Shown here: piece by piece, positions 1 through 64,000 of the stretch
Position numbering within the stretch: position 1 is the first letter of the stretch
How the letters are laid out: each line of letters begins with the position of its first letter
Origin: Halococcus agarilyticus
GTDB lineage: Archaea > Halobacteriota > Halobacteria > Halobacteriales > Halococcaceae
Assembly: GCF_000334895.1 (NCBI RefSeq)
Contig: NZ_BAFM01000005.1
Span: 62,001 to 126,000, forward strand
DNA length: 64,000 bases
Reading direction: 5' to 3'
Program-made: the position numbers and the translations under genes
The notes under the pieces: generated by a model
The model's database searches: none
Seen by the model: the letters and a program-made list of their open reading frames with translations, nothing else
What the model was told of the DNA's origin: nothing

Positions 1-1
1 C

Positions 2-1165
2 CTCCCGCGGACCGTCCAGCCGCCGCTCGGAGAGGGGCCGAGCACCGGCTCGGAGGTCGCAGTCAAGTTCCGCAACTTCACGACGCCGAGCGAGCCAGGC
101 ACCTACAGCATCGAGGGGAGCGTCTCGACGCCCTCGGGCGAGACCGATGGCCCGGCGTCGGTCTCGTACACCGTCACGCGGCCCGAACTCTCCTTCGCGA
201 ACCAGAGCCTCTCGCAGTTCGACGAGCAACAGCAACTCGACCTCACGGCGGCGATCCGCGGCGGCGGCTACGTCGGGCTGTTCACCGTCGCCGAGAACGG
301 CTCCCGTGGGCAGCTCGTCGGTTCGACCAACGTCTCGACCGGCCGCGAGGCGGAGAACTACACCGTCGACGTGAGCGGGAACGTCACCGAGACCCAGGAG
401 CTCGTCGCGGTCGCGTACACCGAATCCGTCGGTCGTTCCGTCGGCATTCGACGGGAACAGACGTTCGATCCGGCGACTGACGACCCGCTCGTGGTCGGCG
501 GCGATCTCGTGAACGCGACGGCGACGATCGCGACGATCGACGTCGACGGCCGGCTCACGGCCGGCGGCGAGTACGACCAGGGCGAACGCCTGTACTTCGA
601 CCAGGGCGAGGCGAGCACGGGCTATCAGATCACCAGGATCGAGAGCGGCGAGCTCGGTGCGGCGGCGGATCAGTTCCAGACCGCCGCGAACGGCACGGCG
701 ATCGTCGACACCGGGGGGCTCGACGAGGGCCAGTACGCCATCACGCGGGTCGACGACGGCTCGCTCGTGGGTCTCGACGACGACAGCACCACCGGGCCCG
801 GCGACGACAGCTTCGTCGTCACCGGCCAGCAGGTGAACGCGACCACCACCGGAACCACCAACGCAACGACGACCGGAGCCACCAACGCGACGACGACCGC
901 CGGTGGAACCGACACGACCGTCGACGAAACGACCACGGACGACGGGGAGGGGAACGTGACGGAAACGACACCCGAAACATCGATGGAGGAGACGACGGCG
1001 AGTGGTGAAGACACGACCGAGGGCGGGGCCGACACCGAAACCAGCGGCGGCGAAACGAACGGTAGCGGCGGTGAAGCGACTGAAGAGGGCGGGCCGGGCT
1101 TCACCGTGATCGCCGCGGTGGTGGCGCTGCTCGCGGTCGCGCTGGTCGCGGCCACGCGACGCTAA
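2..1165 (+). CDS. PGF-CTERM surface protein, 5' truncated by window edge
   Basis: The reading frame is open from base 2 to the TAA at 1163-1165, so the N-terminus and signal peptide lie outside the window. The product is an extracellular, N-glycosylation-sequon-rich protein. A beta-rich domain (SYTVTRPELSFANQSLSQF onward, then YVGLFTVAENGSRGQLVGST) is followed by a Thr/Gly/Asp stalk at about 830-1090. The C-terminus has the motif GGPGF, a hydrophobic helix and a terminal RR, i.e. the PGF-CTERM signal processed and lipid-anchored by archaeosortase. It is a paralogue of the next gene, with long stretches of near identity (DQGE..TGYQ, GQYAITRVDDGS). Inference: S-layer-associated cell-surface protein; the specific role is unknown. 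Confidence 0.85.
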   Translation, partial: LPRTVQPPLGEGPSTGSEVAVKFRNFTTPSEPGTYSIEGSVSTPSGETDGPASVSYTVTRPELSFANQSLSQFDEQQQLDLTAAIRGGGYVGLFTVAENGSRGQLVGSTNVSTGREAENYTVDVSGNVTETQELVAVAYTESVGRSVGIRREQTFDPATDDPLVVGGDLVNATATIATIDVDGRLTAGGEYDQGERLYFDQGEASTGYQITRIESGELGAAADQFQTAANGTAIVDTGGLDEGQYAITRVDDGSLVGLDDDSTTGPGDDSFVVTGQQVNATTTGTTNATTTGATNATTTAGGTDTTVDETTTDDGEGNVTETTPETSMEETTASGEDTTEGGADTETSGGETNGSGGEATEEGGPGFTVIAAVVALLAVALVAATRR

Positions 1166-1367
1166 CGGATCCCACGCCGCATTACCCGAACCGGAAGCTA
1201 CTTTTCACCGGGCGTCGCACCGAGAAACCGAGTATGGTGGGGATAACAAAGCCCTCGACGCGAGCGGTTCCCATCGTCGTGGCTTCCCGCATCGATGTTC
1301 CGGCTCCGTCGCCGACGGGACGCCAGCGGACACTACCACCGACAATGACTGAATCCATCACCCATCC

Positions 1368-2858
1368 ATGACGAAGGCAGGACACAGCGCGTTCATGACT
1401 GCGATCGTCGTCGTTGCGGCGGTCGCGGCGGTCGCGGTCGGCGGCCCCGCCGCGGTGGCGCTCGAACCCGACACGGCCGCCCCGTACCCACACTCGCCGG
1501 GCACGACCGTCCAGGAGTTCCCGGTCTCGGTCGTCGCCGAACGCAACGACGCCGTCGTGCAGAACGGGATGAGTTCGATCACGCTCGACTTCGGGGCCGA
1601 CAACCGCTTCGACGGGAGCGTCTCGAACGTGAGCACCGACGACGTCGAGATCACGGTCATCGGCGCGAGCAACCAGCGGACGGTCGGTGCGTTCGAGGTC
1701 GCCGAGAGCGGCGACGGGACGATCGCGATCAACTTCTCCCAGCGCGTTCGGGTCGCGGCCGGCGACCGGATCCTCGTCGAGGTCGCGGGCATGACCACCC
1801 CGAGCACCGACGGCGACTACACGGTGTCGATGTCGACCACCTCGCCCGACGGCACGACCGACGGTCCCGTGTCGGTCGGCTACCGGGTGGCCTCGGCGTC
1901 GCTCACCTTCCCGAACCAGACCGCCTCGCAGTTCAACGACACCCAGTCGATCTCGCTGTCGGGCGTGGTGCCGAACGCCGGGTACATCGGCGTGTTCACC
2001 GTGGCCGAGAACGGCTCGCGCGGAGAGCTCGTCGGCAGCACCGGCCCGATCATCGCCCAGTACAGCCCGCGGAACTACACCGTGGCGCTCGACGGCAACG
2101 TTGCCGAGAGCCAGCGTCTCGAAGCCGTGGTGTTCTACGAGACCAGCGGCGGCAACCAGGGAGCCCGGCTGAACGGGAGCTTCGACCCGAACGAGGACGC
2201 GGTGGTGGCCAACAACGGCATGCCCGCGAACGCGACGGGCTACGTCACGACGCTCGACGCCGACGGTCGGCTCATGGCCGGGAGCGAGTACGGTCTCGGC
2301 GCGCGGCTGTTCTTCGATCAGGGCGAGCCGAACACGGGCTATCAGGTCCAGGCCGTCGAAAACGGCACGCTCGGCGACGTCGTGACCCAGTTCGAGACGC
2401 CGGCCAACGGCTCGGCGGTGATCCCGACGGCCGGGTTCGGGCCGGGCCAGTACGCCATCACGCGGGTCGACGACGGCTCGGTGGTGAGCCTCGACGGCGA
2501 CAGCACCACCGGTGCCCAGGACGACAGCTTCTTCGTCACCGAGTCGGCCGTCGAGACGACCGAGGCGAGTACCGTCAACGAGACGGCGAACGGCTCCGCC
2601 GGAGCGAACGCCACGACCGCCGACGGAACGACCGACCAGGCGACCACCGAGGCGGGGGCGACCCAAGGCACGACCGAGGACGGTGCAGGCGAGACGACTG
2701 CTGCCGGTGACGGCGGCGACACCGCCACCGCCGGCAACGAGAGCGGCGGTGGCTCCGGCGACGGCAGCAGCGGGGCGTTCGGCCCCGGCTTCGGCCCGGT
2801 CGTCGCGGTGATCGCGTTGCTCGCGGCCGCGCTGATCGCCGCGCGTCGCACGCGATAA
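1368..2858 (+). CDS. PGF-CTERM surface protein, tandem paralogue
   Basis: 496 aa. A Sec-type signal peptide (MTKAGHSAFMTAIVVVAAV, about residues 1-33) precedes a secreted, acidic protein. Residues about 180-400 match the upstream gene domain for domain (LTFPNQTASQFNDT, YIGVFTVAENGSRGELVGST, GQYAITRVDDGSVVSLDGDSTTG). A Thr/Gly/Ser-rich stalk with NxT/S sequons (about 400-465) leads to GPGFGP, a hydrophobic helix and RRTR, a complete PGF-CTERM sorting signal. It therefore exits through Sec, is glycosylated on the stalk and is anchored by archaeosortase. Tandem duplication with the preceding gene is evident even at DNA level. The domain resembles the DUF7282/BGTF-type surface repeats of haloarchaea; that name is from memory, not a search. 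Confidence 0.88.
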   Translation: MTKAGHSAFMTAIVVVAAVAAVAVGGPAAVALEPDTAAPYPHSPGTTVQEFPVSVVAERNDAVVQNGMSSITLDFGADNRFDGSVSNVSTDDVEITVIGASNQRTVGAFEVAESGDGTIAINFSQRVRVAAGDRILVEVAGMTTPSTDGDYTVSMSTTSPDGTTDGPVSVGYRVASASLTFPNQTASQFNDTQSISLSGVVPNAGYIGVFTVAENGSRGELVGSTGPIIAQYSPRNYTVALDGNVAESQRLEAVVFYETSGGNQGARLNGSFDPNEDAVVANNGMPANATGYVTTLDADGRLMAGSEYGLGARLFFDQGEPNTGYQVQAVENGTLGDVVTQFETPANGSAVIPTAGFGPGQYAITRVDDGSVVSLDGDSTTGAQDDSFFVTESAVETTEASTVNETANGSAGANATTADGTTDQATTEAGATQGTTEDGAGETTAAGDGGDTATAGNESGGGSGDGSSGAFGPGFGPVVAVIALLAAALIAARRTR

Positions 2859-2919
2859 GCCCGCCGCTCGGCAGTATCGAACCGCGACCCATTTTTCGAC
2901 GACGATCGAGAGGGGACAC

Positions 2920-4179
2920 ATGCACTCGGGGACGGAAAACACCGGTTTGGCGGGACAGTTGCTCGGCGAGACCCTACGGTACGCGCGCGAGCGCGAGTAC
3001 ACGGGGTGGGACTACGGCGACGGGATGAGCAGCCGGCTCCTCCAGGGCCTTCCCGTCGAGAACAAGTGGGTGAACATCGCGGTTCAGGAGACGATCAAGC
3101 GCGCGCCGGTCAACGTCCGACCGCTCTTCCTGGTCGAACAGCGCCGGAACTACAAGGGAACCGCGCTGTTCGCGATGGCGAACCTCGCCGCCGCCCAACT
3201 CGATCTCGGCGACGGATCGGACGGCCGAAGTTCGGGGTCGGCGGTCGATTACGTGACGGAGGCCCGCGAGTGCTGCGAGTGGCTGATCGAGCACCGAACA
3301 CCGGGCTACGCGGGGTTCTGTGGCGCACACCGCCACGAGATCCAACATCTCGACATCAAGGGCCTCCCCGAGTACCCCGACATGGTCTCGACGTCGTACG
3401 CGGTTCAGGCGCTGCTCGCCGCGAGCGATGCGGGCCTCGACGCCGACTCCGAATCGGCGTATCCCGCGGTCGTCGAGTCGGTGGCCGACTTCATCGACGA
3501 GGATCTCGAATACGAGGAGATCCCCGACGGCGCGCGGATGAAGTACGTCCCGACGTGGTCGTCGGACCACTACACGCTCAACGCGGTCGCGCTCGGCGGC
3601 GTGACGCTGCTCGAACTCGCGGCGCGGTTCGACGACCCGACGCATCGCGAGCGCGGCGAGAAACTGCTCGACTACGTGGTCTCGCGCCAGCGCCCCGAGG
3701 GCGGGTGGATGTACCGCGACCCGCCCTCCGCGTCACACCTCTCGATGGACAACCACCACAACGGGTTCGTGATCGAATCGCTGCTCCGCCATCGGGAGCT
3801 CACCGGCTCCGCCCGCTACGCCGACGCGCTCGACGACGGGCTCGCCTTCTACCGCGACGAGCTGTTCGCCCCCGACGGCGCGCCGAACTGGGACGAGTCG
3901 AGCGCCTACCCCCGCGACATCCACGCCGCCGCCCAGGGGATCATCGTGTTCAGCCGGGCGGGCGCGTTCGACGTCGCCGAACGGATCCTCGACTGGACCG
4001 TGGGGAGCCTCTACGCGGGCAACGGACGATTCCACTTCCGACGGGAGCGCTTTTACACCAAGCGGATCACCCTGATGCGGTGGTGTGAGGCGTGGATGGC
4101 CTACGCGGTGGCGACGTATCTCACCCACCGTGCCGAAGCGGACGAGGGGGAACCCGAGTTCGCCAGTCGGATTCGATAG
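2920..4179 (+). CDS. Alpha-toroid (alpha/alpha barrel) protein of polysaccharide cluster, copy 1
   Basis: 419 aa, soluble, no signal or membrane segment. It consists of repeated helical hairpins and carries a set of motifs: AREREYTGWDYG near the N-terminus, GGWMYRD and MDNHHNGF near residue 260-285, YPRDIHAAAQGI near 330, and MRWCEAWMAYA near 385. Copy 2 (7900-9087) keeps all of them. The pattern is that of a six-hairpin alpha/alpha toroid as in glycan lyases, epimerases and glycosidases. From memory, relatives occur in exopolysaccharide operons under unhelpful database names (antibiotic ABC transporter permease, delta-aminolevulinic acid dehydratase); nothing here looks like either. It lies at the head of the glycan island and probably modifies a sugar polymer or lipid-linked glycan; no reaction can be named. 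Confidence 0.85.
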   Translation: MHSGTENTGLAGQLLGETLRYAREREYTGWDYGDGMSSRLLQGLPVENKWVNIAVQETIKRAPVNVRPLFLVEQRRNYKGTALFAMANLAAAQLDLGDGSDGRSSGSAVDYVTEARECCEWLIEHRTPGYAGFCGAHRHEIQHLDIKGLPEYPDMVSTSYAVQALLAASDAGLDADSESAYPAVVESVADFIDEDLEYEEIPDGARMKYVPTWSSDHYTLNAVALGGVTLLELAARFDDPTHRERGEKLLDYVVSRQRPEGGWMYRDPPSASHLSMDNHHNGFVIESLLRHRELTGSARYADALDDGLAFYRDELFAPDGAPNWDESSAYPRDIHAAAQGIIVFSRAGAFDVAERILDWTVGSLYAGNGRFHFRRERFYTKRITLMRWCEAWMAYAVATYLTHRAEADEGEPEFASRIR

Positions 4180-4401
4180 GTTTGATAAGCGTGCTGCGTG
4201 AACGGTGGGTATGATGCCGCCGATGCCAGGTAAACGGACCATAACAAAGCACGCTGGGGCGGTGCTCGGTGAGTAGATCACCATGATCGGTCCTTCTCGT
4301 CTCTCTCATTGTGCGACGCGGTCGATCTGCGACGCTGACCGTTCCGGCGCGTCCGCCACGAGGGCGATCCGTGACGAGTCACACGGAACGGGCGGTGGCC
4401 G

Positions 4402-5523
4402 ATGAGCGCGGGCGATACGGCCGTCACGATCGTGCTCGGGACGCGCCCCGAGATCATCAAGCTCGCGCCCGTGATCGACGCGTGCGAACGGTACGACGTG
4501 GGTTACAGCGTGGTCCACACCGGCCAGCACTACTCCGACGAGCTGGACACGGTCTTTTTCGACCAGCTCGAGCTCCCCACGCCGGAGCACAACCTCGCCA
4601 TCGGGTCGGGATCGCACAGCGCCCAGACCGGCGCGATGATCAGCGCGATCGAGAGCGTCCTGCTGGACGAAGCGCCCGACGTCGTCCTCGTCCAGGGCGA
4701 CACCAACTCGGTGCTCGCGGGCTCGGTCGCGGCGAGCAAGCTCGACTGCGAGGTGGGTCACGTCGAGGCCGGCCTCCGGAGCTTCGACCGAAGTATGCCC
4801 GAGGAGGTGAACCGCGTCCTCGCCGATCACGCCGCCGACTACCTGTTCGCGCCGACCGACCAGGCGGCCCAGCATCTCCGCCGGGAGGGGATCCCGGTCG
4901 AGCGCATCACGGTCACCGGCAACACCATCGTGGACGCGGTGACGTGCTACCGCGACCTCGCGGCCGAGAAGAGCCGGGTGCTCGACGCTCACGACCTTCA
5001 GGTGGGAGAGTTCTGTCTGCTGACGGCCCACCGCGCGGAGAACGTCGACGACCCCGAACGGTTCGCCAGCCTCCTCGACGGCGTCGCGCGCTTCGCCGCC
5101 GAGTCCGGGCTCGACGCCGTCTACCCGGTCCACCCGCGGGCGCGCGAGCGGATCGAGGCGTTCGAGATCGACGTTCCCGCCGAAATCCAGCTCGTCGAGC
5201 CCCAGGACTTCCTCGATTTCCTCCGGCTCGAGAGCACGGCGCGGCTCGCCTTCACCGACTCCGGCGGCGTTCAGGAGGAGGCGTGCATCCTCGGGACGCC
5301 CTGCGTGACGCTCCGGGACAACACCGAACGCCCCGAGACGGTCGCGGTCGACGCGAACCGGATCGTCGGCGTCGATCCCGCCGATATCGTCGCCGGCGCG
5401 CGCGAGGCGCTCCGTGCCCCGACCGACTGGGAGAACCCGTTCGGCGACGGCCGGAGTGCCGAACGGATCCTCGACGCCGTGGGGATCGGCCAGGCGAAAT
5501 CGGTCGAGGGGGTGACCGGATGA
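4402..5523 (+). CDS. wecB: UDP-N-acetylglucosamine 2-epimerase (non-hydrolysing)
   Basis: 373 aa, normal length for the family. It converts UDP-GlcNAc to UDP-ManNAc in the cytoplasm. Recognisable features are the N-terminal VLGTRPEIIKLAPVI, HTGQHYS, VQGDTNSVLAG, the GHVEAGLRS segment, PEEVNR with DHAADYLFAPT, and the UDP-binding DSGGVQEEACILGTPCVTLR near residue 290, the usual GT-B-like WecB signature. The ATG at 4402 directly precedes the conserved strand. The stop overlaps the next gene's ATG by 4 bp (ATGA), so the two are translationally coupled. With wecC it supplies UDP-ManNAcA for the glycan made by this island. Confidence 0.96.
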   Translation: MSAGDTAVTIVLGTRPEIIKLAPVIDACERYDVGYSVVHTGQHYSDELDTVFFDQLELPTPEHNLAIGSGSHSAQTGAMISAIESVLLDEAPDVVLVQGDTNSVLAGSVAASKLDCEVGHVEAGLRSFDRSMPEEVNRVLADHAADYLFAPTDQAAQHLRREGIPVERITVTGNTIVDAVTCYRDLAAEKSRVLDAHDLQVGEFCLLTAHRAENVDDPERFASLLDGVARFAAESGLDAVYPVHPRARERIEAFEIDVPAEIQLVEPQDFLDFLRLESTARLAFTDSGGVQEEACILGTPCVTLRDNTERPETVAVDANRIVGVDPADIVAGAREALRAPTDWENPFGDGRSAERILDAVGIGQAKSVEGVTG

Positions 5524-6812
5524 GTTCGGTCTGTGTCCACGGGCTGGGCTACATCGGCCTGCCGACGGCGGCGGTGCTCGCCGAGGCCGGCCACGACGTC
5601 TTCGGGTACGATGTCGATTCGGAACTGTTGAAGGCACTCGAAGCCGGCGAGACGCGGATCGACGAACCCGGACTCGACGACGTCATCGCGGACGCGCTCG
5701 ATAGTTCGTTATCGGTGACCGACGAAGTCGTCCCGGCGGAGTACCACCTGATCTGCGTGCCGACGCCGCTGGAGGACGACCACGCCGACCTCGCCGCGGT
5801 CGAGGCGGCGGGCGAGACCGTCGCAACCGTGCTCCGGGCCGAGGACACCGTGATCCTCGAATCCACCGTACCGCCGCGCACCACGAGCGAGGTGCTCGCG
5901 CCCGTGCTCGAACGCTCCGGGCTCCGTGTGGGAGAGTTCTCGCTGGCGTACTCGCCCGAAACCGTGCTTCCCGGGAACGTTCTCACCGAGCTTCGCGAGA
6001 ACGATCGCGCGATCGGCGGCGTCGACGAGCGCTCGGTCGCGTCGGCGGTCGCGCTGTACGAGTCGTTCGTCGGGGGTGACCTCCGGACGACGACCGATCC
6101 CACGCTCGCGGAGTTCGTCAAACTGCTCCAGAACACCTACCGTGACGTGAACATCGCGCTCGCGAACGAGGTGGCGATGATCGCCCACGACTACGGGCTC
6201 GACGCGCGCGAGGCGATCGCGCTGGCGAACCACCATCCGCGGGTGAACATCCACCAGCCAGGGCCCGGCGTCGGCGGCCACTGCATCCCGATCGACCCAC
6301 TGTTCCTCGGTCAGGGCTCGGATCGGCTCGACCTGATCGAGCGCGCCCGCGCGATCAACGACGGGATGGCCGACTACGTCACGGACCTCCTCGAAGCACA
6401 GGTGGAGTCTATCGCGGACGCGACGGTGGCGGTGCTCGGCGTGGCGTACAAGGGCAACGTCGCCGACGCGCGCGAGAGCCCCGGTCTCCGGCTCGCCGAA
6501 ACGCTCCAGCGGCGCGCGCGGGCGGCGCACGCGCCCGGTGCGGAGGGCACCGGTGGAACGGACGCCGACCCGATGATCGACGTCCGGCTCCACGATCCGC
6601 ACGTGACCGACAGCCACCTCGCGCTGGTGTCGTTGCAGGACGCGCTGTCGGGGGCCGACGCGGCAGTGATCGCCACCGACCACGACGAATATGGAAAGCT
6701 CGATCCGAGCGAGGTCGCCGCACAGCTGGACGGGGACACCGTGATCGACGCGAAGGGCATCCTTGACGCCGCTGCGTGGGAGGCGGCGGGCATCACCGTC
6801 GTCGAACTATGA
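5520..6812 (+). CDS. wecC: UDP-N-acetyl-D-mannosamine dehydrogenase
   Basis: 430 aa. NAD-dependent four-electron oxidation of UDP-ManNAc to UDP-ManNAcA. An N-terminal Rossmann fold (VCVHGLGYIGLPTAAVLAEAG) is followed by CVPTPL, ESTVPPRTT, the central NTYRDVNIALANE helix and the active-site segment GVGGHCIPIDP with catalytic Cys near residue 257. A C-terminal UDP-binding domain contains GVAYKGNVADARESPG. The start at 5520 overlaps the wecB stop by 4 bp. The same frame is open further upstream across wecB, but that stretch is Arg-rich shadow sequence and is not part of this gene. A 4-bp overlap with the next gene continues the operon. Confidence 0.96.
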   Translation: MSSVCVHGLGYIGLPTAAVLAEAGHDVFGYDVDSELLKALEAGETRIDEPGLDDVIADALDSSLSVTDEVVPAEYHLICVPTPLEDDHADLAAVEAAGETVATVLRAEDTVILESTVPPRTTSEVLAPVLERSGLRVGEFSLAYSPETVLPGNVLTELRENDRAIGGVDERSVASAVALYESFVGGDLRTTTDPTLAEFVKLLQNTYRDVNIALANEVAMIAHDYGLDAREAIALANHHPRVNIHQPGPGVGGHCIPIDPLFLGQGSDRLDLIERARAINDGMADYVTDLLEAQVESIADATVAVLGVAYKGNVADARESPGLRLAETLQRRARAAHAPGAEGTGGTDADPMIDVRLHDPHVTDSHLALVSLQDALSGADAAVIATDHDEYGKLDPSEVAAQLDGDTVIDAKGILDAAAWEAAGITVVEL

Positions 6813-7903
6813 GCGGACGTGGTCGCCACGCGAGCGCCGACACGACTGTGCGATCGGCCCCGGCGCGGGTGTGGATCGATCTCGTCAGCCCCTCGCATCC
6901 GTTCTTCTTCGACGGGCTCGTCGGCGGGCTGGAGAACGTTTCGGTGACGACAACAGTGCGAGAGAAGACCGAGACCGTCTCGCTCGCCCGCGAGGTCGGG
7001 TTCGAGCACCAGGTGGTGGGCCGTGACTTCGACAACGCCTTGGTCCGGAAGTTCGGGATCCCCTTCCGTACGATGCAGCTCGCGGTGAGCGCGCCGTCGT
7101 GTGACGTCTCGCTGTCGGCGCGCAACGCGATGTGCGTGCTCGCCTCGCGGGCGCGGGGCACGCCCTCGATCCACTTCACCGACAACGACATCACCGCCCA
7201 CGTCGACGGGCTGTGGGTCGAGGAGCTGTACAACCGCTTCGAGGCCGCCGCGACCCACAACGTGGTGCCGCGCGCGTTCGCGGCCGAGGAGCTGACCCGG
7301 TGGGGCGCGGACCCCGATTCGATCCACACCTACGACGGCTACAAGGAGGACGTCTACGTCGCGGGGTTCGACCCCGATCCCGACTTCCCCGACCGGCTGC
7401 CGTTCGCGAGCGGCGAGTACATCGTGGTGCGGCCGGAGGCGCTGACCGCGGCGTACGTCGACGCCGACTCGATCGTGCCCGACCTCCTCGCCGCAGCGAG
7501 CGAGCGAGGGATCGGCGTGGTCTATCTCCCGCGCGGGCGCGGCGACGAGAGCTACGCCCGCGAGTACGACGATGACGCGGTGTACGTGCCGAACGGCGCG
7601 ATGAACGGGCTCCAGCTCGCGTGGCACGCACGGTGTGTGCTCACCGGGTCGGGGACGATGTCCCGGGAGGCGGCGTGCATGGAGAAGCCCGCCGTCTCCT
7701 TCTTCCCGAACACGCTGCTCTCGGTCGACCAGGAGCTCGTGGCCGACGGCCGGATCTTCCACTCGCGGGACGCCGGGGCCATCGTCGAGCACATCGCGTC
7801 GCTCGACGCCGCCGACGTCGAGCCGGATCGCGAGCGCGCACGCACAGTGAGAGACGAGGTGGTCGAACTGACGAACGACCTGATCCGGTCGGTCCGACGA
7901 TGA
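6809..7903 (+). CDS. DUF354 family GT-B-like protein
   Basis: 364 aa from ATG 6809, which overlaps the wecC stop by 4 bp; a slightly longer version starting at 6776 would overlap wecC further and is less likely. The opening VWIDLVSPSHPFFFDGL, the HFTDND segment, and the C-terminal GSGTMSREAACMEKPAVSF with LSVDQELVADG are typical of the DUF354 family, two-domain GT-B-fold proteins found in archaeal and bacterial polysaccharide clusters. It sits in the wecB-wecC unit and overlaps the following toroid gene by 4 bp. Inference: glycosyltransferase or nucleotide-sugar-dependent enzyme acting on ManNAc or ManNAcA units; substrate unproven. Confidence 0.85.
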   Translation: MSGRGRHASADTTVRSAPARVWIDLVSPSHPFFFDGLVGGLENVSVTTTVREKTETVSLAREVGFEHQVVGRDFDNALVRKFGIPFRTMQLAVSAPSCDVSLSARNAMCVLASRARGTPSIHFTDNDITAHVDGLWVEELYNRFEAAATHNVVPRAFAAEELTRWGADPDSIHTYDGYKEDVYVAGFDPDPDFPDRLPFASGEYIVVRPEALTAAYVDADSIVPDLLAAASERGIGVVYLPRGRGDESYAREYDDDAVYVPNGAMNGLQLAWHARCVLTGSGTMSREAACMEKPAVSFFPNTLLSVDQELVADGRIFHSRDAGAIVEHIASLDAADVEPDRERARTVRDEVVELTNDLIRSVRR

Positions 7904-9087
7904 TGACCGACACGCGCGACGCCCCGACACCGTACGAGGTCTGTACGACCGCGCTCGACTGGGCACGCGAGCGCGAGTACGCCGGCTGGGACCCTTACGG
8001 CGGGCTGAACAGCCCCTACGCGGGACCGTTCGAGCACCACTGGTTCACCCGTCTGGCGTGGATGCACGCGGTGAACACCCTCCCGGTGACGCTCCACCGG
8101 CTGCTGTCGATCCCCGAGGAGCGCAACCCGAAGGGGATCGCGCTGTTCGCGCTCGCCCATCTCGACCTGTACGAGGCGACCGGCGACGACGAGCATCTCA
8201 CGGAGGCCGAGCGGCTGCTCGGCTGGCTCGACGAGCACCGATCGCCGTACTTCGAGACCGCGTGCTGGGGGTACAACTTCGACTGGCAGAACGCGAGGAA
8301 GTTCTACCTCCCGGCGTACCGGCCGTCGGTGGTCGTCACGGTCTTTGCTGCCCAGGCGTTCGTGCGTCACCACCGACTCACCGGCGAGGACGAATCGCTC
8401 GCGGTCGCGGAGGAGGCCTGTGAGTTCATCCGAACCGAGATCAACACCCGGACGATCGAGGGCCACGAGGCGTACACCTACACCACCGACGACGAGTTCG
8501 TGGTCATCAACGTCAACGCGCTCGCCGCGCGGCTGTTCGCGCTGGTCGCGGCCGAAAACGGCGACGACGACCTGATGGGGCGGGCCGACGAGGTGATCGC
8601 GTTCGTGCTCTCGGCCCAGGAGGAGAGCGGCGCGTGGCACTACTCGATGCCGGCGGACAGCTCGCCGATCAGCCACGACAACTTCCACACCGGGTTCGTG
8701 CTCGAATCCCTCAGAGAGTACCTCGACGCGGGCGGCGATGTCCAGGGGACCGAGGCGGCCTACGAGCGCGGGCTCGCCTTCTACCGCGAGCACCTGTTCG
8801 AACCCGACGGTGCGCCGAAGTTCGAACACGACCAGTCCTACCCGCGCGACGCCCACGCCGCCGCCCAGTCGATCCTCACCTTCGTTCGGGACGGCCGCGA
8901 GGAGAGCGTCGCGATGGCCGACCAGGTGCTCGACTGGTCGCTCGACAACCTCTTCGACGAGTCGGGTTACTTCTACCGCCAGCAGGGCCGGTTTTTCGAC
9001 GACACCACGCCGTACATGCGGTGGAGCCAGGCGTGGATGTGCTACGCGATGGCCGCGATGGTCCGTCACCGGAGCCACACCGAGTAG
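7900..9087 (+). CDS. Alpha-toroid protein of polysaccharide cluster, copy 2
   Basis: 395 aa from ATG 7900, which overlaps the previous stop by 4 bp; the frame is open upstream but reads as shadow. It is a paralogue of the gene at 2920: AREREYAGWDPYGG near residue 25, SHDNFHTGFVLESL near 260, LAFYREHLFEPDGAPKF, YPRDAHAAAQSI near 310 and MRWSQAWMCYAMA near the end. Conserved Asp/His/Trp residues in these motifs would line the cavity of an alpha/alpha toroid. No signal peptide or TM helix. Because it is translationally coupled to wecB-wecC-DUF354, it probably acts on the same ManNAcA-containing glycan; the chemistry is unknown. Confidence 0.85.
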   Translation: MMTDTRDAPTPYEVCTTALDWAREREYAGWDPYGGLNSPYAGPFEHHWFTRLAWMHAVNTLPVTLHRLLSIPEERNPKGIALFALAHLDLYEATGDDEHLTEAERLLGWLDEHRSPYFETACWGYNFDWQNARKFYLPAYRPSVVVTVFAAQAFVRHHRLTGEDESLAVAEEACEFIRTEINTRTIEGHEAYTYTTDDEFVVINVNALAARLFALVAAENGDDDLMGRADEVIAFVLSAQEESGAWHYSMPADSSPISHDNFHTGFVLESLREYLDAGGDVQGTEAAYERGLAFYREHLFEPDGAPKFEHDQSYPRDAHAAAQSILTFVRDGREESVAMADQVLDWSLDNLFDESGYFYRQQGRFFDDTTPYMRWSQAWMCYAMAAMVRHRSHTE

Positions 9088-9120
9088 CTCGTCCGACCAT
9101 CCTCACCGTTCGTCCGCCAC

Positions 9121-10530
9121 TCAGTCCACGAGATAGCCGAGATCCGAGAGCTGCTCCTTCATCGCGTCGGAGAACTCGCCCTCCCGGTTCCCCGAGAAGG
9201 CGGGCTGGCCGTCGGTTTCGAGAACGCCATCGAGCGCGTCGTCGAGGCGTGCCTCGACCTCGGGATGCTCCTCGCTCACGTCCTGTGTCTCGTCGGGGAG
9301 CCGGAGTAGCTCGGCGCGGTCGTCGCTGCGCTGGTATTTGAACTCCGTCGTGCGGAGCGCGCTGAGGGTCGCAGTGTGGTACGGCGACGGGTCGAACTCC
9401 GGGTTCAGCTCCGCGAACCGATCGAGGTTCTTGAGGGCGCGCTTCGCGCCGCGCTGGGTCAGGCTGTGCTCGCGGGTTTCCTCGCGGAGGTCGATCCCGT
9501 GGAGTCCTTCAGTTCGTGCGCCAGCGGCGTCGAGCAGCGTCCGCATGACGTCGGCGTGCTGGACGGTCTCGCCGTCGTGGTCGGTGATCGCGTCGGCCCC
9601 GTGAACGACCAATGGGACGTGGGTCACGGCGTCGTCGGTGACCACGAGGTGGGCGAGCATCCCCTGCTCGCCGAACAGCTCGCCGTGGTCGGCGGTGATC
9701 ACGAACACCGTGTCGTCGAGACCCAATCGATCGGCGTGGTCGAACAGGTCGCCGACCAGCTCGTCGGTGTGGGCGATCTCGCCGTCGTAGAGCGCCTGGA
9801 GCGCGTCCCACTCGTCCGCCGAGAACGGACAGCCGTCGGCGATGAGCTGGTGGAAGTTGTCGTGGTGGTAGAAGCCGAGGCGCTGGGCGCGGTCGGTGTC
9901 CATTGCGAAGTCGTCGGCGTAGCGGTCGAGGAAGCGCTGCGGCGGGTGGTAGGGGTGGTGGGGGTCGCCGTAGTGCGCGTAGAGGAAGAACGGCTCGTCC
10001 TCGTCGGCGTACGAGCCGAGCTGCCGTTTCGCGATCTCGTTCATGAGGTAGCTCGTGCCGTGCTTTCTGGTGTCGGTCGTGAACCCGGGGCCGTGTCGCC
10101 GGCAGTTGAGAGCGTACTTCGCGAGAATCTTCGGGCCGGCGGCCTCCAACAGCGTGTCCGCGCTCAGCCACGTGAACTCGTCGAACCCGCGGTCGAGGCC
10201 GGTCGCGGAGCTCAGGTGGGAGTTCGGCGAGAGGCACGCGGTCCGGTAGCCCTGCTCGGTGAGGCGTTCGGGGATCGTGTCGAGTTCGTCGGGGATGACG
10301 TCGTTTTCCATCCCCGCGCCGTGATGTGTGGGGACGGTCCCGGTGAGGATCGACGCGCTCGACGCGAGCGTCCAGACGCCGTGGGTGTGACAGTCCCCGA
10401 ACGCCCGGCCGTCGCGGGTCCCGGCGATCCGCGCGAGATTCGGCGTGGTGTCGCGCGAGTAGCCGTCGAGCGAGGTGTGATCCATCCGGGTGCTTTCGAG
10501 AGTGATCCAGACGATGTTCGGCCGGTCCAT
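9121..10530 (-). CDS. Sulfatase-like (alkaline phosphatase superfamily) enzyme with Thr at nucleophile position
   Basis: 469 aa from ATG 10530 (MDRPNIVWITLESTRMDH); a TTG six codons upstream is a weaker start. Sulfatase-type fold: DTTPNLARIA, the segment WTLASSASILTG near residue 65, and the metal-binding ITADHGELFGEQGMLAH near residue 275. The usual sulfatase C/S-x-P-x-R motif is missing: Thr stands at the nucleophile position, and Pro and Arg are replaced by Ala and Ser. Formylglycine chemistry is therefore unlikely; a Thr nucleophile is known in LtaS-type phosphoglycerol transferases. No signal peptide. It is convergent with the toroid gene at 7900. Inference: phospho- or sulfo-ester chemistry on the glycan. 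Confidence 0.85.
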   Translation of the reverse strand: MDRPNIVWITLESTRMDHTSLDGYSRDTTPNLARIAGTRDGRAFGDCHTHGVWTLASSASILTGTVPTHHGAGMENDVIPDELDTIPERLTEQGYRTACLSPNSHLSSATGLDRGFDEFTWLSADTLLEAAGPKILAKYALNCRRHGPGFTTDTRKHGTSYLMNEIAKRQLGSYADEDEPFFLYAHYGDPHHPYHPPQRFLDRYADDFAMDTDRAQRLGFYHHDNFHQLIADGCPFSADEWDALQALYDGEIAHTDELVGDLFDHADRLGLDDTVFVITADHGELFGEQGMLAHLVVTDDAVTHVPLVVHGADAITDHDGETVQHADVMRTLLDAAGARTEGLHGIDLREETREHSLTQRGAKRALKNLDRFAELNPEFDPSPYHTATLSALRTTEFKYQRSDDRAELLRLPDETQDVSEEHPEVEARLDDALDGVLETDGQPAFSGNREGEFSDAMKEQLSDLGYLVD

Positions 10531-10775
10531 ACCGATTCCATCCGCCAATCCGGTTTAGGCGTCACGGTCCGTTCCCCCATCGCGCTCTTCGCGGCACTCG
10601 TTGAGTCGCTCGCGATCTGGCGCTCGACTCGTTCGGCGTTTCGGCTCGACGACGTGGGTTCGACTCCCGATCGTCGGCGGCCACCGACCACCGCAGCCGA
10701 TGGCGAGAAGTCGATGGTGATAAAGGGAGCCGGTGCGGTAGAAGGCACAACGACCGCCCGCGCGATCCTCCACAG

Positions 10776-12632
10776 ATGAGCACGCTCACCACCTCCGACA
10801 CGCCGGCCTTCCGGGGACAGAAGATCGCCCTCGCCGTCGGGTATCTCGCACTCGCCGGGGCCGTGCTGTACGCCTACGGCGCGCCGACCACGGGCTACGA
10901 GATCTCGATCTACACCCAGGGAACCCCGATCGGCTACTGGCTCGGGTTCGCGGTCGCGATCACGATCGCGATCGGGGTCACGCTGTACGCGCCCGAGGGG
11001 TATCTCAGTCTCGCGGGGCTCGCGCTCGGCGGCGGCGCGCTCCTCTCGCTCGCCGGCCTCCCGATCCTCCGGAACTACTACTTCTACGGGACGGGGGACG
11101 CGCTGACACACCTCGGCTGGACGAAGGACCTCTTCGAGGGCGTGTTGAGTGCGTTCGGGCTGTTCTACCCCGGTCTCCACACCACCTCGCTGTTCATGAG
11201 CGGCGTCGCTGGCGTGGCCATCCCGCGCTCGATGCTGCTGGTGGTGCTCGCCTACGTCCTCGCGTACATCGTGTTCGTCCCGCTGTGTGTCCGCTCGATG
11301 ACCAGCCACCGGGGCGCGATGCTGCTCGGCGGGCTCGCGGCCTTCCTCCTCCTCCCGATCAACCACCTCGGGATGAACTACATGACGCCCCACCCGATCA
11401 CCGACTCCGTCCTGCTGAGCCCGGTCGTGATCTACTTCCTCATCAACTACCTCACGAGCCCGGCGGACGTCTTCGAGAGTCGGTTCCCGATCCCGGCGCT
11501 GACAGGGTTGTTCGCGGTCGTGCTGGGGGCCTCGGTGCTCTATCACCCACAGCAGGCCGCGAACCTCATCATCCTCTTCATCACGATCTCGGCCGTGCAG
11601 TTCGTCTACCGGTCGGTGCGTCCGGACAGCCGGATCGCCGATCACAAGACGCTCTACGGCCCCACGATGTTCCTCATCGGGTCGTTCATGCTCTGGTCGG
11701 TCGGCCGGGGTCGGTACGAGCAGTCGGTCGACGCCGTGCTCCGCGAGCTGCTGAGCTTCCTCAGGGGAGGCACGGGGGCTGGCGGGGCGGTCGCCAGCCG
11801 ACAGAACTCGCTGACCGAGATCGGCGCGAGCGTCGTCGAGGTGTTCCTCAAACTGTTCTCGGTGAGCGCGATCTTCGCGACGCTCGCCGGCCTGTTGATG
11901 CTCACGAGCCTGTTCGGCCGGCTGCGTGACACCCCCGACACCGACGCCCTCGTCCGGTACTTCACCGTGGGCCTCGTGGTGTTGTTCCCCTACTCGCTGG
12001 TCTTCTTCGTCGGGAGCGTCTCGAAACTGTTCTTCCGCAACGTCGGGTTCATGATGGTGTTCGCCACCATTTTGGGGTCGATCGCGCTCTACCGGTACGT
12101 CTCCGGACTCTCGGAGTTCGTCCCCGAGGTCGGGGTTCGCGGTGCGATCGCGGTCGTGGTCGTGATGATGGTCGCGCTCTCGGCGATCGTCGTGTTCCCC
12201 TCGCCGTACATCTACCAGCCGAACCAGCAGGTGACCGAGGGCCAGATCCAGGGCTACGAGTACGCCTTCGACCATCAGGCGGCGGGCGTGGCGATGTACG
12301 GGCTGCGCTCGGGCCCGTGGCGGTTCAGCCACGGGGTCGAGGGCGTCGAGGGCAACCCGATCCAGCAGAACCAGCGCGGCATCGCCGAGGCGAACCTCTC
12401 GGCGCTCGCCGGTGACAGCGAGGAGGACCGGTACGTCGGCATCACCGACGGGATCCGCCAGCGCGAGAGCGAGGTCTATCGCGGCCTGCGGTACAGCCGC
12501 GCGAACATCAGCACGCTCGACACCCAGCCGGGCGTCCACCACGTCCAGTCGAACGGCGAGTTCGACCTCTACTTCGTGCCCGGCGAGCGCACGGTCGCGG
12601 CGAACGCGACGGCGAACACGACTGCCGGATGA
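10776..12632 (+). CDS. Polytopic membrane protein, GT-C-like
   Basis: 618 aa with about 12-13 hydrophobic segments (first about residues 16-36, last about 453-472) followed by a soluble, acidic C-terminal domain of about 150 residues with several NxS/T sequons, consistent with an extracytoplasmic tail. An early loop has GDALTHLGWTKDLFEG followed by FYPGLHTT, the Asp/His/Lys-Asp pattern seen in GT-C glycosyltransferase or oligosaccharide polymerase-type proteins. The family was not identified with certainty. The position between two phosphatase-superfamily genes and glycosyltransferases fits a membrane step such as transfer, polymerisation or lipid-linked sugar handling. ATG 10776 precedes a short N-terminal cytoplasmic stretch. 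Confidence 0.8.
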   Translation: MSTLTTSDTPAFRGQKIALAVGYLALAGAVLYAYGAPTTGYEISIYTQGTPIGYWLGFAVAITIAIGVTLYAPEGYLSLAGLALGGGALLSLAGLPILRNYYFYGTGDALTHLGWTKDLFEGVLSAFGLFYPGLHTTSLFMSGVAGVAIPRSMLLVVLAYVLAYIVFVPLCVRSMTSHRGAMLLGGLAAFLLLPINHLGMNYMTPHPITDSVLLSPVVIYFLINYLTSPADVFESRFPIPALTGLFAVVLGASVLYHPQQAANLIILFITISAVQFVYRSVRPDSRIADHKTLYGPTMFLIGSFMLWSVGRGRYEQSVDAVLRELLSFLRGGTGAGGAVASRQNSLTEIGASVVEVFLKLFSVSAIFATLAGLLMLTSLFGRLRDTPDTDALVRYFTVGLVVLFPYSLVFFVGSVSKLFFRNVGFMMVFATILGSIALYRYVSGLSEFVPEVGVRGAIAVVVVMMVALSAIVVFPSPYIYQPNQQVTEGQIQGYEYAFDHQAAGVAMYGLRSGPWRFSHGVEGVEGNPIQQNQRGIAEANLSALAGDSEEDRYVGITDGIRQRESEVYRGLRYSRANISTLDTQPGVHHVQSNGEFDLYFVPGERTVAANATANTTAG

Positions 12633-12759
12633 CCGACCTCGCCGAACGGAGCTACAACGCGGTCCGGCGGCCAGCGGGGTTCGAGAACGCGTCCGGCTGC
12701 GGGCGAATGAAAACGGTAATGGCGGTCACGCGAGGAGCCTGCACCAGTATGACTCAGCC

Positions 12760-14346
12760 ATGACCGGGGCATTACCGGAACGGGCGTTCGTCCTCGGCCT
12801 CGACGGCGTGCCGTTCGACCGGCTGCGCGCGTGGGCCGACGCGGGCGAACTCCCGAACGTCGCGGCGCTGTTCGAGGAGGGGGCCGCGGGCCCGCTCGAG
12901 AGCACGCGGCCCGCGAACACCGCCCTCGCGTGGCCCTCGATCGCCACCGGCGTCGGGCCCGGCAAACACGGCGTCTACTCGTTTTACGGGCTCACGCCTG
13001 ACTACCGACACGAGGTCAACACCAGCGCGGACGTCGACCGGCCGGCGCTGTGGGACCTGCTCTCGCCCGCGATCGTGGCGAACACGCCGATGACCTACCC
13101 CGCGAGCGAGATCGACGGCACGATGGTCACCGGGATGATGACGCCCTCGCGCGAGGACGGGTTCACCCACCCGCCCGAACTCGCCAAGGAGATCGAACGC
13201 CGGGTCCCCGAGTACGAGATCGGTCTCGACTGGCAGGAGTACGTGGGCAACGACGAGGCGTTCGCCGCCGACCTCGATTCGCTCGTCGATTCGCGCACCG
13301 ACCTCCTCCACCTGTTGATGGAGACCGACGACTGGCGGCTGTTTTTCTTCACCTACACGGCCCCCGATCGGCTCCAGCACCTGCTGTGGGAGGAGGAGGC
13401 CCTCCTCGATCACTACCGCCAGCTCGACGGCGTGATCGGCGACGCCCGCGAGTACGCCGCCGAGAACGACGCGACGCTGTTCGTCGTCTCGGATCACGGG
13501 TTCGGGCCGGTTGCGAAGCAGGTCAACATCAACACCCTGTTCGCGCGCGAGGGGTACCTGACGCCGAAAGCGGACACCGCGGCGCGGGGGACGCTCTCGC
13601 GGCTCGGCGTGGACAAATCCAGCGTGCTCGGCGCGCTCTCGAAGGTCGGGATCGACGAGCACACCATCGTGGACCGCCTCCCGGAGGCGATCGTCGACGC
13701 CGCCGCAACGCAGATCCCCGGCGGCCACGAGCTGTACGACGTGGACTACCGCCGGACGAAGGCCTTCTTCCACGGGTACGGCAACGTCTTCGTCAACGAC
13801 ACCGAGCGCTTCGACGAGGGGATCGTCGCCCCGCGCGACGTCCCGGCGCTCAAAGCCGATCTGACCGAGCTCCTCTCGTCGCTCACCGATCCCGAGACCG
13901 GCGACCGAGTGCTCGACGTGTACGACGGTGACGACGAGTTCCCGACCGACGACGGCTCGCCGGATCTCGTGGTCGCGGGCCGGGAGGGCTACCACGTGAA
14001 GGGCACGCTCGCCGAGTCGGTGTTCGCCGATCCGGGCGTCCACGTCGCCGAGCACCGGCCCGAGGGGATCCTCCTCGCCGCCGGCCCCGACGTGGAGCCA
14101 GGGAGCGCGCCGACCGACGCGAGCGTCGTCGACGTCGCGCCGACGGTGCTCCACAGCGTCGGCGACCCGGTGCCAGCGGACGCTGACGGCCGCGTCCTCG
14201 ACGAGATCTTCGCTCCCGACTCCCCGACGGCGAAGCGCGAGGTGGCGACCGTCGAGGCCGCGAGCGCCGGCACCGCATCCGCCGCGACCGACGGCGACTT
14301 CGGCGACGTCGAGGACCGACTCCGCGGCCTCGGGTACATGGAGTGA
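12760..14346 (+). CDS. Type I phosphodiesterase / nucleotide pyrophosphatase family protein
   Basis: 528 aa. It opens with FVLGLDGVPFDRLRAW (metal Asp) and has RPANTALAWPSIATG with the nucleophile Thr/Ser region near residue 60, GKHGVYSFYG, and VVSDHGFGP near residue 245, followed by PDLVVAGREGYHVKG and SVVDVAPTVLHSVG near the C-terminus: the alkaline-phosphatase superfamily core of the type I phosphodiesterase branch. ATG 12760 follows the end of the preceding membrane gene by 127 bp. No signal peptide. The next glycosyltransferase starts 3 bp after its stop, so it belongs to the glycan operon. Probable hydrolysis or transfer on a phosphodiester or nucleotide-sugar; substrate unknown. Confidence 0.86.
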   Translation: MTGALPERAFVLGLDGVPFDRLRAWADAGELPNVAALFEEGAAGPLESTRPANTALAWPSIATGVGPGKHGVYSFYGLTPDYRHEVNTSADVDRPALWDLLSPAIVANTPMTYPASEIDGTMVTGMMTPSREDGFTHPPELAKEIERRVPEYEIGLDWQEYVGNDEAFAADLDSLVDSRTDLLHLLMETDDWRLFFFTYTAPDRLQHLLWEEEALLDHYRQLDGVIGDAREYAAENDATLFVVSDHGFGPVAKQVNINTLFAREGYLTPKADTAARGTLSRLGVDKSSVLGALSKVGIDEHTIVDRLPEAIVDAAATQIPGGHELYDVDYRRTKAFFHGYGNVFVNDTERFDEGIVAPRDVPALKADLTELLSSLTDPETGDRVLDVYDGDDEFPTDDGSPDLVVAGREGYHVKGTLAESVFADPGVHVAEHRPEGILLAAGPDVEPGSAPTDASVVDVAPTVLHSVGDPVPADADGRVLDEIFAPDSPTAKREVATVEAASAGTASAATDGDFGDVEDRLRGLGYME

Positions 14347-14349
14347 TCG

Positions 14350-15423
14350 ATGCGCGACACCCAGCTCCTGATCGTCGGCCGCCACGGACCCGGCGGGATC
14401 GGCCAGTACATCAGCGAACAGCGCCGCCACCTCGCGGGCGAGATGCGCGTCGATTCGCACAAGAGCGGTGCGTTTTCGACCGACGGGCTTCTCGTATTCG
14501 TTCGGTCGGTGCTCACCATCATCTGGTACGCACTCACGTACACCGTGCGATCCCCACCCGACATCGTCCACGTCCACTCCTCACACCGGTTCTCGTTCTA
14601 TCGCGCGGGCTACTACGCCCTGTTCGCGAGGTACGTCTGGGGCTGTCCCGTCGTGTTCCACGTCCACGGCTCCTCGTTCGACGTGTTCGTCTCGACCGCG
14701 TCCTGGCCGGTCCGACGCTATCAGGCGCTGGTGTTCGACGCCGCCGACGAGATCGTGGTGCTCTCGGAGTACTGGAAGGACACGCTCTCCGAGCACACCG
14801 ACGCCGAGAAGCTCACCGTGATCCCGAACGCGGTCGACGTCGGCGACTACACCCCCGCGTTCGACGGCGGGGCACCACACGTGGTGTCGGTCTCGAACCA
14901 GATCCCGCGCAAGGGCGTCGTCGAACTCGCGACCGCGATCGACGATCTCGTGGATCGTGGCCTCGACTTCCGGGTGACGATCGCCGGCAAGGGACCGCTC
15001 TCCCGGTACGCCGAGACGCTCGCGGCGACCCACGACGAGGTCGAGTACCTCGGCTACGTCTCGGAGGCGAAGAAACAGCGACTCCTCGGCTCCGGATCGA
15101 TCTTCGTGCTCCCGGCGTACGCCGAGGGGTTGCCGATCGCGATGCTCGAAGCGATGGCCGCGGGCAACGCCATCGTCGCGACCACCGTCGGCGCGATTCC
15201 GGAGGTCATCGGCGAGGACAACGGCCTCCTCGTCGCGCCGCGCGACCCCGACGACCTCGCCGACGCGCTCGCCGAACTCGTCGCCGACCCCGATCGAGTG
15301 GCCGCGATGGGCGAACGGAACCGTGCGGCGGCGGTGGAGCGGTACGCGTGGTCGACGGTGACCGAGGAGCTCCTCGCGACGTACGAACAGCATCTCGACG
15401 TCGGCGAACGCGCCCGGCCGTAA
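14350..15423 (+). CDS. Glycosyltransferase family 4
   Basis: 357 aa, GT-B fold. N-terminal GRHGPGGIGQYISEQRR; acceptor-domain HVHSSHRFSFYRAGY; FHVHGSSFDVF; the donor-domain start VVSVSNQIPRKGVVELATAI near residue 180; GKGPLSRYAE; and the PAYAEGLPIAMLEAMAAGNAIVATTVGAIPE block near residue 255, which carries the Glu-x7-Glu-type nucleotide-sugar motif. A hydrophobic stretch near residues 50-65 may associate with the membrane. Cytoplasmic transfer of a sugar to a lipid-linked acceptor is the expected role. It starts 3 bp after the upstream stop, within the same transcription unit. Confidence 0.93.
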   Translation: MRDTQLLIVGRHGPGGIGQYISEQRRHLAGEMRVDSHKSGAFSTDGLLVFVRSVLTIIWYALTYTVRSPPDIVHVHSSHRFSFYRAGYYALFARYVWGCPVVFHVHGSSFDVFVSTASWPVRRYQALVFDAADEIVVLSEYWKDTLSEHTDAEKLTVIPNAVDVGDYTPAFDGGAPHVVSVSNQIPRKGVVELATAIDDLVDRGLDFRVTIAGKGPLSRYAETLAATHDEVEYLGYVSEAKKQRLLGSGSIFVLPAYAEGLPIAMLEAMAAGNAIVATTVGAIPEVIGEDNGLLVAPRDPDDLADALAELVADPDRVAAMGERNRAAAVERYAWSTVTEELLATYEQHLDVGERARP

Positions 15424-15531
15424 TTTGCCGGCCGCGACGTCCTCGACGACCACAAGAGCGAAGCCGCCTCCCCGAGAGTGTGAGGCATGACCGGCCCACC
15501 ATCACGAGCGACGCGGGGGAGCGACTGAGCG

Positions 15532-16836
15532 ATGCACGTCTGCTTGCTGCTCGCGGGCACGTTCCCGCCGGACGAACGAACCCGGAGTCACGCTGCTGCG
15601 CTCCGCGAGGCGGGTCACACGGTCTCCGTCGTGTGTCGCGGCGGGCCTCGCGAGGCCGAACACGAGACGATCGACCAGATCGACGTGCGACGAGTGTCCG
15701 ACGAGACGCTGTACGCCGGCGTTCGGGGAACGATCGATGGCGCGCAGTACGCCCTTCGAGCGATCCAGCCCGCGTGGCTGCGCGCCATCGATGCGATCGA
15801 CGAGGAGCGCGCGATCGACGCCTGCTGCGTGATGGACCTCCGCCTCGTGAGGACCGGGCTGCGGGCCGGTGGAGCCCACGACGTGTCGGTGGTCGCCGAC
15901 CTGCCCGGAAACGCGCCAGCGCTCGAACGGCGACGCAACCGAGCGGAGGGGTGGGGCGACCGACTCCGAAGTCCTCGAACGCTCGCCCGCCGGCTGTTCC
16001 TCTCGCCGTGGCGGCTGGGCCGACTCGAAACCGGGCCGCTCGGCGACGTCGATCGGCTCGTGACGTCCTGCGAGGAGGCCCGCGCACGCTACGTCCGTGA
16101 GGTGGGGATCGACCCCGAGCGCGTGGCGGTCGTCCGCGACACCGCCGCGGACCCGAACGCGCCGATCGAGATCGACGACCACGGCCTCGGCTTCGATCCC
16201 GACGTGACGTTCGTGGTCACCGCGTTCGTAGGCGAGGGTCCCGATTACGACCTCGAAACGCTCGTCGCGGCGGCCGCGCGGGCGGCGGACGAGGCCGTGA
16301 GCCTCCATCTGGTGCTCGTCGGCGACCTCGATCCGGAGACCGCGGACGCCCTCGAAACCCAGGCCCGGCGCGCGGTGGCGGGCGGCCGGCTCACCTTCCG
16401 GACGGCGACCGATCCGGACCGCGTTCCCGTGTACGTCGCCGCGAGCGACGTCTGCGTGTTCCCCGCTCGCCCGTCGGCAGTCACCGAGACGGCGATCCCG
16501 TCGACGGCCTTCCGCGCGATGGCGATGGGCGTTCCAGTGATCGCGACCGATGTCGGGCCCACGTCGCGGATCGTCCGTCGGACGAACGCCGGACGCGTGG
16601 TGCCCGTCGGGGATCACGAGGCGCTCACCGCGGCCCTGGTCGCGCTCGCCGACTCCGACACCGCCGCCGAGTACCGATCGAGCGGGCGACGCGCGGTCGA
16701 ATCCCGGTATCACCGCGAGCGCGACGCCGCGCGTCTCGCGTCGCTCTACGAGTCGCTCTCGCGGGCCGAACTCGGTAGTGGTGATCTCGTCGGTGATCTC
16801 AGAGCGGTCCGTCGAGGAGGTTCGACAGCGCCATGA
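15532..16836 (+). CDS. Divergent GT4-like protein with eroded catalytic motifs
   Basis: 434 aa. It is clearly related to the GT4 at 20693: both begin MHxCxLL, then FPPD, LCRGGP / VCRGGP, IDxIDVxR, and both end with FRAMAMGVPVIATDV / FQYMAMGVPVLATDV and RRAVExRY. Here the His-containing HVHDLPL motif of the paralogue has become CVMDLRL, LHENYPE is LPGNAPA, and the Lys before the final Glu-region motif is lost. It may be inactive, use another donor, or act as a partner subunit. Its 3' end overlaps the convergent gene at 16799 by 38 bp. Confidence 0.85.
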   Translation: MHVCLLLAGTFPPDERTRSHAAALREAGHTVSVVCRGGPREAEHETIDQIDVRRVSDETLYAGVRGTIDGAQYALRAIQPAWLRAIDAIDEERAIDACCVMDLRLVRTGLRAGGAHDVSVVADLPGNAPALERRRNRAEGWGDRLRSPRTLARRLFLSPWRLGRLETGPLGDVDRLVTSCEEARARYVREVGIDPERVAVVRDTAADPNAPIEIDDHGLGFDPDVTFVVTAFVGEGPDYDLETLVAAAARAADEAVSLHLVLVGDLDPETADALETQARRAVAGGRLTFRTATDPDRVPVYVAASDVCVFPARPSAVTETAIPSTAFRAMAMGVPVIATDVGPTSRIVRRTNAGRVVPVGDHEALTAALVALADSDTAAEYRSSGRRAVESRYHRERDAARLASLYESLSRAELGSGDLVGDLRAVRRGGSTAP

Positions 16837-18571
16837 CGTACGAGCCGATCTCGTAGGAGCCTTTGTACATCTGGTCGTCGACGTCGAGCCGGTCGTCGAC
16901 GGTCAGGAATCGCATCGGGACGCCGACCCCCGAGAGATCGACGAGATCGCCGCGCGAACTGTCGCCGTAGATCCACGACATCGCACGCCGGACCGTGCGA
17001 TCGTAGTCGCGTTCGCCGCCCGCGCGGTAGTAGTGTGCGACCGCGTTGACGAAGAACGTCTGGTGGCACTCGTAGAGGAAATCCCAGTGGGGCGGCCGGA
17101 AACCGAGGCGTTTGGTCGTTCCTCGCCGGACGCGCCGGGGCAGCGAGACGTCCTCCCAGACGAACGCGCCGTCGTCGCGCATCCGGTGCTCGATGGTGTA
17201 GTCGAGCACGCGCTCGACGCCGTCGAGGTAGCCCGTCTGGCCGGTGATCTCGGCGGCGCGCGCGAACCCCCAGCAGGCGTACATCTGGTTCTGGTGGCGG
17301 CGGGTGGTGTGGTTGTCGAACGCGAACAGTCCCTCGGGAACGAGACGGTCGTTCATCGTCCAGAGGGCGTCCGAGAGGGCGTCGCGGATCTCCGGATCGG
17401 GGTCGCGCTCGTAGAGATACGACCAGCCGTAGGCGAGGAGACTGTCCTCGGCGTGGGTGAAGTCGAAGCGTTCGCGCGCGTGTTCGAACAGCCGGCGGGC
17501 GATCCGTTCGTTCTCGTCGTCGAAGACGTCGGCGGCGAGCGCGAACGCACAGGTCAGTGGGCCGATGCCGTAGCTCGGCATCTCGTCGAGCGCCCCTCCC
17601 TCGATCCGCCCGACGACGTATTCGAGCGCGCGCTCGATCTTCGCGTCGTACGCTTCGGTGGCGAGGGCCGATGTCCGCCACTGCATCGTCCCCATCAGCG
17701 CGAACGGGGCGTACCGCCACAGTTCGCGGTCGTCCGGCGTCCACGAGAACGTCGGCTCCCCTGTCTCCCCACCGGTGATCTCGTAATCCAGCGCCCGGAG
17801 GAGCTTCCCCTCGCTCTCGTCCCAGAACCCGTTTTCGTCGATCGGCCGGTACAGGCAGTCGAGCGCGCCATCGAGGTGTTCCCGATACTGATGTGGCTCG
17901 ACCGCGAGCACGAGGTACGACGCGTCGTCCCACCGCTCGCGCGCGGTGAGGACGTCGCTCGCGCGCTCGCCGAGATCGACGAACGGTTCTTGATATCGAT
18001 CCGGCAGCGTGCTCACCGCCATGTGGGCGTAGTAGGGGTACTGGAAGACGAGTTCGTAGTCCGTGAGTCGCCAGCCCGGCGAGATCACGGAGAGCGCCTC
18101 CGCGGGCGTGTAGTACCGGTTGAGCCGCCAGCTGGCGGCGGCGTACGGCGACCGCGGTGTCGGCACCGAGAAGACGAACCGGCCGTCGGGCGCGAGCACT
18201 CGATCGACTTCCTCTGTGAGATCGTCGACCGCGAGGAACTTCCAGTCGTACGGGCCGATCGACACCGCGGCGTCGAACGTGCCGGCGTCGAACGGGAGTT
18301 GGGGTGATTCGGGGTCGGCGGTGCGGAACGCGTCGGCGGCGTCGCCGAGCACCTGCTCGGCGTACTCGCTCGCGGCGGGCGAGAAGTCCACCCGCGTCAC
18401 CGATGCGTCGATCCCCTCGGTGACGCCGGCCTCGGAGGCGAGATCGAGCACGCGGTCGTTCGTGCCGAGGAGCTCAAGCGCGCGCCGGCGCTCGGCGGCG
18501 CGGAGGGCCTCGACGATCGGGCTGGCCGGCGGCTGGTTCACCCACCGCTTCAGACGTGCGTCGCGGGTCAC
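16799..18571 (-). CDS. SAM-methyltransferase domain fused to an alpha-toroid domain
   Basis: 590 aa from GTG 18571; an in-frame ATG at 18628 would add 19 residues but collides with the start codon of the divergent glycosyltransferase. The N-terminal ~200 residues form a class I methyltransferase: DRVLDLASEAGVTEG (motif I), FRTADPESPQLPFDAGTFDAAVSIG (motifs II-IV) and RVLAPDGRFVFSVPTP. The remaining ~390 residues are helical repeats with WRYAPFALMGTMQWR, LLAYGWSYLYERD, DNHTTRRHQNQMYACWGFARA and DFLYECHQTFFVNAVAHYYRAGG, an alpha/alpha toroid distinct from copies 1 and 2. Probable glycan-modifying enzyme combining methylation with a second activity; not recognised as a named family. Confidence 0.8.
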   Translation of the reverse strand: MTRDARLKRWVNQPPASPIVEALRAAERRRALELLGTNDRVLDLASEAGVTEGIDASVTRVDFSPAASEYAEQVLGDAADAFRTADPESPQLPFDAGTFDAAVSIGPYDWKFLAVDDLTEEVDRVLAPDGRFVFSVPTPRSPYAAASWRLNRYYTPAEALSVISPGWRLTDYELVFQYPYYAHMAVSTLPDRYQEPFVDLGERASDVLTARERWDDASYLVLAVEPHQYREHLDGALDCLYRPIDENGFWDESEGKLLRALDYEITGGETGEPTFSWTPDDRELWRYAPFALMGTMQWRTSALATEAYDAKIERALEYVVGRIEGGALDEMPSYGIGPLTCAFALAADVFDDENERIARRLFEHARERFDFTHAEDSLLAYGWSYLYERDPDPEIRDALSDALWTMNDRLVPEGLFAFDNHTTRRHQNQMYACWGFARAAEITGQTGYLDGVERVLDYTIEHRMRDDGAFVWEDVSLPRRVRRGTTKRLGFRPPHWDFLYECHQTFFVNAVAHYYRAGGERDYDRTVRRAMSWIYGDSSRGDLVDLSGVGVPMRFLTVDDRLDVDDQMYKGSYEIGSYVMALSNLLDGPL

Positions 18572-18596
18572 TGCCGGCGAGTTCCCTTCCGGAGTA

Positions 18597-18604
18597 CATT
18601 TAGC
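18597..18604. promoter_or_regulatory. AT-rich box between divergent starts
   Basis: The segment ACATTTAG lies 23-30 nt upstream of the plus-strand ATG at 18627 and, read as CTAAATGT, 26-33 nt upstream of the minus-strand GTG at 18571. Both distances are right for archaeal TATA boxes of leaderless transcripts, so one element could serve both genes. It is weak by sequence alone. Confidence 0.4.
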
Positions 18605-18626
18605 TGTTCCTTCGTTGCTCCCGACC

Positions 18627-19556
18627 ATGTGCCCGCCACCCGACGACTCGTCCGCGGAGTCCGATTCGGACGCCCCGCTCGTCTCGGTCGTGATCCCTAC
18701 CTACTACCGCAACGACCGCCTCGGCGGCGCGATCGAGAGCGTGCTCGATCAGGACCACCCCACCGAGATCATTGTCGTCGACGACTCCGGCGAGAGCCAC
18801 GCCGCGCCGGTCGTCGCCGAGTACGACGTCACGTACCTCGAACTCGATCGAAATCGGGGATCGAACCCCGCGCGGACGGTGGGTGCGGAGCGCGCTTCTG
18901 GGGATTTCGTCCAGTTCCTCGACGACGACGACCGACTTTTACCTACCAAACTCGCCCGCCAGATCGCGCTGCTCGAACACACCGAGGCGGGGGTGGCGTA
19001 CTGCGGGATGACCTTCGAGGGCGGCCGCACCGTGCTGCCCGATCCCGACGTGCGGGGGGACGTACTCGAACCCGCGCTCGCGTTCGAAATGTCGCCGTGT
19101 GTGACCTCCACGATGTTGATCGCGTGCGACGCCCTCGACGCGGTGTTGCCGCTCGCGGAGCGGCCAGGCGGCGACGACCTCGGCATGATGATCGATCTCG
19201 CGCGCCGGGCGACCTTCGAGTTCGTCGACGATTCCCTCGTGCGCCGGGGCGTGATCGACGACTCCCGCGGGAAGTCGCCGGGACTGATCCGCGGCCGCCT
19301 GGAGATCGTTCGGGAGTACGACGATCTCTACCGGGCGGCCTCGCCCGAGATACGGGCGGACGCGCTCGCCAACACCTACCGGCTGGAGGGCCGGATGCAT
19401 CTGCGCGATAGCCGTTGGTCGGGCGCGGCCGTCCGGTCGTTCGCGCGGGCGTGCTATCACGCGCCGTCGCTCCGGACGGCAGTTCCGCTGGGCGCGTCGC
19501 TGTTCGGCCAACCCGGAATGGACGCGATGCAGCGGGTCTACCGTCTCGTTCGGTAG
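18627..19556 (+). CDS. Glycosyltransferase family 2
   Basis: 309 aa, GT-A fold. After a Ser/Asp-rich leader of about 20 residues come PLVSVVIPTYYRNDRLGGAIESVL, IIVVDDSGE, NRGSNPARTVGAERASGDFVQFLDDDDRLLPTKL with the metal-binding DDD near residue 100, and YCGMTFEGG. The C-terminal 100 residues are helical and Arg-rich. No TM segment. It starts at the first ATG after the shared AT box. Expected to transfer a sugar from a nucleotide donor to a glycolipid on the cytoplasmic face; donor not predictable. Confidence 0.92.
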   Translation: MCPPPDDSSAESDSDAPLVSVVIPTYYRNDRLGGAIESVLDQDHPTEIIVVDDSGESHAAPVVAEYDVTYLELDRNRGSNPARTVGAERASGDFVQFLDDDDRLLPTKLARQIALLEHTEAGVAYCGMTFEGGRTVLPDPDVRGDVLEPALAFEMSPCVTSTMLIACDALDAVLPLAERPGGDDLGMMIDLARRATFEFVDDSLVRRGVIDDSRGKSPGLIRGRLEIVREYDDLYRAASPEIRADALANTYRLEGRMHLRDSRWSGAAVRSFARACYHAPSLRTAVPLGASLFGQPGMDAMQRVYRLVR

Positions 19557-19577
19557 CCGACCGACGCCCCCTCCACG

Positions 19578-20507
19578 CTACTCGTCGAGCGACGCGCGCC
19601 AGTCCATCGCGGCGTCGCGGGCGCGGCGGGCACCCGCTAGCGCGCGCTGGCCGAGCACCGCGAACCCCATGATGAAGACGCTCTCGGCGGAGGGTTCGTA
19701 CCCCATCGCGCGGCGCGCGTACCCGAACGCGTGGCGACGCTGGCCGCGTTCGAGCGCGACTCGCGCGCGCGCTCGACACTGCTTCTCGCGGAGCCGGCGC
19801 TCGATTTCGGGGTACCGTTCGATCTCGTCGCGGTACTTCCGCCAGATCAGTCCGTTGACCTCGATCCCGTGGGTGAGCTGTTGGGAGATGTTGTCGGTGT
19901 GGAAGATGCGTTCGACGAGACGCTCGTCGACCGCCGCAAATTTGTACTCCTTCGCCAGCCGGATGCAGTGATCCCAGTCAACCCCACGGGGAAAGTCGGG
20001 ATCGAACCCGCCGAGGTCGAAGCACTCCGCGCGGAGCATGTGGCTCGAATGGGGATGGAGGCCGAAGCGCGCGATCACGTCGGGGTAGATGTCGCCCTCG
20101 CGATCGGGCCGGTAGACCCGGACGATCTTCTCGCCCTGGCGGACGACTCCGCCGGTGTAGATGACACCATAGTCCTCGCCGAGATCGGCGAAGGCGTCGA
20201 GCTGTTTTTCGACCTTCTCGGGATGCCAGCGGTCGTCGTCGTTGAGGACGCAGACGAACTCGCCGTCGGCCACCGCGGCCGCCCGGTTCATCGAGGTCGA
20301 TATCCCGCGGTTCTCGTCGTTGTGACGGACGCGCACCCGGTCGTCGTCGGCGTAGGTGTCGAGCTCCGCCGCCGTGTCGTCGGTCGAGCCGTCGTTCACC
20401 ACCACGACCTCGATCTCGTCGTGGGTCTGCTCCAGCACGGTGTCGACGGCTCCGGAGACGTACTCCGCGCGGTTGTACGTCGGGAGGACGGCGCTGACGA
20501 GCGTCAT
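19578..20507 (-). CDS. Glycosyltransferase family 2
   Basis: 309 aa from ATG 20507 (MTLVSAVLPTYNRAEYVSGA); the frame is open upstream but the fold begins here. GT-A motifs: VVVVNDGSTDDTAAEL, ENRGISTSMNRAAAVADGEFVCVLNDDDRWHPEKVEKQL with the DxD equivalent near residue 95, and GGFDPDFPRGVDWDHCIRLAKEY near residue 185. The C-terminal 80 residues are basic helical sequence. It is convergent with the GT2 at 18627 (21-bp gap) and divergent from the GT4 at 20693. Part of the glycan island. Confidence 0.92.
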   Translation of the reverse strand: MTLVSAVLPTYNRAEYVSGAVDTVLEQTHDEIEVVVVNDGSTDDTAAELDTYADDDRVRVRHNDENRGISTSMNRAAAVADGEFVCVLNDDDRWHPEKVEKQLDAFADLGEDYGVIYTGGVVRQGEKIVRVYRPDREGDIYPDVIARFGLHPHSSHMLRAECFDLGGFDPDFPRGVDWDHCIRLAKEYKFAAVDERLVERIFHTDNISQQLTHGIEVNGLIWRKYRDEIERYPEIERRLREKQCRARARVALERGQRRHAFGYARRAMGYEPSAESVFIMGFAVLGQRALAGARRARDAAMDWRASLDE

Positions 20508-20692
20508 TGTCCCCTCCCAGTCCGTCGCCCGGCATAAGCGGCTTCGTTGCGGCGCGGCGGAGGACTGGCTGGCGAGAGTCGGGATTCCCTCACAGCGAGA
20601 ATCACAGCCGACCACAAGAGCGAAAGCCGAGCGTCGAAAACCTCACTCGTGACGAGCCATCGACCACACACTCCGCCGTCTTCCATCTGACC

Positions 20693-21940
20693 ATGCACAT
20701 CTGTATGCTCCTCCCGGAGCGGTTCCCGCCGGACGTCCGGGTGGAAAAGGAGGCTGCCACGCTCCGCGCGGCCGGCCACGAGATCACGCTGCTCTGTCGT
20801 GGCGGGCCGGCCGAACCCACTTTCGAGCGGATCGACGGGATCGACGTTCAGCGGCTGCCCGTCGACGAGCTGTTCACCGGTCCACGGGGCCTCGTCGACG
20901 GCGCACGCTACGTCGCGACCGCCGTCCATCCGGTCTGGCGGCGGGAACTCGAAAAACTCGCCGACGAGGACCTGCCCGGCGGGTCGATCGACGCGATTCA
21001 CGTCCACGATCTCCCGCTGGTGAAGACCGCGCTCGCGGTGGGCGAGAACCACGACGTGCCGGTGATCGCCGACCTCCACGAGAACTATCCCGAAGCGGTC
21101 CGCCAGATCCACCGGATGCGGGGCTGGCGCGAGATTGCGCGCGACCCTGAAGACCTGATCCAGCGGATATTCCTCTCGCCGACCCGACTCAAGCGCCTCG
21201 AACGCCACGCGGTCCGGAACGCCGAGCGCACGATCACGGTGTGTGAGGAGGCGCGCGCACACTACCTCCGGGACTGCGGTGCGGCTCCCGAACGGGTGAC
21301 GATCGTCTCGAACACCGTCGATCTCGACGCGTTCGATCCCGACGCGACCGACTCCCCCACGGATCTCGACTTCGATCCCGACGACTCGTTCGTGATCTCC
21401 TACGTGGGAAATTTCACCGAACACCGCGGTCTCGACACGCTGATCGAGGGGGTCGCGCAACTCGCCAAAACCAGATCGGACGCGCAGTTGGTGCTCGTGG
21501 GGAAGGGCAACGAGGGCTACGTGACCGGTCTCGAACGCCTCGCGCGCTCGCTCGGGGTTCGGGATCGACTGACGCTCACGGGCTGGGTCGACTTCGACGA
21601 CGTGCCCGGCTACATCGCCGCGAGCGACGTCTGCGCGGTCCCACACGCCGCAACGGCCCACACCGAGACCACCGTCCCGCACAAGCTCTTCCAGTACATG
21701 GCGATGGGCGTCCCGGTGCTGGCGACCGACGTCGCGCCGCTCGCACGGATCGTCTCACGGACGGGCTGTGGCCGCGTCGCGCCCGCCGGCGACGGCGCGG
21801 CGATTGGCAGGGCGCTGAACGAGCTCGCCGATCCCGACCGCGCGCGCGAGTGCGGGGAGAACGGTCGACGGGCGGTCGAACACCGGTACAGCTGGGCGCA
21901 CGACGGCGCGCGTCTCCGTGCGATCTACGACGAGCTGTGA
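20693..21940 (+). CDS. Glycosyltransferase family 4
   Basis: 415 aa from ATG 20693 (MHICMLLPERFPPDVRVEKEA); the open frame upstream is untranslated leader or shadow. GT-B features are intact: LCRGGP, AIHVHDLPLVKTAL near residue 105, ADLHENYPEAV, the Arg-rich interdomain helix, ISYVGNFTEHRGLDTLIEGV near residue 235, VGKGNEGYV, and HTETTVPHKLFQYMAMGVPVLATDV near residue 330. It is the intact paralogue of the eroded gene at 15532. Expected inner-leaflet sugar transfer in surface-glycan assembly. Confidence 0.94.
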   Translation: MHICMLLPERFPPDVRVEKEAATLRAAGHEITLLCRGGPAEPTFERIDGIDVQRLPVDELFTGPRGLVDGARYVATAVHPVWRRELEKLADEDLPGGSIDAIHVHDLPLVKTALAVGENHDVPVIADLHENYPEAVRQIHRMRGWREIARDPEDLIQRIFLSPTRLKRLERHAVRNAERTITVCEEARAHYLRDCGAAPERVTIVSNTVDLDAFDPDATDSPTDLDFDPDDSFVISYVGNFTEHRGLDTLIEGVAQLAKTRSDAQLVLVGKGNEGYVTGLERLARSLGVRDRLTLTGWVDFDDVPGYIAASDVCAVPHAATAHTETTVPHKLFQYMAMGVPVLATDVAPLARIVSRTGCGRVAPAGDGAAIGRALNELADPDRARECGENGRRAVEHRYSWAHDGARLRAIYDEL

Positions 21941-21981
21941 TCGCGCCAGGGCTCGATCCACGGGTCGGCTCCCCGCAGTGC

Positions 21982-22797
21982 TCACTCGTCTGGTTCCCCG
22001 TCGGCGACCTCACGCCTGAGCGCGAAGACGCTGTTGTCGGCCGCGTCGACGACCTCCAGCCGGACTTCGTAGACTCCGCCGCTGCCTTCAGGTATCTCGA
22101 ACGTTCCGTCGCCGACGGTGCTCTGTCCACCCGCGTCGAACCGACGCTGTGCGACGGTCGTGGCCTCGCCGTCGGGGTCGGCGACGATCGTCACCTGGAT
22201 GCTCGCGAGATCGACGTCGGGATCGGTGACGTTCCACGCGACGGCGAAGCTGGCGTTCCCGCCGGCGGAGCGATCGGTGACGGTGAACGACTCGATCACC
22301 GGTGAGCGCCCGGTCGCGGTGGCGGTAGTCGTGTTCGCGCTGGCGGTCGCGTTCGCGGTGGTTCGGTTCGCCGTTCGCGTCGGCGTGCCTGGCGCCGTCG
22401 ACTCCACCGTCGGTGTCGCCGTCGTCGTGACCGACGTCGGTTGACCTTGCCCCGTCGTGGCCGTTGCGTCGGTCGTCCGACGGTCGCGTGTCGTCTCCCC
22501 CGCCGTGTCGGCCAGGCTGCTCGTCTCGCCGGCGGTCGTCGTGCTCGTCGCGTTCCCGGATCCCGATCCGGGCGAGGAATCCCCGCCGAACAGATTCGTC
22601 GCCGCCCCGGTCACGAACGGCTGCAGCACGAAGACGGCGAACACGATGATGGCGAGCGAGAGCAACACCGCCGCGGCGATCCGCCTCGTGTCGGTTCCGT
22701 CGAGGAGGCCCGCCTCATCGCCGTGATCGGCGGACTCGCCGTTCTCGAAGACGAAGCCGCCGTACTCCTCCTCGCCGCTGTCGTCACCGTCGGGCAT
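21982..22797 (-). CDS. Membrane-anchored Thr-rich protein with C-terminal Ig-like domain
   Basis: 271 aa. An acidic N-terminal 38 residues (DDSGEEEYGG...) precede a single TM helix (AAAVLLSLAIIVFAVFVLQPF, about residues 41-61). Then comes a Ser/Thr/Gly linker of about 90 residues with many NxT sequons (likely glycosylated), and a C-terminal beta domain (VIESFTVTDRSAGGNASFAVAW ... GVYEVRLEVVDAADNSVFALRR). The layout indicates a type II or N-in protein with an extracellular Ig-like head. It lies next to the glycan island, but a functional link is only inferred. The family was not recognised. Confidence 0.8.
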   Translation of the reverse strand: MPDGDDSGEEEYGGFVFENGESADHGDEAGLLDGTDTRRIAAAVLLSLAIIVFAVFVLQPFVTGAATNLFGGDSSPGSGSGNATSTTTAGETSSLADTAGETTRDRRTTDATATTGQGQPTSVTTTATPTVESTAPGTPTRTANRTTANATASANTTTATATGRSPVIESFTVTDRSAGGNASFAVAWNVTDPDVDLASIQVTIVADPDGEATTVAQRRFDAGGQSTVGDGTFEIPEGSGGVYEVRLEVVDAADNSVFALRREVADGEPDE

Positions 22798-22914
22798 CGT
22801 ATCGTGACTGTTCCATCACTCGGCCGGTTCTTGGTCTTTGCCCATCGTGGGGCCGACCGACCCGACGATGATCGTCCGACCGCCGAGGGGAACGCGAAAG
22901 GTCGAAGCGTCGAA

Positions 22915-23970
22915 CTACGGGTACGACCGCTGGAGAACGACCTCGCCGCTCGCGTTCCTGACGGTCATGGTGTCCGCACCGTTCTCCCAGACTTCGTTCT
23001 CCTGCCCCCAGTAGAACTCGGTGTCGGTGTCGCTGCCGCTCCCGGTGTACAGCGTGAGTTCCGCGCCCGGTTCGAGCGTCACGCCGTCGGGGAACGTGTA
23101 CGTCGTTCCGTCGGCGTCCGTCACCGTCCATCCCGAGAGGTCGAGCGGGGCGTCGCCGGTGTTGCCGTAGGTCACGAACTCGTCGTTCAGGTTCGCGGCG
23201 TCGTCGCCGCCCGCGTCCGCCTGGAGGGCGACGACCGAGAGCTGACCGGCGCTGTCCGTCCCGTCATCGCCGCCATCGCCACCGTCGTCGCCGCCACCGC
23301 CTGTCCCGACGACGAACTGCTTCGCGATCGGGAGCACCTGGTCCATCGAGCGCGCGGTGTTGAACGCGTCGGGCGACGGTCGCTGGAGGTTCAGGAGCTG
23401 GAAGTACGTCTGGTGTTCGGCCTCCACCGAATGAATGCTGAGTGCGGCCTTCAGCACGTCCTCGTCGTCGATCATCGGCGCGGCCCCGGCGTAGGCCGAC
23501 ACCCCGACGGCTTCGAGGCGGTCGGCGATCGCGACGAACTCCTCCATCGTCTCATAGGGGAACTCGTATGCGGCGGGCTCGACGGGCGTGCCGCCGAGTT
23601 TCTCGATGGTCTCCGTGAGCGCCTCGACGTGGGCTCCCTCGTGATCCCGGACATCCTCGATCTGCTGGTAGGTCGAGTAGCGAAGCGTCGGCCGCGCGAA
23701 GTACTGCGCCACCGCCGAGTTCTCGACCTCGCTTTCCGTATGATTCGCGAGGAACTCCTCGTAGAAGGCGTACTCCAGGTGTTCGAGGGTCAACGCGTAG
23801 TTCAGGATCTCCACGTCGCTCGGAGTCGTGTTCGCGTCATCGGAGCTGTCGTTGGCCGCACTGCCGATGCCCGAGAGCGCCAGCGTTCCGCCGACGAGCG
23901 CCGTCCCACCGAGAAACGCCCGTCGCGAGCGCTGCTCGCCGTCGCCGGTTCGCGTCGCTGGTTCGTCCAT
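22915..23970 (-). CDS. Tat-exported ferritin-like domain fused to lamin-tail domain
   Basis: 351 aa. A twin-arginine signal (RSRRAFLGGTALVGGTLALSG, residues about 14-36) directs folded export. Residues about 50-220 are a ferritin-like four-helix domain of the desiccation-related (PCC13-62-like) type, with candidate di-iron ligands in EHLEYAFYEEFL, DHEGAHVEAL and HSVEAEHQTYFQ. After a Gly/Asp linker, residues about 240-351 form a lamin-tail domain: LSVVALQADAGGDDAANLNDEFV, LSGWTVTDADG, YTFPDGVTLEPGAEL, FYWGQENEVWENGADTMTV. Ferritin-like plus LTD in one exported protein is unusual. Possible role: extracellular oxidative or desiccation protection at the cell surface; unproven. Confidence 0.87.
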   Translation of the reverse strand: MDEPATRTGDGEQRSRRAFLGGTALVGGTLALSGIGSAANDSSDDANTTPSDVEILNYALTLEHLEYAFYEEFLANHTESEVENSAVAQYFARPTLRYSTYQQIEDVRDHEGAHVEALTETIEKLGGTPVEPAAYEFPYETMEEFVAIADRLEAVGVSAYAGAAPMIDDEDVLKAALSIHSVEAEHQTYFQLLNLQRPSPDAFNTARSMDQVLPIAKQFVVGTGGGGDDGGDGGDDGTDSAGQLSVVALQADAGGDDAANLNDEFVTYGNTGDAPLDLSGWTVTDADGTTYTFPDGVTLEPGAELTLYTGSGSDTDTEFYWGQENEVWENGADTMTVRNASGEVVLQRSYP

Positions 23971-24277
23971 GTCTACTGGTTCGCACGGCGACGTTCAAAA
24001 ACCTATGCCGGAATCTCGCCCGAAACGATCGCCGAGCGAACCGTGACGTCGTGGCCCGTCGCTGTCCTCGATCGGTGCAGTCGCGGCACGCTCGGAGCGT
24101 GGGTCGCGGACTCGATCCGGACGCTCGGTTGCAGCCTCACGAGTCGTTCTCTCCCTGGGGAACCAAGATCCCGACCGACACCGTCGGTCGTCGACGCTCC
24201 CCCGGTTGGTTCTGGGACGAACGGACCACGGGACGTCAGCGCTGAAGATTTATATGCAAGTGACCGGATGCGTAGCC
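23971..24277. other. Intergenic region without supported gene
   Basis: About 307 bp between the divergent ferritin-like gene and the coiled-coil gene. I see no credible ORF or RNA. It holds the minus-strand promoter of the Tat protein (AT-rich patch TTCAAAAACCTATG near 23992) and the TATA box of the gene to the right. Confidence 0.5.
24249..24255 (+). promoter_or_regulatory. TATA box
   Basis: TTTATAT at 24249-24255 ends 22 nt before the ATG at 24278, the spacing of a leaderless haloarchaeal promoter. It is preceded by CTGAAGA, compatible with a purine-rich BRE. Confidence 0.6.
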
Positions 24278-25299
24278 ATGAGCGACACGGACACGTCGCC
24301 GGGCGTCACCGTCTCGTCGGACGGCATCACCGTCCGGAAGGCCTACGAAACCGACGAGTTCCCCGTTCCGGCGATCACCTTCGATCTCGCGTCCGAACGC
24401 GAGAGCGCAGCGGTGGTTCGCCTCGTGGACGCGGCCCCGAAGGCGTCTCGGCGAACGATCTCGGCTTCAACCCGGACTACGGCGGCGAGCACTGGTCGAT
24501 CGAGGACGGCTACGCGGTCTTCGAGCGACGGCTCGCTCCGAGCGAGGAGTACCGGACCGTCTACGGCGTCCGCAACGTCGATCTCGATTCCAGCCAGGTC
24601 ACGGGCGATCCGGTGATCGACGTCACGGCCGTCGACGCGTCCGACGGTGAGGACGACAGCCACGTCGAAACGCCTGGCGGAACGTCGACCGGTGGAACGT
24701 CGACGACCTCGACCGGCGGAACGGGCAGCGTCGGCGCGGCGCTCGCGGCGGAGATCCGCGACGGAGATCTCTCGGCGGCGGACCGAGAGCTTCTCGTCGA
24801 GGAGTTCGGCCGGAGCGGGAGCGACGAGGCCCGTCTCGCCCACCTCCAGTCGCGGATCAGTGATCTCGAAGCCTACAGCGACGCGCTCGAAGCGTTCATC
24901 GACGAGCACGGGACGGGTCGCGAGGTGATCGAGGACGCGTCCGACCGGCTCGACACCATCGAAAGCGAGGTCGACGATCTCGCCGAGCGTACCGAAGACA
25001 ACGAGACGACCATCGACCGCCTCGGTGAGCGCACCGAGGAGACCGAGACCGACGTCGACCGGCTCGCCGAACGGACGGACGAAACCACGACCCGAATCGA
25101 CGATCTCGCCGAGCGCACCGACGAGCACGCGACCGACATCGACGCACTCGACAAGGGCATCGCCGACGCGCGGGCCGAAATCGAGGAGACCCAGGCGTGG
25201 CTGGACGATCTCCGCGAGGACGTCGAGGAGCTCGACGCGTGGCGCACCCGGATATCGAGCGTCTTCGGTACCGACACCGAGACCGAAGAGGAAGCCTGA
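24278..25299 (+). pseudogene. Frameshifted gene: beta domain plus 14-residue-repeat coiled coil
   Basis: From ATG 24278 the frame reads MSDTDTSPGVTVSSDGITVRKAYE... to VVRLVDA near 24433. The homologous continuation (PEGVSANDLGFNPDYGGEHWSIEDGYAVFERRLAPSEEYRTVYGVR) lies in another frame from about 24436 to the TGA at 25299; one added base in the GGCCCC run restores a protein of about 340 aa. After a Thr/Gly linker come heptad repeats, including four or five 14-residue units of the form D-x-L-A-E-R-T-x-E/D-x-x-T-x-I (about 24970-25185). No signal or TM helix is seen. Family not named; it resembles haloarchaeal cytoplasmic coiled-coil proteins. It may be intact if the shift is a sequencing error. 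Confidence 0.72.
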
Positions 25300-25897
25300 C
25301 GGCTGCGCACGCGCGACGGTCCGAACGGCTATCCCGTCCCTTCGGTCGTGGTTCCGAGCGAACGACCGCGTGGTCCGTCGGTCCTTTAAGTAGTTCTGGC
25401 GACAAGACGTAGATACAGACGAGGTATCGTCCAGATACCTTCCCGTGGCCATGCCTGCAGAGCGATGACTTCAGAATGAAGCGACTGTGTCGGCAGCTAC
25501 TGCTCCCCGATAGCCACGATGGTGTCACCTCACGACGTGGTACTCCTGCACGGATTCGTTGCGTGCTTCGCCGCTGACGACGAGCGTCCTGTTCTTCCTT
25601 CGATCGTTGCGGCCACGGCCAGCCCGGGACGAGGTGTGAACTCCCGTCCCAAGACAGTCGAGCGTCCACACACGCATCAACGACGACGTGGCGAGCAGAT
25701 CGTCGTTTTCCATCGCGGTACGCGCATCATCGATCAAAGGACTACTGGTGTGGCGACCCCGCTCGGTCAAGCGTCTCCTGGGGCTGCGAGTGGACTCGCG
25801 TCAAAATAATACTAAATATTCCTGCCAAGTAGGGGGCAACACTACCTCAGTTGATATAGCAGAATATGATTTACTCGTCCGCTGCCGACCATGTTCG
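25300..25897. other. Intergenic region beside the recombinase gene
   Basis: About 600 bp with no ORF showing coding character on either strand. A TTTAAGTAG patch near 25385 looks like a TATA box without a convincing gene behind it. The last ~100 bp (25800-25897) are AT-rich and abut the recombinase stop. This is where an attachment site or gene remnant might lie, but I found no tRNA and no direct repeat shared with the other flank near 28.4-29 kb. Confidence 0.4.
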
Positions 25898-26953
25898 TTA
25901 TCGGTCAAGAATCCGGTATATGTTGTTCTCGTATACATTTCGGACTCGATCGCCCCAGTTGTGGGTGTAGGTGTCGATCACGTCGTCGGCGACGTCGCCG
26001 CGGAGGTACTTGACGACACCGCGGTCGCCGGTACGATCCCGGAGGTGTGTCGTGAAGAAGTGCCTGAAGTAGTGGGGAGTGACGTTTTCGGTCGCACCGC
26101 CGCCGGACTCGTACCAGCCCATCGTTCGAGCGCGCTTCGAGACGAGCGAGCGCACCATTGGTGGCGTGAGGCGCTCTCCCCAGTCGTCCCTCGTGCTGAG
26201 AAACAGCGGTTCAGCGGCCGAAACGGCGTCAGGACGAACGGCAAGCCACCGTTTGAGCATGGCGTGGAGCTCGTCGTCGACTGGAATCATCGTCGCGCGT
26301 CGCCGCTTGTTCGAAGCACCCCGTTCCTCACCGTTGACGGCATCCCCCTGACTCACGTCGCTTGCGACGTACATCGACTCGGATCGACCGCTCAACTGAC
26401 CTCGATCGCCGAGGGGATACGCTGCGTTGAGGTCCTCATCATCGAGCGCGAGGTCCCGCAGATCGAGGTTACAGAGCTCACCCACGCGCATGCCGGTTTT
26501 CAGCAGCGTCACGAGTACTGCTTGGTCGAGCGGGTGGTCAACGCTCCCGACGAACCGGCACATCGCCGATAACGGAATGTCCCGTCTCTGAGGGTCCTTC
26601 TCGATGGTTTCGTCCATCTCTTCCACCACGAGCGCCATGGGGTTCGATTCGAACGTTTCGACCTGTGTCATGTAGGCGTAGAACCGATGTAGATAGGAAG
26701 CGTAGGTCGCTACCGTGCTCTGACTGTGCGTTGCTCTGATCGAGTGGATCCATGCCATGCACTCACGCCGTCCGGCCTCGGCCGGCATGAGTGGGCCACC
26801 GGAGCATCGGTCGGGGTCCGCGAGGAACTCCTCGAACCGCCGGAGGACACGCTCGTAGGCCTCGCGCGTGCGCTCCGAACGCCCGTGGTACTCGAGGTCC
26901 TGAACGAAATACGCGATCGCATCGTCGGTTGCCTCGGTTGCTTCAGTCGCCAT
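25898..26953 (-). CDS. Tyrosine recombinase / integrase (XerC/D-like)
   Basis: 351 aa from ATG 26953 (MATEATEATDDAIAYFVQDLEYHG); the frame is open upstream but overlaps the partner gene. A core-binding SAM-like domain (about residues 12-105: RTREAYERVLRRFEEFL ... YLHRFYAYM) is followed by the catalytic domain. Visible residues are Arg I in LLKTGMRVGELCNLDLRD, the HxxR box in TPHYFRHFFTTHL, a DTYTHNWGDRV segment and the nucleophile Tyr in VRNVYENNI. All look intact, so it should cut and rejoin DNA. It overlaps the upstream RHH-like gene by 11 bp. Such haloarchaeal pairs accompany integrated elements; no att site was identified. Confidence 0.93.
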   Translation of the reverse strand: MATEATEATDDAIAYFVQDLEYHGRSERTREAYERVLRRFEEFLADPDRCSGGPLMPAEAGRRECMAWIHSIRATHSQSTVATYASYLHRFYAYMTQVETFESNPMALVVEEMDETIEKDPQRRDIPLSAMCRFVGSVDHPLDQAVLVTLLKTGMRVGELCNLDLRDLALDDEDLNAAYPLGDRGQLSGRSESMYVASDVSQGDAVNGEERGASNKRRRATMIPVDDELHAMLKRWLAVRPDAVSAAEPLFLSTRDDWGERLTPPMVRSLVSKRARTMGWYESGGGATENVTPHYFRHFFTTHLRDRTGDRGVVKYLRGDVADDVIDTYTHNWGDRVRNVYENNIYRILDR

Positions 26954-27341
26954 CGGAGTTCTCGATAGTGTACCCTCCGTGACGGCCACTGTACCGGACC
27001 TGGTTTTCGCTCTGAAGGCGTTGGAGCGTGGTCTCGAGTCGTTCCTCGATGTTCTCGATAAGCGATTCGACGAGTTCGTCCCACGAGCAGTACCCATCGT
27101 CGAGAACGTTGAGCACTCGGCTTTCGAGGCCCTCGACCCCAGGGGCTTCGTCCACAGTATCCATTTGTCCGGCCTCGTCGGAGCTGAAGGTGAAATCACG
27201 TCGGCCAGCTTGCACCATGATCTTGATAAACTCGCTCTGACTCATCTCCAGCTCATTCGCGTGTTCTCGCCACTCTTCTTTCTGATACGCTGGAACGTAG
27301 GCTTTGACGACTTTCTGATCGGCGTCCGTCTCGCTCGCCAT
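26943..27341 (-). CDS. RHH-like integrase-associated protein (DUF5805-type)
   Basis: 132 aa. N-terminal VVKAYVPAYQKEEWREHANELEMSQSEFIKIMVQAGRR resembles a ribbon-helix-helix DNA-binding unit. The C-terminal half (GLESRVLNVLDDGYCSWDELVESLIENIEERLETTLQRLQSENQVRY) looks like a winged-helix. The recombinase start lies inside its 3' end (11-bp overlap), so the two are co-translated. Matches my memory of the DUF5805 family found next to haloarchaeal integrases. Likely role: recombination directionality factor or autorepressor; inferred from context. Confidence 0.82.
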   Translation of the reverse strand: MASETDADQKVVKAYVPAYQKEEWREHANELEMSQSEFIKIMVQAGRRDFTFSSDEAGQMDTVDEAPGVEGLESRVLNVLDDGYCSWDELVESLIENIEERLETTLQRLQSENQVRYSGRHGGYTIENSDGD

Positions 27342-27489
27342 TACGTGAGCAACGATCCGCCCTCGGTATCAATGTTCCCCTGTAGCTCTATAGACGCTCT
27401 TAGATCGCAGCCGATGACTACTCTTTTGCCAGCTGAGCCAGCAAAACAGTGTATGAAGTACCCTATGATCGTCCGGGGGTCCTGTATAG

Positions 27490-27503
27490 CGAGATAAATC
27501 TCG
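27490..27503. repeat. Perfect inverted repeat CGAGAT-N2-ATCTCG
   Basis: A 6-bp-arm palindrome with AA between the arms lies 6-19 bp beyond the stop codon of the HNH-recombinase gene, in an AT-rich stretch. It could be part of a terminator or a protein-binding site. Confidence 0.4.
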
Positions 27504-27508
27504 ATAAG

Positions 27509-28398
27509 TCATAAATCAAATACGTTGTTCGTGTAGTGTATGGCTAATTCCTCAAAGGGCACTGGTTCAGACTGTCCCTTGAGTATGTGCTCACGAACGG
27601 TCGGCTGACCCGGGAACCGTTCGGCGAAAAAATATCGAAGGGTGTACGGCGTGAGACTGTTCAGTTCGGAGTCGTCGTTGGTGAATCCCAGCGATGTAGC
27701 CTGTGACTTTACTAAAGCGTGAACGGCCAGCAGAGACAATCTATTTCCCCATGACTGGGTGCTGAGGAACAGTGGGCGGAGTGACCGGTGCGAATCTGGA
27801 CGAACCATCAACCAGCACTTCAGTATCCAGCATGTTTGGCTGTCGAGTGGAATAATTGTGGTTTCTACTCGCTCTCTTCGGGGTGGGTACGTCTCCTCAC
27901 CCTCCGCCCGGATTCGAATTGCTGGGAAACCGTCTTCGATCCATTCGGACTCTCCAATACCGTATGCTTCGGAGACATCCGTATCGTTGAGAAAAACATC
28001 TCGCAGCTGTAGGTTGCAGAGTTCGCCGACACCGATACCAGTTTTGGCGAGTAGTCCGATGACCGCTCGCTTCAGCGGGTGACGAGTTGTCCGGATCAGC
28101 TTGCGAACCTCATCAATTGTCGGTAGCCACCGTTCGTGTTCCGTCTCGGTGTTCGGATCGTATACTTTTTGATCGTGCGAATCATTGTGACATGACCTAC
28201 AGACCGTTACCAAGTTCGTTCGCTTGTTCGTTCCACCACGCTGAAGTGGTACAACGTGATGTACCTCCAGATTTGCCTGTGCTCCGCAGTTGACGCACTG
28301 GCGACCATCCCGGGAGAGGATTTCTTGCCGCAACCGATTCCACTTGCGGATTCCAAACGCTGCCCTGGTTTTGCAGTGTCGGTCAACTCTTCAGCCAT
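27509..28398 (-). CDS. HNH nuclease fused to degenerate tyrosine-recombinase domain (N-terminal frameshift possible)
   Basis: Uninterrupted from TTG 28333 to the stop at 27509 (274 aa). Coding similarity continues upstream (FGIRKWNR before LRQEILSRDG), and ATG 28398 (MAEELTDTAK) joins that frame if one A is added to the AAAA run near 28370. Residues from 28333: HNH domain about 1-50 (RDGRQCVNCGAQANLEVHHV, then CRSCHNDSH, four Cys and the HH pair). From about residue 70 a recombinase catalytic domain homologous to the neighbour: TGIGVGELCNLQLRD, ILKCWLMVRPDSHRSLRPLFLST, TPYTLRYFF, HYTNNVFDL. Arg I is Gly and the His of HxxR is Tyr; the Arg and a candidate Tyr remain. The SAM-like DNA-binding domain is absent. 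Function unknown: sequence-specific nickase, immunity or regulator of the integrase are all possible. Confidence 0.8.
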
Positions 28399-28407
28399 CT
28401 GTTTACC

Positions 28408-28428
28408 ACTATCTATATGTTAGATAGT
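28408..28428. promoter_or_regulatory. Perfect 8-bp-arm palindrome upstream of HNH-recombinase gene (putative operator)
   Basis: ACTATCTA-N5-TAGATAGT. The right edge of the unit on the minus strand ends 9 nt before ATG 28398, so it would cover the TATA and start region of a leaderless transcript. The position favours a repressor site, perhaps for the HNH protein itself or the RHH-like protein nearby. Confidence 0.5.
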
Positions 28429-28588
28429 ATTTGTTTGTGTCGGTACGCCACATACTGACGAACCGCCTTGGATACGTTCGACCGGCAAGAGCGACGACCA
28501 AGGGGTTTCGAATAACATGATTTCACTAATTTGGAGATGCATCCTAATATCGTACCATTTGGCCCCCACGACCGACTTCGCGGAGATC

Positions 28589-28595
28589 TTTATCC
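28589..28595 (+). promoter_or_regulatory. TATA-like box
   Basis: TTTATCC at 28589-28595 ends 21 nt before the ATG at 28617, supporting expression of the small gene that follows. Confidence 0.45.
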
Positions 28596-28616
28596 TTGCA
28601 GATCGCAGGGGTTGGT

Positions 28617-28760
28617 ATGTTCAACGACTGTAGTGGAACCACAGTCGGCGTCTGGATCGGCGATACCGACGACGTCCTCGACGAGTTCGACTCGCCGGCC
28701 TCGAAGCGTCACTTCGTCACCCAAGCGATCATGAATCAGGTTCGACGTGAAGTCGAATGA
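28617..28760 (+). CDS. Small RHH-like protein, 47 aa
   Basis: The frame begins MFNDCSGTTVGVWIGDTDD and ends with TGA at 28758-28760. It includes VLDEFDSPASKRHFVTQAIMNQVRREVE, a strand-helix-helix pattern like a short ribbon-helix-helix antitoxin or regulator. Third-codon positions are GC-rich compared with the surrounding AT-rich spacer, and a TATA-like box lies about 25 nt upstream; both support a real gene. It has no partner toxin directly adjacent. It could regulate the HNH/recombinase locus. Confidence 0.6.
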   Translation: MFNDCSGTTVGVWIGDTDDVLDEFDSPASKRHFVTQAIMNQVRREVE

Positions 28761-28989
28761 CTGTCACCCCCACATCCAGGTGTCCGAAACCCGTCCCGTA
28801 AATCTCATGTCGCGATATAGAGTCTGCGATCGATCGGACCCCTGTCTCGGTGTGATCGGTACCACTCCATCGAAAGGGGACGATAGCTAGACGGCCACAG
28901 ACAGCGAGACTGCGCTATCGGGTACGGCGGTGCTTTCCGAACGACGCGGTCTCGTGGGTCGCTTCGGATCGTCTCCGACTGCCCTCGAC

Positions 28990-29547
28990 TCACCCGGGGA
29001 GTTGCCCGGAGAGTCTACTGAGGAGCGGAGCCAGGGTCATCGCCGTTCCGGTCGATCCGTCGATCTCGAATCGGCCACGCAGATACCCCAGTTTGGGGTC
29101 GATGTCGCCGGCGAGCAATCCGACGAGCACGTCCGCCTCGCCGGCAATGGTGACGTCGCCGTTCTCGGCCCGACCGGGTCCGCCCGCGATCGTCCCCGCT
29201 TCCCCGTCGATTTCGAGGTGGCCCGCCAGCGAGCAGTCCTCGGCCGCGAAGGTGACGGTGGCCACCGTCGAAACGTCGTCGAGGGCGTCCCCTCCCACAG
29301 CCTCGCACAGGCCCGTCCAGAGCAGTTCCTGGAGCCGGTCGGCGACCTCGGGGTTCGCCGAGACGAACGCGGCCGTATCGATCTCGGTCAGCCCTCTCAC
29401 CACGTCCGTCAGCAGCTCCGGGTGCTCGTGCACGAGCGCGTCGGCTCGATCACCGAGGCTCGCGAGCTGGAGGAGCCGCGCTTCCGTCGACTCGCGATCT
29501 CGCTCTGGTGAGTCGTCGATCGGTTGGTCGGAGTTCTCGCCGGTCAT
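28990..29547 (-). CDS. SCP2-like sterol-carrier-fold protein
   Basis: 185 aa from ATG 29547 (MTGENSDQPIDD). Residues about 80-185 look like the SCP2 fold: VTFAAEDCSLAGHLEIDGEAGTIAGG, ENGDVTIAGEADVLVGLLAGDIDPKLGYLRGRFEIDGSTGTAMTLAPLLSRL. Many archaeal proteins of this fold bind acyl or lipid ligands. The acidic helical N-terminus has no signal or TM. No operon partner; it is divergent from the HTH gene at 29792. Function not assignable beyond the fold. Confidence 0.75.
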   Translation of the reverse strand: MTGENSDQPIDDSPERDRESTEARLLQLASLGDRADALVHEHPELLTDVVRGLTEIDTAAFVSANPEVADRLQELLWTGLCEAVGGDALDDVSTVATVTFAAEDCSLAGHLEIDGEAGTIAGGPGRAENGDVTIAGEADVLVGLLAGDIDPKLGYLRGRFEIDGSTGTAMTLAPLLSRLSGQLPG

Positions 29548-29761
29548 CGTGTTCTCTCGATCGGCTCGAGTCGATCCCTCGTGATGAGACGTGCGGTATC
29601 GACGAGGACGTGTTTTCGATCGGTGATCCATCGACCCGATTCGTCCGGTTCGATCCCCGGACTCGACGCTCGACGATGGGTGACGAAGGTGCCCGGTCGC
29701 CTCGCCGAACCAGTCAGACGAGTTTATAATCCAGCCATCAAATTATCGGATCGCCGATACG

Positions 29762-29767
29762 TTTATT
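29762..29767 (+). promoter_or_regulatory. TATA box
   Basis: TTTATT at 29762-29767 lies 24 nt before ATG 29792, the leaderless-promoter spacing. Confidence 0.5.
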
Positions 29768-29791
29768 CCCCGCCGGACCGTAGTGTGGCTG

Positions 29792-30055
29792 ATGAGTGAT
29801 CCCGACGAAGAGAGGCTCGACAGCCTCTCGCCGAGCGCGAAGCTCGTGTTCAAGGTCCTCGAGTACAACGCCTCGCTCACCCAAAAGGAGATCATTCAGC
29901 GTTCCCGGCTCTCGGGGCGGACGGTGCGCAACGCGCTCGATCAGCTCGAACGGATCGAGGCCGTCGAGAAGGGGGTCTGTATCCACGACGCGCGCCAGAA
30001 CCGCTACGAACTCACGACCGCCACCGCACGGCCCGAGGTCGGCCTCGACGACTGA
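29792..30055 (+). CDS. Small winged-helix HTH protein (MarR/TrmB-like)
   Basis: 87 aa from ATG 29792. A single winged-helix domain: SPSAKLVFKVLEYNASLTQKEIIQRSRLSGRTVRNALDQLERIEAVEKGVCIHDARQNRYEL. The recognition helix lies near residues 33-50 and the wing near 55-70. No effector domain is present, so it is a minimal DNA-binding protein. A TATA box lies at the expected distance. It precedes convergent aceB but no regulatory link is shown. Confidence 0.82.
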   Translation: MSDPDEERLDSLSPSAKLVFKVLEYNASLTQKEIIQRSRLSGRTVRNALDQLERIEAVEKGVCIHDARQNRYELTTATARPEVGLDD

Positions 30056-30108
30056 GTTCGCCGGTTCGATCCCCCGAAGCGCCGGAGCGAGGGGAGTGAA
30101 TCCGGGAA

Positions 30109-31425
30109 TCAGGTCCCGACGTCGATCGCCCGATTGACGACGCTCTCCCCGTACATCTCGGCGAGGTCGTCGTGCTGGTCCGGGCGATTCTCGTAGACGT
30201 CCTGGAACAGGCTGACCGGCGTCATCGCGGCCTGGTAGGTCGCCTCGTCCCACATCCGATCGTTGCTGATATCGACCTCGACGCCGTCGATCGCGAGCGT
30301 CGCCGAGCGCTCCATCGCGATCGCGCCCGTGCCGGCCTCTCTCGCCGCCTCGAACTCCTCCATCGAGTCCACGATGTCGTCCATGCTCGGGACGTACTCC
30401 GCCCTGTCGAGCAGTTCCTCGCGGAGGCCGTCCTCGTCGAGTTCCTGCTCGTCGCCACCGACAGCGAGAACGTAGCTGTCACCGCTTTCGGCGAGTGACA
30501 GCCGATCGCCGCCGTAGACCTGCGTGTCGCCTTGCTCGTCGAGTTCGACCTGCTGGGTACCGTCGTCGAGGAGCCAGCTCCCGTCCTCCGGTGGGAGCGG
30601 CGATCGGTTCGCCTCGACGACCTGGCCCGGCGTCAGCGACCAGATGCCGAGCATGCCCTTGGCCTGATTGTCGGTCATGCGCTCACGATATCCCTCGACG
30701 TCGCGGATGTCGTCGTACGGCCCGTCGACCGCGATCAACCCCGCAGCACTCGCCCCTCGCGAGGTGTTGTGGCGGAGTTCGGGCCACGGCGGCAGATTAC
30801 CTGTCGGCGTGATCGCCCGCATGTCCTTGGTGTAGTCGACCTCGCCGTCGACCAGCATGAACAGGCGTTCGAGGTTGTTGGTCGGTTTGCCCATCTCCTC
30901 GCGCAGCTCGCCCATCGCGAGCTCGGCCGCGCCGCTCTCGATGATGACCGACATCGCGAGGGATCCCTCGTCGAGACCGTGCGCCTCCTCGACGATGGTG
31001 AAGAACTCGTCGGCCTTCTTCCAGTCGTCGATCCCCCCGACCTCGGGGATCACGAACCCGTCGAGATGCTCGACGGCCCCGTTCTCGGGGTCGGCGATCT
31101 CCAGCATGTGCTGGAACCCCTGGTAGCGGGTGGCTGGGCTGTCGCGGTGCCACACCACCCGTGGATGGACCTCGCCCGGGAACTCCGCACCGTTCTCGGC
31201 GAGGACCTCGACGATATTCTCTGCGCCCTCGTCGCGCATCGAGGGCGCGGTGGCGTCCTCGTTGTCCGGCACCCACACGTCGGGGGCCTGCATCCCCCGG
31301 AGTCCGCTGGCGCTCCGGATCATCTTCGCGGACTCGTCCTCGCCCTCGACCGCCGTCGGTGAGGTGAAGAACGTCCGCACGAACTTTCGGTCGTGGAGTC
31401 GCTCGTCGTGGGTTCGTCCCGTCAT
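30109..31425 (-). CDS. aceB: Malate synthase, haloarchaeal type
   Basis: 438 aa. Condenses glyoxylate with acetyl-CoA to malate in the glyoxylate shunt. The N-terminal RTFFTSPTAVEGEDESAKMIRSASGLRGMQAPDVWVPDNEDATAPSM and the blocks HPRVVWHRDSP, GFVIPEVGGIDDW, SVIIESGAAELAMGELR and DNQAKGMLGIWSLTPGQVVEAN are characteristic of the short haloarchaeal form, which is much smaller than bacterial isoforms A and G. The soluble, acidic product is cytoplasmic. It lies 165 bp downstream of aceA on the same strand, so the pair probably forms one acetate-assimilation unit. Confidence 0.95.
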   Translation of the reverse strand: MTGRTHDERLHDRKFVRTFFTSPTAVEGEDESAKMIRSASGLRGMQAPDVWVPDNEDATAPSMRDEGAENIVEVLAENGAEFPGEVHPRVVWHRDSPATRYQGFQHMLEIADPENGAVEHLDGFVIPEVGGIDDWKKADEFFTIVEEAHGLDEGSLAMSVIIESGAAELAMGELREEMGKPTNNLERLFMLVDGEVDYTKDMRAITPTGNLPPWPELRHNTSRGASAAGLIAVDGPYDDIRDVEGYRERMTDNQAKGMLGIWSLTPGQVVEANRSPLPPEDGSWLLDDGTQQVELDEQGDTQVYGGDRLSLAESGDSYVLAVGGDEQELDEDGLREELLDRAEYVPSMDDIVDSMEEFEAAREAGTGAIAMERSATLAIDGVEVDISNDRMWDEATYQAAMTPVSLFQDVYENRPDQHDDLAEMYGESVVNRAIDVGT

Positions 31426-31590
31426 CTCGGTCCCTCATCGGAGCGGATCGCGTCGATCCGCGACACGGTTCGTGTTCGGTGTGGTTCGTCGTTCATGATG
31501 CGTATCTTCCTTGTTCGATCGGGTACTTCATGGTTCGGTGTGGGTGAAAAATCGCTCCACGGAGTGTCGCGTGAAGCGACGGAACAGCGT

Positions 31591-32637
31591 TCAGTCGTCG
31601 CTTTCGGCGGTCTGGAGCTCCTGGTCGTCGTCCGAGAACCCCTCGGAGCCCTCGATGCGCGAGCGCGCCTCGGGGTCGAAGCGCATCTCGGTGTCCTGGA
31701 ACTTGTCGACGAACGAGAGCGCGTGGTGGGACTCGGTCTCGTGGCCGATGTAGCGCTCCTCCAGATCGAACTGAGCCTCCTCGCCGTTCTCGGCGAGGTT
31801 CTTCATGTCCTCGTAGGCGGCGTGCGCGCCCGAATGGAGCGCGAACAGGGTGATGAACTGGTAGACGTACCCGAGATCGCCCAGCTCCTCGAACGTCAGC
31901 GGGTCGTCCTCCGCGGACCACGCGAAGCTCGACGAGTAGTTGAACGCGAGATCGAGATCGGGGTGGGTCTCGTGGATGGTTTCGGCGTACTCCACGGCGT
32001 CCTCCCGGCTGGGATCGGGCATCTCGGGCCAGACGATGTCGACGCCGGCATCGGCGTAGAGCCGGCCGCGTTCGAGGTGTTCCTCCCAGTCGCCGTTCGC
32101 GGAGCCGTAGGCGTCGGTGCGCGCGATGATCACGGTGTCCTCACACTGCTTCGCGTCGACGGCGGCCTCGAAGCGGGCCTGGGCGTCCTCGCGCGGGACG
32201 ATCTGCTTGCCCGCGATGTGGCCGCATCGCTTCGGCGTCACCTGATCCTCGATGTGGACCGCGGCAACCCCGACCTTCTCGTACTCGCGCACCGCGCGCC
32301 GGACGTTGTGGATTCCCCCATAGCCGGTGTCGCAGTCGGCGATCACGGGGAGGTGGGTCGCCTCGACCATCCGCTTCGCGTTCTCGACCATCTCGGTCAT
32401 CGTGACCATTTCGAGGTCCGGGAACCCGAACTGACCCAACACCGTGGAGTACCCGCTCATGTAGGCGGCGTCGTGGCCCGCCATCTCCGCGAGCCGGGCG
32501 TCGAGGGCGTGGTACATGCCCGGCGCGAACACGTAGTCCTGGGTGTCGAGCATCTCGCGCAGCTCTTCGGCTGCGGGGTTGTCGATGTCCTTCGTGAAGA
32601 CGTCCGTGTCTCCGATGAGTTCTTCGGGCGTTGGCAT
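31591..32637 (-). CDS. aceA: Isocitrate lyase
   Basis: 348 aa from ATG 32637 ([14 protein letters not shown]); the open frame upstream to 32841 is Arg-rich leader. It cleaves isocitrate to glyoxylate and succinate. Evidence: [36 protein letters not shown]... start, [11 protein letters not shown] for substrate binding, [16 protein letters not shown] with the signature KRCGH and catalytic Cys near residue 130, and ARTDAYG. Cytoplasmic TIM barrel of the isocitrate lyase/PEP mutase superfamily. Transcribed ahead of aceB; it lets the organism grow on acetate or other C2 sources. Confidence 0.95.
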
Positions 32638-32839
32638 TGTGGATTCGTTCTCGTGGGTTGCGTTCGGTTTCGTGGCGTCGAGTGGGCCACGACGGCAACG
32701 GCGCTCCTCGTCCGCCAGCAGTCGCTCGCGGTCGGCGTCGTGACCCGAGCGCGCCGTCGCGTCGGCCCGCCGCGCTCGCCGCATCGCCACCCAGGACATC
32801 TCACTAAAAAAACTGTTATGGTTGATCATGATAATATTC

Positions 32840-32880
32840 ATTAATCGGTTTGTTCGGGGAGAGGGTGATTAACCGATAAT
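32840..32880. repeat. AT-rich inverted repeat between MBL gene and aceA
   Basis: Arms ATTAATCGGTT (32840-32850) and AACCGATAAT (32871-32880), imperfect by one base. It lies past the stop of the MBL hydrolase and about 200 bp upstream of aceA. It may be a terminator or an upstream regulatory element for the glyoxylate genes. Confidence 0.35.
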
Positions 32881-32952
32881 AGTGTAATGAACTGCCGTGG
32901 CAGATCGTCGCGCGGCGAGCCGTGGGGGCGGTGGGAACGTCGCTTCGAGGGG

Positions 32953-33783
32953 TTACAGATCGACGCGGTCGCCGATCTCGACGATTTCGAGCGCGTTCGG
33001 GTGCTCGAAGCTCCCGACGTGGTGGTGGAGTGCGGTCGGGTCGGCGGTGAGACCTTTCCACATGTCCCAGTGAGTCGGGAGAAGGCGATCGGTGCGGAGG
33101 GCGGCGGCGGTCTCGACGGCCTGGTTCTCGTCGTTGTACCACCGTGTCCGGGTCGGTTCGCGGCTCTCCTTGTCGGGGATCCGACCGACGCTGCCGAACG
33201 CGAGCGCCGCGAGATCGATGTCGTACTCCTCGCCGATCCGCTCGAACGCTTCGCTCGGTTTGGTGTCGCCGCCGTGGAAGAACGTCCCAGCAGGATGTTC
33301 GATGGCATAGCTCACCGGGTGGGTCGCATCGGGGTCGTGAGCCTCCTCGACGTGGATCGTGAAATCGCCGATCTCCATCGTATCGCCTTCTGTCACCTCG
33401 TCGAGTTGCTCGTCGTCGACGTTCCACTCCTCGGTCCAGCGCTCGTCCTCGCGCGCGACCGTGAGGCTGTCGTCGGGCGCGTGAAAGGTTGCACCAGTAC
33501 CTTCGAGGATCGGAGCCTGCGAGGGGCCGTGGACGTGGTCGGTGTGTTCGTGAGTCGCGAGCATCGCGTCGGCCGCCTCGACGTCGGTCGGATCGAACGG
33601 CACCGGGATCATCCTGATCGTGCGGGGCGGATCGCCGAGACCGAGATACGGGTCGACGAACAATGTCGTGTCGCCATCGGTCAACGCGAAGCCGTTACAG
33701 CCGAGATACCAGATCGCCACGCCGTCGGGGTCGGCGTCGGCGACCGCTCGTGGCAGCCAGTCGTTCCAATCTGAGTCGACCAT
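32953..33783 (-). CDS. MBL-fold metal-dependent hydrolase (UlaG-like)
   Basis: 276 aa from ATG 33783 (MVDSDWNDWLPRAV). Beta-lactamase fold: IWYLGCNGFALTDGDTTLFVDPYLG, the zinc motif ATHEHTDHVHG near residue 85 (HxHxDH), a later His in EEAHDPDATHPVSY, FFHGGDTKP with the bridging Asp near 180, and LLPTHWDMWKG with the last His near 240. The short form without extra domains resembles the L-ascorbate-6-phosphate lactonase group. Substrate unknown. It is cytoplasmic and lies upstream of aceA on the same strand, separated by 315 bp. Confidence 0.9.
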   Translation of the reverse strand: MVDSDWNDWLPRAVADADPDGVAIWYLGCNGFALTDGDTTLFVDPYLGLGDPPRTIRMIPVPFDPTDVEAADAMLATHEHTDHVHGPSQAPILEGTGATFHAPDDSLTVAREDERWTEEWNVDDEQLDEVTEGDTMEIGDFTIHVEEAHDPDATHPVSYAIEHPAGTFFHGGDTKPSEAFERIGEEYDIDLAALAFGSVGRIPDKESREPTRTRWYNDENQAVETAAALRTDRLLPTHWDMWKGLTADPTALHHHVGSFEHPNALEIVEIGDRVDL

Positions 33784-33863
33784 CACCGGATGCGCGCGGG
33801 CGAACGGCCTAAATCCCTCGAAGCGTCCGGGGCTGGGATCGGCTCCCCGTGGTGAGCGATTCC

Positions 33864-34073
33864 TCAGTCCGTGGCGAACAGATGTTCGCTGAGCGGATGA
33901 CCCGGCAGCGGGAGAACGCCGGCCACGATCGCGGGGACGAGCGCTGCCACGTAGACGGCCGGGAACGTCCAGACGAGATGGCCAGCGAGCACGGAAACCG
34001 CGACGAAACCACCGATGCCGCCGAGGACGATGACCGTCCACGCCGCGAGTGCAGTCCGACGATTGTGATCCAT
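33864..34073 (-). CDS. Small two-TM membrane protein
   Basis: 69 aa from ATG 34073 (MDHNRRTALAAWTVIV); an in-frame ATG at 34097 would add MGETKSGG. The run of A/T at 34098-34105 is the right distance for the promoter of the shorter form. Two hydrophobic helices (about residues 8-30 and 36-55) join a short loop and an acidic C-terminus. No family recognised. It follows nothing closely and is probably monocistronic. Confidence 0.68.
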   Translation of the reverse strand: MDHNRRTALAAWTVIVLGGIGGFVAVSVLAGHLVWTFPAVYVAALVPAIVAGVLPLPGHPLSEHLFATD

Positions 34074-34141
34074 ACCACCCGATTTCGTTTCTCCCATCAA
34101 AAAATCCACCAGCTCGGACGGCATCCGCTGGCGAGATTGCT

Positions 34142-34320
34142 GTGCGGTGCGGTCCTGGCGGATGAAGGGCGAGCGCCCGTTAGGGCGCGAGGGCTTCGGT
34201 GGTGCGGTGCGGATTGCGGAGAGCGCCAGCAATCCTGCCGCGAGCGAACGAAGTGAGCGAGCGGGTGTTTTTAGTCCAGGTTTTTGCGAACCCTCTTGCG
34301 AGCGACCGGAGGGAGCGAGC
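34142..34320. repeat. Intergenic repeat-rich segment
   Basis: Contains GTGCGGTGCGG twice (34142-34152, 34202-34212), a perfect GCGCCC-GTTA-GGGCGC hairpin (34173-34188), and two near-identical 23-bp units of the type GCGAGCGA-N7-GAGCGAGC (34240-34262, 34298-34320). This looks like the dispersed noncoding repeat material of haloarchaeal spacers; no gene is supported between 34098 and 34347. Confidence 0.5.
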
Positions 34321-34347
34321 AACGGGGGTGAAGTAAAAAAGTGGGGT

Positions 34348-34770
34348 TTAGTCCTGACAGCACGCGCCGATCCGATCGCCGAAGTCGAAGTCGAGTTCGA
34401 CCGAAACCGCGTCGCCGATGCGTTCGAGCCGGGCGTCGAGTCGGTTCTGCGCTTCGAGGAACTCCGCCATTGCCGGGATCTCGTGGAGGTCCTGCTGGGC
34501 GTTCTGGAGGTTCCGGAGGTCCTCCTCGGTCGCCTCGCCGGTCTGGCGCGCGAGCATGAACTCGTCGCGGAGCCGCTCGAACTCCTGAACCTTCTCCTGG
34601 GCCTCGGGGCTTCGTTCCACCTCGGCTTTCGCCTCGGCGAACCGCTCGTACTCGGGCGTGTCGGCGATCGCGCTGCCGAGGTCGCCGGCGAGGTCTTCGG
34701 GCCGGCCCGCGGTGGCCATCGGTTCGGCGTCGGCGTCGGTCTCCGCGTCGAGTTCCGGTTCGGTGCTCAT
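34348..34770 (-). CDS. YlbF/YmcA-like helical protein
   Basis: 140 aa from ATG 34770 (MSTEPELDAETDADAEPM). After an acidic disordered leader, residues about 30-120 are continuous helix: LGSAIADTPEYERFAEAKAEVERSPEAQEKVQEFERLRDEFMLARQTGEATEEDLRNLQNAQQDL, matching the Com_YlbF pattern with its hydrophobic heptads and central EATEED turn. Bacterial homologues form a complex controlling RNase Y; the archaeal role is unknown. The end carries a vicinal Cys pair (GACCQD) that could bind metal. Confidence 0.82.
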   Translation of the reverse strand: MSTEPELDAETDADAEPMATAGRPEDLAGDLGSAIADTPEYERFAEAKAEVERSPEAQEKVQEFERLRDEFMLARQTGEATEEDLRNLQNAQQDLHEIPAMAEFLEAQNRLDARLERIGDAVSVELDFDFGDRIGACCQD

Positions 34771-34840
34771 CGTCCGTGTTTGGGTCGTGACTCGCTTCAA
34801 TGTGGCGGTGGCGCGGTCGGCAGTTCAGGCCAGGCGTGGG

Positions 34841-35500
34841 TCAGGCGAGGCGCGCGTCGACCCACTCGACCACGTCCGCGAGCTCGTCCGGCGCGATCCC
34901 GTGGGCGCTCCCGTACTCGTGGGCCTCGACCGCACACCCGAGTTCGCGCAGGCGGTCGGCCGCCGTCTGGGCACGGCTCGACGGGATGATCTGGTCCGCG
35001 GTCCCCGATCCCACGAACACCGGCGTGTCCTCGATGCCGTCGGGCTCGGCGTCGGCGTGCGACTCGGCGAGATAGCCGTGGAGCGCGACGACCCACGCGA
35101 ACCTGTCAGGGGCCTCGATCAGCAGCGAGAGCGACGAGATCGCACCCTGGCTGAACCCCAACAGGCCGATCCGATCTGGATCGAGGTCGTACGCGCGGGT
35201 TGTGGCGTCGATCGTCTCGCTCACGAGATCGAGACTCCGGCGGAACTCCTCCATCACGGGCTGGCTCTCGTGGAGATCGCCGTCGGGAACGTCGAGCTCG
35301 TACCACGTGTACCCACCCATCAGCGGCTCAGGCGCGCGAAGACTGATGACGTGGAGTTCGTCGGGGAGGCGCTGCGCGACCGGAAGCAGATCCTCCTCGT
35401 CGGCACCGCGACCGTGGAGGACGAACACCGCCGGCGCGGGGCCGTCGGTGGCAACGTCCGGTTCGATCGAGACGTGTTCGAGCGGGAGATCGGCAGGCAT
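34841..35500 (-). CDS. Phospholipase/carboxylesterase-family alpha/beta hydrolase
   Basis: 219 aa. Alpha/beta-hydrolase with FVLHGRGADEEDLLPVAQRL, the nucleophile elbow GLLGFSQGAISSL (Ser near residue 112), acid Asp in SGTADQIIPSSRA near 170 and His in YGSAHGIAPDEL near 200. Length matches the carboxylesterase / acyl-protein thioesterase family. Cytoplasmic. Hydrolyses short acyl esters or thioesters; natural substrate unknown. Single gene on the minus strand, 58 bp downstream of nuoCD. Confidence 0.92.
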   Translation of the reverse strand: MPADLPLEHVSIEPDVATDGPAPAVFVLHGRGADEEDLLPVAQRLPDELHVISLRAPEPLMGGYTWYELDVPDGDLHESQPVMEEFRRSLDLVSETIDATTRAYDLDPDRIGLLGFSQGAISSLSLLIEAPDRFAWVVALHGYLAESHADAEPDGIEDTPVFVGSGTADQIIPSSRAQTAADRLRELGCAVEAHEYGSAHGIAPDELADVVEWVDARLA

Positions 35501-35558
35501 GAGCGCATGTTAGCGGGCGGGTGGCTTCAATCCCCGAGTGTCAATAGTGTCGTGATCG

Positions 35559-37214
35559 TCAGCGGTCGACCTCGCCGAGCACGATGTCGAGGCTCGCGAG
35601 CGACGCGATCAGGTCGGGGACGTACTCACCCTCGGCCATCTCGGGGAGCGCCTGGAGGTTCGAAAAGCACGGGCTCCGGATCTTGAACCGGGCGGGTTCG
35701 TCGGTTCCATCGGAGCGGATGTAGATGCCGAGTTCCCCTTTCGCGGCCTCGACTGCTCGGTAGATCTCCGCACCGTCGTCGGGCCGAAGCGTCCGGGGAA
35801 CGTTCGACTGGATCTCGCGATCGTCCTCGGGCCAGTCTTCGAGAAGATCGACACACTGCTCGACGATCCGCGCGGATTGTTCGATCTCGCGGAGTCGACA
35901 GAGCACGCGGGCGTAGTTGTCGCCCTCCTCGGCGGTCACGACGTCCCAGTCGAGTTCGTCGTAGTAGCCGTAGGGATCGTCGCGCCGGAGGTCGTAATCG
36001 ACGCCCGAGGCGCGCGCCACGGGTCCGGTGCAGCCGTACTGCTTGGCGGTTTCGCTGTCGAGCACGCCGGTGTCGAGACACCGCATCTGGAATATCTCGT
36101 TCGAGGTCAGTAGGTCGTGGTACTCGTCGATCTTCCCCGGGAGTTCGTCGAGGAACGCACGGATCTTCTCGAAGAACGCCGCGCGGGGCTCGGGCAGATC
36201 CCACGCCACGCCGCCAAGCCGAAGGTAGTTGAACATCAGGCGCTGGCCCGTGAGATCCTCCAGAATGTTCTGGACGATCTCGCGGTCGCGGATCGCGTAC
36301 ATGAACACGACGGTGAACTCGCCGATGATGTCGAGCGCGAACGTGCCGATCGCGAGCAGATGCGCGAGGATCCGCGACAGCTCGCCGGTCATCGTCCGGA
36401 TCACCTGGGCGTACTCCGGGACGTCGAGGTCCGCGAGGTTCTCGGCGGTCCGGGCGTAACACCACTCGTTCAGGATCTGGCCGCCGAGGTAGTCCCACCG
36501 ATCGGGGTAGGGCATGATCTCGTGGCGGTAGGTCCCGCTCTGGCAGAGCTGTTCCTCACACCGGTGGAGGTAGCCCGGATCGGGCTCGACCCCGACCACT
36601 TGCTCACCGTCGAGCACCGCCTCGATGTGGAGCACGCCGTGGGTCGCGGGGTGGTGCGGTCCGATGTTGAGGAACATCGTGTCCGAACCCCCACTTTGAT
36701 GATCGTCTTCGAGCGGGTTGGCGTGTGATTCGAGCGTGACGATCTGGGGTCTGTCCTGGTTGTAATCGAGCCCCATCGGGTGGCCCTGCCACGTCTCGGG
36801 CAGCAGGATCCGTCGGAGGTCTGGATGATTTTCGTACTCGATTCCCACCAGGTCGTACGCCTCGCGCTCGTGCCAGTCTGCCGTCCGGTAGATCGGTTCC
36901 GCGCTCTGGCTCACCGGATTTTCTCGGGGGGTCGGCACGACGATACTCACCTCGTCGGTCGGATTATCGTACTTTTTCAGGTGGTAGATCGACTCGAATC
37001 GATCCTCGTACTCCTCGGCGGTCACGCACGAACAGTGATCGAACCCCGCCTCGTCGCGCAGCACGAACAGCGCGTCCCGAACCTCGTCGGGACGGACCAC
37101 GAACCCCGGCGCATTGTGGTGGTCGTCGCGGGCGACGGTGTAGGGTGCGAGCAGTTCCGCGAGCGGTTCGTCGGCGGATCGAGCAGGTGCTTCGACGGGT
37201 GACTGCGAACTCAT
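35559..37214 (-). CDS. nuoCD: Complex I-type subunit NuoCD (fused 30/49 kDa)
   Basis: 551 aa. Residues about 1-170 are NuoC-like (SIYHLKKYDNPTDEVSIVVPTP, RTADWHEREAYDLVGIEYENHPDLRRILLPETW). Residues about 180-551 are NuoD-like (MFLNIGPHHPATHGVLH, DPGYLHRCEEQL, MTGELSRILAHLLAIGTFALDIIGEFT, LEDLTGQRLMFNYLRLGG, TGPVARASGVDYDLRRDDPYG, LGIYIRSDGTDEPARFKIRSPCFSNL). This is the peripheral-arm quinone-site subunit. The usual nuo neighbours (A, B, H, I, J-N) are not beside it: a carboxylesterase follows and a regulator diverges. It may be a second copy or a split locus. Confidence 0.94.
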   Translation of the reverse strand: MSSQSPVEAPARSADEPLAELLAPYTVARDDHHNAPGFVVRPDEVRDALFVLRDEAGFDHCSCVTAEEYEDRFESIYHLKKYDNPTDEVSIVVPTPRENPVSQSAEPIYRTADWHEREAYDLVGIEYENHPDLRRILLPETWQGHPMGLDYNQDRPQIVTLESHANPLEDDHQSGGSDTMFLNIGPHHPATHGVLHIEAVLDGEQVVGVEPDPGYLHRCEEQLCQSGTYRHEIMPYPDRWDYLGGQILNEWCYARTAENLADLDVPEYAQVIRTMTGELSRILAHLLAIGTFALDIIGEFTVVFMYAIRDREIVQNILEDLTGQRLMFNYLRLGGVAWDLPEPRAAFFEKIRAFLDELPGKIDEYHDLLTSNEIFQMRCLDTGVLDSETAKQYGCTGPVARASGVDYDLRRDDPYGYYDELDWDVVTAEEGDNYARVLCRLREIEQSARIVEQCVDLLEDWPEDDREIQSNVPRTLRPDDGAEIYRAVEAAKGELGIYIRSDGTDEPARFKIRSPCFSNLQALPEMAEGEYVPDLIASLASLDIVLGEVDR

Positions 37215-37301
37215 GATGTGGGATGCCGGCGCGCTCGGCCGGCTTCTGCCGGCGATTCGGCCCGGTATGTCGAGGACGTTCTGCCTCGCTGGTGAGGGAC
37301 G

Positions 37302-37307
37302 TTTATT
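37302..37307 (+). promoter_or_regulatory. TATA box
   Basis: TTTATT at 37302-37307, with GACG before it, lies 23 nt before ATG 37331: a leaderless promoter for the Bat-type regulator. Confidence 0.5.
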
Positions 37308-37330
37308 ACTGTCCGTCCGCGACGCCGGAC

Positions 37331-38008
37331 ATGAGATATCTCGACGTCCGATTGGGGCAGAGCGAGGACGTCATCCATCCGATGCACGCGTTCGTCGCCG
37401 ACCGGGAGGGGTACGGCTCGTACCGCCTGCTCCAGTGGAACCCCGCCGTCGGCGAGACCAACACCATGATTTTCTCGGTCGAGGGGGATCCAGATCCGTA
37501 CGCGGCGGCGCTCGAAACCGTCGAGACCGCACTGGAGTTCGAGATCGTTCCGGGCGAGGGGGAGACGTTCTACGTCTACGTCCGCGAACGACTCGACGCC
37601 GAGGCACGCCAGTTGACCGACGCGTTCACCCACGGCAACCTCGTCGTGATGCCGCCGCTCGAATACCGCAGCGACCGCACCATCGATCTCACCGTCGTCG
37701 GGAGCGCCGACGCCCTCCAGACCGCGATCGACGAGGCCCCGTCGGGCGTCGACGCCGAGATCCGGAGCGTCGGCAGCTACGACGCCGGGACGATCGAGAC
37801 CGCGAGCGCGCTGAGCGACCGTCAGGCGGAAGCGGCGACGACAGCGATCGATCTCGGTTATTACGAGGCTCCCCGTGAGGCCACGGTCGCCGACGTGGCC
37901 GACCGGCTGGACTGCGCACCGGGGACTGCCGCCGAGCACCTCCGGAAGGCCGAAGCCACGCTCGTCGGCCGCGCCGTCGAGGGGTTGGGTGGTGATCGCG
38001 ACGTGTGA
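37331..38008 (+). CDS. Bat-type HTH-10 transcriptional regulator
   Basis: 225 aa from ATG 37331 (MRYLDVRLGQSEDVIHPMHAFV). An N-terminal ~150-residue sensor-like domain of alternating strands (VVMPPLEYRSDRTIDLTVVG) precedes the C-terminal bacterio-opsin-activator HTH: LSDRQAEAATTAIDLGYYEAPREATVADVADRLDCAPGTAAEHLRKAEATLVGRAV, residues about 160-220. Cytoplasmic one-component regulator. Divergent from nuoCD with a TATA box between them; control of nuoCD is possible but not shown. Confidence 0.92.
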   Translation: MRYLDVRLGQSEDVIHPMHAFVADREGYGSYRLLQWNPAVGETNTMIFSVEGDPDPYAAALETVETALEFEIVPGEGETFYVYVRERLDAEARQLTDAFTHGNLVVMPPLEYRSDRTIDLTVVGSADALQTAIDEAPSGVDAEIRSVGSYDAGTIETASALSDRQAEAATTAIDLGYYEAPREATVADVADRLDCAPGTAAEHLRKAEATLVGRAVEGLGGDRDV

Positions 38009-38120
38009 GAGCAACGGAACGCTATCACTTCGCTGCGCTCGTGACGAGCCTCGGACTCACTCGCGGTGCTCGTTCGTCCGAAACCCCGAGACTAAACGTT
38101 ACGACGCGTAAGACCACTCA

Positions 38121-39170
38121 ATGAGCCACCAGTCGGATACCTCTGCGGGCGATCTCACGCGAACGGGGATGGCGCTCAAACACGATCGGGAGTGGGACTA
38201 CGAGTTGGAACGGATCGTCGAAGCAGTCGAGGAGCGCGATGCCGAGAAGGTCGGCCTCCAGTTCCCCGAAGGGCTGAAACGCCGCGGCCCGGCCGTGACC
38301 GACGACCTCCGCGCGCTCCTGCCAGACGACGTGCGGGTGCTGCTCTCGGGTCAGCCGTGCTACGGAGCCTGCGACCTCGACACCTACATGATGCGCCGCA
38401 CGGACGTGTTCGTTCACTTCGGCCACTCCCCGATGAAGGAGTCGGAGAAGATCATCTACGTCCCGCTCTTCTCCAACGTCGACGTCGAGCCGATCATGGC
38501 CGACTCCTTGGACGAACTCGACGACCCCGGGGAGAACCCAGACGTCGGGCTCGTCACCACCGCCCAGCACATGAACAAGTTCGAGGAGATGCAGGCGTGG
38601 CTCGAATCGCGGGGATTCGACGTCCACACCCGCCGGGGCGACGACCGGCTGACCCACGAGGGTCAGGTGCTGGGCTGTAACTACGCCTCCGCCGACATCG
38701 ACGCCGACCAGGTGCTCTACGTCGGTGGCGGGAAGTTCCATCCTCTCGGCCTCGCGATGGAACATCCCGACAAGCGCGTGGTGATCGCCGATCCCGTCAA
38801 CAACGCCGTCTCGGTCGCCGACACCGAGAAGTTCCTGAAGCAACGGTACGGGGCCGTCCATCGCGCGATGGACGCCGAGAAGTGGGGCGTGATCTTCTGT
38901 ACCAAGATCGGCCAGGGACGCTACGACCAGGCCGAGAAGATCGTCGACGAGAACGAGAACGCCTACCTCATCACGATGGACGAGGTCACGCCCGACCGGC
39001 TGCGGAACTTCGACATGGACGCGTTCGTCAACACTGGGTGTCCACGGATCACGACCGACGACGGCCCGCAGTTCCACAAGCCGATGCTGACGCCCGGCGA
39101 GTACGAGATCGCGGTCGGCAACGAACCCCTGGAGAACCTCTCGTTCGACACGTTCCACGGCACGTGGTAG
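38121..39170 (+). CDS. dph2: Diphthamide biosynthesis enzyme Dph2
   Basis: 349 aa. Archaeal homodimeric radical-SAM-like [4Fe-4S] enzyme transferring the 3-amino-3-carboxypropyl group of SAM to the conserved His of elongation factor 2. The three cluster cysteines are visible: GQPCYGACD near residue 82, LGCNYASAD near residue 182 and NTGCPRITTDDG near residue 306. Also KVGLQFPEGLKRRGP, DVFVHFGHSPM, GKFHPLGLAM and CTKIGQGRYDQA. Length and domain order are standard. Monocistronic. Confidence 0.96.
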   Translation: MSHQSDTSAGDLTRTGMALKHDREWDYELERIVEAVEERDAEKVGLQFPEGLKRRGPAVTDDLRALLPDDVRVLLSGQPCYGACDLDTYMMRRTDVFVHFGHSPMKESEKIIYVPLFSNVDVEPIMADSLDELDDPGENPDVGLVTTAQHMNKFEEMQAWLESRGFDVHTRRGDDRLTHEGQVLGCNYASADIDADQVLYVGGGKFHPLGLAMEHPDKRVVIADPVNNAVSVADTEKFLKQRYGAVHRAMDAEKWGVIFCTKIGQGRYDQAEKIVDENENAYLITMDEVTPDRLRNFDMDAFVNTGCPRITTDDGPQFHKPMLTPGEYEIAVGNEPLENLSFDTFHGTW

Positions 39171-39325
39171 GACTCGCTTGAGTTAGCTATCGAGTGATCC
39201 AGTACGAAACACGTATCCCCGAGTGTCGGTGTTCGGGGTTCGGATGGCCACGGGCAACGGGCAAGATTTGAACCAGTACGAAAGATGATTATGTTTTGGC
39301 GTGGAGGCGCACCCGGGGCCAACCC

Positions 39326-39472
39326 ATGTACAAGGTCATCTGTGAAACGTGCGGTGAGTTCGGATTCCACCCGTCGCGGCTCGGAGCGGAATCACGGGCC
39401 GAGATGCACAGCGACGAAACCGACCACGCCTCCCGGATCGAGCCCATGCGGGACACGACGCTGTCGCAGTAA
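39326..39472 (+). CDS. Small CxxC protein, 48 aa
   Basis: Starts MYKVICETCGEFGFHPSRLGA and continues ESRAEMHSDETDHASRIEPM to TAA 39470-39472. One Cys-x2-Cys knuckle and two His in the second half could form a mononuclear zinc site. An AT-rich TGATTATGTT at 39286-39295 lies at promoter distance. Small zinc-ribbon-like proteins of this design are common in haloarchaea; role unknown. Confidence 0.65.
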   Translation: MYKVICETCGEFGFHPSRLGAESRAEMHSDETDHASRIEPMRDTTLSQ

Positions 39473-39534
39473 GCGACAGTATCGAACTCAGTCGTTCAGG
39501 CGGCAGCGGACGACCGGCTCGCCACGACCGACCG

Positions 39535-40638
39535 CTACGATTCGGTTTCGGTGCCGGTCTCGCTCGCGCTGATCCCGTAGGCCGTTCCCTCGTATCCGAT
39601 GACCCGGTAATCGACGCCGAACGGCGGCGACGAGGCCGTTTGACCGGTCAAGCGCACTTCGGGTACGTCGCGGTTGGTTGCCAGCGCCAGTGCGTCGCGG
39701 AGCGGTTTTTGACCGATGAGTCTCCCCTGAAGGACCTGCTCGGTGATGAGATGCACGTCCGGCGTCTTGTCGGCTCGTTCGAGGACGTAGGTCGCCTCGC
39801 GGGCGTACTCGCCCTCGGCGTTCCCGCCCGTCCAGCTGGCCGTGAGCACGTCCCCCTCCACGCTCACGTCCTCGACGGCGTCGGTTGTCGTCAGCTTCAC
39901 GGGGTCGCCACGAATCTCGATGGTTGCCGCGAACGCTGTCGATCGCTCGTAGGTTCCGCCTCTGAAGTTGCCGTCGATCCCGAACGCGTACCGACCGCCG
40001 CCGAGGCCACCCACGGCCAGCCGGGCTTCGTCCACGTTCGGCTTCGATTCCTCTGGGTCGTTCGACATCGAAACCGTCCACGTCTGGCTCTCGCCAGCGG
40101 GAAGCGGTGTGAGAGGCTCGGGCCACCCCTGCGGCGCGACGAGATACCACTCGCCGCCGACTCGCTTGTGGAGACGCGCGCTGTAAAAGTTCGTCTGAAG
40201 CACGCCGTCGGTGCCGTTGTGGAGCGTGAACGCCATCTCGCCAGGCAGATCGAGCGACGAGCGCGACGGTTCCATCACCATCGGCGCATCATCGGGAGCA
40301 ACGTCGTAGCAGATGACTTTCACGACGTCGTCGCCGTACTCGGGACAGTCGCCGGGCGCAGCCCGAAGGTCGGGCTGATCTTCCGTTCGCGTGCCAGGCG
40401 TGTCGGTGTCGAGTTCCGTGGCGTCGGTCGGCTCCGCTTCGGTCGGTTCGGTGTCGGTTCCGGTGGCAGTCGGTTCGGTCGTCGTCGCGATCGTCGTGGG
40501 TTCGACGGTCTCGGTCGTCGTGGTTCGGCGTTCCGTCGTCGAACCCCGATCGTTCGTTCCGATCCCGCCTGGTGGCGAGCCCGAGAGACAGCCGGCGGAA
40601 CCGATCACGAACGCCGCGACGAACCGACGACGATCCAT
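39535..40638 (-). CDS. Tat-type lipoprotein with Thr-rich linker
   Basis: 367 aa from ATG 40638. The N-terminus MDRRRFVAAFVIGSAGCLSG has twin Arg and a lipobox Cys at residue 17, so a lipid-anchored extracellular protein is expected. A low-complexity Thr/Glu linker (about residues 30-95) precedes the globular part: ICYDVAPDDAPMVMEPSRSSLDLPGEMAFTLHNGTDGVLQTNFY, SARLHKRVGGEWYLVAPQG, an Ig-like beta pattern. Not recognised beyond haloarchaeal conserved lipoprotein. Faces away from the iron operon with a 381-bp gap between. Confidence 0.82.
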   Translation of the reverse strand: MDRRRFVAAFVIGSAGCLSGSPPGGIGTNDRGSTTERRTTTTETVEPTTIATTTEPTATGTDTEPTEAEPTDATELDTDTPGTRTEDQPDLRAAPGDCPEYGDDVVKVICYDVAPDDAPMVMEPSRSSLDLPGEMAFTLHNGTDGVLQTNFYSARLHKRVGGEWYLVAPQGWPEPLTPLPAGESQTWTVSMSNDPEESKPNVDEARLAVGGLGGGRYAFGIDGNFRGGTYERSTAFAATIEIRGDPVKLTTTDAVEDVSVEGDVLTASWTGGNAEGEYAREATYVLERADKTPDVHLITEQVLQGRLIGQKPLRDALALATNRDVPEVRLTGQTASSPPFGVDYRVIGYEGTAYGISASETGTETES

Positions 40639-40872
40639 ATCGACGTGTGCGACACCAGGTGCAAGTGCTTTTTGCCGGTTCTGCTCCGTCGATGCCACCA
40701 CCGAGCGTGCGATGCGCTCGCCATCCGGGACGCCGTCTCGGGCAGCAGTCGGCTCCGTGCGCCCAGCGATGATCCGAATGCTCGCTGGGATCGTCACCGT
40801 CGAGGCGATACGGTCGAGACGAACCGAGGACGACCGACGGTATCCTCGCGGAGACCACGACGCCCGACAGTG

Positions 40873-40950
40873 ATGATATATGCTCTCTGTGGGCTTGCAC
40901 TCCCCGAGGGTGGCCCGCCGATGTGCCCGGAGTGTAGTGTGCTATCCTGA
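40873..40950 (+). CDS. Possible 25-aa micro-ORF with CPEC motif
   Basis: ATG 40873 to TGA 40950 encodes MIYALCGLALPEGGPP followed by MCPECSVLS. The spacing of C and CPEC resembles the second half of a haloarchaeal zinc ribbon; the first knuckle is incomplete. The frame is also open upstream without coding character. May be a genuine micro-protein, a remnant or chance. Confidence 0.28.
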   Translation: MIYALCGLALPEGGPPMCPECSVLS

Positions 40951-41000
40951 CAACTTTCCGATTTTTAGGTCTGCCGAAAATCCGAAAACGCTTTATTCAT

Positions 41001-41014
41001 TTAGGCTCGCCTAA
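41001..41014. promoter_or_regulatory. DtxR/Idr-type iron box
   Basis: TTAGGCTCGCCTAA: arms TTAGGC and GCCTAA around TC, resembling the metal-dependent DtxR/SirR/Idr family operators. It lies directly between the TATA-like TTTATT (40992-40997) and the ATG at 41020, so bound repressor would block initiation. Predicts iron-repressed expression of the four genes downstream. Confidence 0.72.
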
Positions 41015-41019
41015 TTGGT

Positions 41020-42285
41020 ATGTCGAGAGAGGCCGGCGATCGTGGGGCCCTGACACGGCGCGAGTGCGTGAGGTACGGTGGTGCGCTCGTCGGCGGTGGG
41101 TTGTTCGCCGGGTGTATCGGTGGTTCGGGTGACGACGACCGCGGCGGCGATCGGATCGCTGCTGGTGGGTCGAACAGCAGTTCGACCAGCGCCGAGACGA
41201 GCGACCGAACGGGTTCGAAACCGTCGCAGGAACGGACGAGCGCGACGCAGGGGTCCTACGAGGCCACACCGAAACCCTACGGGCCGGTTTCGTTCGACGA
41301 GCCGCCGAACTCCTACGCGACGACCGGCGGCGCGTGGACGGACGTCGGCTTCGCGTTCGGATCGGAGCCGGCGGCGATGTCGCGCATCGACCCGTACCCG
41401 ACCCGCTACTACGACCTGTTGCCGGGAGTGGCGTTCGACACGAACGGGATCACGGACCTCGGAAACCCGAGCGAGTACGGCAAGGAACAGTTCTACGAAC
41501 TCGACGTCGACGCGCTGCTCGTGGACCGGATCCTCCTCGCCAGTTACGCGGACTGGAAACGAAAGGACTTCGAGGAAATCGGCGAGAACGTCGCGCCGTT
41601 CTGTGGGTCGTACATCCGCAACGAGTGGTCCGGAGAGGCGCTCGGGATGGATTTTTCGTTCCCGCACTACGATCTCCCCGGGGCGGTGACTCTCGCCGGG
41701 GAGATCTTCCAGCAACGCGAACGCGCGACGGCGTGGACGAATCTCCACGAGTCGTTCCGCGGCGAACTGCGCTCGCGGGCACCCTCGAAATCACCGAGCA
41801 TCGGCCTACTCTACAGCGCCTCGAAACCCGCAGAGGGGACGTTCATGATCACTGACCCAACGTTGGCGGGCGTCGCAACCCGGCAGTACCGAACCTTCGG
41901 CGTCGAAAACGGCTTCGTGGACGTCGACCTCACGGACGGCTGGAAGACCGACTACGAGGGGCTGCTCGAAGCCGACCCCGAGTACCTGTTTTTCGACTCG
42001 ACCCTCTCGATGAGCCAGGAGAACTTCGAGAAGCAGTTCGTCACCCCGCTCGAAAACAGCGAGGTCGGCAGCGAGTTGCGGGCCGTCGAGCAGGGCAACG
42101 TCTTCCGCGGCGGCGGGCGCTATCAGGGACCGATCATCAACCTGTTCGTCAGCGAAGTGCTCGCAAAGCAGCTGTATCCAGAACAGTTCGGAGAGTTCAG
42201 TGCCGTCGGCAAGATTCCACAGGGAGAACGGCTGTTCGACCGCAAGCGCGTCGCGGACCTCATCAACGGGGACTTCCAAGAATGA
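41020..42285 (+). CDS. Iron-siderophore-type ABC transporter substrate-binding lipoprotein
   Basis: 421 aa. A Tat-type signal with lipobox (LTRRECVRYGGALVGGGLFAGC, Cys near residue 32) precedes a Ser/Gly/Asp linker and a TroA/FepB-like periplasmic-binding fold: RYYDLLPGVAFDTNGITDLGNPSEYGKEQFYELDVDALLVDRI, FEEIGENVAPF, IGLLYSASKPAEGTF, LEADPEYLFFDSTLS, VEQGNVFRGGGRYQGPIINLFVSEVLAKQLYPEQF. Captures ferric chelates outside the membrane. First gene of the operon; overlaps the next by 4 bp. Confidence 0.9.
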   Translation: MSREAGDRGALTRRECVRYGGALVGGGLFAGCIGGSGDDDRGGDRIAAGGSNSSSTSAETSDRTGSKPSQERTSATQGSYEATPKPYGPVSFDEPPNSYATTGGAWTDVGFAFGSEPAAMSRIDPYPTRYYDLLPGVAFDTNGITDLGNPSEYGKEQFYELDVDALLVDRILLASYADWKRKDFEEIGENVAPFCGSYIRNEWSGEALGMDFSFPHYDLPGAVTLAGEIFQQRERATAWTNLHESFRGELRSRAPSKSPSIGLLYSASKPAEGTFMITDPTLAGVATRQYRTFGVENGFVDVDLTDGWKTDYEGLLEADPEYLFFDSTLSMSQENFEKQFVTPLENSEVGSELRAVEQGNVFRGGGRYQGPIINLFVSEVLAKQLYPEQFGEFSAVGKIPQGERLFDRKRVADLINGDFQE

Positions 42286-43196
42286 GCACGACCGGACCAG
42301 GGGACGAGACCGATCACGATGTCGTCATCGTCGGCGGCGGCCCAGCGGGCTGTTCGGCGGGTGTGTTCACTGCGAGACACGGTCTCGACGTAGTGGTTTT
42401 CGACCGCGGGCGCTCCTCGATTCAGCGGTGTGCCCATCTGGAGAACTACCTCGGATTTCCCACCGGTGTCGATATCGGGACGTTCTACGAGTTGATGCAC
42501 GCCCACGCCGAGGAGGCCGGCTGTGAAATCGTCCCGAACCTCGTCGAGTCAGTCGAGCGCGCTGGGGAGGGGTTCGTCGTCGAACCACAGGAGGGCGAGT
42601 GCGTCACCGCGGCGCGGGTCGTCGCAGCGGCGCGCTACGACGGCGAGTACCTCCGGCCGCTCGGCGGCGACGCGATGTTCGAGACCCACGAGCACGATGG
42701 CGAGGAACACGAGCACTTCGACCGCTCCTATGCCGAGTCGGACGGGACCACGCCAATCGAGGGGCTCTACGTCGCCTCGCCCTCCGAGGAGTCCGACCGA
42801 CAGGCGATCATTGCCGCCGGACGCGGCGGACGCGTCGGGCTGGCAGTCCTCAGGGACGTGCGGCACGAACGGGGGCACTCGGAAGCCACCGCGGAGCGCT
42901 ACGACTGGATGCGGCGGAAGACCGAACTCGACGGGGAGTGGCGCGACCGCGAGCGCTGGCGCGAGTGGCTCGACGACGAACTGCCCGACGACCCCGACGT
43001 GAGCGAGGAGCGCCGGGTCGAGCTACGCGAGCGCGAGGTCGACCTGCTGTTCGAGGCGTATCTCACCGACGAGGAGATCGACGCTCGCGCCGAAGCGGGC
43101 CAGCGGGCACTCCTCGAACACCTCGACGACGAACTCGTCCTCGAACGTGCTCGTGAGATCGAGACCAACCATCAGCCCTCGGAAGTGAGCCCCTGA
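42282..43196 (+). CDS. FAD-binding oxidoreductase-like protein with His/Glu-rich loop
   Basis: 304 aa. The N-terminal dinucleotide motif DVVIVGGGPAGCSAGVFTARHGLDVVVFD resembles thioredoxin-reductase-like flavoproteins, followed by HLENYLGFPTGVD. There is no CxxC redox pair and no separate NADPH Rossmann domain. Instead, residues about 133-150 are ETHEHDGEEHEHFD, a potential metal site. IEGLYVASPSEESDRQAIIAAGRGG is the second FAD block; the C-terminal 100 residues are charged helices. The 4-bp ATGA overlap with the binding protein and 3-bp gap to the permease make it an iron-operon member: perhaps reductive release of iron from the siderophore. Confidence 0.85.
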   Translation: MSTTGPGDETDHDVVIVGGGPAGCSAGVFTARHGLDVVVFDRGRSSIQRCAHLENYLGFPTGVDIGTFYELMHAHAEEAGCEIVPNLVESVERAGEGFVVEPQEGECVTAARVVAAARYDGEYLRPLGGDAMFETHEHDGEEHEHFDRSYAESDGTTPIEGLYVASPSEESDRQAIIAAGRGGRVGLAVLRDVRHERGHSEATAERYDWMRRKTELDGEWRDRERWREWLDDELPDDPDVSEERRVELREREVDLLFEAYLTDEEIDARAEAGQRALLEHLDDELVLERAREIETNHQPSEVSP

Positions 43197-43199
43197 CCG

Positions 43200-44315
43200 A
43201 TGGCGAGCGAACCCGCCACCGGGACGGAGTCCACCTCCACGCGCGAACGCTGGCTCGGGTGGATCGACGGCTCGCTGCTCACCCTCGTCCTCGGGAGCGT
43301 CGCGGTCGTCGTCGTCGCCGGGCTGATACAGGTGAGCTTCGGAGCGTTCTCGATGTCGATCGCGCAGGCGTGGGGAGCCGTGTTCGACCCCGACGTACTC
43401 CTGAATCCAGCAGCACTCGAAGCGTTCTTCCTCGGCGGCGAGGTGCCCGAGATGGACGAACGCAGCCTGATCGTCTGGAACATCCGCCTCCCGCGCGTGC
43501 TGGTCGCGGTGCTCGTCGGGATGAACCTCGCGGTGTCGGGCGCGATCTTCCAGGCCGTGACCCGCAACGAGTTGGCGAGTCCGTTCATCCTCGGGGTCTC
43601 GTCGGGCGCGGGCCTGATGATCCTGCTCACCCTGGTGGTGTTCAGCGGGCTCACTGCGTTCTTGCCGCTGATCGCGTCGGTCGGCGGCGCGGTCGCGTTC
43701 CTGATCGTCTACGCCATCGCGTGGAAAGGCGGGACCTCGCCCGTGCGCCTCGTGCTCGCTGGCGTGATCGTCGGCACGATGTTCGGCAGCCTCCAGACCG
43801 CGTTTTTCTTCTTCGCCGACGACATCGGCGTGGTTCAGTCGGCGATCGCGTGGACCACGGGCTCGCTGACAGGCACCGACTGGGAGCAAGTGCGGATGGC
43901 GCTGCCGTGGACGATCGTCGCCATGACGCTCGCGCTCGTCAGTTCTCGGCAGTTGAACGTGCTCCTGCTCGGCGAGAGCACGGCGAAGTCACTCGGCATG
44001 AGCGTCGAGAAGGTCCGCTTCGCGCTCTCGGGCGTGGCGGTGCTCGCCGCGGCGGCGAGCATCGCGGTCGCGGGGATCGTCGGGTTCGTCGGGCTGATCG
44101 TCCCGCACATGGTCAGAAACATCGTCGGCAGCGACTACCGGAAGCTCGTGATCGGCTGCGTGTTCGCCGGACCGGCGCTGCTGGTCGCCGCCGACGTCGG
44201 CGCGCGCCTCGCGCTCAACCCGGTCCAGATCCCGGTCGGGATCGTGACGGGGCTCGTCGGCGGGCCGTACTTCCTCTATCTGATGCGAAAGCAAGACAGC
44301 ATGGGTGAACTCTAA
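43200..44315 (+). CDS. FecCD-family ABC transporter permease
   Basis: 371 aa with about 9-10 TM helices. LIVWNIRLPRVLVAVLVGMNLAVSGAIFQAVTRNELASPFILGVSSGAGLMI is the FecCD signature; later come LLLGESTAKSLGMSVEKVRF (coupling-helix region) and GIVGFVGLIVPHMVRNIVGSDYRKLV. A disordered N-terminal ~20 residues precede TM1. It forms the channel for the ferric chelate with the ATPase encoded next (1-nt TAATG overlap). Confidence 0.95.
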   Translation: MASEPATGTESTSTRERWLGWIDGSLLTLVLGSVAVVVVAGLIQVSFGAFSMSIAQAWGAVFDPDVLLNPAALEAFFLGGEVPEMDERSLIVWNIRLPRVLVAVLVGMNLAVSGAIFQAVTRNELASPFILGVSSGAGLMILLTLVVFSGLTAFLPLIASVGGAVAFLIVYAIAWKGGTSPVRLVLAGVIVGTMFGSLQTAFFFFADDIGVVQSAIAWTTGSLTGTDWEQVRMALPWTIVAMTLALVSSRQLNVLLLGESTAKSLGMSVEKVRFALSGVAVLAAAASIAVAGIVGFVGLIVPHMVRNIVGSDYRKLVIGCVFAGPALLVAADVGARLALNPVQIPVGIVTGLVGGPYFLYLMRKQDSMGEL

Positions 44316-45274
44316 TGGGCAACGACACCGACAGCAGGCCAGCGACGGACGGCGGAGGCACGGCGACGATCGAGCGTGACACCATCCAGAACGGACACCG
44401 CAAGGGGGCAAGCGAGACCGCCAGCGAGTTCGCTGGCGAGGAGCTCGTCATTGGCTACCCCTCGGGCGAGGAGCCGGTCATCGACGGGGCGTCGCTCCAC
44501 GTCACGCCGGGCGAGGTCACGGCGCTGGTGGGACCGAACGGCAGCGGCAAGAGCACGCTCCTGAAGGGGCTCGCCGACCAGCTCGCCCCCGACGCGGGGA
44601 CCGTTCGGCTCGACGGACGCGCCATCGACGGCCTCGACGCCAAGGAACTCGCCCGCGAACTCGGCCTGCTCTCCCAGGAGAACGTCTCGCCGGAGGGTAT
44701 CACCGTCGGGAAGCTGGTCGAGCACGGTCGCTACCCCCATCGAGGGTTTTTCGACTCGCTCACCGAGGAAGACCGGAGAGCCATCGACCGCGCCGTCTCG
44801 CTCGCGGGGGTCGAGCACTTGCGCGAGCGCGAGGTCGGGAGCCTGAGCGGCGGCCAGAAACAGCTCGTGTGGATCGCGATGGTGCTCGCCCAGGAGACCG
44901 GCGTCCTGCTGCTCGACGAGCCGACGACGTTCCTCGACCTCCACCACCAGCTCGAAGTGATGGAGATCGTCGAGACGCTGCGCGACGAGAGCGACATTAC
45001 GGTGGTGCTCGTCCTCCACGACATCGACCAGGCCGCGCGGTACGCAGACCACATGGTCGCGCTCAAGGAAGGGGCGATCTACGCGCGCGGATCACCCGAG
45101 GAGGTCGTCACCGAGGAACTGCTCGCGGAGGTGTTCGAGATCGACGCGCGGGTGGAATCGACGGCACGCGGCCCGCGGATCGAGCCGCTCCGTCCTCGTC
45201 ACGACGACACCGACGCTGCGGGACGAGACGCCGAATCGGATGGACGAGCCGACCGCACGGCCACGACCCGGTGA
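44315..45274 (+). CDS. FecE-type ABC transporter ATP-binding protein
   Basis: 319 aa. After about 40 low-complexity residues: Walker A GPNGSGKST near residue 73, Q-loop LLSQENVSPEGITVGKLVEHGRYPHRG, ABC signature LSGGQKQLVWIAMVL near residue 178, Walker B GVLLLDEPTTFLDLHHQ and switch His in LVLHDIDQAARYADHMV. The C-terminal tail is acidic. Start ATG 44315 overlaps the permease TAA. Powers the importer assembled from the three upstream products. Confidence 0.96.
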   Translation: MGNDTDSRPATDGGGTATIERDTIQNGHRKGASETASEFAGEELVIGYPSGEEPVIDGASLHVTPGEVTALVGPNGSGKSTLLKGLADQLAPDAGTVRLDGRAIDGLDAKELARELGLLSQENVSPEGITVGKLVEHGRYPHRGFFDSLTEEDRRAIDRAVSLAGVEHLREREVGSLSGGQKQLVWIAMVLAQETGVLLLDEPTTFLDLHHQLEVMEIVETLRDESDITVVLVLHDIDQAARYADHMVALKEGAIYARGSPEEVVTEELLAEVFEIDARVESTARGPRIEPLRPRHDDTDAAGRDAESDGRADRTATTR

Positions 45275-45340
45275 CGCCACGAGAGCGGATCCGAAACTAC
45301 TGGCCACCGCATACCGCCCTGACGCCGGCGAGCGCCGACC

Positions 45341-46177
45341 TCAGTTCTCGATCGTCGCGATCTCGTCGTCAGAGAGGTCGATCGCCGATGCTGCGACGTT
45401 CTCCTCCAGATGATCGACGCTCGACGTGCCCGGGATCGGGAGCATGACCGGGGAGTGCTGGAGCAGCCACGCAAGCCCCACTTGATACTCGGTCGCGTCG
45501 TGGTTGTCTGCGACCTCGCCGAGCCCGTCGAGTTCGCCCGAGCCGAGCGGTGCCCACGGGATGAAGCCGATGTCGTGGTCCTCGCAGTACTCGAGGACTG
45601 CCTCGTGCTCGCGGTCGCCGACGTTGTACTGGTTCTGGACGGTGGCGATCTCGACCACGTCGCGCGCCGTTTCGAGCTGTTCGACCGAGACGTTCGAGAC
45701 GCCGACGTGGCTGACCTTCCCCTCGTCCTTGAACTCCGCGAAGGCGTTCATCGACTCCTCGTGGTCGACATCGGGATCGATGCGGTGGTACTGGTACAGA
45801 TCGATGGTATCCGTTCGGAGTCGATCGAGGCTCCCGAGGATCGCGTTGCGGAGATAGCCGGGGTCGCCGCACTTGGGCCACGCGCCGTCGCGGTCGTCGC
45901 GCCAGAGGCCGCCCTTGGTGGCGACGAACACGTCGTCGGAGGGTGCGAGCGCCTCGCCGATCAGCCGCTCGGAGACCGCCGGGCCGTAGGAATCGGCGGT
46001 GTCGATGAAGTCGACACCGAGCTCGGTCGCGCGCTGGAGGACCTCGCGTGCCTCCGCCTCGTCGTCGGGCGGGCCGATGATCCCCTCGCCGGTGAGGCGC
46101 ATCGCACCGAACCCGAGCCGGTGGACCGTGTCCTCTCCGCCGATGTCGAACGTGTCGCTCCGGTTTTCGGTTGCCAT
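45341..46177 (-). CDS. Aldo/keto reductase
   Basis: 278 aa from ATG 46177. TIM-barrel oxidoreductase with the catalytic tetrad Asp/Tyr in FIDTADSYGPAVSERLIGEAL, Lys in VFVATKGGLWRDD and His in DLYQYHRIDPDVD. Cofactor-binding end: VQNQYNVGDREHEAVLEYCEDHDIGFIPWAPLGSGEL and MLPIPGTSSVDHLEENVAA. Cytoplasmic NAD(P)H-dependent reduction of an aldehyde or ketone; substrate unknown. Single gene, convergent with the iron operon. Confidence 0.95.
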   Translation of the reverse strand: MATENRSDTFDIGGEDTVHRLGFGAMRLTGEGIIGPPDDEAEAREVLQRATELGVDFIDTADSYGPAVSERLIGEALAPSDDVFVATKGGLWRDDRDGAWPKCGDPGYLRNAILGSLDRLRTDTIDLYQYHRIDPDVDHEESMNAFAEFKDEGKVSHVGVSNVSVEQLETARDVVEIATVQNQYNVGDREHEAVLEYCEDHDIGFIPWAPLGSGELDGLGEVADNHDATEYQVGLAWLLQHSPVMLPIPGTSSVDHLEENVAASAIDLSDDEIATIEN

Positions 46178-46292
46178 CGTCGCCACCGACGGCCGAGCGA
46201 CAGTAGCCTCTTTCGGCCCCGGCAGCCGATCGGGCGTTTTTCGGACTCGACAGCGGCGAGAACCACCGAGATACGGATCTCGACGCCGACAG

Positions 46293-47036
46293 TCAGCCGG
46301 ACGTGGCGAGTTTCTCCGCCTGCCGTTGTGCCAACTCGACGAGTTCGGTCAACCGAACATCGCGGGACGGCAGACTGGTCGAACTTCCGCCCGCCTGCTC
46401 CGTGAGCGGCATACAACTCATCCGGAACACGTGATCGACCGCGACCACCTCGATATCGGTTCTCGCGTCGTCCGACGACCACCACGCGAACGCCGTCTCG
46501 CCGACCGCGGGGCTGGCCGTCTCGACGCCCTCCTGCGTGCGATACCGCTCGGGGAGGTTGCCGAGCGAACACGTCCCGCCGAGCGCGTCGAGCGTCCGGC
46601 CCTCGCACCGCCAGAGCCGCGTCCGGAGGGTTCGCGTGTATTCCCGTGTGCCCCGATAGAGCGCCGTTATCGTGCCGTTCGTCCGCACCCGCGGCGCGGA
46701 GCCGTCGACGTACCCCCAGCCCGTGCCGAGCGCCGGCGCGAGCAACAGCCTGTTCGCGGGCGGCTCCGGCGTCGGGACTGGTGTCGCCGTTTGCGTGGTC
46801 GTCGGTCGAGTCGTCGATGCGGTGGTCGTCCGACCGGTCGTCGGTTCGTCGGTGGTCCGCGTGGACATCGGTTCCGTCGTGGTGCGCTCGATCGGTGACT
46901 CGCTCGTCGCGCTTCCTCCCGGCCCTCGGGCCGTCGCTTCCGTGGCTGGTTCTTCCGACGCGTTCGACGAACAGCCGGCGATGCCGACGACGCCGGCCAC
47001 CGCGCTCAGCGCGCGAAGGTAGTCCCGTCGCTGCAT
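46293..47036 (-). CDS. Haloarchaeal lipoprotein with Thr-rich linker
   Basis: 247 aa from ATG 47036. MQRRDYLRALSAVAGVVGIAGC is a signal with lipobox Cys at about residue 22. A Thr/Pro/Glu linker runs to about residue 100, then a compact domain: LLLAPALGTGWGYVDGSAPRV, RLWRCEGRTLDALGGTCSLGNLPERY, TAFAWWSSDDARTDIEVVAVDHVFRMSC, with a likely Cys-Cys disulfide pair. Membrane-anchored, extracellular. No named family. Same strand as the downstream aldo/keto reductase but not overlapping it. Confidence 0.78.
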   Translation of the reverse strand: MQRRDYLRALSAVAGVVGIAGCSSNASEEPATEATARGPGGSATSESPIERTTTEPMSTRTTDEPTTGRTTTASTTRPTTTQTATPVPTPEPPANRLLLAPALGTGWGYVDGSAPRVRTNGTITALYRGTREYTRTLRTRLWRCEGRTLDALGGTCSLGNLPERYRTQEGVETASPAVGETAFAWWSSDDARTDIEVVAVDHVFRMSCMPLTEQAGGSSTSLPSRDVRLTELVELAQRQAEKLATSG

Positions 47037-47156
47037 CACTTCGACGGGTTTCGGTGGAGCGCGTGCCGACAACGGTCCGATCCAGTTCGGTTCATCGAGT
47101 GTGATCTCCGTTCGTTTCCTGCGGTTGTCAGGGTGGCGGTTCGACGCGGGAACCGT

Positions 47157-48254
47157 TCAGAACCCGCGCCGGTACTGCACCGGCGGCTCGGCTCCCTCGG
47201 GCCGATCGAGCGTCTCCGCGGCGTGGAGCGAGAAGTACGGATCGTGGAGGTGTTCGCGTGCGAGGATCGCGAGGTCGGCCCGTCCGTTGCGCACGATCGC
47301 GTCGGCCTGCTCTGGACTCTCGATCCCCCCGACCGCCCCGACCGCGACCCCCGACTCGCTCTCCTCGCGGATCCGCTCGGCGTACGGCACCTGATACCCC
47401 GGTCCGGTCGCCGGGAGCTCCTGGTCGGGGTGGAGCCCGCCCGCACTCACGTCGATCAGGTCCACGCCCAGGTTCGCGAGATCGTCGGCGAGTTGTACTG
47501 ACTGTTCGACCGTCCACGACTCCCGGTCGGGCAGCCAGTCGGTCGCCGAGAACCGGACGAAAACTGGCTTTTCGTCGGGCCAGACCTCCCGGACGGCGGC
47601 GGTCGCCTCCCGAACGATGCGTGTCCGGTCCTCGAACGATCCGCCGTAGTCGTCCTCGCGGTGGTTGGTGACGGGCGAGAGGAACTCGTGGAGGAGGTAG
47701 CCGTGGGCGGCGTGAACCTCCGCGATCGCGAACCCGGCGTCGCGGGCGCGCTCGGCCGCTGCCCCGAAGGAATCGATCACGTCCTCGATGTCCGCCTGGC
47801 TCATCTCGGCCGTCGCCGTCGCACCGTCGTCGTAGGGCCACGGTGCGGCGCTCGGCGCGACCGTCTCCCAGCCGCCGTCGTCGGGCTGGAGCGGTTCGCT
47901 GCCGTCCCACGGCCTACTCTTCGAGGCCTTCCGGCCGGCGTGGGCGAGCTGGATCGCGGGCACCGATCCCTGCTCCTCGATGAACGATGCCACCGGCGCG
48001 AGCGCCGCTCCGTGTTCGTCGCTCCAGATCCCGAGGTCCTCGGGCGAGATTCGGCCACGCGCCTCGACCGCGGTCGCCTCGGTCATCACGATCCCGGCCC
48101 CGCCGACCGCACGGCTGCCGAGATGGACGAGATGCCAGTCGGTCGCGAGACCGTCGCGATCCTCACACGAATACTGACACATCGGCGAGACCATCACCCG
48201 GTTCGGGACGCTGGTCTCGCGCAGTTCGAGCGGCGCAAACAGATCCTCCGACAT
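47157..48254 (-). CDS. Old yellow enzyme family NADH:flavin oxidoreductase (YqjM-like)
   Basis: 365 aa from ATG 48254 (MSEDLFAPLELRETSVPNRVMVSPMCQYSCEDRDG). FMN-dependent ene-reductase TIM barrel. Evidence: the MCQYS segment with redox-tuning Cys typical of the YqjM class, GAGIVMTEATAVEARGRIS, IQLAHAGRKAS, the substrate-binding His pair region GFAIAEVHAAHGYLLHEFLSPVTNHREDDYGGSFEDRTR, GVDLIDVSAGGL and the phosphate loop VGAVGGIESPEQA. Reduces activated C=C bonds using NAD(P)H; cytoplasmic. Confidence 0.95.
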   Translation of the reverse strand: MSEDLFAPLELRETSVPNRVMVSPMCQYSCEDRDGLATDWHLVHLGSRAVGGAGIVMTEATAVEARGRISPEDLGIWSDEHGAALAPVASFIEEQGSVPAIQLAHAGRKASKSRPWDGSEPLQPDDGGWETVAPSAAPWPYDDGATATAEMSQADIEDVIDSFGAAAERARDAGFAIAEVHAAHGYLLHEFLSPVTNHREDDYGGSFEDRTRIVREATAAVREVWPDEKPVFVRFSATDWLPDRESWTVEQSVQLADDLANLGVDLIDVSAGGLHPDQELPATGPGYQVPYAERIREESESGVAVGAVGGIESPEQADAIVRNGRADLAILAREHLHDPYFSLHAAETLDRPEGAEPPVQYRRGF

Positions 48255-48368
48255 CGGCAGGAGTAGCCGTCCGTCGGGGAAGTCGGTGGCGAAAGCGGGC
48301 AAAAACCGGGCCGCCCCGGAGTACCGGCAATCCGGGTCTCGGCGGTCGGCGCTCGCCCGACCGCCGAG

Positions 48369-49313
48369 CTACGCGTCGAACGCAGCCCGGAGACCGTCGG
48401 CGACCGTCTCGATCCCGTCCTGTGCCCGATCGACGACGTCGAGCATGCTCACGAACGCGTGGATCATCCCCGGGAAGTGCTCGTGGTCGACCGCGACGCC
48501 CGCTCCTTCGAGCCGCTCGGCGTAGGCGATCCCCTCGTCGCGGAGCGGATCGAACCCCGCGGTGATCACGGTCGCGGGCGGCAGCCCGGAGAGATCGCGC
48601 GCCAACAGCGGCGCGGCGTACTCGTTGCGTGCGTCGAGGTCGTCCTGGATGTAGCGTTCGTCGTACCACTTCATGCTCTCGCGTTCGAGGAGATACCCCT
48701 CGCCGTTCTCCTCGTAGGAGTCGAACTCCTCACCCACGACGGAGTTCACCGCCGGATAGATCAGCGACTGGTGACACAGGTCGGGACCGCCGCGGTCGCG
48801 CGCGAGCAGCGTGACCGCGGCCGCGAGGTTCCCGCCCGCGCTGTCGCCGCCGACCGCCAGCCTCTCGGGGTCGCCGCCGAGATCCGGTGCGTAGTCGGCG
48901 GCCCACTCGACGGCCGCGTAGCAGTCCTCGACCGCCGCCGGGAACGGGTGCTCGGGCGCACGGCGGTAGTCGACCGAGAGCACGAGACAGCTCGCCGCGT
49001 TCGTCACCGCACGACAGAACGGGTCGTGGGTGTCGAGATCGCCGACCACCCACCCGCCGCCGTGGAACGTGACGAACACCCCTGGAGCGTCGTCCGAACG
49101 GTCATCGGGCGCGTAGACGCGGACCGGGATCGGGCGTTCTGGCCCCGGAATCGTGAGGTCCTGCACGTCGCCGACGGACTGGGGGTCGAGCATCGAGAAC
49201 AGCTCGTCGTGCTGTTCGCGCGCGGTTCCGACCGACAGGCCGTGGGTCGGCGGCGTGCGCTGCTGGTCGAGCAGATCGAGCACCTGTCGCACCTGGGGAT
49301 CGAGTTCCGCCAT
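48369..49313 (-). CDS. HSL-type alpha/beta hydrolase (esterase/lipase)
   Basis: 314 aa. Hormone-sensitive-lipase family: oxyanion motif FHGGGWVVGD near residue 85, SVDYRRAPEHPFPAAVEDCYAAVEW, nucleophile GGDSAGGNLAA near residue 158 and the C-terminal triad Asp in FDPLRDEG with His in FPGMIHAFVSM near 284. Soluble, no signal. Hydrolyses short-chain esters; natural substrate unknown. Diverges from the methyltransferase gene at 49418. Confidence 0.95.
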   Translation of the reverse strand: MAELDPQVRQVLDLLDQQRTPPTHGLSVGTAREQHDELFSMLDPQSVGDVQDLTIPGPERPIPVRVYAPDDRSDDAPGVFVTFHGGGWVVGDLDTHDPFCRAVTNAASCLVLSVDYRRAPEHPFPAAVEDCYAAVEWAADYAPDLGGDPERLAVGGDSAGGNLAAAVTLLARDRGGPDLCHQSLIYPAVNSVVGEEFDSYEENGEGYLLERESMKWYDERYIQDDLDARNEYAAPLLARDLSGLPPATVITAGFDPLRDEGIAYAERLEGAGVAVDHEHFPGMIHAFVSMLDVVDRAQDGIETVADGLRAAFDA

Positions 49314-49417
49314 CGTCGTCCGTACCGATGACGGCTCGTGGTTTAGTCTTCGGCCCGATCCGAATTACTGTCGAGAATTACCAAACCTTTTCCTATGTCC
49401 GTTGGGAATCGCCGACG

Positions 49418-50089
49418 ATGAGTTCCGTGAGCGCGCTGGCCCAGCGACTCGGGGTGGTTGCAGGGTTCGAGGACCCCCAAGTCGGTCTCGAACAGTACCC
49501 CACGCCGCCGGATCTCGCAGCCCACTTGATCCACGTCGCGGACCTGCAGGGCGACGTCGAGGGCCGGCGTGTGGTCGATCTCGGCACCGGCACCGGGATG
49601 CTCGCGCTCGGCGCGGCGCTCCGCGGGCCGGAATCAGTAGTGGGAGTCGACATCGACCCGGATCCGCTCCGGACCGCACGGGAAAACGAACGCCGGGTCG
49701 GCACCACCGCCGACGTCTCGTGGGTCAGGGCCGACGCCACCGACGCGCCGCTCCGCTCGCGGGCCGAATCGAGTGCGGGGACTGACGACGGTTCCGCCCA
49801 GGACGACGAAACGCCCACGACGGTCGTGATGAACCCGCCGTTCGGCGCGCAGAACGCGAACGAACACGCCGATCGGGCGTTCCTCGCCACGGCCGCGCGA
49901 GTGGCCACGGTCTCCTACTCGGTTCACAACGCCAATAGTTCAGGATTCGTCGAGGCGTTCGCCGACGACAACGCGGGCAAGGTGACCCGCGCCTACGGCG
50001 CGGAACTCGATCTCCCCCGACAGTTCGAGTTCCACGACGCCGATTCTCGCACTGTGGACGCCGAGGTCTTCCGGATCGCGTGGGATTAG
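49418..50089 (+). CDS. METTL5-like N6-adenine rRNA/DNA methyltransferase
   Basis: 223 aa from ATG 49418 (MSSVSALAQRLGVVAGFEDP). LEQYPTPPDLAAHLIHVADLQGDVEGRRVVDLGTGTGMLALGAA holds SAM motif I; GVDIDPD is motif II; VVMNPPFGAQN is the NPPF catalytic motif of N6-adenine methyltransferases near residue 143. It matches the archaeal METTL5 group (rRNA m6A); an insert of low-complexity acidic sequence lies before NPPF. Its stop overlaps the convergent Nudix stop by 4 bp. Confidence 0.9.
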   Translation: MSSVSALAQRLGVVAGFEDPQVGLEQYPTPPDLAAHLIHVADLQGDVEGRRVVDLGTGTGMLALGAALRGPESVVGVDIDPDPLRTARENERRVGTTADVSWVRADATDAPLRSRAESSAGTDDGSAQDDETPTTVVMNPPFGAQNANEHADRAFLATAARVATVSYSVHNANSSGFVEAFADDNAGKVTRAYGAELDLPRQFEFHDADSRTVDAEVFRIAWD

Positions 50090-50655
50090 CGCGCGGCGAG
50101 CACATCGGCGACTCTCGATTCGTGGTCGGCGTGCCAGGTCTCGATCCCGGCGGGACGCCGATACTCGACGGCGAGCGCCTCGTGGGATGGATCGATCTCG
50201 CCACCGACGGCACGACAGCGATAGAGGAGATTGACCTGACCGTGGAACCCGTACTCGCCCGATCGCCGGTTGTAGACGTCGACGAGTTCGATCGGTTCGA
50301 CGTCGAGGCCGGTTTCCTCCTTGGTCTCCCGGATCGCCGCTGCCGGCGGCGCTTCACCGGGCTCGACCCAGCCGCCGGGCAGTGCCCACGTCTCGTCGTC
50401 GGCGCGCCGGAGCAGGAGTACTTCGTCGCCATCGAACACGGCTACTTCCGCACCGACCTTCGTCGTGACGTGGCCGACCTCTTCGGCGAACCGTTCGCGC
50501 ACTTCCGCCGGCGGGAGGTCGACGGCCTCGCCGGTGTACTCGCTCACGAGAGCGAGCACGCGCTCCCAGCGTTCCTCCTCCCACGGGTCGTCGGCGTATT
50601 CGAGCCCGTTGCTCGCGTGCACTCGGAGTTCGTCGAGCAGCGGTTCGATTTTCAT
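50086..50655 (-). CDS. Nudix hydrolase
   Basis: 189 aa from ATG 50655 (MKIEPLLDELRVHASNGLEYAD). A helical N-terminal segment of about 65 residues precedes the Nudix domain; the box GGWVEPGEAPPAAAIRETKEETGLD (about residues 93-117) has the full G-x5-E-x7-REUxEExGU spacing. AEVAVFDGDEVLLLRRADDETWALPGG leads into it. Hydrolyses a nucleoside diphosphate derivative; the specific substrate is not predictable. Follows the rhomboid gene on the same strand. Confidence 0.93.
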   Translation of the reverse strand: MKIEPLLDELRVHASNGLEYADDPWEEERWERVLALVSEYTGEAVDLPPAEVRERFAEEVGHVTTKVGAEVAVFDGDEVLLLRRADDETWALPGGWVEPGEAPPAAAIRETKEETGLDVEPIELVDVYNRRSGEYGFHGQVNLLYRCRAVGGEIDPSHEALAVEYRRPAGIETWHADHESRVADVLAAR

Positions 50656-50730
50656 GAGTTCTGCCTGCGTGGCGTCGCGCAAAAGCGTTCGCCCCGATGT
50701 CCGAGCGGCGTCAATCGAACCCCGGACGAA

Positions 50731-52445
50731 CTATTCGTAGTCCTCGTGGCTCGCGATCCGGACGCGCGTCCCCCCGAACCGACGAACAGCCGCTTCCTTC
50801 CGTCGAAGGTGAGGTTCGCCGCCCGGGTGCTGTTCCCCCGATCTGGCAGCGCCACGCTGCCGAGCGTCTCGTTGTTCCGCGAGACGACGAGGTCGAACCC
50901 CTTCTGTCGGGGCGCGAGCGAGACGTTCTTGCCCGCGATGACCGGGCCCGCGGTCGCGGGGGCCGAGCGGTAGGCGAGCTGTCGACCCTCGCCCGGTCCG
51001 TTGAGATACACCTTGTAGGCGTTGCCGCCGCCGACGACCTGCCAGCCGTTGCGCTTGGCCGCTACCGTCTCGCTCCAGCCGAGCCCGCCGAGCTTGACCA
51101 CGGACCACCCGTCGAACGCCAGCTCGCTCGCCTGGATTGCGGTGGTCCAGACGTGACGCTCGTCGCTCTCGACGATCACGCCGCTCGCTCGCACCTGGGT
51201 CGTCTCCCCGAACGCCGAGACGTCGAACACCGACACCTTCCGGTTCGTGATGTTCTCGGTGTACGTCACCGTGTAGTCGCGGACGGCGACGTCGGCGTCG
51301 ATCCCGGGCTGGGGACCGGTGCCGGCCCCGGAGGCGAACACCTCCTCGGTCGGTGCGTCGACGGTCGTGAGGTTCACCGGCACGGCGGGCGCGGCGAGCA
51401 CCGCGAGCGCGAGGGCGATGACGCCCGCCGAGGCTGCACGGCGTCTGATGGTCCCGCCGCGTCCGAGTTCGCCGAGGCGCTCGATGCGCCCGAGGCGCGG
51501 AACGTCCGGCCGCGGGAGCGTGAGGCGGTCGGGCGCGGCGACGCTCGCCGCGACCACGAGCGCGAGGCCGAAGACGAGCACCGCGCCGACCGCCCGGAAG
51601 AGCACGTACTCGCCGTTGCCGCGGAACCAGTAGACCGCCCAGAGCGACTGGCCGACGGCGAACAGGAGGGTGCCGAGCCAGAGTCGGCCGGGCGGCGGTC
51701 GAACCGATCGCCGGCGACAGAGCGCGACGCCGATCAGGATCCCGATGAGGAGGCCGATGGCGTGGGCCTGGATCGCGATCCCGGCCCACCACGGCGTCCC
51801 GAACGAGGGTTCGGCGCTCGCCTCGACCACCGGGTTCCGGAGCGCGCGGTACACGAGGCGGACGACGCCCCCGGCCGAGAGCGCGAGCACCGTCGTCACC
51901 GGGTAGCGCACCAGCGCGACCCCGGCGAACGCGAACACCACGCCAGAAAAGCCGATCACCGGCCCGATCGAGAACACCGCCACGACCAGGCCGACGGCGA
52001 CCGCCGCGGCGGGGACGGCGAGCACGCGGGCGAAGGGGTTGGTCCGGAGCGAGGAGAACGTCGACGCGCCGCGCTCGGCCGGGTAGTGGCCCCACGCGTA
52101 CTCGGCGACGACGCCGAACGTGCAGACGCCGACGAGGTTGCCGATGAGATGGCCTGGCCCGACGTGGGCGAACGACGCGACGCCCATTCCGAGCGGGTAG
52201 AGATACGACCACGCCCGAAACGGGAGCACGACCGGCCAGTACCAGCTCCCGAGTCCGTTCTGGACGAACAGGTAGACCCCCAACAGTCCCCCGGCCGTGA
52301 GCAGCGTTCCCCACGGGATGCCGGCGAGAAAGCGCGCACGGAGCCGTTCGCCCCACTCACCGCCATCGAGGCGGTAGATGGCCACCAGCGAGATCGCGGC
52401 CGCGAGGGGCACCGCGATCCGTGCGAGCGTCTGCCATGGGGCCAT
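50731..52445 (-). CDS. Rhomboid family intramembrane serine protease, with apparent 3' frameshift
   Basis: About 570 aa. Six or seven TM helices in residues 1-330: HVGPGHLIGNLVGVC (His/Asn oxyanion site), GFSGVVFAFAG (catalytic Ser near residue 170) and IQAHAIGLLIG (catalytic His near 230). A C-terminal extracytoplasmic beta-rich domain of about 240 residues follows, with NxT sequons. As written, the frame slips at a run of six G (50770-50775) into Arg/Thr-rich sequence ending at 50652, where its TGA happens to overlap the Nudix ATG. One added G gives the GC3-rich ending GTRVRIASHEDYE with TAG at 50731-50733, taken here as the true end. Confidence 0.88.
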
Positions 52446-52565
52446 GGTCGATCGAAGGACTGCGACGGTTTCACTCTGTCGCGTGCATATGTCGAACGCA
52501 CGGCTCGATCACGCCCCACCGGTCGTCAGTCGTCAGGTTGAAGCGCACGACGCCGAAGGAGGAGT

Positions 52566-52847
52566 ATGGATCTGCGGGTCATCGAGAGCGAGGACGACGA
52601 GCTGTCGATCGAGATCGAGGGCGAGGACCACACGTTCATGAACGTGCTCAAGGGCGCACTGCTCGAAACCTCGGGGGTGATCGCCGCGACGTACGACGTG
52701 AACCCCGAACAGTCGGGCGGCCAGACCGACCCCATTCTCACTGTCCGAACCGAGGCCGGCACCGAGCCGCTCGACGCGATCGAAGCCGGGGCCGACCGCG
52801 TGAGCGAGATGACGACGACGTTCCGCGACGCGTTTCAGGCGGCCTGA
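52566..52847 (+). CDS. rpoL: DNA-directed RNA polymerase subunit L (Rpo11)
   Basis: 93 aa, the usual length. Archaeal homologue of Rpb11/AC19, dimerises with Rpo3 to nucleate polymerase assembly. Sequence: [45 protein letters not shown] and the C-terminal dimer helix [15 protein letters not shown]. Cytoplasmic. Monocistronic and divergent from the rhomboid gene. Confidence 0.96.
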
Positions 52848-52868
52848 GAGCGCGCTTCGAAGGACGAT

Positions 52869-53114
52869 TTAGCTCGCCGACCGGCGTGTCGACCGAACCA
52901 GGCCGATCGCGTCGCTGGCGAGCACGTAGCCGACGATCAGCAACAGACTGCCGAGCGCCGTCATCCAGACCCCGACGATATCGCCGCTCGTGCCGAGCGC
53001 CTGCAGCCCGTTCAGCTCGACCACGACCCCGATCGCCGCCGCACACAGCGCCCCGATCGCACGGACGGCGGCCGCACCGAACTCCGTTCCGAGTTCCAAC
53101 AGCGTCTCCTGCAT
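52869..53114 (-). CDS. Small two-TM membrane protein
   Basis: 81 aa. Two hydrophobic helices, about residues 16-38 (AVRAIGALCAAAIGVVVELNGL) and 47-68 (IVGVWMTALGSLLLIVGYVLAS), with a short Arg/Ser tail. Unknown family. Convergent with rpoL (21-bp gap) and divergent from the small membrane gene to the right. Confidence 0.72.
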   Translation of the reverse strand: MQETLLELGTEFGAAAVRAIGALCAAAIGVVVELNGLQALGTSGDIVGVWMTALGSLLLIVGYVLASDAIGLVRSTRRSAS

Positions 53115-53205
53115 TATCCACCCTCACTCGACGTGGCCCGAAAGCGGTTGCGTTTCGGGCGGCCGAACCGAAACCGGTTTGCTCGTCACCGGCCCGAACG
53201 TCGAT

Positions 53206-53433
53206 ATGGGACGATACGGCGATCTGAACTACGCACGACTGACGAAAACCGGCTTCGCCCTGGGTGTCGGTCTGTTCGCGCTCGGGGTCGCCGGTTCCGC
53301 GATCGGTCCTGCAATAGCCGGGCCGCTGCCTGGCTGGGAGCGAACCCTGCTCGTCGAGGGCGAAGTGGCCGGCATCCTCGTCGCCTTCGTCTCGGTGTTC
53401 GGCTTCGGGATCGTGCTCCCACTGACCGAGTGA
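53206..53433 (+). CDS. Small two-TM membrane protein (MGRYGDL-type)
   Basis: 75 aa from ATG 53206. Begins MGRYGDLNYARLTKTGFALGVGLFALG, an opening I associate with a conserved haloarchaeal small membrane family. Two TM helices (about residues 17-38 and 48-70) flank a WERTLL loop. Short acidic end. No function known. Confidence 0.78.
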   Translation: MGRYGDLNYARLTKTGFALGVGLFALGVAGSAIGPAIAGPLPGWERTLLVEGEVAGILVAFVSVFGFGIVLPLTE

Positions 53434-53460
53434 CCGTCCGCTGGACGGACCACCAGATAA

Positions 53461-53595
53461 GGAAGTAGCACTGAGAGCCGGATTCTCACATCACAGGTTG
53501 TCGACCTGTTGGAGTCGGCGCGCGAGATACAGGGCGCGAATCGGTCACTGGTCAGTCGTCATCTGGAGCGAGAACGGCGTGATAGATACATGTGA
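53461..53595 (+). pseudogene. Possible gene remnant without start codon
   Basis: A 44-codon frame that has no upstream ATG before the in-frame TAA and ends at TGA 53593-53595. It reads RILTSQVVDLLESAREIQGA then NRSLVSRHLERERRDRYM, an amphipathic, protein-like sequence rather than the Arg/Thr/Pro shadow pattern seen elsewhere. It may be the tail of a deleted gene. Origin unknown. Confidence 0.3.
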
Positions 53596-53596
53596 A

Positions 53597-53800
53597 CTAC
53601 CTATCGGCGTATTTCTCCCTCCATCTTGGAGTTACGTACAATACCCAGAGGATGCTAAAGAGTATCCAGAATACGCCGCGAAACAGGCGTGAGTCCGATT
53701 GAACGGTCAAACCCCACGCAAAGGAAGACAGGCCAAGGAGGAGACAGAAAATGCCCAAACCCACCGGAAACCAGTAGTTGAGCTTCGTGACTTGGCTCAT
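53597..53800 (-). CDS. Small two-TM membrane protein in AT-rich segment
   Basis: 67 aa from ATG 53800: MSQVTKLNYWFPVGLGIFCL, then LLGLSSFAWGLTVQSDSRLFRGVFWILFSILWVLYV. Two TM helices and a basic C-terminus PRWREKYADR. Codon third positions are unusually AT-rich for this genome, as is the flanking sequence, suggesting recent acquisition. No family recognised. Confidence 0.65.
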   Translation of the reverse strand: MSQVTKLNYWFPVGLGIFCLLLGLSSFAWGLTVQSDSRLFRGVFWILFSILWVLYVTPRWREKYADR

Positions 53801-54112
53801 TTCTCTCTACACCACCTAACATTCAGAGCGGGAAAATACTATCCCAATGTCATCCGCTCAAAGGGAAATGGACCGATCGATTCGCACGCTCATCCTATCG
53901 GTCTGTTCGACTCATTCAGTATGAAACAAAAGGCGACGGCTTACTGAATACACCCTCTGTATCTCTCATGGCATCTCTGACAGCCGTCGGAGAGCATACA
54001 AAACAACGGATGGGTTCGATTGCTCATCCCCATGATCGTCCGTGCTCCGCTGCGTTCGGTCTAGCCGCCACACCGCGGCTGGCGAACGTCTCCTCGGTGG
54101 GAACAGAGGGGA
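53801..54112. other. AT-richer intergenic region
   Basis: 312 bp with no supported gene. Contains short frames without coding character and the promoter region of the minus-strand membrane gene. Base composition is lower in GC than the surroundings up to about 54010. Confidence 0.45.
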
Positions 54113-54226
54113 CTACTCCTCGCCCGATCGGTCGCTTTTCTCGACCGCGACAGTACGGAATCGGGGGTTCCCGTCGTCGTCTCGAACGATTCCTTCGTCA
54201 TCCGGTCCGTCGCTGCTATCGCTCAT
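54113..54226 (-). CDS. 37-aa acidic protein overlapping the 4-TM gene
   Basis: ATG 54226 lies inside the 3' end of the upstream 4-TM gene (11-bp overlap, different frame) and the frame runs to TAG 54113-54115. Product MSDSSDGPDDEGIVRDDDGN then PRFRTVAVEKSDRSGEE, with a DDDGNPRFRTV strand-turn motif. GC3 is high. Tight overlap indicates co-translation with the membrane protein. Unknown function; possibly a small partner subunit. Confidence 0.55.
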   Translation of the reverse strand: MSDSSDGPDDEGIVRDDDGNPRFRTVAVEKSDRSGEE

Positions 54227-54866
54227 TGCCGGAATCGCCGGGTTCCAGCCGCAAGTACCTTCCCGTGAGGAGATACCACGCGACGACGCCGATCGCGACG
54301 GTGCCGACAGTCAGGACGACCCACCCCCACACCCCGCTCGGCGCGAGCGCGAACAGGAAGGCGGCCATCGCGAGGTACGTGATCCCGGCGAGAAGGGCGA
54401 CGAGGGTCTGACGGAAGCGGCGCGCGTTCGCCCGCAGTACCTCGCGATTTCGCTCGACGGCGTCGGCGTACGCCCGGAGCAGTAGTGTGTTGTACTCGTC
54501 GTCGCCGTACTCCCCGTCGGCGATCGTCCGCGCGGCGTGGGGATGCAGCCCGACGACGACCGTACTACTGAGGTACGTCACGATCGCGCCCGCGACGGCG
54601 GCCACGAGCCCGACGACGCCCCCAGCGACGGCGACGACCGCCGGCAGGCGCGTGGCGGGATCGCCCCCGCCGAACCGGGAGACGAGCGAGACCGCCGTGA
54701 GCACCAGGCCGAGCACCACGCCGACGAACCGCGTGACGTACGCGGCCTTCTGGTCGAAGTCGTCGACGGCGTCGATCTGGGTGTCGATCACCCGTTCGAG
54801 CCGGTCGACGGCGTCCGCGCGCGACGCCGCTCCGTCGGCGTCGTCGCCGTCGCTCTGCTCAGCCAT
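54216..54866 (-). CDS. Four-TM membrane protein with coiled-coil start
   Basis: 216 aa. An acidic leader and amphipathic helix (RADAVDRLERVIDTQIDAVDDFDQKAAYVTRFVG) lead into a pair of TM helices (about 48-68, 78-103). A cytoplasmic helical stretch (YNTLLLRAYADAVERNREVLRANARRFRQTLV) precedes a second TM pair (about 160-180, 184-204). The helical-TM pair arrangement resembles SLATT-like 4TM effectors, but I cannot place it in a family. Paired with the 37-aa gene downstream. Confidence 0.75.
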   Translation of the reverse strand: MAEQSDGDDADGAASRADAVDRLERVIDTQIDAVDDFDQKAAYVTRFVGVVLGLVLTAVSLVSRFGGGDPATRLPAVVAVAGGVVGLVAAVAGAIVTYLSSTVVVGLHPHAARTIADGEYGDDEYNTLLLRAYADAVERNREVLRANARRFRQTLVALLAGITYLAMAAFLFALAPSGVWGWVVLTVGTVAIGVVAWYLLTGRYLRLEPGDSGNER

Positions 54867-54953
54867 CCGACGATGGGATCGTCGTCCTGCCGGTCGTGAC
54901 GTTACGTGACGCTCGATGGGGGCCGATGCCTGATGCTCGACGGACGGCGGTGC

Positions 54954-55766
54954 TCACAGCCGCACCGGAACCCCGCGGTCGGCGAGGTACTCCTTGACGT
55001 CGCGGATCGAATACTCGTCGAAGTGGAAGATCGATGCGGCGAGCGCCGCGTCCGCGTTCGCTTCGGTGAACACCTCGTGGGCGTCCTCGGGGCCGCCACA
55101 GCCCGACGAGGCGATGACCGGCGTCGAGACCGCCTCGCAGACCGCCCTCGTGAGCGGGACGTCGTAGCCGTTCTTCGTCCCGTCGGCGTCGATCGAGTTG
55201 ACGAACAGCTCGCCCGCACCCCTCGACTCGGCCTCGCGCACCCACTCGACGACGTCCCGTCCGGTGCCCTCGCGCCCGCCCTTCACCGTACACTCGAACC
55301 AGCACGACTCGCCGTCGACGCGTTCGTAGTGTTCGCCTGCCTCGTCGTACCGCCGACGCGCGTCGACCGAGATCACGATACACTGGCTGCCGAAGGCCGC
55401 CGCACCCTCGGTGATGAGTGCTGGATTTTCGAGTGCAGCGGTGTTGATCGAGACCTTGTCCGCGCCCGCCCGGAGGGTCTCCCGAACGTCCTCGCGGGTG
55501 CGGATCCCGCCGCCCACGGTCAGGGGGATGAACACCTCGTCCGCAACCTGAGAAACGACGTCGAGCATCGTCTCGCGGCCGTCGGCGGAGGCGGTGATGT
55601 CGAGAAACACGAACTCGTCCGCGCCGGCCTCGTTGTACCGCCGCGCCATCTCCACCGGATCGCCGGTGTGTTCGAGGTCCTCGAAGTTCACGCCGGTGTA
55701 GACCGCCGGCTCGCCGTCCTCGTCGAGATCGACGTCGATGCAGGGAATGATGCGCTTCGTCAGCAT
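54954..55766 (-). CDS. hisF: Imidazole glycerol phosphate synthase cyclase subunit
   Basis: 270 aa from ATG 55766 ([32 protein letters not shown]). TIM barrel; catalytic Asp in IIPCIDVD and in [14 protein letters not shown], phosphate loops [12 protein letters not shown] and [13 protein letters not shown]. With HisH it makes imidazole glycerol phosphate and AICAR in histidine synthesis; hisH is not next to it here. An insert near residue 130-160 ([29 protein letters not shown]) is usual in haloarchaea. Cytoplasmic. Confidence 0.96.
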
Positions 55767-55848
55767 TCGATGGGTGGTCTCGAACGGGCGCAGTGTTGAC
55801 GGTTTCGACTGGGCCGCCCGGCGCGTCGGCGGGGCGATCATCGGTGTG

Positions 55849-55856
55849 TTTTTAGT
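55849..55856 (+). promoter_or_regulatory. TATA-like box
   Basis: TTTTTAGT at 55849-55856 ends 22 nt before ATG 55879, consistent with a leaderless promoter. Confidence 0.45.
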
Positions 55857-55878
55857 GGCACGACGCCCTCCGGCCGGT

Positions 55879-56154
55879 ATGAGCGACGACGCACCGACCG
55901 AGCCCCGCGAGTCCGAACCAGGCCAAGAGCAGGCGACCGACACCGCCGAGGAGACGATGGCGGAGGGCGAGCGCGAGGAGCGCGACTCCCATCCCGACGC
56001 AGCGGGCGAGGGCACTCACGGCGGGGTCGAACCGGTCGCGACGCGCGAGACCGCGCCGATGAGCGCGTTCGGCGCGCGCCAGGCCGGGATCGGGGCCGTC
56101 GTACTCGTCGTCGGGTTGGTCGTCGTGTTCGCGATCCCGTTCCTCCTGGCCTGA
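55879..56154 (+). CDS. Small acidic protein with C-terminal TM helix
   Basis: 91 aa from ATG 55879. About 60 residues of Glu/Asp/Gly-rich, probably disordered sequence ([19 protein letters not shown]) end in a single TM helix ([22 protein letters not shown]) at the C-terminus, the layout of a tail-anchored protein. Divergent from hisF. No assigned function. Confidence 0.78.
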
Positions 56155-56240
56155 GTCGAGAAGCAAAGAGCCCGCGACCGGAGCACCGACCGCACGAACG
56201 GATCTCTTTCGGCGGCGATGCACCCCGATCGACCGACGTC

Positions 56241-57071
56241 TCAGGCGGCGTTGGCCGCGAGCATCTCCTGGGCGACCGCTGCGAGCTCGTCGATGTCGGC
56301 TTCCTGGAGGCGTTCGTCGCCGAGTAGCAGGCGCAGGCGGGGCCGGCCCACGTCGATCGGCACCTTGGTGGTGTCGATCAGTCCCCGATCCTCGAGCCTG
56401 GTCTTCGTCCGGGAGAAGGTCGCCTTGCTGGCGACGCCGGTGTCCTCGCCCCACCGGCTGATGTCGTAGAGCTGGAGCTCGTGTTTCGCCGCGACCAAGA
56501 GGCTGATCGTCACCTCGTCGAGCCCTTCGCCGTCGCCGCGCGCCGTTTCGAGCGAGTCGAGTACGCGCGCGAAGTCCGCGTCGACCTCGTCGCCGAACGT
56601 CTCGGCGAGCGTCTCGTGGACCCGCGAGATCGGCGGCGTCCGGAGCGAGAACGGCTCGGCCTCCTCCCACGCCGCCTCGTGTTTCTCGCGCGTGCTCGCG
56701 ACGAACTCGTCGTCGTCGGTGCCGAGCCCCGCGACGAACTCGCCGGCAGACACGACCGTGACGACCGTCTCGTCGGTGACGAGCAGCGAACTCATGCCGG
56801 TGCCCTCGGTCGTCCGCAGCGAGAGCGTCTCGCTCGCGACGAGGTCCGCGGTCGTGCTGGCGACGATGAAGTCGTCCATCACGCTCTTGAGCGTGCCCTC
56901 GCGTGCGAGCAGCCGGACTGTCGGCGGCTCGTCGAGCTCGTCCAACACCTCGACGAGTTTCTCGACGGCTGCCGCCGACGGAAAGGCCACGAACGCCTCA
57001 CCGGTCGTGTCGCCGAGGACGGTTCGGTGGATTGCCACGACGTCCGACTCGACAGTCTTCAACGAACTCAT
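56241..57071 (-). CDS. tbsP: Transcriptional regulator TbsP-like
   Basis: 276 aa. Residues about 1-130 form a sensor-like domain (AFVAFPSAAAVEKLVEVLDELDEPPTVRLLAREGTLKSVMDDFIVAS, SSLLVTDETVVTVVSAGEFVAGLG). Residues about 170-250 carry a winged helix (EVTISLLVAAKHELQLYDISRWGEDTGVASKATFSRTKTRLEDRGLIDTTKVPIDVGRPRLRLLL). This matches my recollection of haloarchaeal TbsP (DUF5821), which works with TrmB on gluconeogenic gene control; the name rests on memory. Monocistronic, with an AT-rich promoter at 57075-57115. Confidence 0.82.
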   Translation of the reverse strand: MSSLKTVESDVVAIHRTVLGDTTGEAFVAFPSAAAVEKLVEVLDELDEPPTVRLLAREGTLKSVMDDFIVASTTADLVASETLSLRTTEGTGMSSLLVTDETVVTVVSAGEFVAGLGTDDDEFVASTREKHEAAWEEAEPFSLRTPPISRVHETLAETFGDEVDADFARVLDSLETARGDGEGLDEVTISLLVAAKHELQLYDISRWGEDTGVASKATFSRTKTRLEDRGLIDTTKVPIDVGRPRLRLLLGDERLQEADIDELAAVAQEMLAANAA

Positions 57072-57232
57072 TGTACGTGAACCAAGAGACTCGTGCTATT
57101 TAATTCGACTGGCTCAATAACCCAAAACACCGAAAATCGTTCGCTTCGAGCGACAGTCAGACCCCCTGACGTCCGTCGCGCCCGGTCCCGTTCTCGGGGG
57201 ATTCCCGGACGAGACGACCGAGACGACACGAC

Positions 57233-57601
57233 CTACAGCAACGCACCGAGCACGGCACCGGTGAGCAACGAGAGCCCGAGGACGCCGCCGGCGGTCGCGA
57301 TCGGCACCTGGCTGGCGCGAGCACCGGCCCGACGACGGGTGTCGCTCTCGGTCGAGACGAGGAAGACGACGCCGGCGACGGCGAACGCGAGGCCGATGAC
57401 GAGCCCCCAGAGAAAGGTGAGGGCGGACGCGTCGGCGATGGCGATGGCGACGGTGCGGCTGAGAACGAATCCGGCCCCGGTGATGATCGGCGCGCTGCCG
57501 ACCACGCTGGCGCGGTTGACGTCGTTTCGGGTCCTGTCGGGAGTGAGCCAGTCCACCAGCGACGGCCGTGAGGACTGCAGTCGACGGCGGCGACGCGACA
57601 T
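57233..57601 (-). CDS. Two-TM membrane protein
   Basis: 122 aa from ATG 57601 (MSRRRRRLQSSRPSLVDWL). A GGAGG-like Shine-Dalgarno (AGGAGGAG) sits 5-10 nt upstream of this ATG, which decides against the in-frame ATG at 57646. Hydrophobic helices near residues 34-54, 60-82 and 99-120 give two or three TM passes; the basic N-terminus is cytoplasmic. Family unknown. Confidence 0.7.
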   Translation of the reverse strand: MSRRRRRLQSSRPSLVDWLTPDRTRNDVNRASVVGSAPIITGAGFVLSRTVAIAIADASALTFLWGLVIGLAFAVAGVVFLVSTESDTRRRAGARASQVPIATAGGVLGLSLLTGAVLGALL

Positions 57602-57700
57602 GCTCTCCTCCTGTGAAGCCGTCCGACATAATTCTTTGTCAGACATTGGTCAAATGATCTATGGTTGTGCGGCGAACGTGCTCCGTCGCTCGCGCCGGCG

Positions 57701-58792
57701 TCAGTCGAGCGGGTCCTCGAGGTCGCCGGTGATCGCCTCGAACGCGTCGGTCGCGGTCACGAGCCCGATCACGGACTCGTCGTCGGGATCGAGCACCATC
57801 GCGACCTCCTGGTTCTCGGCCTGGAAGCGGTCGATGAGGGCGCTCACGGGGAGATCGGCCGTGACGGTCACCGGCGGGGTGGCGACGGACTCGATGTCGA
57901 GTTCGCCTTCCCGAAGGGCGTCGACGTTCGAGAGCACCTCCGGCGTGTAGACGACACCCACGAACTCCTCTACGGACTCGCCGACCAACGGGAACCTGGT
58001 GTGCTGGCGCTTGGTCATCAGTTCGAGGTTGTCCTCGATCGACTCCTCGGTCGAGAGCGCGACGATCCCCTCGCGCTCGACCATCACCTCCGCGACCGAG
58101 ACGTCGCCGATCTCGAGCGCATTGATCACCTCCTGCTCGCGCTCGTCGGAGAGTTCGCCGCGGCTCAGCAGCGTTCCCATCTGGCTCCGGAGTTCGCCCC
58201 GCGAGGCGGGACGCTCCTCGCCCTCCTCCATCTCCTCCTCGGCCCACGACCGCGTGATCTCGACGCCGAACACTCGAAGGATGGCCTTCGCGAGCCAGTC
58301 GCCCAGTCGGATGATCGGCCCGAGGACCTTCGTCCACGCGTAGAGGACCGGTGCGCCGTACTTCGCCACGAACTTCGTGCGCTCGATCCCGAGGTAGGTG
58401 GGGGCCTGCTCGGCCACCGTGAGGTGGAGCAGGTTGATGATCGCGAGCGCGAGCACCACCGAGAGCCCGGTGTGGCCGGCCCCGCCGCCGCCGAGGAGGC
58501 CCCCGAGACCCGTCGCACGCACCAGGGGATCGAGCGCCGCCGCCAACGCGGGCTCGGCCACGACGCCGAGCCCGACGCTGGAGATCGTGATTCCTAACTG
58601 ACAGCCCGAGAGGTAGATCTCGAGCTGTTCGGTCATCTCCCACGCACGCCGCAGGCCACGGTGGTCCTGAAACTCCGCCTCGTCGAACTGCCGGACCCTC
58701 GTCATGGCGAACTCGGTCGTGACGAAGTAGCCGTTCGAGAGCAGGAGGACGACGCCGCCGAACAGCCGGAGCACCGTGGCGAGTTCTACCAT
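57701..58792 (-). CDS. CNNM / CorC (HlyC) family membrane protein with CBS domains
   Basis: 363 aa from ATG 58792 (MVELATVLRLFGGVVLLLSNGYFVTTEFAMTRVR). An N-terminal DUF21 domain with about four TM helices (LEIYLSGCQLGITISSVGLGVVAEPALA, VVLALAIINLLHLTVAEQAPTYLGIER) is followed by a tandem CBS module (VSVAEVMVEREGIVALSTEESIEDNLELMTKRQHTRFPLVGE; VTVTADLPVSALIDRFQAENQEVAMVLDPDDESVIGLVTATDAFEAI). Members are linked to Mg2+/Co2+ transport or efflux. The usual C-terminal CorC_HlyC domain is absent; it ends soon after CBS2. Confidence 0.92.
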   Translation of the reverse strand: MVELATVLRLFGGVVLLLSNGYFVTTEFAMTRVRQFDEAEFQDHRGLRRAWEMTEQLEIYLSGCQLGITISSVGLGVVAEPALAAALDPLVRATGLGGLLGGGGAGHTGLSVVLALAIINLLHLTVAEQAPTYLGIERTKFVAKYGAPVLYAWTKVLGPIIRLGDWLAKAILRVFGVEITRSWAEEEMEEGEERPASRGELRSQMGTLLSRGELSDEREQEVINALEIGDVSVAEVMVEREGIVALSTEESIEDNLELMTKRQHTRFPLVGESVEEFVGVVYTPEVLSNVDALREGELDIESVATPPVTVTADLPVSALIDRFQAENQEVAMVLDPDDESVIGLVTATDAFEAITGDLEDPLD

Positions 58793-59006
58793 CTGCCGAT
58801 GGTTTTCGGTCGTTGATGGTAAACGCGGCGATGTCGGTCCCTGATGGATGACACAACAGGATGTTCGTACCCGGATGGTGCCACGAGAGCCACCTCTCGC
58901 CTCCCTCTGTCCCGGGTTGCTCCGCGCTGAGGGTCGTCGGTTCACAACCCCACGATTCTACTGCTTGCCTAACGTTCATAACTCTTGGTCGGAAACAAAG
59001 GATGGT

Positions 59007-60479
59007 ATGTCACACCATACGCGACGGCAGTTCCTGAAAGTGAGCGGTGGCGTTCTCGGTGGAATCGCGGCCGGAACGACCGTCACGGCGGCTGAATCGC
59101 GCGATCGATTCATCGTCGACTTGCGTAGCGCCACGGAACGCGACCTCGCTGATGTCGACGTGATCCACCGGCTCGAACAGATCGACATTGCGATCGTCAG
59201 GGGCAGCGAGTCCGATGTCGCTGGAACGCGGTCGTCACCCGACGTGACCTTCGAGTTCGAGGGACCGGCGGTCGACGCCGGCGAGGCGAAACCGTCGAAC
59301 ACCCCATCGCTGTACGACATCCAGTGGGACAAGCAGGCACAGGACGTTCCGGACGTTCACTCGACGACATCGGGCGCGGGGAGTCGCGTTTCGGTCATCG
59401 ACTCGGGCGTTCTCGCGGATCACCCCGATCTCGACGTGAACACCGAGCTGTCGGCCAACCTCACCGACGACGGCGGCGACTTCACGCCGGTCGGGGGCGA
59501 CGATCACGGCACGCACGTCGCCGGCACCGTCGCCGCGACCAACGCGAGCGGCGAGGGCGTCATCGGAACCGCGCCGGACACCGACCTCGTCGCCATCCGC
59601 GTGTTCTCGGCGGAAGGCGGCGCAGCGTTCGGCGACATCATCGCGGCGATGGTCTACAGCGGCGACATCGGCTGTGACGCCGCGAACCTGAGCCTCGGTG
59701 CTTACCCGATCCCGCTCGACGGAGAGGGGGTTCAGGTACTCGTCGACTCGATCGAGCGCGCGACAGCCTACGCGAACGAGCAGGGGACGTTGATCGTCGC
59801 CTCCGCCGGCAACGATGGTGCGAACCTCAACGACGACCCACCGGCCGAAGAGATCCTTCCGCCGGAGCAGCTGCCTGACGACCCGGACGAGATCCCGGAG
59901 CGACCGTTCATCAGCCTGCCGAACGAGGCCGACAACACCATGTCGATCAGCGCGACCGGGCCGGTCGGTTACCGCTGGGACGACAAGGGCAACGGCAAGT
60001 ACCGCAGGAACCACCGCGCCGCGCTCAACCACCTCGAAGAGCCGACGACCGACCCGGCCTTTTACACCAACTACGGCTCCGAGGCAGTGGACGTGAGCGC
60101 GCCCGGCGGCAACGTCGGCTCCGACGTGCTCGCCACACCACCGGCGGATCGGCCCGAGAACTGGCTCTACGACCTCGTGGTGAGCACGACGTTCACCGTC
60201 GAAGGTGGGGTGCAGGATCCTGGTTACGGCTGGAAAGCCGGCACGAGCATGGCCTCGCCGCAGGTCGCGGGCGTGGCCGCGCTCATCGCGAGCCTCGACC
60301 CCGACGCCAGTCCCGGCGAGGTCAGAGACCGCATCGAATCGACCGCCGCCGACATCGGCGAATCGGAGTTCCGCGGCGAGGGCCATCTCGACACCGCTGC
60401 GGCCGTGGGAGGGAGCGACGGCAAGTCAAACGGAAACGGTAACGCGAACAAAAAGGGAGGGAGGGGCAACGGCCGATAG
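59007..60479 (+). CDS. Tat-secreted subtilisin-like serine protease (halolysin type)
   Basis: 490 aa from ATG 59007. Tat signal HTRRQFLKVSGGVLGGIAAG, a propeptide to about residue 95, then peptidase S8: Asp in SVIDSGVLADHPDL near 135, His in DDHGTHVAGTVAAT near 170, oxyanion Asn in IVASAGNDGANL near 265, Ser in AGTSMASPQVAGVAAL near 415. The folded enzyme is exported by the Tat pathway as in other halolysins. The tail is Gly/Asn/Lys-rich (GKSNGNGNANKKGGRGNGR) and there is no PPC or PKD domain. TATA-like TTCATAACT lies at 58976-58984. Confidence 0.95.
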   Translation: MSHHTRRQFLKVSGGVLGGIAAGTTVTAAESRDRFIVDLRSATERDLADVDVIHRLEQIDIAIVRGSESDVAGTRSSPDVTFEFEGPAVDAGEAKPSNTPSLYDIQWDKQAQDVPDVHSTTSGAGSRVSVIDSGVLADHPDLDVNTELSANLTDDGGDFTPVGGDDHGTHVAGTVAATNASGEGVIGTAPDTDLVAIRVFSAEGGAAFGDIIAAMVYSGDIGCDAANLSLGAYPIPLDGEGVQVLVDSIERATAYANEQGTLIVASAGNDGANLNDDPPAEEILPPEQLPDDPDEIPERPFISLPNEADNTMSISATGPVGYRWDDKGNGKYRRNHRAALNHLEEPTTDPAFYTNYGSEAVDVSAPGGNVGSDVLATPPADRPENWLYDLVVSTTFTVEGGVQDPGYGWKAGTSMASPQVAGVAALIASLDPDASPGEVRDRIESTAADIGESEFRGEGHLDTAAAVGGSDGKSNGNGNANKKGGRGNGR

Positions 60480-60561
60480 ACCCCGTCCCTCGCTGTCCAA
60501 CGATTCGTCGGTGGGGCCGTCGTGGTGTACCGACGACGAGATGGGAGACCCGAGTGAGAAG

Positions 60562-61122
60562 CTACTGCTCGACGGCGCGCTCGCGCCACGTGAGGAGCCA
60601 CCCGCGCAGCGCCGCGAGACCGGGCCGGCCGTCCCGGTTCCAGACCACGAGCGCGAGCCCGACGAGCACGATCTGGAGGAGGAAGAACGGCGTGACCTCG
60701 ATGCCGAGGAAGTGTGCGAGGAAGCTCTGGTCGGTCTCGGAGGGCGGGAGGTCGAACACCGGCCACACGAGGTACGTGAGGTAGCGGAACTCGCCCGACA
60801 CGAACGAGAGCACCCCGTCGGCGAACGGGTGCGAGAGGTAGCCCACCGCGAACGCGACGCCGATCGTGGGGCGACCGCGCCGTCTGGCATACCACACGAC
60901 GAGCGCACAGATCACGCAAGCGGTGAGCAGCGAATGCGCGAGCGACCGGCCGCTCGCCAGCACGCCGACCGTCCACGCCAGGGGCTTGTCCACGAGGTCG
61001 GGGAACTGCGTCCCGAACGCGACGGCGAGGGTCGCCACGCTCCCGGGCACCCGGTCGAACCGCCACCGGCTCAACCCGGAGTACAACAGATAGCCGACGG
61101 CGAGATGTCCCCACGGCCACAT
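60562..61122 (-). CDS. YdjM/DUF457-type membrane metal-dependent hydrolase
   Basis: 186 aa, about four TM helices. The family's His/Asp residues are present: WGHLAVGYLLYSG near the start, FGTQFPDLVDKPLAW near residue 38, GRSLAHSLLTACV near 60 and VGYLSHPFADGVLSF near 95. Such proteins are annotated as inner-membrane metal-dependent hydrolases without known substrate. A charged C-terminus (RERAVEQ) is cytoplasmic. Convergent with the protease gene. Confidence 0.88.
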   Translation of the reverse strand: MWPWGHLAVGYLLYSGLSRWRFDRVPGSVATLAVAFGTQFPDLVDKPLAWTVGVLASGRSLAHSLLTACVICALVVWYARRRGRPTIGVAFAVGYLSHPFADGVLSFVSGEFRYLTYLVWPVFDLPPSETDQSFLAHFLGIEVTPFFLLQIVLVGLALVVWNRDGRPGLAALRGWLLTWRERAVEQ

Positions 61123-61210
61123 GGATGCCGGTAACGATGGCGGGGGTTTACCCGCTTCGAAGCCGGCGCGTCGCCGTCGGTCCAGCGAACGCCGGGAGGC
61201 GGAAGCTCGC

Positions 61211-62482
61211 TCACCGAACGGGGATCACGTTCTCGTCGAGCGAGCGCGGGAAGTAGGTCAGCCGCTCGGTGCCCGCCTCGGTGACGAGGATCGTATCGGA
61301 GTGGCGATAGCCCGCTTCGTCCGGAACGTAAATACCGGGTTCGATGGTGTAGACGTGGCCGGGTTCCATCACCTCCTCGCTGCCGCGATCGATGAAGCCG
61401 CGCTCGTGGCCCTCCAGCCCGATGTTGTGGCCGGTGTGGTGCTGGGCGTGCTCCGCGAACCCACGATCGGCGAGCACGTCGTGGACCGCGCCGTCGACGT
61501 GTGCGCAGGCGACACCTGGCCCCGACTCCTCGATGGCGGCCGTCTGGGCGGCGAGCATCGCCGCGAACCGCTCCCGGTCTTCGGAACTGGGTTCGCCGAG
61601 GAACATCGTTCGTTCGAGCTCGCTCACGTACCCGCCGACGTTCGCTGTCGCGCCCGTGACGAGGACGTCGCCCTCGCGCAGTCGGCGGTTTGCGGTCAGG
61701 CCGTGCGGGAGCGCGGTGTTCGGGCCCGAGAGGAAGCCACACGAGGCCGGGAAGCCACCGCGGAGCCGCGAGTCGTAGCGTTCGCCGAGCGTGTCGAGCA
61801 TCGCCATCGAGGCGTCGAGGCTGGCGCGTTTGGCGACCCAGAGCTCGTGTCTGCCGGGCTCGGCGTATTCGGCGAGTTCCCGGTGCGCAAGATTCCCCCA
61901 CTCGGCGGAGCGCCGAAGGAGGTCGATCTCCCCATCCGACTTCGTCTTCCGCCAGTCGGTGATCCACTCGGCGGTCTCGACGTCGACGCCGGCGAGTTCG
62001 GTGAGCGACGGCCCGCTGTATCCCCAGTGGCCCGGCGCGCCGTCAGCATCGGCCGCGACGCGCTCCACACCGAGATCGTCGAGCATCGCCCGGATCGTCG
62101 CCTCGGGGGTTCGGGATCGGTGTTCGTGGTACGTCTCGCGGGGAGCGGCGCTTTCGGCATCGTCCAGCCCGTCGCCGACGCCAGGATAGTCGTAGTACCC
62201 GTAAACGCGCTCGATCAGAGGGAAGGCGGCGCTCTCGGCGCGGTCGTGTTCGAGCCGCGGGACGGTGATTGCGACTGTCTCGTCGGTGACCGCGAGACAC
62301 ACTGGACGCTCGGTCTGGAGGTGATGGAAGCCGCTGACCCACTCGATGGCGGTCGCCGAGAACAGACACAGCGCATCGCGATCGGTCGCCGCCAGTTCCT
62401 CGCGAACCCGCTCGACCCGACGCTCGAACTCGCCTTCGGGCAGCGTCACGCGCCCCGCTGGCGTCGCGTCCGTCACAGTCAC
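61211..62482 (-). CDS. M24-family protein with altered metal site (creatinase/ Xaa-Pro-peptidase fold)
   Basis: 423 aa from GTG 62482, which overlaps the amidohydrolase TGA by 4 bp (GTGA). N-terminal creatinase-like domain (ALCLFSATAIEWVSGFHHLQTERPVCLAV) and C-terminal pita-bread fold: GGFPASCGFLSGPNTALPHG, EGDVLVTGATANVGGYVSELERTMF, HHTGHNIGLEGHERG, MEPGHVYTIEPGIYVP, GYRHSDTILVTEAG. Of the five metal ligands of M24 peptidases, the first Asp is Thr, the second Glu, and the last Glu is Ser; His and one Glu remain. Peptidase activity is doubtful; a creatinase- or hydrolase-type amidine/amide reaction is possible. Confidence 0.88.
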   Translation of the reverse strand: MTVTDATPAGRVTLPEGEFERRVERVREELAATDRDALCLFSATAIEWVSGFHHLQTERPVCLAVTDETVAITVPRLEHDRAESAAFPLIERVYGYYDYPGVGDGLDDAESAAPRETYHEHRSRTPEATIRAMLDDLGVERVAADADGAPGHWGYSGPSLTELAGVDVETAEWITDWRKTKSDGEIDLLRRSAEWGNLAHRELAEYAEPGRHELWVAKRASLDASMAMLDTLGERYDSRLRGGFPASCGFLSGPNTALPHGLTANRRLREGDVLVTGATANVGGYVSELERTMFLGEPSSEDRERFAAMLAAQTAAIEESGPGVACAHVDGAVHDVLADRGFAEHAQHHTGHNIGLEGHERGFIDRGSEEVMEPGHVYTIEPGIYVPDEAGYRHSDTILVTEAGTERLTYFPRSLDENVIPVR

Positions 62483-63669
62483 CGCTCCCACTCCTCGCGG
62501 AGATCGGTGGCGTCGCGCTCGTGATCGAAGACGTGCTCGCCGTCGACGAAGACGTGCTGGGCGGTCGAGTCGAACGTATAGAACTGGTCGTCCCACACCG
62601 CGAGATCGGCGTCGGTGCCCTCTTCGAGCGTGCCGACCCGATCGGCGATTCCGAGGATCTCGGCCGGATTCTTGGTCACGGTGTCGAGCGCGGCCTCGGC
62701 GGGGAGGCCCTCCCGAACCGCGAGGCCGACGCAGACGTCGAGGTGTTGCTGGGGCAGGACGGGCGCGTCGGTCTGGATCGCGACGGTCACGCCCGCCTCG
62801 TGGAGCAATCCGGGTGTTTCGAAGCTGATGTTCGAGAGCTCGTACTTGATCGCGCTCGTCGCGCTCGGGCCGACGACGGCAGGAACGTCGCGCTCGGCGA
62901 ACTCCTCGGCGATCAGGTGACCCTCGGTGGCGTGCTCGATCGAGAACTCCTCGATCCCGAATTCGTGGGTTATTCGGAACACGGTCATGATGTCGTCGGC
63001 GCGGTGGGCGTGGACCCGGAGGGGGAGATCGCCGTCGAGAACTTGCACGAGGTGCTCCATCCCGAGATCGCGCTCGAACGGATCGCCCTCCTCGGCGGCG
63101 TGGTCACGCCGGTCTTTGTAGTCCTCGGCGCTCATGAAGGCCTCTCGGAGCGTGGCCGCGACGCCCGAGCGGGTCGCGGGCTCGCGGTCGTGTTGCTCGC
63201 CGTGGACGCGCTTGGGGTTCTCGCCCATCGCGGCCTTCATCCCGTCCTCCCGGAGGAACATCTCGTCGGCGAGGTTCCCGTGGGTCTTCATCGAGCAGAT
63301 CACGCCGCCGATCACGTTCGCACTCCCCATCCGGGCGCTCACGGTCGTCACGCCGTTGCGAACGGCGCGATCGAGCTCCTCGTCGTGTGGATGGAACCCG
63401 TCGAGCGCCGAGACGTGCGGCGTCACCGGGTCCGTCAGCTCGTTGATGTCGCCGTCCTCGGGTTCGCCCCACTCGGCCATCCCGGCGTGGCTGTGGGCGT
63501 CGACGAGGCCTGGCGTGACGTGCCCGCCGTCGCAATCGAGCACATCGGCCCCGTCGGGAACGTCGATGTCGCCCGCCGCGCGGATCTCGCTGCCCTCGAC
63601 GAGCACGCCGCCCTCGACCGTCCCGCGATCGGTCGCGGTGTGGACGGTCGCATTGGTGAGTGCGTACAC
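62479..63669 (-). CDS. Amidohydrolase family protein (imidazolonepropionase-like)
   Basis: 396 aa from GTG 63669 (ATG is not available near the fold start). TIM barrel with metal ligands: HxH in GLVDAHSHAGM near residue 60, His in DLPLRVHAHRADDI near 218, His in EFSIEHATEG near 243 and Asp in AIQTDAPVLPQQHLD near 300. C-terminal strand TDADLAVWDDQFYTFDSTAQHVFVDGEHVF. Cleaves a cyclic or linear amide. Coupled by a 4-bp overlap to the M24 protein, so the two likely act in one catabolic path on a nitrogen compound; substrate unknown. Confidence 0.92.
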   Translation of the reverse strand: MYALTNATVHTATDRGTVEGGVLVEGSEIRAAGDIDVPDGADVLDCDGGHVTPGLVDAHSHAGMAEWGEPEDGDINELTDPVTPHVSALDGFHPHDEELDRAVRNGVTTVSARMGSANVIGGVICSMKTHGNLADEMFLREDGMKAAMGENPKRVHGEQHDREPATRSGVAATLREAFMSAEDYKDRRDHAAEEGDPFERDLGMEHLVQVLDGDLPLRVHAHRADDIMTVFRITHEFGIEEFSIEHATEGHLIAEEFAERDVPAVVGPSATSAIKYELSNISFETPGLLHEAGVTVAIQTDAPVLPQQHLDVCVGLAVREGLPAEAALDTVTKNPAEILGIADRVGTLEEGTDADLAVWDDQFYTFDSTAQHVFVDGEHVFDHERDATDLREEWER

Positions 63670-63730
63670 ACCACGGACGAGGCAATATTCACACTAAAGC
63701 GCTCGGATCACCAGCCCGGATCGCCGGCGA

Positions 63731-64000
63731 TCAGATCGTGTCGTCGGGATCGTGCTCGTCGGCCATCCGGCGTGCTTCGGCCGCATACCGCTCCCGAACG
63801 TCGGCTTCCACTACGGCTTCGAGATCGTCCGGGGAGACGTCCCTGGCGGCAGTCACGGTGTCCATATCGATCGCCTGCGCTGCGAGTTCCCGCCGAAAGA
63901 GCCGGTTTCCCTCCGGCGTCGCGTACTTGAGAACGATGAGGTCGCGGTTGTTGTACCCGCGCTCGACGAGCCACACACGGACGTCGTCTTCCGATCCCAT
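63731..64000 (-). CDS. Conserved small haloarchaeal protein
   Basis: 89 aa if it starts at the ATG at 63998-64000, the last base of the window; a longer form cannot be excluded. MGSEDDVRVWLVERGYNNRD then LIVLKYATPEGNRLFRREL is a compact alpha/beta pattern, followed by the helical YAAEARRMADEHDPDDTI end. Similar proteins are widespread in haloarchaea; the role is unknown. Same strand as, and 61 bp upstream of, the amidohydrolase. Confidence 0.75.
   Translation of the reverse strand: MGSEDDVRVWLVERGYNNRDLIVLKYATPEGNRLFRRELAAQAIDMDTVTAARDVSPDDLEAVVEADVRERYAAEARRMADEHDPDDTI

Follow-up and report, generated by a model that had tools for sequence, protein, structure and literature searches.

What would a haloarchaeal chromosome do with a gene that carries an HNH nuclease module where a tyrosine recombinase has its SAM-like DNA-binding domain, and that lies beside an intact integrase? 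The gene, whose product we label HPR, was found in a stretch of 64,000 nucleotides from Halococcus agarilyticus (the window), together with the following features:

28334 to 28398, minus strand: original N-terminus of HPR, with an ATG at 28398 (MAEELTDTAKPGQRLESA...), affected by a 1-nt deletion relative to the copy L032
27509 to 28333, minus strand: HPR, an HNH domain followed by a predicted catalytically dead Xer-type recombinase domain (274 amino acids from TTG, stop included)
28169 to 28297, minus strand: HNH domain, residues 13–55, Cys/His ligands and HH intact (PF01844, E 2.5e-11)
27512 to 28138, minus strand: pseudo-recombinase domain, residues 66–274 (alignment, AlphaFold model and structure comparison)
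27386 to 27406, minus strand: dif-like inverted repeat between HPR and the DUF5805 gene, GATCTAAGAGCGTCTATAGAG
26943 to 27341, minus strand: DUF5805 gene, single copy in the genome (PF19121, E 1e-27)
25898 to 26953, minus strand: INT, an intact Xer-like tyrosine recombinase with all motifs (start taken at ATG)

The HPR reading frame covers 27512–28333 (minus strand; TTG start, 274 codons, 293 amino acids from stop to stop). Its N-terminal part matches PF01844 above the cut-off, as do eight homologues, and the motifs CVNC...HH...CRSCH are all intact in the window copy; this domain is predicted to cut DNA. Residues 74–237 match a Phage_integrase-type domain (PF00589, E 3e-4), with a score that falls under the Pfam cut-off in the window and over it in several homologues. 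A domain profile search returned no SAM-like N-terminal domain in HPR, and the order of the Pfam matches (PF01844, then PF00589) bears out the substitution of this domain by an HNH module. AlphaFold models of the window HPR (pLDDT 82) and of the intact HPR of genome G302 (pLDDT 80) contain the same parts, and the best structural match of residues 67–274 is the archaeal XerA of Pyrococcus abyssi (4a8e; Z 20.5, 167 residues, rmsd 2.0), with the XerA of Thermoplasma acidophilum (PDB 5hxy) at Z 18.6 and the recombinase-fold repressors MrpR/YopR and SroF among the lower matches. On the basis of these models, the C-terminal domain of HPR is a tyrosine recombinase fold.

The active site of this fold was compared by alignment against eleven integrases of the DUF5805-linked kind. 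Arg I is replaced by Gly101 in the window (TGIG versus TGMR in the integrases) and by Gly in every intact HPR examined; the His of HxxR is Tyr230 in the window and Tyr, Val, Asn, Glu or Thr across HPRs, and the Arg of this motif (Arg II; Arg233 in the window) is retained in most. None of the HPRs has the nucleophile segment, which reads DTYTHNWG in the integrase, and a C-terminal helix (Y...I(F/Y).(L/I)) with an invariant Tyr (Tyr267 in the window) is kept across them. The original prediction was thus correct in the motif pairs that it quoted for HPR and the adjacent integrase, in both substitutions (that is, Arg I to Gly and His to Tyr) and in the persistence of Arg II; the Tyr that it saw persisting, however, is not the nucleophile and aligns with the non-catalytic Tyr of VYENN. 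Judged from the alignment, the recombinase domain is catalytically dead, having lost Arg I, the His and the nucleophile Tyr, and these changes are common to all intact family members.

The same domain order, sought in other haloarchaea, was found as the fusion or its remains at about 20 haloarchaeal loci in at least five families, of which about 8 are intact and about twelve, including the window, are broken or relic. Few genomes carry the full fusion: G208, G303, G339 and G393 from the family to which the window belongs; G302, G403, G090, G064, G297, G131, G307 and G414 from a second family (f4), which includes a Natrinema genome; G030 from a third; G060; and Halorussus ruber. Relics occur in G252, G156, G192 and G129. 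Two trivial origins were considered and rejected: a chance junction produced by a deletion, on the grounds of about 20 homologous loci, and two separate decayed genes, given the single open frame in eight intact members and dN/dS below 1 in both halves. In a tree with 59 integrases, the HPRs group together as a single clade (branch support 100/99), within which long branches make the order unsure. For the HPRs of G302 and G403, dN/dS is 0.15 (0.25 for the HNH and 0.11 for the recombinase part), and for the window and the broken G208 copy about 0.27; by these ratios, the family is under purifying selection in both domains. No relative with the full fusion was found in the viral contigs searched, and the plasmids and phages searched gave matches to the HNH or integrase parts only.

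The window copy itself departs from the intact members at its start. The gene had been taken to begin at 28398, yet the ATG there lies in another frame, split from the HNH frame by the 1-nt deletion: relative to the same-genus copy L032 (MDKETAPGQRLDSAEWNRLRKEV...), one base is missing in TCCGC-AAGTGG, just before WNRL. We give a chance close to even, though short of it, to the window HPR being a pseudogene in progress from which little or no protein is made, with the family functional elsewhere. The severed original start codon and the state of the copies of the same genus (L032, L016 and L028, all broken or relics) speak for such decay, whereas no stop interrupts the 274 codons that remain, the HNH domain has all its ligands, translation could begin from a TTG at the conserved WNRLR motif, and a sequencing error may lie behind the frameshift in this draft genome of 58 contigs. 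A gene in decay is compatible with the homing explanation that we develop below.

What HPR lies next to bears directly on its role. The window DUF5805 protein has a weak ribbon-helix-helix (RHH)-like N-terminus followed by the DUF5805 domain; DUF5805 is found in 144 of 145 haloarchaeal genomes, mostly in one copy, directly precedes the integrase in the loci examined, and in several families the pair adjoins hisG. The recombinase half of HPR likewise has a good, usually single match in 388 of 391 haloarchaeal genomes, which is the DUF5805-linked integrase in every locus inspected. By this distribution, DUF5805 and INT are a near-universal haloarchaeal core recombinase pair and not an ordinary mobile-element integrase. 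We name INT Xer-like rather than XerA because scores stay under the curated XerA cut-off: the window INT reaches 113 of the 220 bits of the NCBIfam XerA equivalog, and no protein in 39 haloarchaeal genomes reaches it (0/39). As a separate observation, the N-terminal half of the window integrase (25898–26959) matches a 401-residue chain in 9i5v (E 9e-9), a ribosome structure in which the chain is labelled RaiA; either the label or the resemblance is odd.

Of 55 distinct regions upstream of DUF5805, 40 contain a conserved ATAA-N6-TTAT inverted repeat, where shuffled sequences give 0.46, and its distance to the aligned DUF5805 start is almost constant (58–85 nt); the core of the window repeat differs from this usual form. 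The ATAA-N6-TTAT core has the layout of bacterial dif, and the repeat could be a putative recombination site (that is, a haloarchaeal dif) or an operator of the RHH-like DUF5805 protein. Together, DUF5805, the Xer-like recombinase and the dif-like repeat would make up a near-universal haloarchaeal recombination locus, and we found no paper on DUF5805 or on this locus. With such a locus, haloarchaeal chromosome dimer resolution becomes directly testable at a named site.

HPR is found at the DUF5805-INT locus in 17 of 20 loci, the exceptions being G030, G208 and G307, so that the expected constant neighbourhood with an integrase and a DUF5805 gene holds nearly always. This linkage favours the main rival to homing, recombinase regulation, in which HPR would be a dead subunit with a regulatory or accessory role, meeting the Xer-like recombinase on its site through the C-terminal helix and using the HNH domain to nick, block or activate it. 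Retention of the helix with its invariant Tyr, although the neighbouring nucleophile segment is deleted, and purifying selection on both domains fit such a subunit, as does the behaviour of the Pyrococcus abyssi enzyme, whose C-terminal helix changes its packing and is required for recombination (PMC3646895). We nevertheless regard it as rather unlikely, given that more than 90% of the haloarchaeal genomes searched have the recombinase without HPR, that HPR is often lost or broken while the recombinase is intact in most, and that an HPR carried by a provirus (see below) has neither INT nor DUF5805 alongside.

The arrangements at the locus are of two main types. In type 1, HPR, DUF5805 and INT are codirectional (the window, G060, G303, G339, G393 and G414). 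In type 2 (family f4, Halorussus), HPR faces an INT1-DUF5805a pair that stands back to back with the resident DUF5805b-INT2; the first ~63 codons of DUF5805b, and with them its RHH-like N-terminal part, are gone, and the resident integrase is often broken. The truncation near codon 63 always falls near the same place (L037, L035, L107, L042 and L043). Comparison of G090 with the HPR-free G025 revealed 96–97% identity on both sides of a swap in which HPR-INT1-DUF5805a takes the place of the resident sequence as far as codon ~63 of DUF5805, and the right junctions of G302, G403 and G192 fall at almost that codon. G302, G403 and G090 each have a closer HPR-free relative (hisG 93–97%), and HPR is present or absent at the same locus between close relatives (G090/G025, G302/G163 and G403/G095). 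Because HPR-free close relatives exist and INT1 of the cassette clusters separately from the resident INT2 in a clade of its own, the cassette is patchy at one locus, possibly through gain by transfer or through loss by replacement. The resident dif-like site is altered in the window and G060, removed in cassette carriers and intact beside the intact HPR of G414. No clean empty site for the window locus was found within the genus, as in the sister species examined the core recombinase does not lie by the malate synthase flank. In the window, that flank (30109–32841) comprises a malate-synthase-like gene beside a second enzyme gene, which we take to be perhaps isocitrate lyase of the glyoxylate bypass, and the malate-synthase-like gene is present twice in one sister species (G156).

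Two of the copies away from the core locus are informative in other ways. In G030, HPR comes after an additional, divergent DUF5805 and occupies the position of an integrase, an arrangement that suggests how the fusion may have arisen; this DUF5805 gene overlaps the start of HPR (L039, 9080–10379). In G307, HPR lies behind ParA on a circular element of 56 kb (contig C6; L132, L133 and L040), which has a 125-bp terminal overlap and also encodes a helicase and tail proteins. By its gene content, this element is a haloarchaeal plasmid-provirus that carries HPR. The provirus HPR is 62% identical to a chromosomal copy, neither INT nor DUF5805 adjoins it, and no host dif-like site above shuffled expectation was found on the provirus.

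A provirus copy could also be taken to favour the role first put forward, mobile-element defence or superinfection exclusion, in which HPR would recognize and cut the attachment sites or integrases of incoming elements. An HNH nuclease joined to a recombinase-like domain could do so, and PADLOC gave weak matches to the HNH parts of restriction and Zorya proteins. These matches, however, are limited to generic HNH, nothing in the PADLOC defence library matched HPR outside its HNH stretches, we noticed no defence genes in the flanking sequence, and the neighbour is the near-universal core recombinase pair rather than a mobile integrase. We therefore consider defence improbable; the patchy presence, decay and provirus copy of HPR fit a homing or selfish gene better.

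We tentatively favour, at somewhat less than an even chance, the reading of HPR as a homing-type, site-directed HNH endonuclease that recognizes its target through the dead recombinase domain, because homing best accounts for an HNH domain joined to a dead module, patchy presence, frequent decay and a provirus copy. The recognition module would be a catalytically dead duplicate of the core DUF5805-linked Xer-like recombinase, which lost the SAM-like domain, Arg I, the His and the nucleophile Tyr and still has the core that faces DNA as well as the C-terminal helix, the element through which one Xer protein docks on the next. Given that its module would have been inherited from the core recombinase, we suggest that HPR recognizes the recombinase locus, that is, the dif-like site or the recombinase bound there. 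The earlier proposal that the recombinase-like part does the targeting is in keeping with this fold (XerA, Z 20.5), with the retained C-terminal helix and with the precedent of MrpR (PMC10516654). HPR would then cut the HPR-free allele, and recombinational repair would copy HPR in, either alone (upstream of DUF5805) or as the cassette HPR-INT1-DUF5805a, which would overwrite both the resident dif-like site and the resident DUF5805 in its 5' part. After spreading, HPR would decay, as the window copy may have begun to do; of this cycle, decay is seen directly in the broken and relic copies, and invasion is what we infer.

Disruption of the recognition site by insertion is a hallmark of homing, and a disrupted site is not consistently seen in HPR-carrying alleles. 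As far as sequence comparison reaches, gain by homing and loss by allele replacement fit the HPR data alike, and a host function would be an equally good reason for the purifying selection seen in the recombinase part. The most specific form of the homing reading, in which a dead Xer aims an HNH nuclease at the haloarchaeal chromosome-resolution site, a dif-like repeat next to the recombinase gene, within a selfish cassette that can replace the host recombinase pair, is one that we consider doubtful. If homing is correct, it would show that a recombinase domain can give up catalysis and be put to new use in directing a nuclease.

No described system of this build was found in the literature searched, in which subscription journals are poorly covered, in agreement with the original prediction. 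HNH homing endonucleases of phages and group I introns resemble HPR in their HNH domain, patchy presence at a fixed locus and frequent decay, but they use other DNA-binding modules (to our knowledge, none uses a recombinase domain), and HPR lies next to a recombinase gene, at a locus where we saw neither an intron nor an intein. IscB, whose HNH domain is the best NCBIfam match of the HNH part of HPR, differs in that this match (61 bits) is far under the 175-bit IscB cut-off and that HPR is without RuvC. The archaeal XerA proteins of P. abyssi and T. acidophilum share with HPR the C-terminal fold, Arg II and the C-terminal helix, whereas HPR is without their N-terminal core-binding domain, Arg I, His and nucleophile Tyr, and has an HNH domain instead. 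Finally, MrpR/YopR of the Bacillus prophage SPbeta and SroF of phi3T have the tyrosine-recombinase fold in common with HPR; unlike HPR, they retain the core-binding domain, are without a nuclease and serve as phage repressors in Bacillus. As MrpR lost catalysis and became a DNA-binding repressor (PMC10516654), recombinase folds can turn into DNA binders.
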